Shown here piece after piece: positions 1 through 34,494 of a stretch of DNA of 34,494 nucleotides (within the stretch, counting starts at the first letter, position 1; the number at the start of each line of letters is the position of its first letter). The notes under the pieces were generated by a model. That model did no database searches. It worked only from the letters and a program-made list of their open reading frames with translations, and was not told the origin of the DNA. Made by a program: the position numbers and the translations under genes. This DNA is from Actinomycetes bacterium (GTDB taxonomy: Bacteria > Actinomycetota > Acidimicrobiia > Acidimicrobiales > RAAP-2). The stretch spans positions 1 to 34,494 of the forward strand of contig JAJYQJ010000153.1 in assembly GCA_021794655.1 (NCBI GenBank), written 5' to 3'.

Positions 1-89
1 GCGAAGCGATCTTGGAGGACGGCCCACGACGGCGTTTGGAGCGAGCCGCTCTTGCACTGGCTGCGCTCGGTGCTGTCCACATCCAATAG
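1..89 (+). CDS. 3' end of an unidentified gene (partial)
   Basis: Reading from base 3, 28 codons run to a TAG stop at 87-89. The peptide is alanine/leucine rich (ending AALALAALGAVHIQ) and uses codons like those of the real genes further on, so it is probably the C-terminus of a gene that begins before the window. Too little is present to name a family. The other two forward frames stay open for a while, so this choice of frame is an inference from codon composition only. Confidence 0.4.
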   Translation, partial: EAILEDGPRRRLERAALALAALGAVHIQ

Positions 90-287
90 GGTGCCACGGG
101 GGTGTATCAGAGGTCGATGGGGCACTTGGCGAGGAACTGGTTTCCAATAGCGCGAACCCCGACCCACATCCGCTCCTTGTCCCCTCTGGCCTGCGGCGGT
201 GAACGGAAACTTCAGGTCTTTTGGATGAATCCGGCGTGCTCGAGTGTTCGATGGTGTTTGCCGTACTCGTTTGGAGGAGAGGTTCAC

Positions 288-590
288 GTGCCGGCCCCTG
301 GCGGGCTTGGCGTGAGGGAGGGGGCAAGTTCAACCGACGAGTGCACCGACACAGCGATTGCAGCACTAGAGGAATTTAGCCAGCGAAGCTCTACAAGTGA
401 GTCAAGTTTGATGGAGAGCCGGATCAAGCGACGCTGGTATACGAAGCGCAAGGCTGCTCCACCACGGCGGTTACAAGCCCGCTGCCTGTTGGATGACAAC
501 TCGTTGACTGGATCGGGAACGAGTTGGAGAGCGGATAAGCGTTTGCGTGAAGAGTGGGAGGTCACAGACCTGGCTTGTCGCGCGCCATGA
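288..590 (+). CDS. hypothetical protein, or relic of an acyl-CoA carboxylase N-terminus
   Basis: A GTG at 288 sits 8 nt after a strong Shine-Dalgarno-like GGAGGAG (273-279). The 100-codon frame ends at TGA 588-590, overlapping the ATG at 587 of the next frame as ATGA, a layout typical of coupled genes. The protein is basic and unfamiliar. One stretch (around residues 57-76, with LLDDNSLTGSGT) loosely resembles the ARERxxxLLDxGSFxExGT block of biotin-dependent acyl-CoA carboxyltransferase N-termini, but the rest of that large enzyme is absent. It may be a small real gene, a decayed fragment, or a chance frame. Third-position GC is only moderately raised. The preceding stretch 90-287 shows nothing I can support. 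Confidence 0.25.
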   Translation: MPAPGGLGVREGASSTDECTDTAIAALEEFSQRSSTSESSLMESRIKRRWYTKRKAAPPRRLQARCLLDDNSLTGSGTSWRADKRLREEWEVTDLACRAP

Positions 591-1258
591 GAGCCGCGGA
601 CTTTGTGGTTTCTCCCTCCACCGTGATCGATGAGTGTAGCGCGGACACAGCCTTGTCGGGCTGGGACGAAGGCCCGCTAGAGCTGCGCCGCGAGGTCGTC
701 ATTGGACAGAGCGTCCCTGACGTACTACACCCGTTCGTTATGAAAACCTACGACCGCCCGTTTGGAAGGTGTTTAGAAGAGTTCACTGTCGGTGACGTCT
801 ACAGGCACTGGCCGGGCAAGACGATCACCGAGGCCGACGATCATCTCTTTTGCATGATCACGATGAACCACCATCCGCTCCATACAAACGCGTGGTTTGC
901 GGACCAAGAGAGTGTTCATGGGAAAAACGTTGTTGTTGGGAACCTCGTCTACTCGTTGGCCCTTGGAATGAGTGTTCCCGACGTGAGTGGATCCGCGATA
1001 GCGAACCTCGAGGTCGAGTCGCTGGTCCATCGGAACCCTACTTTCCACGGTGACACGATCTACGCGGAGACGAAGGTTGTAGAAAAGGTTGAGTCGAAGT
1101 CCCGTGACGACCGGGGAGTTGTGACCGTTGAGACCAAAGCGTTCAACCAGCGCGGCGAGGAGGTATGTTTTTTCCGGCGCAAGGTGATGGTGTGGAAGAG
1201 AGACGCGGCGCCTCCGAGGCGAAGGCCGTACGCGGATGACGTGTGGAAAGAGAGCTAG
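587..1258 (+). CDS. MaoC-like dehydratase (enoyl-CoA hydratase, hot-dog fold)
   Basis: Predicted hydro-lyase of the MaoC family, acting on acyl-CoA thioesters in the cytoplasm. The recognisable domain starts near MKTYDRPFGR (ATG at 740) and runs to the end. It carries the hydratase active-site loop as MNHHPLHTNAWFA, a variant of the usual DxNPLHxDxxxA, and the strand GNLVYSLALGM. From 740 the protein would be 173 aa, the usual family length. From 587 it is 223 aa with about 51 extra N-terminal residues of unknown nature. I list 587 because it overlaps the upstream stop as ATGA and the extension has coding-like codon use, but neither ATG has a good ribosome site and 740 is a serious alternative (GTG 554 is a third). 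The exact substrate cannot be told; methyl-branched or mesaconyl-type CoA esters are typical of relatives with this NxHPLH variant. Confidence 0.8.
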   Translation: MRAADFVVSPSTVIDECSADTALSGWDEGPLELRREVVIGQSVPDVLHPFVMKTYDRPFGRCLEEFTVGDVYRHWPGKTITEADDHLFCMITMNHHPLHTNAWFADQESVHGKNVVVGNLVYSLALGMSVPDVSGSAIANLEVESLVHRNPTFHGDTIYAETKVVEKVESKSRDDRGVVTVETKAFNQRGEEVCFFRRKVMVWKRDAAPPRRRPYADDVWKES

Positions 1259-1260
1259 CC

Positions 1261-1293
1261 GGGAGCTGGCAGGGAGCTTGCACGGAGCTGGCA
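1261..1293 (+). repeat. three tandem 11-bp units between convergent genes
   Basis: Just after the MaoC stop, three 11-nt units follow head to tail: GGGAGCTGGCA, GGGAGCTTGCA and CGGAGCTGGCA. They fill most of the 53-nt gap between the convergent MaoC and hydrolase genes. No inverted repeat with a U tract is present, so this is not an obvious terminator. Confidence 0.6.
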
Positions 1294-1311
1294 GCGATTG
1301 GCTTACAGAGG

Positions 1312-2223
1312 CTAAGGGTTGCCGAGAAAGTCGATGATCAATTTGTTGACTTCGGTTGGACGTTCCAGGTGGAGGAAGTGGCCTGCGCCTTCTACGATCT
1401 CCATCCTTGAACCCTGAGGTAGATGCTTCAGTGGGTTGTCGACGGCGTCGATTGAGATGCAACCGTCGCTCTCGCCGTGGAGGTAGAGGACTGGAACGGG
1501 CGCCGGCGCGACTGACGCGGCTTGCTCTCTTGCGAGTGCGGGGTCGTGGAGCTCTGAACTGTACAGGGCGCGGTAGTAGCTTATGGCGGCGCGGATGCGC
1601 TCGGGGGTCGCGATCGACTCCTTTGCCCGGGTGACGTGCGAGGTGGCGTCGAGGCCTGGGGACCAGTCGGCCCAGAGGCGGTCCAGGAATGAGTAGTTGT
1701 CGTTACAGATCGCAGTCTCGGCGAGAGGGGACTGGAAGAAGAACGTATACCAACTGCGCTTCAACTGGTCGTAGGAGAAGAGCGAGCTCATTACCGAGGC
1801 GACCGGAGGGACCGAAGCCGTTACAGCGGCCCTCCAGAAATCTGGTCTGTGAGCCAAGGCGCCGTAGGTTGTGAGCGCTCCCCAGTCGTGGCCGATGAGG
1901 ACGGAGTCGCTCCTGCCGGCGAAGAGTTCGTGGAGGGTGTTTACGTCTCTTACGAGGGCTCCGATCTGGTACTGACTGTCTTTTGGAACTGAAGTCGGGG
2001 CGTAGCCTCTCATGAACGGCGCGATAGCGTGGTAGCCGGCCGACCCCAACGCGAAAAGGAGGGCCTCCCATGTGTGCGCGGAGTCTGGGAAACCGTGAAG
2101 GCAGATCGCAAGGGGCCCGTTCCTGGGTCCCTCTTCGAGGTAGGCAAAGCTGACTTCGTTTGCTTCTATTCGCCCGTGGTCCACTCCGCCCAAGCTATCG
2201 CGGCTGAACGCGGATAACCTCAT
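1312..2223 (-). CDS. alpha/beta hydrolase, epoxide hydrolase-like
   Basis: Predicted soluble alpha/beta-hydrolase of about 303 aa, closest in pattern to epoxide hydrolases and haloalkane dehalogenases. The oxyanion motif HGFPDSAHTW is near residues 43-52. The nucleophile elbow GHDWGA puts aspartate (D113) in the nucleophile position, as in epoxide hydrolases and unlike the serine of esterases. The catalytic histidine is in GAGHFLHLERP (about H282). The frame is open further upstream, but those residues do not belong to the fold. The ATG at 2223 (MRLSAF) leaves only 3 nt to the start of the divergent gene at 2227; a GTG at 2184, preceded by a purine-rich GGGCGGAG, is an alternative that leaves more promoter space. 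Substrate unknown. Confidence 0.85.
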   Translation of the reverse strand: MRLSAFSRDSLGGVDHGRIEANEVSFAYLEEGPRNGPLAICLHGFPDSAHTWEALLFALGSAGYHAIAPFMRGYAPTSVPKDSQYQIGALVRDVNTLHELFAGRSDSVLIGHDWGALTTYGALAHRPDFWRAAVTASVPPVASVMSSLFSYDQLKRSWYTFFFQSPLAETAICNDNYSFLDRLWADWSPGLDATSHVTRAKESIATPERIRAAISYYRALYSSELHDPALAREQAASVAPAPVPVLYLHGESDGCISIDAVDNPLKHLPQGSRMEIVEGAGHFLHLERPTEVNKLIIDFLGNP

Positions 2224-2226
2224 AGA

Positions 2227-3081
2227 GTGGAGTTGACATTCTTTGGAACGAGGGGTTCTTGCCCGTGCGCCGGGGAGCGCTATCGCAAGTTCGGCGGAAA
2301 CACCTCGTGCGCTCTGATCGAAGTTGCGGGCGACCCTCCGCTCATACTGGATCTGGGCACCGGGTTGCGGCCCCTCGGCGAGACCCTTGCACCGTTGCTC
2401 CAGGCCGAGGGGAGGCCACTGCAAGCGACCGCGCTGTTGACTCACCTCCATTTCGACCACATTCTTGGCCTACCGTTCTTCGAGCCGCTGCGTGACCCAG
2501 GCGCGCTCTTGAGGGTGTACGGCCCGAGACAAGAGGGGGGAGGGCTGCAAGAGACCCTTCCAAAGGTTGTAGAACCTCCTTTCTTCCCGGTGCAGCTGAC
2601 GGAGTTGAGAGGTGAGGTGAGCTTTATAGATACCGGTGACGACACGTTTATGGTCGGGTCAGCAAGAGTTGTTGCCCGGTCAGTTCCCCACCCTGGACAT
2701 ACGCTTGGTTTTCGCGTGGAAGCGGACGGAAAGGTAGTGGCGTACATCCCAGACCATCAAGCGCCGCTCGACAGGTTGGTCGTCCCCGAATCGGTGTTGG
2801 AGCTCTGTGAAGGTGCGGACGTCGTCATGCATGACGCCCAATACTCCGATGAAGAGTTCATGGAGAAGGCGGAGTGGGGACATTCAACCGTCGCTTACGC
2901 TGTGAGGGTTGCGGCGGAGTCTGGCGCAAAGCGACTAGTGCTTTTCCACCATGATCCGTCTCACTCGGATCGTGACATCGATAAGTTGACGTCTGTTGCC
3001 CGTCGCATGCAAGACGCAAAGCGTTTAACAGAAGTAACTGCGGCGAGCGAAGGGACTACGATCAATCTTGCCAAGACGTGA
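2227..3081 (+). CDS. metallo-beta-lactamase-fold hydrolase
   Basis: Predicted 284-aa metal-dependent hydrolase of the MBL superfamily, in the branch that begins FxGTRGSCP and includes phosphodiesterase-like and RNase Z-like proteins. The N-terminus (FFGTRGSCPCAG) fits closely, which fixes the GTG at 2227 as the start. The metal motif THLHFDH gives H73, H75, D77 and H78. Further ligands probably lie in PHPGHT and in the late HHDPSHSD segment. It leads a plus-strand run: its stop overlaps the GTG of the next gene by 4 nt, suggesting co-transcription with the flavin reductase. The natural substrate is not evident; a cyclic nucleotide or phosphodiester is the family-level guess. Confidence 0.85.
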   Translation: MELTFFGTRGSCPCAGERYRKFGGNTSCALIEVAGDPPLILDLGTGLRPLGETLAPLLQAEGRPLQATALLTHLHFDHILGLPFFEPLRDPGALLRVYGPRQEGGGLQETLPKVVEPPFFPVQLTELRGEVSFIDTGDDTFMVGSARVVARSVPHPGHTLGFRVEADGKVVAYIPDHQAPLDRLVVPESVLELCEGADVVMHDAQYSDEEFMEKAEWGHSTVAYAVRVAAESGAKRLVLFHHDPSHSDRDIDKLTSVARRMQDAKRLTEVTAASEGTTINLAKT

Positions 3082-3608
3082 ACCCGGCGGACGAGGTGGG
3101 TACGTTGTCGAAACGTTTTTCCGACCGCAGTTCAGACGGTGTCGATGAGACGCGGTTCCGAGACGTTCTAGGGTACTTTGCGACCGGTGTTACCGTCGTT
3201 ACTGCGATTGAAGACGCAGGGCCGGTTGGATTTACCTGCCAAGCGTTTACTTCTCTTTCACTAGACCCTCCGATGGTGGCGCTCGCGGCGGCGAAGACTT
3301 CGACGAGCTGGCCCAGAATAGCGGAGGCTGGCTGGTTCTGCGTCAACATCTTGGCCGACGATCAAGACGGCCTGTGCCGAGCGTTTGCCGTTTCGGGATC
3401 GGATAAGTTTCGAGGCGTTGAGTGGAGCCCGGGCACGAATGGGGTCCCCCGTCTCGATGGAGTGATCGCTTACGTCGACTGCGAGCTGATCGCGATTCAC
3501 GATGCGGGCGACCACGAACTGGTGACTGGAAAGGTTGTGGACCTCGGGACAGGCCCGGGCAAGCCGCTTCTCTTTTATAGGGGCGAGTTTGGAACTATAG
3601 ACACCTGA
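3078..3608 (+). CDS. flavin reductase family protein (FMN-binding split barrel)
   Basis: Predicted 176-aa FMN-binding split-barrel protein of the flavin reductase-like family, which supplies reduced flavin to monooxygenases or acts as a small oxidoreductase. Typical segments are FRDVLGYFATGVTVVT, GFTCQAFTSLSLDPPMVALA (flavin-contacting region), TSTSWPRIAEAGWFCVNIL and, near the end, PLLFYRGEFG. The start GTG 3078 overlaps the previous stop in GTGA, indicating translational coupling. No monooxygenase partner is present in the window, so its client is unknown. Confidence 0.88.
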   Translation: MNPADEVGTLSKRFSDRSSDGVDETRFRDVLGYFATGVTVVTAIEDAGPVGFTCQAFTSLSLDPPMVALAAAKTSTSWPRIAEAGWFCVNILADDQDGLCRAFAVSGSDKFRGVEWSPGTNGVPRLDGVIAYVDCELIAIHDAGDHELVTGKVVDLGTGPGKPLLFYRGEFGTIDT

Positions 3609-3635
3609 CTTGACGGGCTGTTAAGTTGGCTGGCC

Positions 3636-4187
3636 GTGGTTGACATTGAAGGGTCGACAAAAATCTCTGACGTCGTGTTGGTGCATCCTGACGCACATGG
3701 GGACGCACGCGGTCGCTTTGTCGAGACGTATCGCCGTGAGTGGCTCCCGTTGGGTAGAGAGATGGTCCAATCGAATCGCTCAGAGAAACAAGCTGGGGCG
3801 CTCGTCGGGCTTCACTACCACCTCCATCAGGCGGACTACTGGTATGTGCTGCGCGGGACGGCAAGGGTGGTCCTTCACGACCTGCGGTTGGGATCGCCCA
3901 CCGACGGCGTGACCGAGTCGATTGATCTAGATGGGGACCGTGACTGCGGACTTTTCATCCCACCCGGCGTGGCTCACGGGTTCGGCGCACTCAGCGACTT
4001 GTTGCTGTGGTATCTCGTCGATGGTTACTACAACCCAGCTGACGAGTTAGGGCTGGCGTGGGACGACTTAGAGGTGAACGCGGACTGGGGGTTGGATAGT
4101 CCGGTTCTTTCGGAGCGGGATCGGACAAATCCAAAGAGGGCGGAGATCGCTGACCACCTGAGACCGAGGTACGGGTTGCGGACGTAG
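3636..4187 (+). CDS. rfbC: dTDP-4-dehydrorhamnose 3,5-epimerase-like (RmlC) cupin
   Basis: Predicted 183-aa cupin epimerase of the RmlC family, which epimerises C3 and C5 of dTDP-4-keto-6-deoxyglucose in dTDP-rhamnose synthesis. Family marks are the N-terminal HPDAHGDARGRFVETYRREW, the catalytic-histidine strand LVGLHYHLHQADYWYVLRG, IPPGVAHGFGALSD, and the tyrosine region WYLVDGYYNPADELGLAWDD. The length matches the family. GTG 3636 is used; no strong ribosome site is seen. No rmlA, rmlB or rmlD lies nearby, so it may be an orphan paralogue acting on a related sugar nucleotide. About 75 nt downstream begins the inserted tnpB element. Confidence 0.82.
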   Translation: MVDIEGSTKISDVVLVHPDAHGDARGRFVETYRREWLPLGREMVQSNRSEKQAGALVGLHYHLHQADYWYVLRGTARVVLHDLRLGSPTDGVTESIDLDGDRDCGLFIPPGVAHGFGALSDLLLWYLVDGYYNPADELGLAWDDLEVNADWGLDSPVLSERDRTNPKRAEIADHLRPRYGLRT

Positions 4188-4276
4188 TATAGTCTTCGCA
4201 GTCTGAAGTGACGTTGTACCTACTTCTAACTGGGAAGATCCAAGTGGAGGGAGTTGTTGACCTCGTAGACACTCGT

Positions 4277-4297
4277 GGACCATGTCTCCTGTGGTCC
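4277..4297 (+). repeat. hairpin at the presumed left end of the tnpB element
   Basis: GGACCA (4277-4282) and TGGTCC (4292-4297) form a perfect 6-bp stem with a 9-nt loop. Subterminal hairpins of this kind are the transposase recognition structures of IS200/IS605 elements, which fits its position near the inferred left boundary. It could instead be an unrelated transcript structure in the tnpB leader. Confidence 0.45.
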
Positions 4298-4421
4298 TGC
4301 CCGATCTCTTGGCGAGCGATGTACTCGGAGATGACCGACTGGGGACATAACCACAAGACCCAGCCCCACTCTGGGGACCCTTCTATCATGAGAGATACAC
4401 CCGTCGTGTACTATCGAACAC

Positions 4422-5858
4422 ATGGTCGTAGCACCAGCCGGGACACCAACGAGCCGCGAGGTCACACGCACATCCATTGTCCCTGTTACGCTTTCGGGAG
4501 CAAACTACAGGCGAGCACACGACGCTCACCACCTTGCCGCCGGCCTCTGGGACCAGGCGGTCGACTGGGTGCATGCAGAGTGGAGAGCGAAGCACAACCC
4601 CGGCAAGTACGACATACAATCGTTCATCACCTCGATTCCACGGGAAAAACGTCCACTTCATGCCCACAGCACCGAAACGATCGCCCACGATCTACATGAG
4701 GCGATCAAAACCTCTCGCAGCAACCGGAAGAACGGCATGTTAGTACGAACGCCCTGGCGGAAGAAGAACTACCGACCTCTGTCGTTCTCCAAAGGATACG
4801 GGTGGAGGCTGCGACCCGACGGCAAGCTCAACTTGTCACTCGGGCGGGGAAGACCTGGCATCGTGTTGGAGTTGCCGAAGGTGATCGACCCTGTAACAGG
4901 TGAGCTTATTTCCCATGATCTCTGGGGCGAGATCCAGCTCTGCTGGGACATCGACAACCGGCAGCACTCGTTGCACATCCCCTACAAGACAAGACGCCAG
5001 GTCTCTGCCGGCGAGACCATCACTACGATAGACGAAGGTATCATCAACCCGATGACACTTGCGACCTGGGCAGATAACAAGACCATCGACATAACCATCA
5101 TCAACGGCCGAGAGGCCCGAGCGATCAAGCGCCAACGCAACAAGGCTGTTAGTGGACTGCAGAGAAAACTCTCCAAGTGCAAGAACGGCTCTTACAAGCA
5201 CCGCAGGCTCGTTGCAGCTAAGAAACGTTTCAAGGGCAAGGCTCGTTTGCAGCTCAGGGACTTCGACCATCAAGTATCGAGGAAAGCCACAGATCATGTC
5301 ATCGCTCACACCACCGGACGCCTCGTCGTAGGAGACGTGCGAGGCATCGAGCGAAAGACCAAGCAACGCCGCCGCATGGGACGCCACGGCCGTCAGCAGC
5401 TCTCGCAGTGGTCAAGAGGTGTACAAGAGAAGTATCTAGCAGAAAAGACCGGGCTCGAACTAGAGCACTTGAACGAGTCCAATTCATCCAAGACCTGTCC
5501 AGCGTGTGGAGCACGCAACTGCCCCTCGGGGCGGGAGTACCGGTGCAAGAACCCTAACTGTGGGTTCACTTGTCACCGAGACGCTATAGGAGCGATCAAC
5601 GTCTTCCAAAAAGCGATACATGGGGACTACGTCCCAATAGGGCCAGATGTTGTTATCTGCGTCACGAATCTCGAGGCTGTTAAGCGCTGGTCAGTACACC
5701 AGAGCGAGGCACACCATATGGTGCAGTGCCGAAAGGCCAGAGCCCTGAGTAGCGCCCAGAACCGGGCCTCTGCCGAAGCAACGTGGCAGAGCAAACCGAA
5801 GCTAGCAAACTCATCCACCAGCTCTTCCAAGCCAGACCCGTTGGTCGCGGTGCCGTGA
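4422..5858 (+). CDS. tnpB: TnpB-family RNA-guided nuclease with altered RuvC-II motif
   Basis: Predicted 478-aa TnpB, the omega-RNA-guided protein of IS605-type elements and relative of Cas12. The N-terminal helical region includes AAGLWDQAVDWVHAEW. RuvC-I is TTIDEGIINPMTLAT with D204. RuvC-II reads VVGDVRGIE (around 302-310): the usual glutamate of the VVEDL motif is a glycine (G304), followed by D305. The zinc ribbon has C359, C362, C375 and C380, and RuvC-III is HRDAIGAINVF with D387. The protein is otherwise full length, with an 85-residue tail whose coding sequence probably overlaps the guide RNA. D305 or E310 might replace the lost glutamate, or cleavage may be lost while RNA-guided binding remains; sequence alone cannot decide. 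The start ATG 4422 suits the family N-terminus. Confidence 0.85.
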   Translation: MVVAPAGTPTSREVTRTSIVPVTLSGANYRRAHDAHHLAAGLWDQAVDWVHAEWRAKHNPGKYDIQSFITSIPREKRPLHAHSTETIAHDLHEAIKTSRSNRKNGMLVRTPWRKKNYRPLSFSKGYGWRLRPDGKLNLSLGRGRPGIVLELPKVIDPVTGELISHDLWGEIQLCWDIDNRQHSLHIPYKTRRQVSAGETITTIDEGIINPMTLATWADNKTIDITIINGREARAIKRQRNKAVSGLQRKLSKCKNGSYKHRRLVAAKKRFKGKARLQLRDFDHQVSRKATDHVIAHTTGRLVVGDVRGIERKTKQRRRMGRHGRQQLSQWSRGVQEKYLAEKTGLELEHLNESNSSKTCPACGARNCPSGREYRCKNPNCGFTCHRDAIGAINVFQKAIHGDYVPIGPDVVICVTNLEAVKRWSVHQSEAHHMVQCRKARALSSAQNRASAEATWQSKPKLANSSTSSSKPDPLVAVP

Positions 5859-5932
5859 GGGATGCGATGCCAGGTAATCCCAAGCGAAGCGGCGGAGTCA
5901 GAAGCCCAGTCGTCAAGGGCGGGGAGGTTCAC
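5740..5932 (+). ncRNA. probable omega RNA scaffold at the 3' end of tnpB
   Basis: In this family the guide RNA comes from the 3' part of tnpB and the element's right end. Here the stretch up to 5932 ends in a conserved-looking terminus with a GCCC (5903-5906) / GGGC (5917-5920) pairing followed by GGGAGGTTCAC. The 5' limit given is arbitrary. By family logic the guide would be the host bases right after 5932, beginning TGGAAGAGATGTCGG, which include the ATG of the next gene. Confidence 0.4.
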
Positions 5933-5940
5933 TGGAAGAG

Positions 5941-6948
5941 ATGTCGGTCCTAATTGGTTTAGTCGTCTTAGTCGTTATCATCACCGTAGCTGCGTGGGTG
6001 ATACATCGTCGCGGCGGTGATGAAGTTCACTCGATTCAAGGCTATCGCCATACGCTTGAAACCCTCCAGGAGATAGGGTCCCGCAGCGCTCGAGGCGGCT
6101 TTGGGGTAGTCGATGAAGGGGCACGCTTATCCACCTCGTCGCCGAGCGTTTCTGTCAGCCGGACCGGAGACTCCCCCCGAGTGGATCACCAAGACGATCA
6201 GAGCCCCGCCGCTCAACTTCTGTCGCAACCACACGGGTCTTTGGATACCCCGCCGGGAGGAATCGTGTTTACTGATCCCTCCGTCGCGGCTCTGGATCGC
6301 CATGCTCCAGACGATCCTGGCTTGTCTAGCGACACGCCAGGAGATAGCTCGAGTCGTAGCCGACGTGGGCGGGATAGGGCGATGTCTGCAATGAATCGAG
6401 GGCCAAACCGTCTTGGAATCGTTTCGGTCGTCGGGGTAGTGGTAGTCGTCTTGGTAGTTGCCCTGACCGTCGCAAGCGTGACGAGCAAGACTTCGTCGAA
6501 GAAGACCGCTAACCGTACGCGGGCTTCGACGAACTCAACCAAGTCGTCTTCTGCGCCAACCAATAGTCATTCGAGTCGTTCCCGCGGCCACAGGAGACGG
6601 CGCTCGTCTACGACAACTTCGACAACTGCACCACCGAGTCTCACCGCGACGACTTGGACGGCGACTACTGCGACTTACCTGGCCCCTGCGTCGAGTTACA
6701 CATTGACAGTTGCGGCGACTACCGGTCGTTGCTGGGTGAACGTCACCTCGTCGTCGGGCGCCGTGTTGCTATCTGCGACCCTGCCTCCGGGCCAGAAACA
6801 GTCGTTGCCGGTCAGCGGGGTCGTTACGGTGATTCTTGGAGCCCCTAGCTCGGTTGCGGTGAGTTTGAACAGCGAAGCAGTTACTTTGCCTGTTGGTTTC
6901 CAGACTCCTTTTACGATGACCTTGCAACCTCGCTCCAGCGTTGGCTGA
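5941..6948 (+). CDS. membrane protein with a RodZ-type C-terminal domain
   Basis: Predicted 335-aa protein with two hydrophobic segments: residues about 2-22 at the very N-terminus, and about 156-178 (GIVSVVGVVVVVLVVALTVA). Between them is a polar stretch starting RRGGDEVHSIQGYRHTLETL, and after the second is a low-complexity Ser/Thr/Arg linker rich in TST repeats. The last 95 residues (from about YTLTVAATTGRCWVNVTSSSG) resemble the small beta domain found at the C-terminus of RodZ, with CWVNV, LPPGQK and VILGAPSSVAV motifs. The N-terminal HTH of true RodZ is absent. A role in cell shape or envelope assembly is possible but only inferred. The ATG is 8 nt from the inserted element's right end; GGAAGAG directly abuts it and the element's GGGGAGG lies 13 nt upstream, so translation signals may have been altered. 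Confidence 0.75.
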   Translation: MSVLIGLVVLVVIITVAAWVIHRRGGDEVHSIQGYRHTLETLQEIGSRSARGGFGVVDEGARLSTSSPSVSVSRTGDSPRVDHQDDQSPAAQLLSQPHGSLDTPPGGIVFTDPSVAALDRHAPDDPGLSSDTPGDSSSRSRRGRDRAMSAMNRGPNRLGIVSVVGVVVVVLVVALTVASVTSKTSSKKTANRTRASTNSTKSSSAPTNSHSSRSRGHRRRRSSTTTSTTAPPSLTATTWTATTATYLAPASSYTLTVAATTGRCWVNVTSSSGAVLLSATLPPGQKQSLPVSGVVTVILGAPSSVAVSLNSEAVTLPVGFQTPFTMTLQPRSSVG

Positions 6949-6960
6949 GAGCGGTGGACT

Positions 6961-9255
6961 TCACGCGTCGTTGAAGCCGACCGCGTCGAGGAGGAAGGAG
7001 AGTATGAGAGCTTCCTCCCTCCAAGCTCGGTAGCGACCCGACACTCCGCCGTGGCCTGCTTCGAATTCGGTGTGCATGATGACACGGTTAGCTGGGTTCG
7101 CGTCCCTCAAGCGTGCCACCCATTTCGCAGGTTCGAAGAATCCAACCCGCACGTCGTTGATACCGGCCGTGACGAGTATGTCTGGATACTTTACCGGCGT
7201 TCCGTCTTCGTTAACCGAGCGGACGTTGTCGTAGGGACTGTAAGCTTTGATCGTCTGGTAGGCGCTGGGATCTAAGAGCGGATCTCCCCACTCCTCCCAC
7301 TCGCCTGTAGTGAGTGGCAAAGTATCGTCCATCATCGTGGTGAGGCAGTCGACGAATGGTACTTCGGCAACGATCGCCCTGAAAAGCTCAGGTGCGATAT
7401 TCGCGCAACCCCCCACCAGAAGCCCACCTGCAGAAGCGCCTCTTGCGCACATTAGCTTCGGGCTTGTGAACCCGGAGTGGATCATGTGCTGTGCGCAGGC
7501 GATGAAGTCGGTGAAGGAGTTGAGTTTGTTGCCGGTCTTTCCCTCTTCGTACCAGGCTTTTCCCATCTCGCCTCCCCCTCGGACGTGGGCGATCGCGAAT
7601 ATGAAACCACGCTCCAGCAAGGAGAGTCGTGACGATGAGAATACGGGATCACTCGAGATCTCGTAGGCGCCGTACCCGTACAAGAGGCAAGGCGCCGGCT
7701 TTGAAGGGGGAGTACCAGGCTCAGAGTCTAACTCTTCCAAGATATCGCTCTTATGGACGACTGAAACTGGGATTTTCGTTCCATCAGGTGCGTCTGCCCA
7801 CAACCTGAACGTAGCGAAGCGATCTTCGTCGTATCCGCGTACCGGCTCGCGTTTTATAACTGTTGACTTTCGGGTAGAAAGGTCCACGTCTACTACGGTG
7901 CGCGGGGTCTTGAGCGAGGTCTTTTCTATGCGGACGGTGTTGGAAAAGTACTCAGGGTTACGTTCCAACTGCAGTGTCGACGGGTAGTCCTCGGGATCTA
8001 TTAGATAGCTGCGTGCGATCACGTCTTTCTTGTGTGAATCGAGATCGTCGGCGTCGATCTGGTGGATCCATTGATCCGACAGTTCGAGAATCCTCAGGCG
8101 GATTTCGGCGTTTTCTCTCTCGGAGACGACGAGCCAACGCTCGAACGCGGCGACACTTTCGAGGCGAACGCCGGGTCTGTGTCTTAGAACTTCGATCGGT
8201 TCGCTCGTCGCGTTCGTCGTATCTGGAAGTAGGTCTACCTTGAAGTCCTGGGCGTCACGGTTGGTGAGGACGCAGAAGTATCCAAGTCGAGCTTCACCGA
8301 GACTTAGATGCTCGAGTGAGTATTCGATTCCTGGTTCTCTTGGCGTGACGACCAGCGGGGCTTCGTAAGGCAGATCAGCTGGTATTACCCACACTTCACT
8401 CGTGGTGGAGCTGTTCAGGTTGACCACGATGTACTTTCCATCTCGACTCCGTTCGACATCTAAGACGAATTTCGGGTCGCTCTCTTCCAGGACCAGCTCG
8501 TCTGTGGTCGGGTCGCTTCCGAGGAGGTGGCGCCAGAGCTGGAACGGTCTCATCGTCTCATCGGTTCGCGTATAGAAGATCGTTCTACTGTCGTTGCACC
8601 ATGCCAACCCGTAGTACGCAGACTCGATGGTCTCGTGCGATCGAGCACCGTCGTCGTTGCCGAGTTGTTCGCTCTCGGCGACGTCGCGACGTCGAGAGGG
8701 AGTGTCGTCTAGCGTTGCGTTGAGTCCGAGACGCCGGAAATTGATGTTGAAGAGTTCATCTCCGGTCGTGTCGACGGCGTAGGCCAACCACTTGTGGTCC
8801 GGGCTTACTTCAAGGCTTCCCACTGAAAAATAAGGGTGGGCGTCGGCGAGGTCGTTTTCGTCCAAGAGCACCTCTTCTTGATCGAGGGACGCGATCTGTC
8901 TTGGCGGTTCATCTTCGTGGGCCGGGTATCGACAGTGGATCGGGTAGTTCTTCGTCTCTTGGCTGCGCTCGTAGTACCACCAGTCACCGTGACGAACCGG
9001 TGCGGTCATGTCGGTCTCGACTACTCGGGCGACTATCTCTTGAAAGATTGCCGAGCTCAACTCTTTGAGGTGGTTCGTAACCGCTTCGAAGTGCCTGTTC
9101 TCCTCTGCCAGGTGTGAGAGAACTGAAGGGTTGTCCTTGTCGCGCATCCAGTACCAGTAGTCAACGCGCTCGTCGCCGTGAGCCGCCAGCACTTTTGGAA
9201 CGCGAGCTGGTCTGGGCGGTTGGGGAGTTCTGGGTTCTGCGCCTGGTGAGAGCAC
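6961..9255 (-). CDS. ptrB: oligopeptidase B (S9A prolyl oligopeptidase family)
   Basis: Predicted 764-aa cytoplasmic serine peptidase that cleaves short peptides, in oligopeptidase B typically after Arg or Lys. The N-terminal region has the family start RVDYWYWMRDKDNPSVLSHL, followed by a beta-propeller and the C-terminal alpha/beta-hydrolase domain. The catalytic triad is visible: Ser608 in ARGASAGGLLVGG, Asp701 in LVTAGINDVRV and His735 in EFEAGHGG. The conserved GWWYYxR-like segment appears as GDWWYYERSQETKNYP, and the acidic VPFVDCLTTMMDDTLPLT loop is present. Length agrees with the family. It is convergent with the upstream membrane-protein gene (12-nt gap) and divergent from sufB. ATG 9255 is a reasonable start. 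Confidence 0.93.
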   Translation of the reverse strand: MLSPGAEPRTPQPPRPARVPKVLAAHGDERVDYWYWMRDKDNPSVLSHLAEENRHFEAVTNHLKELSSAIFQEIVARVVETDMTAPVRHGDWWYYERSQETKNYPIHCRYPAHEDEPPRQIASLDQEEVLLDENDLADAHPYFSVGSLEVSPDHKWLAYAVDTTGDELFNINFRRLGLNATLDDTPSRRRDVAESEQLGNDDGARSHETIESAYYGLAWCNDSRTIFYTRTDETMRPFQLWRHLLGSDPTTDELVLEESDPKFVLDVERSRDGKYIVVNLNSSTTSEVWVIPADLPYEAPLVVTPREPGIEYSLEHLSLGEARLGYFCVLTNRDAQDFKVDLLPDTTNATSEPIEVLRHRPGVRLESVAAFERWLVVSERENAEIRLRILELSDQWIHQIDADDLDSHKKDVIARSYLIDPEDYPSTLQLERNPEYFSNTVRIEKTSLKTPRTVVDVDLSTRKSTVIKREPVRGYDEDRFATFRLWADAPDGTKIPVSVVHKSDILEELDSEPGTPPSKPAPCLLYGYGAYEISSDPVFSSSRLSLLERGFIFAIAHVRGGGEMGKAWYEEGKTGNKLNSFTDFIACAQHMIHSGFTSPKLMCARGASAGGLLVGGCANIAPELFRAIVAEVPFVDCLTTMMDDTLPLTTGEWEEWGDPLLDPSAYQTIKAYSPYDNVRSVNEDGTPVKYPDILVTAGINDVRVGFFEPAKWVARLRDANPANRVIMHTEFEAGHGGVSGRYRAWREEALILSFLLDAVGFNDA

Positions 9256-9329
9256 TTCGCTAGCCTCTCACGTTGGGCATTGAGACGAGCGGCACTATCC
9301 CTGACGAGACGCTGTCGCAAGCGAGGTTA

Positions 9330-9367
9330 TTGACCGTGTTTCCCCCGGTACGATTAGTTGTTACTAT
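9330..9367 (+). promoter_or_regulatory. possible promoter region of the sufB operon
   Basis: The 127-nt divergent gap before sufB holds a TTGACC (9330-9335) and a TACTAT (9362-9367) that resemble -35 and -10 boxes. Their mutual spacing (26 nt) is too long for a single promoter, so at most one box is used; TACTAT with TTTCCC (9339-9344) at 17 nt spacing is the better pair. No clear Fe-S regulator operator could be recognised. Confidence 0.3.
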
Positions 9368-9454
9368 GTAGATAGGGTAAATATGCCCGCAGAGCGAGAT
9401 CAGAAGAAGACAGACAGGAACAGCGCAGAACGGCCAGGGAGTACGCCGGGCACT

Positions 9455-9459
9455 AGGAG
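9455..9459 (+). promoter_or_regulatory. ribosome binding site favouring the internal sufB start
   Basis: AGGAG lies 4 nt before ATG 9464. The earlier in-frame ATG 9383 has only a weak AGGG (9374-9377), and its extra 27 residues ([11 protein letters not shown]...) look unlike a SufB N-terminus. This favours 9464 as the main start, though the spacing is slightly short. Confidence 0.5.
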
Positions 9460-9463
9460 CACG

Positions 9464-10864
9464 ATGGCAACCGTAAATCTTGACCTCGATCGTTACCAGC
9501 TTGGTTGGAGCGATAGAGAAGACTACATCTTCAAACCGAAGAAGGGTCTAAACGAAGCGATCGTTCGCGAGATGTCGGAGATGAAGGAAGAACCTCAGTG
9601 GATGAGGGACTTTCGGCTCAAATCGTTGAAGCGTTTCGAGCGCAAGCCGATGGCCGCGTGGTTTGCGGTCAACATGCCAGACCTCGATTTCGACGATATC
9701 TACTACTACATAAAACCAACCGACCATCAGGTGGGCGAGTGGAGCGACCTGCCCGACGCCATAAAGTCGACTTATGAAAAACTTGGGATTCCAGAGGCGG
9801 AACGCAAGTATCTGGCCGGGGTGACGGCGCAGTACGAGAGTGAAGTCGTCTTCCATAGGAACCGCGAAGACCTGGAGGCACAAGGTGTCTTGTTCATGGA
9901 TATGGACTCTGCCGTGCGAGAGCAGCCAGAGTTGGTTAGGAAGTGGTTCGGGACGATAATCCCTCCAAACGACAACAAGTTTGCTGCGCTCAACTCAGCT
10001 GTTTGGTCGGGGGGATCGTTCATATACGTTCCTCCCGGCGTCAAGGTGGAGATGCCACTTCAGGCGTACTTTCGTATCAACGCTGAGAATATGGGTCAGT
10101 TTGAACGAACGCTTATCATCGCGGACGAGGGGAGCCAGGTGCACTACGTGGAAGGATGCTCTGCACCTGTCTACTCTACGGACTCACTCCATTCTGCTGT
10201 CGTCGAGCTAGTAGCGTTGCCCGGAAGCCGGATCACCTACACCACGATCCAGAACTGGTCGAACAACGTCTACAACTTGGTTACGAAGCGAGCCAGAGCT
10301 GAAGCGGAGGCCAGGGTGGAGTGGATCGACGGTAACATCGGCTCGCGCCTTACGATGAAGTACCCGTCGGTTTATTTGATGGGACCAAAGGCGTCAGGCG
10401 AAGTCCTGTCCGTCGCGTATGCGGGCGCGGGCCAGCACCAAGATGCCGGTGCGAAGATGGTCCACGCTGCGCCTGAGACCACCTCTACGATCGTCTCGAA
10501 GTCCATCTCCAAGAAGGGTGGGCTTACAACTTATCGAGGGTTGGTCCATGTTGACGAAGGAGCCAAAGGTGCGAAGTCGTTTGTTCGTTGCGATGCACTC
10601 TTACTCGACGACGAATCGATCTCGGAGACGAAGCCGTATATGGAAGTTGGTGAACGCGACGCTCGGATCGGGCACGAGGCGACAGTTTCCAAGGTCGGCG
10701 ACGACCAGCTCTTCTATCTGATGAGCCGAGGGTTATCCGAGAGCCAGGCGATGGGGATGATTGTAAACGGTTTCATTGAGCCGATCACCAGGACGCTTCC
10801 GATGGAATACGCAGTTGAGTGGAGCCGCCTCATAGAGCTCCAGATGGAGGGCTCGGTAGGCTGA
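9464..10864 (+). CDS. sufB: Fe-S cluster assembly scaffold protein SufB
   Basis: Predicted 466-aa SufB, the scaffold subunit of the SufBCD complex that builds Fe-S clusters in the cytoplasm. Hallmarks are [94 protein letters not shown] and the terminal [11 protein letters not shown]. The invariant C and H positions of the beta-helix are in place and no intein interrupts it, unlike SufB of some mycobacteria. An upstream ATG at 9383 would add 27 residues; the AGGAG before 9464 decides for the shorter form. It heads the plus-strand suf genes, followed by the four-cysteine protein 54 nt downstream. Confidence 0.96.
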
Positions 10865-10918
10865 CCTGCGCCACCGGAGTGAAGTGATCTTGGCGGCATT
10901 AAGTGGCAGCATGTCATC

Positions 10919-11272
10919 GTGGCGATGCGCGAGGAATGCAAGAACTTTCAGAGTAGGACCTACGATTCAGGTGAGGTGGCGCGGTTTTGTATCTTGGACT
11001 TGGCCCCCGAGGCGCCCTGGAGGTGCCCCGCGGACTGCTCGAAGTACGAGAGGCGCCTGGCCGACGCTGGATGGGTGCATGGGACTCTTGTGGAACCCGC
11101 TATCGAAGACGAACCGGACGAGTCCGGGGAGGAGGTTGCAGCGATTCTGGAGGACGCCGAGGACATAGTGAACGACGTTGCTCCCGAGGTGCTCGCCAAG
11201 GTTCTTGAACAAGACGCGAGGAAAGATAAAGGGAGCGCAAAGAAGCGTTGGCGGCGCAGGGGACACCGGTAG
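10919..11272 (+). CDS. small four-cysteine protein next to sufB
   Basis: A 117-aa protein of unknown function. Its first 45 residues hold four cysteines, C7, C24, C36 and C40, in the pattern RxECKxF...RFCxLDLAPEAPWRCPADCSKYERR, which could bind a metal or Fe-S cluster. The middle is acidic (EDEPDESGEEVAAILEDAEDIVNDV) and the tail is basic (KKRWRRRGHR). It follows sufB on the same strand and is likely co-transcribed. GTG 10919 is used, with ATG 10925 as an alternative; neither has a clear ribosome site. From memory, similar short proteins sit near suf genes in related actinobacteria, but I cannot name a described family. A role in cluster assembly or sensing is inference from position and cysteines only. 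Confidence 0.75.
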   Translation: MAMREECKNFQSRTYDSGEVARFCILDLAPEAPWRCPADCSKYERRLADAGWVHGTLVEPAIEDEPDESGEEVAAILEDAEDIVNDVAPEVLAKVLEQDARKDKGSAKKRWRRRGHR

Positions 11273-11285
11273 ATAGATAGTGTCG

Positions 11286-12125
11286 TTACCTTCCGTTGAA
11301 GTCGGGAGGGCGTTTTTCCATGAACGCGCTGATTGCTTCCATGAGATCGTCCGATATTAGCATCCCGGCATTCCAGTTGGCGACGTAGTCCAACCCATCC
11401 GACACCGCACTGGCGGTCTGGGCTGTAAGGACGGCCTTTGCACCTTGGACGGCTAACGGCGAGTTCGAAGCGATGTCGTTTGCGAGTTCTATCGCGTCTT
11501 CGATTACTGATTTGGCGTCTTGACTCACCGCGTTGACGAGCCCGATTTGCCGAGCGCGACTTGCGTCGATGTCACGGCCCGAAAATACAAGCTCGAATAG
11601 ATGTCCGCGTCCGACGATTAGTGGCAAGCGTTGGAGAGTACCGAGGTCTGCAACTATTGCCACCTTCGTCTCTCGGACAGAAAGTATCGCGTCACTAGAC
11701 GCGATACGGATATCACACGCTGTAATAAGGTCTATGCCTCCACCAATACAGTATCCGTGTACCGCAGCGATAACCGGCTTTGGGCAGTCGGCTACAGAGG
11801 TAATCGCGGCCTGCATGAATTGGATCATCTTCTTGATCTCAGCTGATCTTGCCGCACTCGACAGTCGCGGGCCAGACTGCCCAGTTGTGATAGCTGAGCT
11901 GAGACTCTTCAGATCGAGTCCGACGGAGAAGTGAGGTCCTCGGCCCCCTACAACAACCACTCTCACCTCTGGGTCTTGTGAAAGACAAGCCATGGCAACG
12001 GGAAGATCCGACCAGAACGTGTCTCCCATTGCGTTCCGAGCTTCCGGGCGGTCAAGCCACAGGATGGATACGTGGCCCCGACGCTCTATCGTCAGCACCG
12101 TTGAGTGGAACTCTTCGACCTTCAT
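11286..12125 (-). CDS. enoyl-CoA hydratase/isomerase, dienoyl-CoA isomerase-like
   Basis: Predicted 279-aa crotonase-fold enzyme. The oxyanion hole is formed by HFSVGLDLKSL and HGYCIGGGIDL. The segment ACDIRIASSDAILSVRETKV then AIVADLGTLQRLP matches the delta3,5-delta2,4-dienoyl-CoA isomerase (ECH1) pattern: the aspartate of CDIR, the glutamate of RET and the aspartate of ADLGTLQRLP occupy that enzyme's three acidic positions with the same spacing. This favours shifting double bonds of unsaturated fatty acyl-CoA over simple hydration. It lies antisense between the sufB pair and sufD, an odd place for it. Start ATG 12125 fits the family; no good ribosome site is seen. Confidence 0.88.
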   Translation of the reverse strand: MKVEEFHSTVLTIERRGHVSILWLDRPEARNAMGDTFWSDLPVAMACLSQDPEVRVVVVGGRGPHFSVGLDLKSLSSAITTGQSGPRLSSAARSAEIKKMIQFMQAAITSVADCPKPVIAAVHGYCIGGGIDLITACDIRIASSDAILSVRETKVAIVADLGTLQRLPLIVGRGHLFELVFSGRDIDASRARQIGLVNAVSQDAKSVIEDAIELANDIASNSPLAVQGAKAVLTAQTASAVSDGLDYVANWNAGMLISDDLMEAISAFMEKRPPDFNGR

Positions 12126-12224
12126 CTATATGAGGCTAGTTCCATTCGCCTTCTAGCCGCAGTTGGCCCAGCCGGGTGTTGTGGTACATCGGTTGATCCG
12201 AACCAGCCGTGACCCGAATGGTAC

Positions 12225-13715
12225 TTGCAGCTGTTTTCTCCAGCTAGAGTAGAGGCTTGGAAGAGTTCCGAAGTTTTGCCCCTTCCGAGTTGTCGTGTCT
12301 CGATTGGCTCGGGACCAGAGATACCCGTTGGAGGATCGATCCTGTCAAGCTTTACAGCCGAAAATCTAAGAACTCTGAATCACCAAGACACTCCGAAGTG
12401 GTTGTGTGAACGCAGGGTGGAGTCGTACAACGCATTCGAGTCCATGCCACGACCTTCCGAGAAGGAGGAGGTCTGGCGCTACACGCCAATCGACGCCCTC
12501 GATCTTGACGCGTACTCGATCTTGCCCGCTCTCCCGCGTGGAGCAAGCGAAGTTGGCCAAGGCTATCTTGAAAAAGAGCTGTTCTTCGAACCGACCCGAT
12601 GGAGTTCGACGGTGAGCGGTGATCTCGGACAGAGGGAGTTTTCCGGGAACGGACTCGTTGGTGGAGCGAAGGTCGGAGGGCTGGAACTAGACGCCGCAGA
12701 GGAATCGTTGGGGTCAGTCATGAGAGGTGGTGACGCACTGGTTCGCCTGAACGACGCGTTCCACCCGGACGCAGTCGTCGTCGACATCCCAGACGGCGTG
12801 AGGCTTGGGGCCCCGATCCTGATATACACGTGGCTTCCCGACTCCTTTGAGACACGACCCGCTTATTTCCCACGTACACTGGTGCGTGTAGGGGAAGGAT
12901 CCGACGTGAGGATCGTAGAGGTGGTTAGTGGTCCTCTAAGAGTCAAAGGTGCGTTGGTCGTTCCAGTCACCGAGATCGTTGTCGGTGACGGGGGCTCAGT
13001 ATCTTACGTGACCCTTCAGACGCTAGGGTCGAACGTCTGGCATATAGCGCGCTCTGCTTCCAGGGTTGGCGAAAGAGCGAAGCTGAAGTTGTTCACTGTT
13101 GGTCTGGGGTCGCACTACGACAGGGTTCGTGTTGACGTGTCGCTTGTCGGGAGAGGTGCGTCCAGTGAGCTCAACTCGGTCTACTTGGGAAGGGATGATC
13201 AGGTTCACGACATCCGAACCCAGCAAGACCATAACGCGCCACAGACGACGAGCGACCTCCTCTGCAAAGGGGCGGTTGCCGACAGCTCGCGTTCGGTCTA
13301 TAGCGGACTTATCCGAATTAGTCACGGCGCGGTTCGTTCCGAGGCGATGCAGACCAACCACAACTTAGTTCTGGACGAGTCGGCTCACGCAGATTCCGTC
13401 CCAAACCTCGATATAAAGGAGAACGACGTACGGTGCTCGCACGCTTCGACGGTCGGACCGATAGATGAAGATCGAAGGTTTTACGTTGAGTCGAGAGGCG
13501 TACCCCCAGAGACGGCGGAGCGCCTCATAGTCATGGGGTTTTTCGACGACATCGTTTCGAAGTGTCCAATCGAAGAAGCAGACAGCTTCTTACGTGCCGA
13601 AGTTGGGAGTGGTCTAAAAGATGCGCTAGGAGAGCTACCAGGATTGCCTAACGCAGCCGATGCCGGCCAGGAGCATCGAAGTGGTTCAACCGGATCTGCC
13701 GGGCAGGTGCGCTAG
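12225..13715 (+). CDS. sufD: Fe-S cluster assembly protein SufD
   Basis: Predicted 496-aa SufD, the partner of SufB in the SufBCD complex. It shows the N-terminal FTAENLRTLN...WLCERRVESYNAFESMPRPSEKEEVWRYT block, a beta-helix core, and the C-terminal VYSGLIRISHGAVRSEAMQTNHNLVLDESAHADSVPNLDIKENDVRCSHAST region, with the conserved histidine after RCS. The end, RFYVESRGVPPETAERLIVMGFFDDI, is typical. The frame opens with a TTG at 12225; no ATG occurs before residue 72, so a TTG or another alternative start must be used. It follows the antisense crotonase and is 3 nt from the Rieske gene, so it probably has its own promoter within 12126-12224. Confidence 0.93.
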   Translation: MQLFSPARVEAWKSSEVLPLPSCRVSIGSGPEIPVGGSILSSFTAENLRTLNHQDTPKWLCERRVESYNAFESMPRPSEKEEVWRYTPIDALDLDAYSILPALPRGASEVGQGYLEKELFFEPTRWSSTVSGDLGQREFSGNGLVGGAKVGGLELDAAEESLGSVMRGGDALVRLNDAFHPDAVVVDIPDGVRLGAPILIYTWLPDSFETRPAYFPRTLVRVGEGSDVRIVEVVSGPLRVKGALVVPVTEIVVGDGGSVSYVTLQTLGSNVWHIARSASRVGERAKLKLFTVGLGSHYDRVRVDVSLVGRGASSELNSVYLGRDDQVHDIRTQQDHNAPQTTSDLLCKGAVADSSRSVYSGLIRISHGAVRSEAMQTNHNLVLDESAHADSVPNLDIKENDVRCSHASTVGPIDEDRRFYVESRGVPPETAERLIVMGFFDDIVSKCPIEEADSFLRAEVGSGLKDALGELPGLPNAADAGQEHRSGSTGSAGQVR

Positions 13716-13718
13716 AAG

Positions 13719-14036
13719 ATGGTAGATCGTTTGATCCTGTGCAAGGCGGAAGACATCGAGAGCGGGGAAGTGAAGAGTTTCGAAGTGAACGGGCTTCACA
13801 TTGCATTGGTCAAGATCGCCGACGAGTTTTACGCAGTCACGGACCGTTGTAGTCACGAGAACTATGCCTTGTCTGATGGTGAGGTGTGGGAAGACGAAGT
13901 CGAGATAGAGTGCCCGCGCCACGGCAGTACTTTTGATCTGCGAACTGGAGCACCCTGTTCGTTGCCTGCGACGGAGCCGATTCAAACCTTCGAGGTCGAG
14001 ATCGTCGAGGACGAGGTGAGGGTGAAGCTCCCGTGA
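13719..14036 (+). CDS. Rieske-type [2Fe-2S] ferredoxin
   Basis: Predicted 105-aa Rieske ferredoxin, an electron carrier. The cluster ligands are C44-x-H46 in DRCSHENYAL and C65-x-x-H68 in ECPRHGSTFDLRTG. It lies 3 nt after sufD and overlaps the next gene (sufC) by 4 nt, so it is part of a tightly coupled suf transcript. Small Rieske proteins in this position are common in actinobacterial suf operons; an electron-supply or cluster-trafficking role is inferred. No dioxygenase large subunit is nearby, which argues against a ring-hydroxylating system. Confidence 0.93.
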   Translation: MVDRLILCKAEDIESGEVKSFEVNGLHIALVKIADEFYAVTDRCSHENYALSDGEVWEDEVEIECPRHGSTFDLRTGAPCSLPATEPIQTFEVEIVEDEVRVKLP

Positions 14037-14785
14037 GCAGTGCCTCCAAGGGGTCGATCGGATTGAAAGTCCACGGGCTCAAAGCCGAAGTAGGTGGTCA
14101 CGAGGTCCTACACGGGATTGATCTCGAAGTTGGCCCCGGAGAGGTCCATGTCGTGATGGGACCAAACGGATCCGGGAAGAGCACTCTCGCACACTCTTTA
14201 GTGGGTCGACCCGGGACTAACGTGACGGCGGGAGAGATACGCGTCGACGACGTTGAGTTGACGGGGATGGCGAGCTTCGAGCGCGCACGTGCCGGTCTTG
14301 TGGCAGTACTTCAACAACCCGTCGAAGTACCGGGCGTCCTTCTCGAGTCGGTCCTAGTAAGTGCGTTGTCAGGAACCGATCGCGAGCTCACCTTGGAAGG
14401 GGTCCGCAGGTGCATGGGAGAAGAGGCGGCGGCGATCGGACTCGAACCCGCAATTCTTAGGCGCCCGTTGAACGTGGATCTGTCGGGTGGCGAGATGAAG
14501 CGCAACGAGATGGTCCAGATAGCAGCGTTGCGTCCCAAGTACTGTGTTCTTGACGAGATCGACTCGGGCTTAGATGTTGATGCACTTGGCATGGTCGCTT
14601 CCAGATTGGAGCGTGCCACTGGCGAGTGGGGCCTGGGTGTTCTAGCTATCACTCACTTCGAACGGCTCCTCGTGGAGCTCAAGGCCGACGCGGTCCACGT
14701 CATGGTAGATGGTCGAATAGTCAGGAGTGGGGGCCCAGAACTCGCGCAGGAGTTAGAGCACACGGGCTATAGGCCGTACGGATAG
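14033..14785 (+). CDS. sufC: SufC-like ABC ATPase (divergent copy)
   Basis: Predicted 250-aa ABC ATPase of the SufC family, which powers the SufBCD scaffold. Walker A is GPNGSGKST (43-51), the Q-loop region is VLQQPVEVPGV, the signature is LSGGEMKRNEM, Walker B is YCVLDEIDSGLDVDA and the switch histidine is in AITHFERL. All catalytic motifs are intact. It differs from canonical SufC: LQQPVEVPG replaces the usual xxQYPVEIPG, the segment after it is shorter, and FSGGE becomes LSGGE. GTG 14033 overlaps the Rieske stop by 4 nt. A second, more typical SufC is coded on the other strand at 16654-17409, so the two may form mixed or alternative complexes. Confidence 0.9.
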   Translation: MSSASKGSIGLKVHGLKAEVGGHEVLHGIDLEVGPGEVHVVMGPNGSGKSTLAHSLVGRPGTNVTAGEIRVDDVELTGMASFERARAGLVAVLQQPVEVPGVLLESVLVSALSGTDRELTLEGVRRCMGEEAAAIGLEPAILRRPLNVDLSGGEMKRNEMVQIAALRPKYCVLDEIDSGLDVDALGMVASRLERATGEWGLGVLAITHFERLLVELKADAVHVMVDGRIVRSGGPELAQELEHTGYRPYG

Positions 14786-14828
14786 ATCTTTGGATGAGTG
14801 AAGCGACACCCCGTAATCGTAGGGAGGG

Positions 14829-14845
14829 CACAGTGTTTCACTGTG
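14829..14845. terminator. perfect hairpin between convergent sufC and sufU
   Basis: CACAGTG (14829-14835), loop TTT, then CACTGTG (14839-14845): a perfect 7-bp stem in the 100-nt gap between the two converging suf transcripts. It could act as a bidirectional terminator, but no U tract follows on either strand, so a different structural role is possible. Confidence 0.4.
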
Positions 14846-14885
14846 GGCAAGGGCTCTGGACCGAGAAGTTCCTGCGAGCTTCAGC

Positions 14886-15380
14886 TCAGCTCAGCTCGTC
14901 GAGTCCTTGGGAGAGAGCGTTCCAGCTCAGAGTAGCGCACTTGATCCGCACGGGGAACTTTACGACGCCTTGAAGGGCAGCCAGCTCGCCGAGTGCGTCT
15001 GAATCGACTAACTCTGGATCTTCAGGTCCCGGTTCGATCTGCCGGCCGTCTTCGTCGGCGTCTCCCAGGGTCGACTGATGGACCGACATCATTGACTTGA
15101 ACGTGTGGATGAGTCCCCGCACTTCATCCACGGGCTTTCCTTTTACGGCCGATGACATCAGCGAAGCCGAGGCCTGACTAATCGAGCACCCGGTTCCCCC
15201 GATCTTTATGTCGGACACAGTGTCATCGTTCACAATCAACGTGACCACTACCTCGTCCCCACAGAGCGGGTTGAATCCCTCCACCCGGTGAGCTGGGGGA
15301 ACTGGGAGTTCACCTCGATTTCGAGGTGAACGGTAGTGGTCAAGAATTATCTCTCGGTACAGCTCTTCAAGATCTGCCAT
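14886..15380 (-). CDS. sufU: SufU zinc-dependent sulfur-transfer protein
   Basis: Predicted 164-aa SufU, which takes persulfide sulfur from SufS and passes it on for Fe-S assembly. Zinc-ligand and acceptor positions are all present: C40 and D42 in NPLCGDEV, C65 in GTGCSISQASASLM, and C148 in RIKCATLSW. The SufU-specific insertion region between C65 and C148 is present, separating it from IscU. It is 18 nt downstream of sufS on the same strand, the standard sufS-sufU pairing. ATG 15380 (MADLEELYREIILDHYRSPRNRG) is a textbook start. Confidence 0.95.
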   Translation of the reverse strand: MADLEELYREIILDHYRSPRNRGELPVPPAHRVEGFNPLCGDEVVVTLIVNDDTVSDIKIGGTGCSISQASASLMSSAVKGKPVDEVRGLIHTFKSMMSVHQSTLGDADEDGRQIEPGPEDPELVDSDALGELAALQGVVKFPVRIKCATLSWNALSQGLDELS

Positions 15381-15398
15381 CAGTCTAACTCCTCGAAC

Positions 15399-16688
15399 TT
15401 ACGCATTTGCAAACAATCTACCGGCTTCGACAAGTCCCTCGATCAATACGTTTATGTCGTCTTCGCTGTTGTATAGGGCTATCGACGCCCTTGCGGTAGC
15501 CGCGACGCCCAGTTTGCGCATGAGTGGCTTTGCACAGTGGTGGCCCGGTCGCACACACACACCGTACTGGTCCAAGACCTGTGCAATGTCGTGTGCGTGT
15601 ACGTCACGATACGAAAACGACATGACACCGCCACGATCGTCGCCTGCCGGCGGCCCGAATATCCGGCAGTCATCTCCGAGCTTTTCGCCAATTGATTCAA
15701 GTGCGAACGCGGTGAGGGATCGCTCGTGACTGCGAATCTGGCCCATGCCGATCGATTGCAGGTAGTCGACCGCAGCGGCGAGGCCGACCGCCTCGGCGAT
15801 TGGCGGTGTGCCGGCTTCGAAGCGATCAGGTGGGTCGGCCGGCAAGAACTTTTCGGGTTTCACGTCGAGGATCATGCCGCCGCCGCCAAGGAACGGAGGC
15901 ATTGCCTCGAGGATCGTAGCGTTGGCCCAGAGCACCCCGATCCCTGTCGGCCCCATCATCTTGTGGCCGGAGAACGCCAAGAAATCTGCGCCGAGCTCTT
16001 GGATGTCAACTGGAAGATGCGGAACGGACTGAGCACCGTCAACTACGACGAGCGCGCCGTGGTCGTGTGCAACCTTGCTCATCTCGGTAATCGGGTTGAT
16101 CGTGCCAAGGACGTTTGACATTGCGCTAACGCATACGAGCTTTGCTCCGTCACAGAACTCATCGAAGTTGGACAGGTCCAACCTTCCCGAACCATCAATT
16201 GGAACGTAACGCAACTCGATACCAAGCTCCTCGGAGAGCATTATCCACGGGACGATGTTGGAGTGGTGCTCCATTTCGGTCAGGACGACGACGTCGTTTT
16301 CCTTCAAGTTGGCGTGACCCCAAGAAGATGCGATCAAGTTGAGTGCTTCAGTCGCGTTCTTGGTGAAGACCACTTCTTCTCCGGGGCGAGTCGCTCCGAT
16401 GAACCTACCGACCTTTATCCGGGCTTCCTCGTATAGCCGCGTTGCTTCTTCTGCGGTTGCGTATACGCCACGGTGGACGTTTGCATGTGTCGTCTCGTAG
16501 TACTTCGAGATTGCATCGATGACCGGCCGTGGGGTCAATGAAGTCGCAGCAGAGTCGAGATAGACGATCCGACGGTCGTGAACCCTCTCAGCGAGGATCG
16601 GGAAGTCGCGTCGTAGCTTTTCGACGTCGAGGTAGCCTGAGGCCACCTCGACGTCATCCACCGTCATCGCGCCATCTGTCATATCCAT
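15399..16688 (-). CDS. sufS: cysteine desulfurase SufS
   Basis: Predicted PLP-dependent cysteine desulfurase of about 429 aa, giving persulfide to SufU. Family motifs include YLDSAATSLTPRPVIDAI, TKNATEALNLIASSW, EMEHHSNIVPW, VVDGAQSVPHLPVDI, the PLP lysine in FSGHKMMGPTGIG, RFEAGTPPIAEAVG, and the catalytic cysteine loop RPGHHCAKPLM. The frame is open to 16781, but those residues overlap sufC heavily. ATG 16688 (MDMTDGAMTVDD) is chosen; ATG 16682 or 16667 are alternatives, giving a 14 to 35-nt overlap with the end of the upstream sufC. The overlap suggests coupled translation of sufC, sufS and sufU. Confidence 0.95.
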   Translation of the reverse strand: MDMTDGAMTVDDVEVASGYLDVEKLRRDFPILAERVHDRRIVYLDSAATSLTPRPVIDAISKYYETTHANVHRGVYATAEEATRLYEEARIKVGRFIGATRPGEEVVFTKNATEALNLIASSWGHANLKENDVVVLTEMEHHSNIVPWIMLSEELGIELRYVPIDGSGRLDLSNFDEFCDGAKLVCVSAMSNVLGTINPITEMSKVAHDHGALVVVDGAQSVPHLPVDIQELGADFLAFSGHKMMGPTGIGVLWANATILEAMPPFLGGGGMILDVKPEKFLPADPPDRFEAGTPPIAEAVGLAAAVDYLQSIGMGQIRSHERSLTAFALESIGEKLGDDCRIFGPPAGDDRGGVMSFSYRDVHAHDIAQVLDQYGVCVRPGHHCAKPLMRKLGVAATARASIALYNSEDDINVLIEGLVEAGRLFANA

Positions 16689-17409
16689 ACTCTTGGACCT
16701 CAAGTGAGAGCTCTGGTCCTCCACTGGCGACGACCTTTCCGTCGACCAGGATATGCACGTGGTCTGGTTGGAGGTATTCAAGAATTGCTTGGTAGTGAGT
16801 GACTACCACTACTCCCATCTCCTGGTTCGACTCTTTGACTAGGTTGACTCCTCGTCCAACAGTTCGTAGAGCGTCTATGTCGAGGCCTGAGTCCGTCTCG
16901 TCGAGCACGGCAACGCGCGGTTCCAACAGCGCCATCTGCAAGATCTCGTTTCGCTTCCGCTCACCTCCGGAAAATCCCTGATTCAGATGCCGTTGTGCAA
17001 ACGATGGGTCCATACCGAGTCTTTCCATCCACTCGCTCATCGCAATCCGAACTTCGAGGATCGACAGGTCGTCTTGGCCTTTGCGGGCGGCGACAGCCTG
17101 GCGGAGAAACTGGACTACCGACACTCCGTCGATTGACTCGGGATATTGGAACGCCAGGAAGACCCCTGCTTTTGCTCTGATGTCGGGCGGCCAGAGCGAG
17201 ATATCTTCACCGCTTAGAGCGATCCTGCCTCGGGTGATTCGGTAAGCAGGGTGTCCCATGATCACGGCCGCCAACGTTGACTTGCCGGCGCCGTTTGGAC
17301 CCATAAGAGCGTGGATCTCTCCTGAGGCGACGCTGAGACTCACCCCGTGCAGGATCTCGGTTTCATCGACTGCGGCGTGCAGATCTTCAATCTCGAGGAG
17401 GGGAGCCAC
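16654..17409 (-). CDS. sufC: Fe-S assembly ATPase SufC (canonical copy)
   Basis: Predicted 251-aa SufC. Walker A is GPNGAGKST (37-45), the Q-loop region is FLAFQYPESIDGVSVVQFLRQ, the signature is FSGGERKRNEILQ, Walker B is VAVLDETDSGLDIDALR and the switch histidine is in VVTHYQAIL. The C-terminal DHVHILVDGKVVASGGPEL is classic SufC. Apart from PESIDG in place of PVEIPG, it is much closer to the known family than the plus-strand copy at 14033. It starts the minus-strand sufC-sufS-sufU unit and its end overlaps the sufS start. Start ATG 17409 leaves 42 nt to the divergent debranching-enzyme gene. Confidence 0.95.
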   Translation of the reverse strand: MAPLLEIEDLHAAVDETEILHGVSLSVASGEIHALMGPNGAGKSTLAAVIMGHPAYRITRGRIALSGEDISLWPPDIRAKAGVFLAFQYPESIDGVSVVQFLRQAVAARKGQDDLSILEVRIAMSEWMERLGMDPSFAQRHLNQGFSGGERKRNEILQMALLEPRVAVLDETDSGLDIDALRTVGRGVNLVKESNQEMGVVVVTHYQAILEYLQPDHVHILVDGKVVASGGPELSLEVQEYGYDRWRDDGG

Positions 17410-17451
17410 ACGACCAGTCTAGCGGGTGCCGCTCGTCGCCCGGCTACCGCT

Positions 17452-19668
17452 GTGCAGTTCCAGCCAGTACGCTCCGAGTTCGTGGTTGCCCCGTGGACAT
17501 ACTCTGGCAAGGTTGCCTCACTTGGTGGAAGTGGTGGCGCAGTCGTGTTGGTCGACGAGTCGACGTTTGCAATCAGCGATCCAACTGGGGACATCGTTCC
17601 AGGCGGCGCACAGGGCCTCTTTGTGCGAGACACCCGCATTCTCTCGCGCCTCGAACTAATGATAGACGGCAAGAGCCTGGAGTCGCTCACCGCAGTCAAC
17701 TCGGATCCGTTCTCCGCTACTTTCGTCTCTCGTGCGTCACCAGATCCCGGGCACGCGGACTCAACTTTGATGGTTCTTCGATCCAGGTACGTCGGGCAGG
17801 GTATGAGAGAAGATCTAACGCTTCAGAACTTTGGCGACGAGCCGACGATCTGCATTATTGAGGCTCTCGTTGACGCTGACTTCGCCAATTTGTTCGCAGT
17901 CAAAGAAGGGCGTGCAACCGAACGAAACGGTGACGTCACTCAAGACTTTGACGCTACGACGCTCTCTTTTTCTTACAAGAGAGGATCCGTTACGAGAGGA
18001 GTTAAACTTCGCTTTTCAGCTAGCGATGATAGCGACGCAGCCTCGACGGGTCACCTCATGTCGGCGGACTTGAGTATCTCAAAAGGAATGGTACGAGTAA
18101 ATGTTGTCGTCCCGGCGAGAGGGAAGTGGTCAGGTTGTATGGAGGCGTCTCCGATCATCGAAGAAGAGGTCATCGATCCGCGCTATCGCTGTGGAAAGCC
18201 CGTAGAGCGCTCCGCTCCTTCCGAGCGTTTGGCGGAGTGGAGACAGCGCGTGCCACACGTCAGCACCGACCACGAGGGAGTCCGTCGGGTAATTGCACGC
18301 AGCGCAGAAGACTTGGGAGCGTTGAGGATATTTGACCCGGACTTTCCAGACCGTGTCGTGCTCGCGGCCGGCGCACCGTGGTTCATGACCGTGTTCGGTC
18401 GAGACTCCCTCCTTACGGCGTGGATGGCGCTCTTGGTGGATCCTGACTTGGCGCTCGGAGTTCTCCAGACCCTAGCCCGATTTCAAGGAAAAGAGGTGAA
18501 TCCACGCAACGACGAGCAACCCGGTCGAATCCTGCATGAGATGCGCTTTGGGGAAGCGGCTTCTCTTTCGTTGGGCGGTGGGAACATCTACTACGGGACA
18601 GCGGACGCGACCCCGTTATTTGTCATGCTCTTGGGAGAGCTTCGCCGGTGGGGCCTAGCTGGCGAGATCGTGGACGAGTTGCTCCCGAATGCGGATCGAG
18701 CACTCGCATGGATAAGCGACTTTGGAGATCTCGATGGTGACGGATACGTAGAGTACCGCCGAGCTACCGATCGCGGCCTCGCGAATCAAGGATGGAAGGA
18801 CAGTTGGGATGGAATTCGCTACTTAGACGGGAGGGTAGCGACGGCGCCAATAGCTCTGTGTGAGGTCCAAGCTTACGTCTACGGTGCCTACTTGGCGCGT
18901 GCCCACTTCGCCTACGAAGCCGGGGATGCTGAACTGTTCAACAGCTTTCGAACCAGAGCGAACTCGTTGAAACAAGCTTTCAATAGGGATTTCTGGTTGG
19001 AGGACAGAGGTTGGCTTGCCGTAGGTCTTGATGCCGATAAGAAGCCGATCGATTCCATGACGTCAAACATGGGTCACTGTCTTTGGACGGGGATACTCGA
19101 CGAGGAGAAGGCTAAGGAGGTGGCGAGAAAGCTGCTCTCGCCCGAGATGTTCAGCGGTTGGGGGGTAAGAACGTTGGCGTCGTCGATGGGTGGCTACAAC
19201 CCTGTTAGCTACCACTGCGGGTCTGTCTGGCCCCACGATACGGCAATCGTCGCGGCTGGACTGGCTCGCTACGGCTTCGAAGAGGGAACTCAAAAGCTGG
19301 TGATGGCGCTGTTCGAGGCGGCGACTGCCCAGGGCGGGAGGTTGCCTGAGCTCTTCAGCGGCCTCGATCGTTCAGAACTCGAGGTTCCAGTTGTCTACCC
19401 GACTTCGTGTTCGCCTCAAGCGTGGTCCGCTGCCTCCCCTCTGCTGTGCCTTAGGACACTGCTCAGATTTGACCCGTGGATACCCTATGGCAAGACCTGG
19501 CTAGCTCCGATGGTCCCCCCTGAGTTTGGAAGGTTAAAGGTAGAAGGCATACCGCTTGCCGGAGCGCGAATAGACGTAGAAGTCGAAGACGGCAGTGTTC
19601 GAGTAGATGGGCTTCCAGACTCCGTCGAGCTGATCAGCACCCCCCGCCATCCAGCGACCGCGCTCTAA
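17452..19668 (+). CDS. amylo-alpha-1,6-glucosidase-like glycogen debranching protein
   Basis: Predicted protein of about 738 aa. The N-terminal domain has STFAISDPTGDIVPGGAQGLFVRDTRILSRLEL, the mark of the glycogen-debranching N-terminal domain. The C-terminal half is an (alpha/alpha) barrel, with PWFMTVFGRDSLLTAWMALL, EMRFGEA, YYGTADATPLFVMLLGEL, NQGWKDSWDGIRYLDG and SVWPHDTAIVAAGL. It is likely to act on alpha-1,6 or related glucosidic bonds of storage glucans or oligosaccharides. The frame is open from 17347, but that overlaps sufC, so GTG 17452 is proposed; there is no clear ribosome site and the true start is uncertain by tens of residues. It converges with the next gene with a 1-nt gap. 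No other glycogen genes are in the window. Confidence 0.87.
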   Translation: MQFQPVRSEFVVAPWTYSGKVASLGGSGGAVVLVDESTFAISDPTGDIVPGGAQGLFVRDTRILSRLELMIDGKSLESLTAVNSDPFSATFVSRASPDPGHADSTLMVLRSRYVGQGMREDLTLQNFGDEPTICIIEALVDADFANLFAVKEGRATERNGDVTQDFDATTLSFSYKRGSVTRGVKLRFSASDDSDAASTGHLMSADLSISKGMVRVNVVVPARGKWSGCMEASPIIEEEVIDPRYRCGKPVERSAPSERLAEWRQRVPHVSTDHEGVRRVIARSAEDLGALRIFDPDFPDRVVLAAGAPWFMTVFGRDSLLTAWMALLVDPDLALGVLQTLARFQGKEVNPRNDEQPGRILHEMRFGEAASLSLGGGNIYYGTADATPLFVMLLGELRRWGLAGEIVDELLPNADRALAWISDFGDLDGDGYVEYRRATDRGLANQGWKDSWDGIRYLDGRVATAPIALCEVQAYVYGAYLARAHFAYEAGDAELFNSFRTRANSLKQAFNRDFWLEDRGWLAVGLDADKKPIDSMTSNMGHCLWTGILDEEKAKEVARKLLSPEMFSGWGVRTLASSMGGYNPVSYHCGSVWPHDTAIVAAGLARYGFEEGTQKLVMALFEAATAQGGRLPELFSGLDRSELEVPVVYPTSCSPQAWSAASPLLCLRTLLRFDPWIPYGKTWLAPMVPPEFGRLKVEGIPLAGARIDVEVEDGSVRVDGLPDSVELISTPRHPATAL

Positions 19669-19669
19669 C

Positions 19670-20287
19670 TCACCATCCTCGCTCGATCCACTCGTCGAGG
19701 TGGGGGGACTCCGCTCCAATAGTGGTTGATGCGCCGTGGCCCGGGAGGACGAGGGTTTCCGGGGAGAACCGCGCGAACAGCCGTTCTTCCACGGATCGAA
19801 TAATTGTTGCGAAGTCCGCTCCTTCGAACGACGTGTTTCCCGGCCCCCCTGGGAAGAGCGTGTCGCCAGAGAACAACAGCGGAGTGTTCTCGACTGAGAA
19901 GCACATGGATCCTCGGGTATGGCCTGGTGTGGCCGTAGTGTGGACCCTCAGCTGGCCAACCTCGATGACCGTGTCGTCTTCGAGTAACTCGTCATAAGAG
20001 GGAAGCATGCTCGCGTCTTCAGGGGTTACAGAGACCGATATACCGGCGTCTCGCAGGGCGGGGACCGCTTGTATATGGTCCCAGTGCCCGTGAGTCTCGA
20101 TCACTCGCGACACCTGCAAGGTTCTGCAAGTCTTAAGGAGCAGGTCGTGCTCGTCTGCTGCGTCCACGAGGAGAGACTCTCCTGAGCGTCGGCAACGTAA
20201 GATGTAGACGTTGTTGTCCATCGGACCGACAACAACTTTGTGCACTTCGCAGCTCGCGTCCTCCCAGATCCTCGCTAGTTCGGGCAT
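19670..20287 (-). CDS. MBL-fold hydrolase, glyoxalase II-like
   Basis: Predicted 205-aa metallo-beta-lactamase-fold protein. It has THGHWDH (H66, H68, D70, H71), ATPGHTRGSMCF, FSGDTLFPGGPG and VLPGHGAST, the standard series of metal-binding motifs, in the order seen in hydroxyacylglutathione-hydrolase-like proteins. Thioester hydrolysis, for example of mycothiol adducts in actinobacteria, is a family-level guess. The frame runs on upstream to 20419 with sequence unlike the fold, so ATG 20287 (MPELARIWED) is taken as the start. It lacks a good ribosome site and may be read from a leaderless or short-leader transcript. Confidence 0.88.
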   Translation of the reverse strand: MPELARIWEDASCEVHKVVVGPMDNNVYILRCRRSGESLLVDAADEHDLLLKTCRTLQVSRVIETHGHWDHIQAVPALRDAGISVSVTPEDASMLPSYDELLEDDTVIEVGQLRVHTTATPGHTRGSMCFSVENTPLLFSGDTLFPGGPGNTSFEGADFATIIRSVEERLFARFSPETLVLPGHGASTTIGAESPHLDEWIERGW

Positions 20288-20497
20288 AGGACAATAGTTG
20301 CACAACTTAGACGTTGGACGGGTATCGGATGTGCCTATAGGTAATTGCCGGGCTGACGTGCAGTTCCTCCAATTCCCGAGATTCGCGTCGCCCTGCGACA
20401 TAGAGGTTCTGGTAGACATCGTGGAAAGTCGTTATGCTTCTCAGGCGCTACCCACGAGTTATAAGAACGAGAGAGTCACGAGCTGAAGGGATCTCTG

Positions 20498-21613
20498 ATG
20501 AACTTTGCTTTCAACGAGGAGCAAGAGGAGTTGCGCCGCGCGGTGAGCCGGTTCTTGGTTGAAAAGTCACCCGAGTCCGAAGTTCGCCGGCTCATGGAGA
20601 CAGAGGACGGCTACGACCCGGCCGTTTGGGCCCAGATGGCCGAGCAACTGGGCTTGCAGTCGCTCGCAATTCCGGAGTCATATGGAGGGTCAGGGTTCTC
20701 CTACGTCGAGTTGACGGTGGTGTTGGAGGAGATGGGGGCCGCTTTGTACTGCGGCCCGTACTTAGCGTCAGTCGTGCTCGCCGCGGGCGCCCTTCTTTGT
20801 TGCGCGGACGAAGACGCGAAGAGGGATTATCTGCCGGGGATCGCCGCGGGCAGAAAAATTGCCACTCTGGCCGTTACTGAGGAGAGTGGCAGGTGGGACT
20901 TTGAATCTCTGTCGATGTCGGCCGAGAAGGAAGGGTCCGGTTGGGTATTGAATGGGACCAAGATGTTCGTGCTCGACGGCCACATCGCAGACGTGATCTT
21001 TGTTGTAGCGCGCTCATCTTCTGGACTGAGTCTTTACTCGGTTGACGCAGATGCCAAAGGCTTGACGAGAACTTCGCTTCCAACGATGGACCAGACCCGC
21101 AAGCAGGCACGCTTGGAGTTTTCCGGGACTCCCTGTCGGCTCGTGAGCAAAGAGGGTGGCATAGAAGACGGACTGTCCAAGACGATGGACCTCGTCGCGG
21201 TCGCACTCGCAGCAGAGCAAGTCGGAGGGGCTCAGCACTGCCTCGACATGGCGGTTGAGTATGCGAAGACTCGAATCCAGTTCGGAAGACCTATCGGGAG
21301 CTTCCAGGCGATAAAGCACAAGTGCGCGGACATGTTGTTAGAAGTCGAGTCCGCGAAGTCGGCGGCATACTACGGCGCCTGGGCAGTCGCGGAGGGTTCA
21401 GACGAGCTTCCCGTTGTAGCCAGCCTGGCCAAGTCCTACTGCTCAGAGGCGTATTTCCACGCAGCGGCCGAGAACATTCAGATCCACGGTGGCATCGGAT
21501 TCACCTGGGAACACCCTGCTCATCTCTACTTTAAGAGAGCGAAATCGTCTGAGCTTATGTTTGGAGACCCGGCTTTCCATCGCGAGCTACTCGCGCAGCG
21601 CATTGGCCTGTGA
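20498..21613 (+). CDS. acyl-CoA dehydrogenase
   Basis: Predicted 371-aa FAD-dependent acyl-CoA dehydrogenase, which desaturates acyl-CoA at C2-C3 in fatty-acid or branched-acid breakdown. It shows the N-terminal FNEEQEELRRAVSRFL helix, MAEQLGLQSLAIPESYGGSG, the ATLAVTEESG FAD/substrate segment, ALAAEQVGGAQHCLDMAVEYAKTRIQFGRPIGSFQAIKHKCADM and, near the end, IQIHGGIGFTWEHPAHLYFKRAKSS. A Shine-Dalgarno GAAGGGA (20485-20491) lies 6 nt before the ATG. Which acidic residue is the base cannot be fixed by eye. Its 3' end overlaps the convergent thiE by 27 nt. The substrate class is unknown. Confidence 0.93.
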   Translation: MNFAFNEEQEELRRAVSRFLVEKSPESEVRRLMETEDGYDPAVWAQMAEQLGLQSLAIPESYGGSGFSYVELTVVLEEMGAALYCGPYLASVVLAAGALLCCADEDAKRDYLPGIAAGRKIATLAVTEESGRWDFESLSMSAEKEGSGWVLNGTKMFVLDGHIADVIFVVARSSSGLSLYSVDADAKGLTRTSLPTMDQTRKQARLEFSGTPCRLVSKEGGIEDGLSKTMDLVAVALAAEQVGGAQHCLDMAVEYAKTRIQFGRPIGSFQAIKHKCADMLLEVESAKSAAYYGAWAVAEGSDELPVVASLAKSYCSEAYFHAAAENIQIHGGIGFTWEHPAHLYFKRAKSSELMFGDPAFHRELLAQRIGL

Positions 21614-22246
21614 AGTGGCAATCGACGCCTCAATTGCGTCTCGCATCTTCCTCGCTTCCTCGAAGGGGTTATCTGATTCGGTGAGCGAGCGCACGGATAC
21701 GAAGTGCGTGATTCCTAACGCGAAGAGTTCGCCAACTCGATCGGCGGATACTCCACCGGTGACAAATACCGGCACATCTGCGGACTGTGAGGCGTGTACG
21801 GCGTAGGCAGTGCCGGTGCCACTCCTTCCCGGCTTTGTCGGAGTCGCGACGATTGGCCCAGCTGATATGTAGTCAACCGGTTGGTCCAGCGCTGCTTCGA
21901 GGTCGCCATCGCAGTGCGTCGAAAGCCCAACGATCGCGTCCTTCCCGACGATCTTCCTTGCAACGGCGACCGGGAGATCGTCTTGTCCGACGTGAACGCC
22001 GTCAGCTCCAGCCGCGAGCGCAAGATCTGGCCTGTCGTTCAGTATGAAGGGAACCCCGAGTTCGCTACATAGCTCCTTTAGGAGCACCGCCCGTCTTAGG
22101 ATGCTGCGATCGTCTAGTGACTTTTCCCGGAGCTGAACGATGTCAACGCCGCCTCTAACGCAAAGGGTGACAAAGTCGGCTAGATCAGGCCTGTCTGGAG
22201 TACAGAGATAAAGTCTTCGCTCGGCGAGGTTCCAGTCCATCGGCAC
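21587..22246 (-). CDS. thiE: thiamine-phosphate synthase ThiE
   Basis: Predicted 219-aa TIM-barrel enzyme joining hydroxymethylpyrimidine diphosphate and the thiazole phosphate to give thiamine phosphate. Motifs: VDIVQLREKSLDDR, PFILNDRPDLALAAGADGVHVGQDDLP, IVGLSTHCDGDLEAA, VDYISAGPIVATPTKPGRSGTG and VFVTGGVSADRVGELFALGITHFVSVRSL. Length fits. Standard ThiE often reads ...GxFxTxTK..., matched here by PIVATPTKPGRSGTG. It stands alone, without other thi genes, and overlaps the convergent acyl-CoA dehydrogenase tail. Thiamine diphosphate is the cofactor of AceE coded nearby, though that link may be chance. ATG 22246 and the second ATG at 22240 are both possible starts. Confidence 0.93.
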   Translation of the reverse strand: MPMDWNLAERRLYLCTPDRPDLADFVTLCVRGGVDIVQLREKSLDDRSILRRAVLLKELCSELGVPFILNDRPDLALAAGADGVHVGQDDLPVAVARKIVGKDAIVGLSTHCDGDLEAALDQPVDYISAGPIVATPTKPGRSGTGTAYAVHASQSADVPVFVTGGVSADRVGELFALGITHFVSVRSLTESDNPFEEARKMRDAIEASIATSQANALRE

Positions 22247-22270
22247 CGTCGGATCAACCCGGTTCTAGCG

Positions 22271-22903
22271 TCACGACTTTGGTGACTCGACTGGGCCGGA
22301 CTTTTCTGGGCCGGACTTTTCTGGGCCGGACTTTTCTGGGCCGGACTTGGCTGCGCGTTTGAAGGCCCGGACACGCTCAAGGCTCTCTGGATCTGTGACG
22401 TCGGCGACCGAGATAAAGGTTTCAGGGGCTCCGTAGGGGTGTGTCGCAGCTTCCCATCCTTTGGGGCGCACCCCAAGTTGCTTAGCTAAGAGGGCAGCAA
22501 ATATTCGGGCCTTTTGGGCTCCAAATCCCGGTAGCGCCTCCAGTCTTGCAACTAGTTCACGACCGTCTCTTGCGTCGGCCCAAATACTCTCGGCCTTGCC
22601 ACCGTAGTCTTCTAGAAGCACCTGGCAGACCTGCTGGACTCGACCGGCCATCGACTTAGGGAAACGATGAAGGGCGGGTTTTTGAGAGAAGAGTTCCACA
22701 AAGTCGTCGGGCGGCGTCGACGAGACCGTGAGAGCGTTCAACCGCCCACCCAACCGTTCGGCGAGGATCGACGGTGCTTTGAACGCTCGCTCCAGGGGAA
22801 TCTGCTGATCGAGAACCATCGCTATTAGGAGCGCAAGTGGGTTGCTCGACAAGAGGTCGTCTGCCGATCGGTCGCCGGTCAGATGAAGTGTTGTAGGTCT
22901 CAT
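22271..22903 (-). CDS. HhH-GPD base-excision DNA glycosylase with a repeat tail
   Basis: Predicted 210-aa DNA repair glycosylase of the HhH-GPD superfamily, similar in layout to an actinobacterial subgroup that begins TLHLxxDxxADxLLxxNPLALLxxMxLDQQxP. The helix-hairpin-helix is in LEALPGFGAQKARIFAALLAKQLGVRP, followed by GWEAATHPYGAPETFISVADVTDPESLERVRAFKRA. The last ~20 residues are a KSGPE repeat coded by tandem 15-bp units (22291-22350). The frame can start at TTG 22930, inside aceE, but the family N-terminus begins at ATG 22903, which is preferred. It lies directly downstream of aceE with a 16-nt gap and is probably co-transcribed. Confidence 0.88.
   Translation of the reverse strand: MRPTTLHLTGDRSADDLLSSNPLALLIAMVLDQQIPLERAFKAPSILAERLGGRLNALTVSSTPPDDFVELFSQKPALHRFPKSMAGRVQQVCQVLLEDYGGKAESIWADARDGRELVARLEALPGFGAQKARIFAALLAKQLGVRPKGWEAATHPYGAPETFISVADVTDPESLERVRAFKRAAKSGPEKSGPEKSGPEKSGPVESPKS
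22291..22350 (-). repeat. 15-bp tandem repeat in the glycosylase 3' end
   Basis: CTGGGCCGGACTTTT (plus-strand sense) is repeated exactly at 22291-22305, 22306-22320 and 22321-22335, with a fourth copy at 22336-22350 differing in its last two bases. On the coding strand each unit encodes KSGPE. The unit is a multiple of three, so copy-number change keeps the reading frame. Confidence 0.9.
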
Positions 22904-22919
22904 CTCTTGGATCGGAGGT

Positions 22920-25628
22920 TCAGGAGCCAAATGGGCTCACGGCGTCAGGGTCGACATCGAAATGCTTAATAGCTCGTTCGACCTCACTCGGCTCCAACTT
23001 ACCGGCCTTGAAGAGCTCTGATAGTACCGCGATGACGACGTGAGCCGTGTCGACTTCAAAGTATCGTCGAAGAGCCTCTCGGGCGTCGGATCGACCGAAC
23101 CCGTCAGTTCCAAGAGACACGAAAGGTCGCGTGATAAAGCGTGCCAACTGGTCAGGCACCGCACGCATGTAGTCGCTCACCGCGACCACTGGATCACTTC
23201 CGCCACCAAGTTTAGTTGTTACCAGCGGAAAGCGAGGGGTTTCGGCGGGGTGCAGGCGGTTGTATCGTTCGACTGACAGTGCTTCGGTTCTGAGGTTCGT
23301 CCAGGAGGTGACGGACCACGTGTCAACCGATACGCCCCAGAGGTCCAAGAGGATCTCACGCGCCTGTTGCGCGACTTGCCACATCGGACCGGAAAAACAG
23401 ATCGTCGCGTGTCTTGACCCCTCTTGCTCGCTCGGCTCTGCGAACCGGTACATTCCCTCGACGACGCCCGCTCGCAGTGCGGACGGATCGGCGTTGGCTG
23501 GCAAGGAGGGCATCGGGTACGTCTCGTTGTAGAGCGTGATGTACCAGAAGTGATCCTCTGGATTCGCACCCAGAATGTGGCCTATAGCGTCCTCTACGAT
23601 GATCGCCATCTCGTATGCGAAGGCTGGGTCGTAGACTTTGGCCGCGGGGTTGGTGGAGGCGAGCAGCGGGGAGTGCCCGTCGTCGTGCTGCAGGCCTTCC
23701 CCGAGCAGGGTCGTCCTTCCCGCGGTACACCCGGCCAGGATCCCTCTACCTCTGATATCGCCCAACGCCCACAGGAGATCCCCAACTCGCTGGAAACCAA
23801 ACATCGAGTAGAACAAGAAGACGGGCAACATCGGCCGTCCCCACGTCGCGTACGACGTCGCGAGCGCGGTGAACGTGGCCAGAGCTCCCGCCTCAGTGAT
23901 CCCCTCTTGAAGGACCTGGCCTGAGCTGCTCTCCGCATAGCTAAGAGGAAGATCCGCGTCGACGGGGGTGTAGCGCTGACCGTCGGGAGCGTAGATCTTG
24001 ACCTCTGCGATGATGGACTCGAGGCCGAACGTCCGCGCCTCGTCGGCGACGATCGGTACGACCAACGGGCCGATTTGAGGGTCACGGACCAAGTTTCGCA
24101 AGAGACGAGAGAACGCCATCGTCGTAGACACCGATTGCTTCCCCGAGCCGGCCGTGAACGTCGAAAACGCGTCGGGAGAGGGAAGGGCAGGCGACACGGG
24201 TCTGATCACCCTGTTCGGGACGGGACCGGCGAGCATCTTTCTCCTCGCCATCAGGTACTCGTATGCCTCGGAGCCTTCGGGAGGGCGGTAGTAGGGAGGG
24301 AGGTCCGACTCCAGGGCGGAGTCGGGTATCTCTTCGGCGAGGTGGAGGCGATCTCTTAAGGCGAGGAGCTGGTCTTTGCTCATCTTCTTAATCTGGTGTG
24401 TCGCGTTGCGGGCCTCTATTTGAGGTCCCAACGTCCAGCCCTTGATCGTCTTGGCCAGAATTGCCGTTGGAGCCCCGGTCTGTTCCGTCGCGAGTTTGTA
24501 AGCCGCGTAGAGCTTGCGGTAGTCGTGCCCACCCCGTGGAAGCGTGCGCAGTTCGTCGTCGGTCAAGTCCTCGACCATCTTTCTCAGCCGGGGGTCCGGA
24601 CCGAAGAAGTTCTCACGGATATATGCGCCCGACTCGACGGCGTACTTCTGGAACTCACCGTCGACCGTCGTATTCATCTTGTCGAGGAGGACTCCGTCGA
24701 CGTCACGAGCGAGCAAGTCGTCCCAACGCGACCCCCAAATCACCTTAATTACATTCCACCCGGCACCGCGGAATACAGCTTCGAGCTCCTGGATAATCTT
24801 GCCGTTTCCACGCACCGGGCCGTCCAGGCGTTGTAAGTTGCAGTTGACGACGAAGATCAAGTTGTCCAGGTGCTCCCTACCCGCAACTCCGAGCGCGCCG
24901 ATCGACTCTGGCTCGTCCATCTCGCCGTCTCCGACGAAGCACCAAACCTTGGCCGTCGACGTATCGACGAGGCGACGGTGGTGCAGGTAGCGACTCACGT
25001 GAGCCTGGTAGATAGCCGCTATGGGGCCGAGACCCATCGAAACCGTTGGGTACTCCCAGAAGTGAGGAAGAGACCTCGGATGGGGGTAGCTCGGAAGACC
25101 GTTCCCACCAACTTCATGCCGGAAGTTGTCGAGCTCGGACTCGGTCAGCCTTCCCTCGACGTAAGCCCGAGCGTAGATTCCCGGAGACGCGTGGCCCTGA
25201 AGGTAGACTTGGTCACCGGGCCCCCCGTCGTCTTTCCCCCTGAAGAAATGGTTGAAGCCGACCTCGTAGAGAGCGGCGGAACTCGCGTACGTTGAGAGAT
25301 GACCACCGATTCCATCGGTTCGAGCGTTGGCTCTCGTGACCATGACCGCAGCGTTCCACCTGATGAAAGCTCGAATCCGACGCTCTAAGTTCTCATCGCC
25401 TGGAAACCACGGCTCTTCGTCGGGTGGGATCGAGTTGACGTAGGGAGTAGATACCGTCGAGGGAAAGTCGACCTGCTGGCTACGCGCCCGTTCCAAGAGT
25501 TTCATCAACAAGAATCGAGCTCTCGTGCGACCGTGGACGCTGACGACCTCGTCGAACGAGTCGATCCACTCCGACGTCTCCGACGGGTCGATGTCTGGGA
25601 TCTGGTGGGATATGCCGTCGAATAGCAT
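22920..25628 (-). CDS. aceE: pyruvate dehydrogenase E1 component, homodimeric (AceE)
   Basis: Predicted 902-aa thiamine-diphosphate enzyme that decarboxylates pyruvate and acetylates the lipoyl group of E2. It has TRANARTDGIGGHLSTYASSAALYEVGFNHFFRG, DQVYLQGHASPGIYARAYVEGRL, the ThDP motif VGDGEMDEPESIGAL followed by VVNCNLQRLDGPVRGNGKI, IKGWTLGPQIEARNATHQIKK, and the C-terminal transketolase-like region with TDGFGRSDAREALRRYFEVDTAHV. Length is close to E. coli AceE. It faces away from the rest of the PDH genes (lpd, E2, lipoylation at 30323-34494), with about 4.7 kb including an accessory island between. ATG 25628 (MLFDGISHQIPDIDP) suits the family; only a weak GGG precedes it. Confidence 0.96.
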   Translation of the reverse strand: MLFDGISHQIPDIDPSETSEWIDSFDEVVSVHGRTRARFLLMKLLERARSQQVDFPSTVSTPYVNSIPPDEEPWFPGDENLERRIRAFIRWNAAVMVTRANARTDGIGGHLSTYASSAALYEVGFNHFFRGKDDGGPGDQVYLQGHASPGIYARAYVEGRLTESELDNFRHEVGGNGLPSYPHPRSLPHFWEYPTVSMGLGPIAAIYQAHVSRYLHHRRLVDTSTAKVWCFVGDGEMDEPESIGALGVAGREHLDNLIFVVNCNLQRLDGPVRGNGKIIQELEAVFRGAGWNVIKVIWGSRWDDLLARDVDGVLLDKMNTTVDGEFQKYAVESGAYIRENFFGPDPRLRKMVEDLTDDELRTLPRGGHDYRKLYAAYKLATEQTGAPTAILAKTIKGWTLGPQIEARNATHQIKKMSKDQLLALRDRLHLAEEIPDSALESDLPPYYRPPEGSEAYEYLMARRKMLAGPVPNRVIRPVSPALPSPDAFSTFTAGSGKQSVSTTMAFSRLLRNLVRDPQIGPLVVPIVADEARTFGLESIIAEVKIYAPDGQRYTPVDADLPLSYAESSSGQVLQEGITEAGALATFTALATSYATWGRPMLPVFLFYSMFGFQRVGDLLWALGDIRGRGILAGCTAGRTTLLGEGLQHDDGHSPLLASTNPAAKVYDPAFAYEMAIIVEDAIGHILGANPEDHFWYITLYNETYPMPSLPANADPSALRAGVVEGMYRFAEPSEQEGSRHATICFSGPMWQVAQQAREILLDLWGVSVDTWSVTSWTNLRTEALSVERYNRLHPAETPRFPLVTTKLGGGSDPVVAVSDYMRAVPDQLARFITRPFVSLGTDGFGRSDAREALRRYFEVDTAHVVIAVLSELFKAGKLEPSEVERAIKHFDVDPDAVSPFGS

Positions 25629-25782
25629 GACCCTATGTTGGCACCTCTGGGCAACGTTGGAAAGATAGGCCAGAACAGAGTTGTGATACCCGCTTTTCGG
25701 ATACGATCTGTAAGGATGTGCCGATACCGACTATCTACTCCGACGAGGACTTCTGAGGCGCCCGCCGACGAGCAGGGCAGCC

Positions 25783-26292
25783 GTGGACTCTGACGAGCGA
25801 TTTAGCGTTGTTTACACCGACGGATCCTGTCTTGGAAACCCCGGCCCGGGCGGTTGGGCGTGGGTCGTCCCCGACGGCCCGTGCGACAGTGGGTACGATA
25901 CAGACACCACGAACCAGCGTATGGAGATCACCGCCGCGTTCATGGCCGTGCGTGAGCTGAGCGAGGTCAACGACCCGAGTTCGGACGATCAGCGGGGTGG
26001 TCTGACGGTGATCAGCGATTCAACTTATGTCGTCAACTGTTTCGTACAAGGCTGGTGGAAGGGTTGGTATAGACGCGGATGGCGAAACTCCCAGGGAAAG
26101 CCGGTCGCGAACCGTGACCTGTGGGAACCGTTCTTGGAACTCGCGCTCGACGAGCGTCGCCGGGTCTCGTTTCGTTGGATAAAGGGTCACTCCGGAGATC
26201 GGTGGAACGAAGTCGTCGACGACCTAGCGGTAGAAGCCTCGATGAACGCCAGAGATCTCGCCGCCCACAGGCCCACTCGTCCACAGGCCTAG
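25783..26292 (+). CDS. rnhA: ribonuclease HI
   Basis: Predicted 169-aa RNase H, which cuts the RNA strand of RNA-DNA hybrids. The active-site carboxylates are D13 (VYTDGSCLGNPGPGGWA), E48 (TNQRMEITAA), D79 (VISDSTYVVNC) and D146 or D147 (NEVVDDLAVEAS), with H136 in WIKGHSGDRWNE. The loop WWKGWYRRGWRNSQGKPVANRDLWE is the basic handle of RNase HI. GTG 25783 follows AGGG (25774-25777) at 5 nt. It is divergent from aceE across a 154-nt gap in which I see no RNA gene. The accessory island starts after it. Confidence 0.94.
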   Translation: MDSDERFSVVYTDGSCLGNPGPGGWAWVVPDGPCDSGYDTDTTNQRMEITAAFMAVRELSEVNDPSSDDQRGGLTVISDSTYVVNCFVQGWWKGWYRRGWRNSQGKPVANRDLWEPFLELALDERRRVSFRWIKGHSGDRWNEVVDDLAVEASMNARDLAAHRPTRPQA

Positions 26293-26483
26293 CTGTGCAG
26301 AGGCTCAGCCGCATAGTGTTTGAATAGGCAGGGACGCTCTTTTGACCAAGGTTCCGTAGCTCATAGGCAAATCGAGGGGCGGCAGCGTGCTGACGTGGTT
26401 TGCACCTGACTTCGCGATAGAGATCGCTCTCTCAATCAAGCAACATCCGCGGGTTTCCACGACCAGTGGAGGAGTATCTTCCT

Positions 26484-26573
26484 ATGACCGATCCTACCCG
26501 TGGAACTGACCGCGCCGGAAGGCGAGCCGGGCGCTCATTAGCCAGGTTGTTTCTCCTGGTCCCTATCTCTTGA
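26484..26573 (+). CDS. possible small basic peptide (29 aa)
   Basis: ATG 26484 follows GGAGGAG (26468-26474) by 9 nt, one of the better ribosome sites in the window. The frame gives a 29-residue arginine-rich peptide with a hydrophobic end (SLARLFLLVPIS), closed by TGA. There is no family evidence. It could be a small protein, a leader peptide, or the start of a decayed gene. Confidence 0.2.
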   Translation: MTDPTRGTDRAGRRAGRSLARLFLLVPIS

Positions 26574-26772
26574 TCTCTTAACCGCCTACCAAGAGGGCCA
26601 CAGAGCAGCCGGACCAAGGGCTAGAAGAGCAGCCGCCAAAGAGGATCTCTACTCACCTCTTGGCCCTGGGAGCAGGCATCGAGGACCAAGAAGCTACGAG
26701 AAGCTGCATACAAGAGCTACCAGAGGCTCTCTTGCACGAGGGTGTCCCGTCACGGCATCCAGCATAGGGACG

Positions 26773-26795
26773 TACGCTACGTACGCCTAATACGC
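26773..26795 (+). promoter_or_regulatory. three TACGC repeats with 9-nt period, candidate operator
   Basis: TACGC occurs at 26773-26777, 26782-26786 and 26791-26795, each 9 nt after the last, and the first two are embedded in the near-palindrome ACGTACGCTACGTACG. The block ends 43 nt before the HTH gene start. Repeated short sites at this position are what an autoregulating antitoxin of a TA operon would bind; binding is inference. Confidence 0.4.
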
Positions 26796-26838
26796 CACAC
26801 GTGACAGCACCCGGATGCGGTAGCACAGTGGTAGGCTG

Positions 26839-27108
26839 ATGGATGCCATGAGCAAGCTCAATAATGTACGACGAAACGGCATAGCGGCCTCGGTCGTCAG
26901 CGAAGCCCGGCGGCGCTCTGGCCTCACCCAGCGCGCTCTGGCGGTGCGCGCCGGTACGTCACCCTCTGCCATCGCCGCCTACGAGCTTGGCCAGCGCGAT
27001 CCAACCGTATCGTCACTTGCTCGCATCATCGCCGCCTGTGGGCTCGACCTGCGCGTCGAGATCCGCGGCACAGGGGGAACAGGCAATAAGGAGTCCGGCG
27101 ATGGCTGA
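26839..27108 (+). CDS. XRE-family helix-turn-helix protein (probable antitoxin/regulator)
   Basis: Predicted 89-aa DNA-binding protein. Residues about 17-65 form an XRE/Cro-type HTH: VSEARRRSGLTQRALAVRAG, then TSPSAIAAYELGQRDPTVSSLARIIAACGLDLRVEI. The ribosome site GTGGTAGG lies 4 nt before ATG 26839; a second in-frame ATG at 26848 is possible. It is the first gene of a three-gene operon: its stop overlaps the next start by 8 nt. Together with the nucleotidyltransferase at the end, this resembles toxin-antitoxin modules, in which the HTH protein represses its own operon; that role is inferred. The TACGC repeats just upstream are the likely operator. Confidence 0.85.
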   Translation: MDAMSKLNNVRRNGIAASVVSEARRRSGLTQRALAVRAGTSPSAIAAYELGQRDPTVSSLARIIAACGLDLRVEIRGTGGTGNKESGDG

Positions 27109-27298
27109 GCACGACGAGTTCCAGAATCAACCTGCGCCAGAGGGAACCGTCTCGTGGAGGAATCGGACGCCGGAAGAACACGCCGCAGCGTTTCTCGATC
27201 TGCTTGATCTTGTAGACGCCACGGGCCGGTATGGCATAGGGAAGGAAGGAGAATTGGAGTTTCCGATCATCGCCAACCGGAAACGGTCGCGGCGATGA
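27101..27298 (+). CDS. small middle protein of the HTH/nucleotidyltransferase operon
   Basis: A 65-aa protein with no family I recognise. It has an N-terminal polar part (MAEHDEFQNQPAPEGTVSW), a likely amphipathic helix (TPEEHAAAFLDLLDLVDATG) and a basic end (IANRKRSRR). The Shine-Dalgarno AAGGAG lies 7 nt before ATG 27101. It overlaps the HTH gene by 8 nt and the nucleotidyltransferase gene by 4 nt (ATGA), so the three are translated as a coupled set. It might be the actual neutralising antitoxin, a chaperone or an adaptor; the sequence does not tell which. Confidence 0.72.
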   Translation: MAEHDEFQNQPAPEGTVSWRNRTPEEHAAAFLDLLDLVDATGRYGIGKEGELEFPIIANRKRSRR

Positions 27299-27903
27299 GC
27301 ACTCCTGGCTACGCCGTGGGGCACCTGCGGGATCGAATCCTGGCAATCCACCATGCCCTAGATGACACGGAAGTCGCGCACGCCTTCGGTGGGGCAATCG
27401 CTCTCATCTACTATACGGAACCACGAGCAACCAACGACGTCGACATCAACATCTTCTGCACGTCCGAGGAATCGGGACCAGTCCTCGACACGATGGCAGC
27501 GCTTGGGATCACTGTCGGGGAAGACCGCCGTTTGTTAGCCGAACGAGACGGACAGGTTCGCCTCAGGTGGAGTTCCGTGTTGCCCATCGACCTATTTTTC
27601 GCCAATATGGAGTTTCACAAAGCAATTCGTAGCGCAGTAAATGTCGTCTCGTTCTCAGGAACCACCATCCCTATCATCGCCGAAGAGCACCTTATCGCCT
27701 GCAAGGCAATCTTCAATCGCCCGAAAGACTGGATCGACATCGACAATATGCTGCGTGATGCGTTCTCCGATCTTGATGTAGATGAAGCATTGAAGTGGGT
27801 GTCTCTTATCTCCGACGAGGATGTTGTCTCCCGGTTGCACCAAGCGCTGGCAGACCACGGATTCACAAACGAGGCCGATTCCGCACCGACCTCGCCCTCA
27901 TAG
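27295..27903 (+). CDS. nucleotidyltransferase (AbiEii/MenT-like), probable toxin
   Basis: Predicted 202-aa nucleotidyltransferase-fold protein. The catalytic signature is G32-G33 in HAFGGAIALIYY and the DxD pair D48/D50 in RATNDVDINIF. A later segment, EHLIACKAIFNRPKDWIDIDNML, matches the lysine/KDxxDI motif of AbiEii-type and related nucleotidyltransferases. Enzymes of this fold act as toxins, for instance by adding nucleotides to tRNA, in AbiE and MenAT systems. The start ATG 27295 overlaps the preceding stop by 4 nt. Here the partner genes are an XRE HTH and a 65-aa protein and not the usual AbiEi, although an AbiEi-like relic lies on the other strand just downstream. Toxin activity is inferred. 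Confidence 0.82.
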   Translation: MSTPGYAVGHLRDRILAIHHALDDTEVAHAFGGAIALIYYTEPRATNDVDINIFCTSEESGPVLDTMAALGITVGEDRRLLAERDGQVRLRWSSVLPIDLFFANMEFHKAIRSAVNVVSFSGTTIPIIAEEHLIACKAIFNRPKDWIDIDNMLRDAFSDLDVDEALKWVSLISDEDVVSRLHQALADHGFTNEADSAPTSPS

Positions 27904-27913
27904 GGCTGCGGGG

Positions 27914-27965
27914 ACTTGACATCTCTTCCTCCTCTCGCACCCAACGTGGGGGATCTAAGAGGAAG
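27914..27965 (-). other. relic resembling an IS200/IS605 right end
   Basis: Read on the plus strand, GACTTGACATCTCTTCCTC followed by a CACCC/GGGGG arm pair and then AAGAGGAAG resembles the reverse complement of IS605-type right ends (hairpin, then GGAGGATGTCAAGTC). An inverted pair CTTCCTC / GAGGAAG brackets it. No tnpB is attached, so it would be a solitary end left by loss or recombination. Judged by eye from a remembered consensus. Confidence 0.3.
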
Positions 27966-28016
27966 TTGCCCTGTCAGCTCAACGCGGTGGTGGACCCTCG
28001 CTCACCTCGACATCGC

Positions 28017-28058
28017 GATCGGATTGAACCGAAATGGGTGATCGGATTGAACCGAAAT
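28017..28058 (+). repeat. 19-bp direct repeat, two copies
   Basis: GATCGGATTGAACCGAAAT occurs at 28017-28035 and again at 28040-28058 (23-nt period, 4-nt spacer). The repeat lies just past the stop of the truncated AbiEi-like frame and may mark where that gene was broken. Confidence 0.8.
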
Positions 28059-28060
28059 AC

Positions 28061-28156
28061 TCAATCGACCCCGTGGCGCCGGGCATCGTCGGTGGTGACA
28101 TAGCGATACTGGCCGTTCGCCAGCTCTAGCAGCTCCAAGTAGTTTTGCCCCGGCAT
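28061..28156 (-). pseudogene. truncated AbiEi-like antitoxin, N-terminal relic
   Basis: On the minus strand, ATG 28156 opens a 31-codon frame ending at TGA (28061-28063). The peptide contains NYLELLELANGQYRYVTTDD followed by ARRHGV, which fits the N-terminal winged-helix start of AbiEi-family antitoxins (LLxLAxxQxxxVTTxxARxxGV). The rest of the protein (some 150-250 residues) is missing: past the stop the sequence becomes the 19-bp repeats. A -10-like TATGAT (28168-28173, minus strand) lies 11 nt upstream of the ATG, so a short transcript may still be made. Adjacent to an AbiEii-like nucleotidyltransferase, it looks like the remains of its former or a rival antitoxin. Confidence 0.5.
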
Positions 28157-28476
28157 GGCAAGAGCGTATCATATTGAAACGGTATTGACTTGGATAACCT
28201 ACGGACGAGCCGCATCAATCTGAAACAGATCCGCAGCGTATTCCCTTCCGCCAATTCGCAGAGGACGAGCGAATAGATCGTCGGTAGCGCCGCGAGAGTG
28301 CCGACGCTATCAGTCGAAGCGAGCAGGAACGTGGCCCGTTCGGCCAAGTACTGTTTCGCCGACCCTCTACCTACTTCCCGGCGAACCGAGGTCCTCGAGA
28401 TCGAGTTGGAGAAACCCGGCGCCGCCTCCGAACCCTCGTTTGGTGCGCGGGCGGGTTCCGCCATACGATTCGGGGT

Positions 28477-29238
28477 ATGGAGCTAAATGGAATTTCAGCA
28501 ATTGTCACCGGTGGGGCGTCGGGTCTCGGGGCGGCGACCGTTAGGGCGCTCGCCAACGAGGGGGTTCGAGTGACCGTCTTTGATCGAAACGAGGCCGGCG
28601 CAAGAGACGTCGCGGGTGAGGTCGGCGCCAACTTCGTCGCGGGAGACGTGACCGAACCGGCCGACTGCCAAGCGGCCGTCGATCAAGCCGCCTCCGGCGC
28701 TCCGTTGAGGATCGCCGTCAACTGTGCCGGGACCGGTTGGGTCGGTCGGGTAATCAATCGAGACGGCTCCCCTCACGACCTGTCGAGTTTCGAGTTCATT
28801 CAAAAACTCAACGTAGTCGGTACCTTCAACGTCATGACCAAGGCCGCCTCCGCGATCGCAGAGACCGAACCCGGCGACGACGGCGAGAGGGGGCTGATCG
28901 TCAACACCGCTTCGGTCGCCGCGTTCGACGGCCAGATCGGACAGCTCGCGTACTCCGCATCCAAAGGTGCAATAGTTGGAATGACGTTGCCCGCCGCGCG
29001 TGACCTCGCCGTCGTCGGGATAAGAGTCATGGCGATCGCGCCGGGCCTCTTCGACACCCCGCTCTTGGCGATGCTGCCCGAGCCTCAGCGTCAGGCGTTG
29101 GGTGAGTCGGTCCTTTTCCCGAAACGTTTGGGGATCCCCGCGCAGTACGGCGAATTGGTCGTCGCGATGGCCCGCAACAGCTACTTGAACGCAGAAGTGG
29201 TCAGGCTGGACGGCGGTATAAGGATGCCGCCGAAGTGA
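28477..29238 (+). CDS. short-chain dehydrogenase (3-hydroxyacyl-CoA dehydrogenase type II-like)
   Basis: Predicted 253-aa NAD(P)-dependent dehydrogenase. Cofactor binding: VTGGASGLGAATVRAL; NCAG: VNCAGTGWVGR; active site: serine in NTASVAAFDGQIGQ, then YSASKG (Tyr-x3-Lys). The motifs AFDGQIGQLAYSASKGAIVGMTLP, ARDLAVVGIRVMAIAPGLFDTPLL and FPKRLGIPAQYGELV fit the type II 3-hydroxyacyl-CoA dehydrogenase branch (HSD10-like), suggesting oxidation of 3-hydroxyacyl-CoA in fatty or branched acid breakdown. It heads the plus-strand run, 4 nt before the aldo/keto reductase. ATG 28477 is clear by homology; a Shine-Dalgarno-like GGGGT is close to it. Confidence 0.92.
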   Translation: MELNGISAIVTGGASGLGAATVRALANEGVRVTVFDRNEAGARDVAGEVGANFVAGDVTEPADCQAAVDQAASGAPLRIAVNCAGTGWVGRVINRDGSPHDLSSFEFIQKLNVVGTFNVMTKAASAIAETEPGDDGERGLIVNTASVAAFDGQIGQLAYSASKGAIVGMTLPAARDLAVVGIRVMAIAPGLFDTPLLAMLPEPQRQALGESVLFPKRLGIPAQYGELVVAMARNSYLNAEVVRLDGGIRMPPK

Positions 29239-29242
29239 CGCG

Positions 29243-30250
29243 GTGAAGTACGTCGAAGCCGGTGGTGTGAAGCTCTCCGTGATCGGGCTCGGGACGTGGC
29301 AGTTCGGTTCGGGTGAGTGGGCGTACGGGCAACGTTACGCGACGTCGGTCGCACCAGAGATAGTCAGCAGATCCTTGGACCTCGGCGTGAACCTTATCGA
29401 TACCGCCGAGATCTACGGTTTTGGCAGGTCAGAGGAGATCGTCGGTCGATCGATCACAGAACGGCGACGAGACGTATTCTTGGCGACGAAGCTCTTCCCT
29501 CTCGCCCCGTTCGATCCAGTCCTTAAGTCGCGCGTGAGCGGAAGCATGAAGAGGCTGGGAGTCGACGACGTCGACCTCTACCAGCTCCACTGGCACAACC
29601 CTGTAGTGCCGCTCAAGATGACCCTTGACGCGCTCGGGCGACTACGTGAAAAAGGTCACGTGAGGAACATCGGGGTCAGTAACTTTTCTCTCCCGTTGTG
29701 GGAGGAAGCAGAGCGGGTCGCCAAAGGGCCAGTCATCTCGAATCAAGTCCGCTACAGCCTCGCCGATCGTTCGATCGAGCCCGAGATGATTCGCTGGGCG
29801 CAAGACCACGACCGAATAGTAATCGCTTACAGCCCCCTTGGTCAGGGACTTCTTTCGGGAAGATACGACGCCGCGAACGTTCCAAAAGGGATGCGCGCTT
29901 CTGCTCCCGCGTTTCTTCCCGAAAACCTCAAGAAAGCAACTCCGCTCATCGAGACCCTCCGTGAGATAGCCAGAGCGCACGACGCGAGTTGTTCTCAGGT
30001 CGCTCTCGCCTGGGTCGTGCGTCATCCAAACGTCGTCGTAATCCCAGGCGCCTCGAGCGTCGCCCAGGCCGAAGAGAACGCCGCCGCAGCCGACATCGAG
30101 TTGACCGACGCTGAGTTCGATGAATTGGGGGCCGCCTCGGAGAGCTACAATCCTACACGCGGCCTAGCGTCGCTCGGCGCCGTCTTGCGAGTTCGTTCAC
30201 AGCGTTTCATCGAGAGACTCCGCCGTACGGGCGACGCGTTGAGTGCCTGA
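29243..30250 (+). CDS. aldo/keto reductase
   Basis: Predicted 335-aa NADPH-dependent TIM-barrel oxidoreductase. Catalytic tetrad residues are visible in NLIDTAEIYGFGRSE (Asp, Tyr), FLATKLFP (Lys) and DLYQLHWHNP (His). The cofactor region includes GVSNFSLPLWEEA, AYSPLGQGLLSGRY and VVIPGASSVAQAEENAAA. It begins at GTG 29243, 4 nt after the short-chain dehydrogenase, so the two are likely made together. The substrate is unknown. Between it and lpd is a 72-nt gap with a GC hairpin. Confidence 0.92.
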   Translation: MKYVEAGGVKLSVIGLGTWQFGSGEWAYGQRYATSVAPEIVSRSLDLGVNLIDTAEIYGFGRSEEIVGRSITERRRDVFLATKLFPLAPFDPVLKSRVSGSMKRLGVDDVDLYQLHWHNPVVPLKMTLDALGRLREKGHVRNIGVSNFSLPLWEEAERVAKGPVISNQVRYSLADRSIEPEMIRWAQDHDRIVIAYSPLGQGLLSGRYDAANVPKGMRASAPAFLPENLKKATPLIETLREIARAHDASCSQVALAWVVRHPNVVVIPGASSVAQAEENAAAADIELTDAEFDELGAASESYNPTRGLASLGAVLRVRSQRFIERLRRTGDALSA

Positions 30251-30268
30251 GTTCTGCGATTCGACCGA

Positions 30269-30283
30269 GCCGGGCCGCCCGGC
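30269..30283 (+). terminator. GC-rich hairpin between the aldo/keto reductase gene and lpd
   Basis: GCCGGG (30269-30274), loop CCG, CCCGGC (30278-30283) form a perfect 6-bp GC stem. There is no U tract, so it may only attenuate or stabilise the transcript. It marks the boundary between the upstream oxidoreductase pair and the PDH/lipoate genes. Confidence 0.3.
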
Positions 30284-30322
30284 GGCGTCGGACGAGAAGG
30301 TGTTCGAGACGACTAGTAGGAG

Positions 30323-31753
30323 GTGGTAACGACGACGACCGCAGAGACCCACTATGACGTCGTCGTCGTCGGTGGTGGACCCGGTGGGTACGCGACCGCG
30401 CTCTACGCTTCCTCCGCCGGGCTCTCCGTCGCGCTCGTCGAACGCGACAAGGTCGGTGGGACGTGTCTCCATCGAGGATGCATTCCGGCCAAGGAGTTCT
30501 TGGAGACCGCGTCGGTCTTTCGCAGCGTCTCACGGGCTCGGGACTACGGAGTGAACTCGTCTGTGCAAGAGGTTGACTTCTCTGTCAGCCAGGCGCGCAA
30601 GAACACGGTAGTCGAACAGCTCTTTAAGGGGCTCTCTGGACTACTCGTCGGGCGTAAAGTGACCGTCATAGGCGGGATCGCAACGCTCTATCCCGGAAAA
30701 CTCGTAAAGGTAACGCGTGGTGCGGACGCAGGAGTTGAGATCGTCGGGCGTAACATCGTCTTGGCTCCGGGTTCCATTCCACGCACGCTCCCCGGTCTCG
30801 ACGTGGACGGACGAATTGTGCTCACCTCTGACGAATTCTTGGACATGAACTCTGTGCCAGAGTCCGCCGCGGTCGTCGGGGGCGGCGCTATCGGTTGTGA
30901 GTTTGCCTCTCTCCTCTGCGATCTCGGAACGAACGTGACGATCCTCGAAGCGCTCCCGGCTCTACTAAGCGGGTGTGACCGTGACGTGACAGCCGTCGTC
31001 ACTCGATCGTTCAAGAAACGCGGGATGGAGATAGCGACGAGCGTGGAGGTGAGGGGCCACCAGCCCATCGAAGGCGGGAGAGGAACCGTCGTTCACTTCG
31101 GGGACGGTGAGAGCCGAGAGGTAGACAAGATTGTCGTCTCCGTCGGCAGACGCCCGCGGACCGAAGGCCTCCTTGCGAGCGACACCGGCGTCACGGTCGA
31201 CGAGCGAGGATTTGTTATCACCGACGCATACCAGCAGACCCACGCCGAGGGAGTTTGGGCCGTCGGAGACGTCGTCGCGGGTACGCCTCAGCTCGCCCAC
31301 GTGGGATTCGCCGAAGCTATCGTAGCGGTCAAAGGGATCCTCGGTGAGCCGGTCCTCCCGGTCGATTATGAGAAAATTCCATGGGCGATCTACTGCCATC
31401 CAGAAGTCGCCTTTGCCGGTCTGACCGAGGACGCGGCGACAGAGAGAGGCTACGACATCGTCACGATGAAGGATCCGTTCGGCGGCAACAGCAGAGCCCG
31501 GATCATAGGGGAGACCGAAGGGATGGTAAAAGTCGTCGCCGAACGCGCTCCCGACGGATCGACTGGGAGGATACTCGGCGTTCACATGGTGGGGCCATGG
31601 GTAACCGAACAACTCGGCGCAGGCTACCTGGCTCTCAACTGGGAGGCGACGCCGGCCGACGTCGCCCAGTTCATCCAACCCCACCCGACGTTGTCAGAAA
31701 CATTCGGAGAAACGATGCTCGCACTCACAGGAAGGGGACTTCACATTGGCTGA
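30323..31753 (+). CDS. lpdA: dihydrolipoyl dehydrogenase (E3)
   Basis: Predicted 476-aa flavoprotein reoxidising the dihydrolipoyl group of E2 with NAD+. FAD motif VVVVGGGPGGYATALYASSAG, redox disulfide C48/C53 in GGTCLHRGCIPAKEFLETA (the HRGCIPAKE form typical of actinobacterial Lpd), NAD motif VVGGGAIGCEFASLLCDLG, WAVGDVVAGTPQLAHVGFAEA and the C-terminal His-Glu region IQPHPTLSETFGE. The only usable start is GTG 30323, directly against the AGGAG (30318-30322), since a TAG lies two codons upstream; this zero spacing is unusual. Its end overlaps the E2 gene by 8 nt. Confidence 0.95.
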   Translation: MVTTTTAETHYDVVVVGGGPGGYATALYASSAGLSVALVERDKVGGTCLHRGCIPAKEFLETASVFRSVSRARDYGVNSSVQEVDFSVSQARKNTVVEQLFKGLSGLLVGRKVTVIGGIATLYPGKLVKVTRGADAGVEIVGRNIVLAPGSIPRTLPGLDVDGRIVLTSDEFLDMNSVPESAAVVGGGAIGCEFASLLCDLGTNVTILEALPALLSGCDRDVTAVVTRSFKKRGMEIATSVEVRGHQPIEGGRGTVVHFGDGESREVDKIVVSVGRRPRTEGLLASDTGVTVDERGFVITDAYQQTHAEGVWAVGDVVAGTPQLAHVGFAEAIVAVKGILGEPVLPVDYEKIPWAIYCHPEVAFAGLTEDAATERGYDIVTMKDPFGGNSRARIIGETEGMVKVVAERAPDGSTGRILGVHMVGPWVTEQLGAGYLALNWEATPADVAQFIQPHPTLSETFGETMLALTGRGLHIG

Positions 31754-33248
31754 CATAACGATGCCACAGCTCGGAGAGACGGTGACCGAGGGGACCATCA
31801 CCCGGTGGATGAAGTCCGTCGGCGAACAGGTGGCGGTCGACGAACCACTCTTCGAGGTCTCAACCGACAAGGTCGACACAGAGGTCCCCTCGCCCGCTAG
31901 CGGCGTACTGAGTGAGATCCTCGTGCCCGAAGGAGATACCGTCGACGTCGGCGTCCGCTTAGCGGTCATCTCCGAGGCGACCACCGGGGTTGGGGCCCCG
32001 ACCGCCGCCGTCGACCCAACGACTCAACGCTCACCGTCGGCCCAGGTCCCACCACCACCGGCTCCGCCGTTTGTGCCCCCCCCACCGCCACCACCTGTAC
32101 CGCCGCCGCCACCGGCAGCACCACCGACACCGGCCGTCGAGTCACCAACTCCCGTTACCCCCGGCGTCTCGCCGTTTCCACCTCCAGGCCCTGAGGGCGC
32201 GCGGATACTCTCGCCGGTAGTGAGGCGGCTGCTGACCGACAACGGTATCCATCCCGACGAAGTGAACGCGACGGGGCTCGGCGGGAGGATAACCCGCGAG
32301 GACGTGCTAGCGGTCATCGACGCGAGAAAGGTTCGTGAGAGTGGTGGAAACCCCGATCCGTGGGTGAATGCTGTTAACCCGCCGCCACCACCACCACCAC
32401 CACCACCACCACCGGCATCGGCTCCACCGTCGCCCGTTCCTTCGGGGACAGTTGCGCTCAGTAACACCCCGAGCGTGTCAGCGACGCCGTCGGCAGTACC
32501 GCGGGTCGCTCCGGCGATTGAAAGTTGGCCCGCAGCAACCGACAACGTCGTCCCGTTTTCAAACATGCGCAGGCGTACCGCCGAGCACATGGTCCGTTCC
32601 AAAGCGACGTCTCCACACGCGTTCATCGCCAACGAAGTCGACTTTGAGTCGGTCGAACGAGTGAGGAGGGCCTGGGGCGAGCGCTTTCGGGCTGAGGAGG
32701 GGTTCTCTCTTACGTACCTGCCGTTCGTCGCTAGAGCGAGCGTGGAGGCACTGAGGAGCTTCCCGAACCTGAACGCCTCTGTCGGGGAAGACTCCCTGAT
32801 AGTTCACCAAGAGGTAAATTTGGGGATCGCGGTGGACCTTGGGCATGAAGGCCTGATCGTCCCGGTAATCCACCGGGCCGAAGAGGTCACACTTCGAGGT
32901 ATAGCTCGCAGGATTCGGGACCTCGCAAACCGCGCGAGGACTAGGCAGCTCACGGCCGACGACATATCCGGTGGGACGTTTTCGATTACCAACGACGGGC
33001 CGTTCGGCACGTACTTCACCGTGCCGATCATCAACCAGCCTCAAGTTGGGATTCTTGCGACCGACGGGATCAAGAGACGCCCCGTCGTAGTCGAACTCCC
33101 AGACGGCACCGAGTCGATCGGGATACATTCCACCGGACTCCTCGGGATGAGCTGGGATCACCGCGCAGTTGACGGAGCGTACGTCTCGTCGTACTTGGCT
33201 CGGGTCGGCGAATTGATAGCTTCTCGCGACTGGGAAGCCGAGCTCTAG
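31746..33248 (+). CDS. sucB: dihydrolipoamide acyltransferase (E2)
   Basis: Predicted 500-aa core subunit of a 2-oxoacid dehydrogenase complex. Order: one lipoyl domain (residues 1-75) with lysine K42 in EVSTDKVDTEVPSPASG; a proline-rich linker; a peripheral-subunit-binding domain from about 157 (ILSPVVRRLLTDNGIHPDEVNATGLGGRITREDVLAVI); a second linker with 12 consecutive prolines (about 212-223); and the catalytic domain ending in MSWDHRAVDGAYVSSYLARV, with His472 and Asp476. The start is TTG 31746, with GGAAGGGG (31732-31739) at 6 nt. Actinobacterial E2s of this type are often named sucB yet serve pyruvate dehydrogenase too, so the substrate (pyruvate or 2-oxoglutarate) is uncertain. Confidence 0.93.
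   Translation: MADITMPQLGETVTEGTITRWMKSVGEQVAVDEPLFEVSTDKVDTEVPSPASGVLSEILVPEGDTVDVGVRLAVISEATTGVGAPTAAVDPTTQRSPSAQVPPPPAPPFVPPPPPPPVPPPPPAAPPTPAVESPTPVTPGVSPFPPPGPEGARILSPVVRRLLTDNGIHPDEVNATGLGGRITREDVLAVIDARKVRESGGNPDPWVNAVNPPPPPPPPPPPPASAPPSPVPSGTVALSNTPSVSATPSAVPRVAPAIESWPAATDNVVPFSNMRRRTAEHMVRSKATSPHAFIANEVDFESVERVRRAWGERFRAEEGFSLTYLPFVARASVEALRSFPNLNASVGEDSLIVHQEVNLGIAVDLGHEGLIVPVIHRAEEVTLRGIARRIRDLANRARTRQLTADDISGGTFSITNDGPFGTYFTVPIINQPQVGILATDGIKRRPVVVELPDGTESIGIHSTGLLGMSWDHRAVDGAYVSSYLARVGELIASRDWEAEL
32385..32411 (+). repeat. CCA trinucleotide repeat coding a polyproline linker
   Basis: Nine consecutive CCA codons, flanked by CCG codons, give twelve prolines in a row between the subunit-binding and catalytic domains of E2. 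Slippage would change linker length in frame. Confidence 0.9.
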
Positions 33249-33260
33249 GCCACAGCGGCG

Positions 33261-34494
33261 ATGCTCCGTGTGCGCAGGTTGGGAAGGGTAGCTTACCAAG
33301 ACGCAGTATCGTTCCAGAGGGCTCTTGCGACGCACGGTAACGACGAGTACTTGCTGTTGTTGGAGCACCCCCACGTTTACACGCTCGGGGTACGTGCCGA
33401 CCCAGCTCACGTCCTAGTCGACCCAGAGTCCGTCGGGGCGGACCTCGTAACGACAGACAGGGGAGGCGACGTCACGTATCACGGCCCCGGCCAGGTCGTC
33501 GTTTACCCGGTTGTCTCCTTGGAAGAAGATCCTGGTTCAGGTCCCAGACACGTCCACAACCTCGAGAAGGTAGTTGTGAGGGCTCTTCAACGAATCGGAG
33601 TTCCAGAGACGGTAAGAGGCATCGGGACCCTCCCGGGCTATCCGGGCGTCTGGTTGGGGACCGACTCTGATCGTCCTAGAAAAGTTGCCGCGATCGGCGT
33701 GAAAACTGTTCGATCCGATTCGGGAGTTAAGCGCTCTCTTCACGGAGTAGCGGTAAACGTCGACTGTGACATGAAGATGTTTTCACACATCGTACCCTGT
33801 GGGATCCATGAGTACGAAGTCACCTCACTTGAGGAAGAGGGATTTAAGACCACGTTTCAAGACGTCTTGAACGCTCTCGAGGTAGAGAGCGTTCGACTCT
33901 GGGGAGGAGCGGGGGTTGATCGTGGAGGTGAAAAAAGTGAGCACACGTCCGATCAATCTGTTCCGGGAAGCCCTCCCGGTCCCGGTCCCGGTCCCGGTCC
34001 CGGTCCCGATGCCGCTTGCGCGACGCCCGGGCAACTTTCGGTCCCGGTCGCGATGCGTGGGCGTTTGCGTCGTGCCGGCGTCGACGCGGACTTAGCTAAG
34101 CCGGTCAGTGAGCGCAAACCTGAGTGGCTCCGTGCGCCGCTCAAGATCGGCCCTCAGTACCTGGCTACCGGGCGCACGCTCAACGGGCTCGGCCTCGTCA
34201 CGGTGTGCGAAGAGGCGGGATGCCCCAATATCTACGAGTGTTGGGCTGAAGGGACCGCTACGTTCATGGTGAACGGGGATCGTTGTACGAGGGCGTGTGG
34301 ATTCTGCCAAGTCGACAGCCGCCGCCCCTTGCCGGTAGATCCAAGTGAGCCCGAGAGAATCGCTCGATCCGTCGAGTCGATGAATCTCGCCCACGCGGTG
34401 GTGACGTGCGTGGCCCGTGACGACTTGGCCGACGGAGGCGCAGGTGCGATCGCCGAGAGCATCAACGCGATCAGGAGTTCGAGTCCCGCGACGC
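33261..34494 (+). CDS. lipB-lipA: LipB-LipA fusion: octanoyltransferase joined to lipoyl synthase (3' end cut by the window)
   Basis: From ATG 33261 the frame runs without a stop to the window end (411 codons). Residues 1 to about 213 are LipB, which moves octanoyl from acyl carrier protein to E2: LLLLEHPHVYTLG, TDRGGDVTYHGPGQVVVYPVV, the lysine in KVAAIGVKTV, LHGVAVNVD and the acyl-enzyme cysteine in IVPCGI. Then comes a linker, SPPGPGPGPGPGPD (about 237-250), and from about residue 265 LipA, which inserts sulfur into octanoyl groups: KPEWLRAPLKIGPQYL, the auxiliary [4Fe-4S] ligands CEEAGCPNIYEC and the radical-SAM motif CTRACGFC. I read each codon across the junction and found no stop. A separate LipA start at ATG 34054 cannot be excluded, but it lacks a ribosome site. 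It lies 12 nt after E2, its substrate. Confidence 0.85.
   Translation, partial: MLRVRRLGRVAYQDAVSFQRALATHGNDEYLLLLEHPHVYTLGVRADPAHVLVDPESVGADLVTTDRGGDVTYHGPGQVVVYPVVSLEEDPGSGPRHVHNLEKVVVRALQRIGVPETVRGIGTLPGYPGVWLGTDSDRPRKVAAIGVKTVRSDSGVKRSLHGVAVNVDCDMKMFSHIVPCGIHEYEVTSLEEEGFKTTFQDVLNALEVESVRLWGGAGVDRGGEKSEHTSDQSVPGSPPGPGPGPGPGPDAACATPGQLSVPVAMRGRLRRAGVDADLAKPVSERKPEWLRAPLKIGPQYLATGRTLNGLGLVTVCEEAGCPNIYECWAEGTATFMVNGDRCTRACGFCQVDSRRPLPVDPSEPERIARSVESMNLAHAVVTCVARDDLADGGAGAIAESINAIRSSSPAT
33975..34008 (+). repeat. CCCGGT hexanucleotide repeat in the LipB-LipA linker
   Basis: Five exact CCCGGT units (33975-34004), followed by a sixth that ends CCCGAT, encode alternating Pro-Gly. Six-base units preserve the frame when gained or lost, so linker length could vary between strains. 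Confidence 0.92.

Follow-up and report, generated by a model that had tools for sequence, protein, structure and literature searches.

An open reading frame encoding LipB and LipA

The window, which is the whole 34,494-nt stretch of DNA that was analysed and the entire contig C7 of a metagenome-assembled genome (155 contigs, 95% complete), carries genes for E3, E2 and a lipB-lipA fusion, here called lipBA (Table 1). The lipBA frame was open from the ATG at 33261 through the final base of the window, giving 411 amino acids with an open 3′ end. As the earlier note had claimed, a single frame ran from the LipB motifs through the LipA motifs, and both domains were matched within 33261–34494.

Table 1. 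Genes, domains and repeats at the lipBA locus (positions in the window)
Feature	Position	Strand	Remarks
E3 dihydrolipoyl dehydrogenase	30323..31753	+	TIGR01350 above cut-off; operon shared with lipBA
E2 acyltransferase, one lipoyl domain	31746..33248	+	Nearest NCBIfam model SucB_Actino, below cut-off; 12 bases upstream of lipBA
lipB-lipA fusion gene	33261..34494	+	411 of 563 codons; remainder at C81:131-588, on another contig of this genome
LipB octanoyltransferase domain (PF21948)	33294..33878	+	Complete domain; Lys141 33681-33683, Cys180 33798-33800
Interdomain linker	33897..34103	+	Length (26-128 codons) and sequence variable among relatives
Perfect hexamer repeat TCCCGG x5.8 (as assembled)	33974..34008	+	Encodes Gly-Pro
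LipA N-terminal half	34104..34494	+	CX4CX5C auxiliary-cluster motif (CEEAGCPNIYEC) from 34206; CX3CX2C radical-SAM motif (CTRACGFC) from 34284

LipB moves octanoate from octanoyl-ACP to the lysine of a lipoyl domain via an acyl-enzyme and a Cys/Lys dyad. Residues 12–206 of the window protein matched PF21948 (E-value 2.3e-33), and the protein scored above the cut-offs of the LipB model TIGR00214 (118.9 bits, cut-off 83.55) and of NF010925 (157.6 bits, cut-off 155). HGPGQ (H74, 33480), Lys141 and PCGI with Cys180 were found in one frame, and both residues of the dyad were invariant in 46 fused relatives. The domain thus resembled LipB (TIGR00214; M. tuberculosis LipB, PDB ID: 1w66) over the whole catalytic domain, in the Lys/Cys dyad and in its fold (Foldseek TMt 0.84), but LipA continued in frame where LipB has a stop.

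LipA is a radical SAM enzyme with a sacrificial auxiliary cluster that inserts two sulfurs into the octanoyl group. About the first 130 LipA residues were encoded in the window (TIGR00510 positions 13–142 aligned to residues 282–410), with both cluster-binding motifs in the same frame as LipB. LipA was incomplete because the contig stops at 34494, and the earlier note had proposed extending the sequence past this point. A profile search of the genome located a second lipA match that started at base 4 of contig C81, and the last 130 nt of C7 equalled the first 130 nt of C81 with one mismatch (base 4) and 126 identical bases. When C7 and C81 were joined, the frame continued to a stop at C81:586-588 and LipA was completed, giving a product of 563 aa that ended in ...PLTRSSYHARAAAEAV and contained all LipB and LipA catalytic motifs, with the C-terminal TRSSYHA encoded on C81. 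No further lipA was found in the genome beyond the gene on C7 and C81, and the fusion gene is therefore the sole source of LipA there. The halves on the two contigs, scored separately, reached 158 and 214 bits with TIGR00510 (cut-off 310), and three complete fused relatives reached 339, 361 and 338 bits. The LipA catalytic motifs were invariant in the 46 fused proteins, with the exception of the final Tyr of RSS(Y). The domain shared the cluster-binding motifs, the C-terminal RSSY and the fold of LipA (TIGR00510; M. tuberculosis LipA, PDB ID: 5exk; Foldseek TMt 0.91–0.94), but differed in being the C-terminal domain of a larger chain and in having no conserved start of its own.

Genes upstream of lipBA

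The gene order E3 (lpd), E2 and lipBA was conserved. Of the fused loci, 40 had 4 kb or more of DNA ahead of the gene; E3 was upstream in every one of these 40 and E2 was directly upstream in 32, which agreed with the position beside the E2 gene that had been described from the window. The E2 encoded in the window is a likely substrate of LipB-LipA. The genome also encodes GcvH, which is plausible as a second substrate.

Two details of the E2 gene were also observed. At 33246–33263 the stop codon of E2 (TAG) is in frame with the start of lipBA, 12 bases away, so a single stop codon divides E2 from LipB-LipA. A perfect CCA x9.7 repeat at 32385–32413 encodes polyproline in the interdomain linker of E2, and its unit, as in the lipBA linker, is a multiple of three.

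Distribution and origin of the fusion

LipB and LipA were fused in frame in 121 of 155 loci that had both domains, 116 of them distinct, and the fusion was found in every Acidimicrobiia family examined; the assignment of the fused group to this class was based on the record titles of named loci and on kinship codes for the other genomes. The earlier note had called for a search for single proteins matching both families, and such proteins were found in nearly all relatives. Lipoyl synthase was surveyed in 246 Acidimicrobiia genomes, each at least 90% complete. It was matched in 238 and gave no match in 8, and the TIGR00510 cut-off was exceeded in 232. Among the matches listed, all lipA genes but two, in G473 and G381, lay in frames of 499 aa or more. 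In G473 lipA was cut by the contig end. G381, which also has a fused gene, carried an extra lipB-lipA pair that was not fused, on a contig of 5 kb (C83; L182 and L191), probably due to contamination or horizontal transfer.

No lipA was found in G002, G006 and G019 or in the 8 genomes of the class survey, although these genomes are fairly complete, and lipoyl/biotinyl domains were present where tested. Contigs may be missing from these genomes, or lipA may have been lost with scavenging in its place. Three loci with the labels Bifidobacterium breve or Acidobacteria, namely L066 (CAMBEL010000003.1, labelled Bifidobacterium breve), L078 (QEUQ01000034.1) and L104 (JACZUI010000032.1), carried fused genes typical of Acidimicrobiia and probably belong to MAGs with wrong labels.

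Outside the Acidimicrobiia, lipB and lipA were adjacent yet separate in Dietzia, Rhodococcus, Streptomyces, Nocardioides, Nocardiopsis and others. No fusion was found in the other Actinomycetota that were searched (G260, G094 and 20 loci mostly picked for long frames), where the genes were separate wherever both were present. These pairs have the same gene order and homologous domains and are likely ancestral, but they differ from lipBA in having an intervening stop codon and a separate lipA start. In a tree built from both domains, with the linker left out, the fused state appeared as one change, on a branch with an SH-aLRT of 94. A single origin of the fusion in the ancestor of Acidimicrobiia is favoured but not proven, because the tree was midpoint-rooted and the sampling of separate pairs was limited. 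In other phyla, similar fusions may have arisen independently.

Predicted structure and function

The AlphaFold model of the fused protein from the cultured member Acidiferrimicrobium (L064, 577 aa, 46 sequences) had a pLDDT of 89 and a pTM of 0.90, with low confidence only at residues 229–257 (pLDDT <50) and in the C-terminal tail (570–577). The protein from a marine member (L076), 46% identical to L064, gave a pLDDT of 89.9 and a pTM of 0.91. From the pTM definition, a value of about 0.5 was estimated for domains of this size if they were oriented freely; both models therefore imply a confident domain arrangement, and they suggest, as an indirect indication, that the LipB and LipA domains pack together. 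Among the solved chains found by sequence, none spanned both LipB and LipA.

We consider it highly probable that lipBA encodes a class-wide ancestral octanoyltransferase/lipoyl synthase, bifunctional on one chain and fused once from an adjacent pair. Because the chemistry of LipB and LipA is known and all catalytic residues are intact, the fusion protein very probably catalyses the two successive reactions of de novo lipoylation. The N-terminal LipB domain would use its Cys/Lys dyad to transfer octanoate from octanoyl-ACP to the lipoyl-domain lysine of E2 or GcvH, and the C-terminal radical-SAM domain would then put two sulfurs into that octanoyl group. The fusion would have arisen when an adjacent lipB-lipA pair in the ancestor of Acidimicrobiia lost the lipB stop and the lipA start, leaving one full-length product with both activities. 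The proposal of a single polypeptide with two functions, already made from the window, gained support from the frame, the motifs and the class-wide fusion, as far as sequence can speak to function.

LipB and LipA carry out successive reactions at one lysine of one protein domain, and the fusion would be of benefit by bringing these steps together. With both domains on one chain the stoichiometry is fixed at 1:1, and octanoylated domains may possibly be handed from one site to the other. The chances are about even that the fusion merely fixes stoichiometry and co-expression, with the intermediate diffusing freely between the sites. The variable, low-complexity linker fits such an arrangement, as does the fact that the unfused pair was already adjacent, but the high pTM suggests a defined packing and an operon alone would yield similar co-expression. 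It is possible, if rather doubtful, that the fusion also channels: the class-wide ancestral enzyme would have a fixed domain packing, and the octanoylated lipoyl domain would be passed on by the LipB site to the radical-SAM site without leaving the enzyme. Physical hand-off of this kind is plausible from the models, whose pTM values in two deep branches were far above the estimate for free orientation, and it is consistent with successive steps on one tethered substrate and with the E2 gene adjoining lipBA. The wide range of linker lengths argues against it.

The linker and an internal start for LipA

The final ~25 codons of the linker correspond to the position of the N-terminus of stand-alone LipA. 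The Gly-Pro linker noted earlier is present in the window, but the Gly-Pro run is local to the linker of this genome. In the 116 distinct fused loci, the linkers contained no stop among 7,590 in-frame codons, compared to 149 and 223 stops in the shifted frames and ~196 expected by composition. The fused loci are related and not independent, so a formal probability for this comparison would be overstated, although the trend itself is unambiguous. An interruption of the frame at the junction, by a stop or a frameshift, had been named as evidence against the fusion; the open linkers instead favour a real one.

A continuous frame could also be accompanied by separate synthesis of LipA from an internal start, such as the ATG at 34053 (given in the earlier note as 34054). 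This ATG is in frame and close to the expected LipA N-terminus, and some in-frame ATG was present in the linkers of half of the relatives. Of the separate lipA genes, however, 33 of 34 had a start codon at codons −25 to −19 relative to the LipA anchor; these starts peaked at −21/−22 and were often preceded by a Shine-Dalgarno-like motif. In the fused genes any start codon fell in this interval in only 37 of 116, at scattered positions with none prominent, and no strong Shine-Dalgarno-like motif was found upstream of ATG 34053. Since the start positions are not conserved in fused genes, an internal LipA start is unlikely as a general feature, and the upstream frame has been kept open across the class. 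Separate synthesis of LipA is therefore very improbable, and its production from the internal ATG alone, which the earlier note had raised as an objection to the fusion, found no support. A minor internal start may exist in single species, and the flexible linker, which has a pLDDT <50 at 229–257 in the L064 model, may be cut by proteolysis.

Joining of two genes by an assembly or sequencing error within the repeat was rejected as extremely unlikely: the junction does have a perfect hexamer repeat with a contig end close by, but the same fusion was present in many independent assemblies (the 116 distinct loci include the Acidiferrimicrobium isolate and closed genomes), and the length of the repeat unit is divisible by three, so that slippage by whole 6-nt units preserves the frame. 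The gene in the window is thus real, and it represents an ancestral trait shared across the class, not a peculiarity of a single genome.

Relation to known fusions

The closest known analogue is the LplA-LipA fusion, bifunctional lipoate--protein ligase/lipoyl synthase (NCBIfam NF053790). Both fusions have an acyl-attaching enzyme N-terminal to LipA, but the partner in NF053790 is the ATP-dependent ligase LplA, whereas here it is the ACP-dependent LipB. Membership in NF053790 was rejected, as only the LipA half matched, with 145 bits for the truncated protein of the window and 332–386 bits for complete relatives against a cut-off of 800. No other fusion model was found. What is new is the class-wide arrangement of two known enzymes on a single chain. 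The finding is less surprising given how often consecutive enzymes are fused in biology. Automatic annotation in UniProt/InterPro may already mark such entries as multifunctional fusion proteins, and the architecture may therefore sit there unremarked.

The earlier note had known of no characterised enzyme of this form, and in the parts of the open full-text literature that were searched, neither such an enzyme nor a description of a LipB-LipA fusion was found. No LipB-LipA fusion was found in the consulted portions of a 2023 survey of the evolution of lipoate assembly (PMC10332631). An archaeal survey (PMC3904984) likewise showed none and uses 'LipB-LipA' as the name of a pathway.

The separate enzymes do not reveal how the octanoylated intermediate meets LipA. 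Hand-off could be tested directly on a natural class-wide fusion, which might also yield structures that combine LipB, LipA and a lipoyl domain. If packing and hand-off are both true, LipB-LipA would be a natural one-enzyme lipoylation machine. The gene also marks Acidimicrobiia cleanly at the molecular level and, judging from its predicted activities, could serve as a ready-made one-gene tool for lipoylation.

A second ORF with a biotin/lipoate-ligase fold (282 aa) was observed in locus L116 (G000:C33, 5795–6640, + strand), upstream of mraZ/dcw genes. It gave weak LplA-type matches, far below the cut-offs, and possibly encodes a divergent lipoate ligase or octanoyltransferase.
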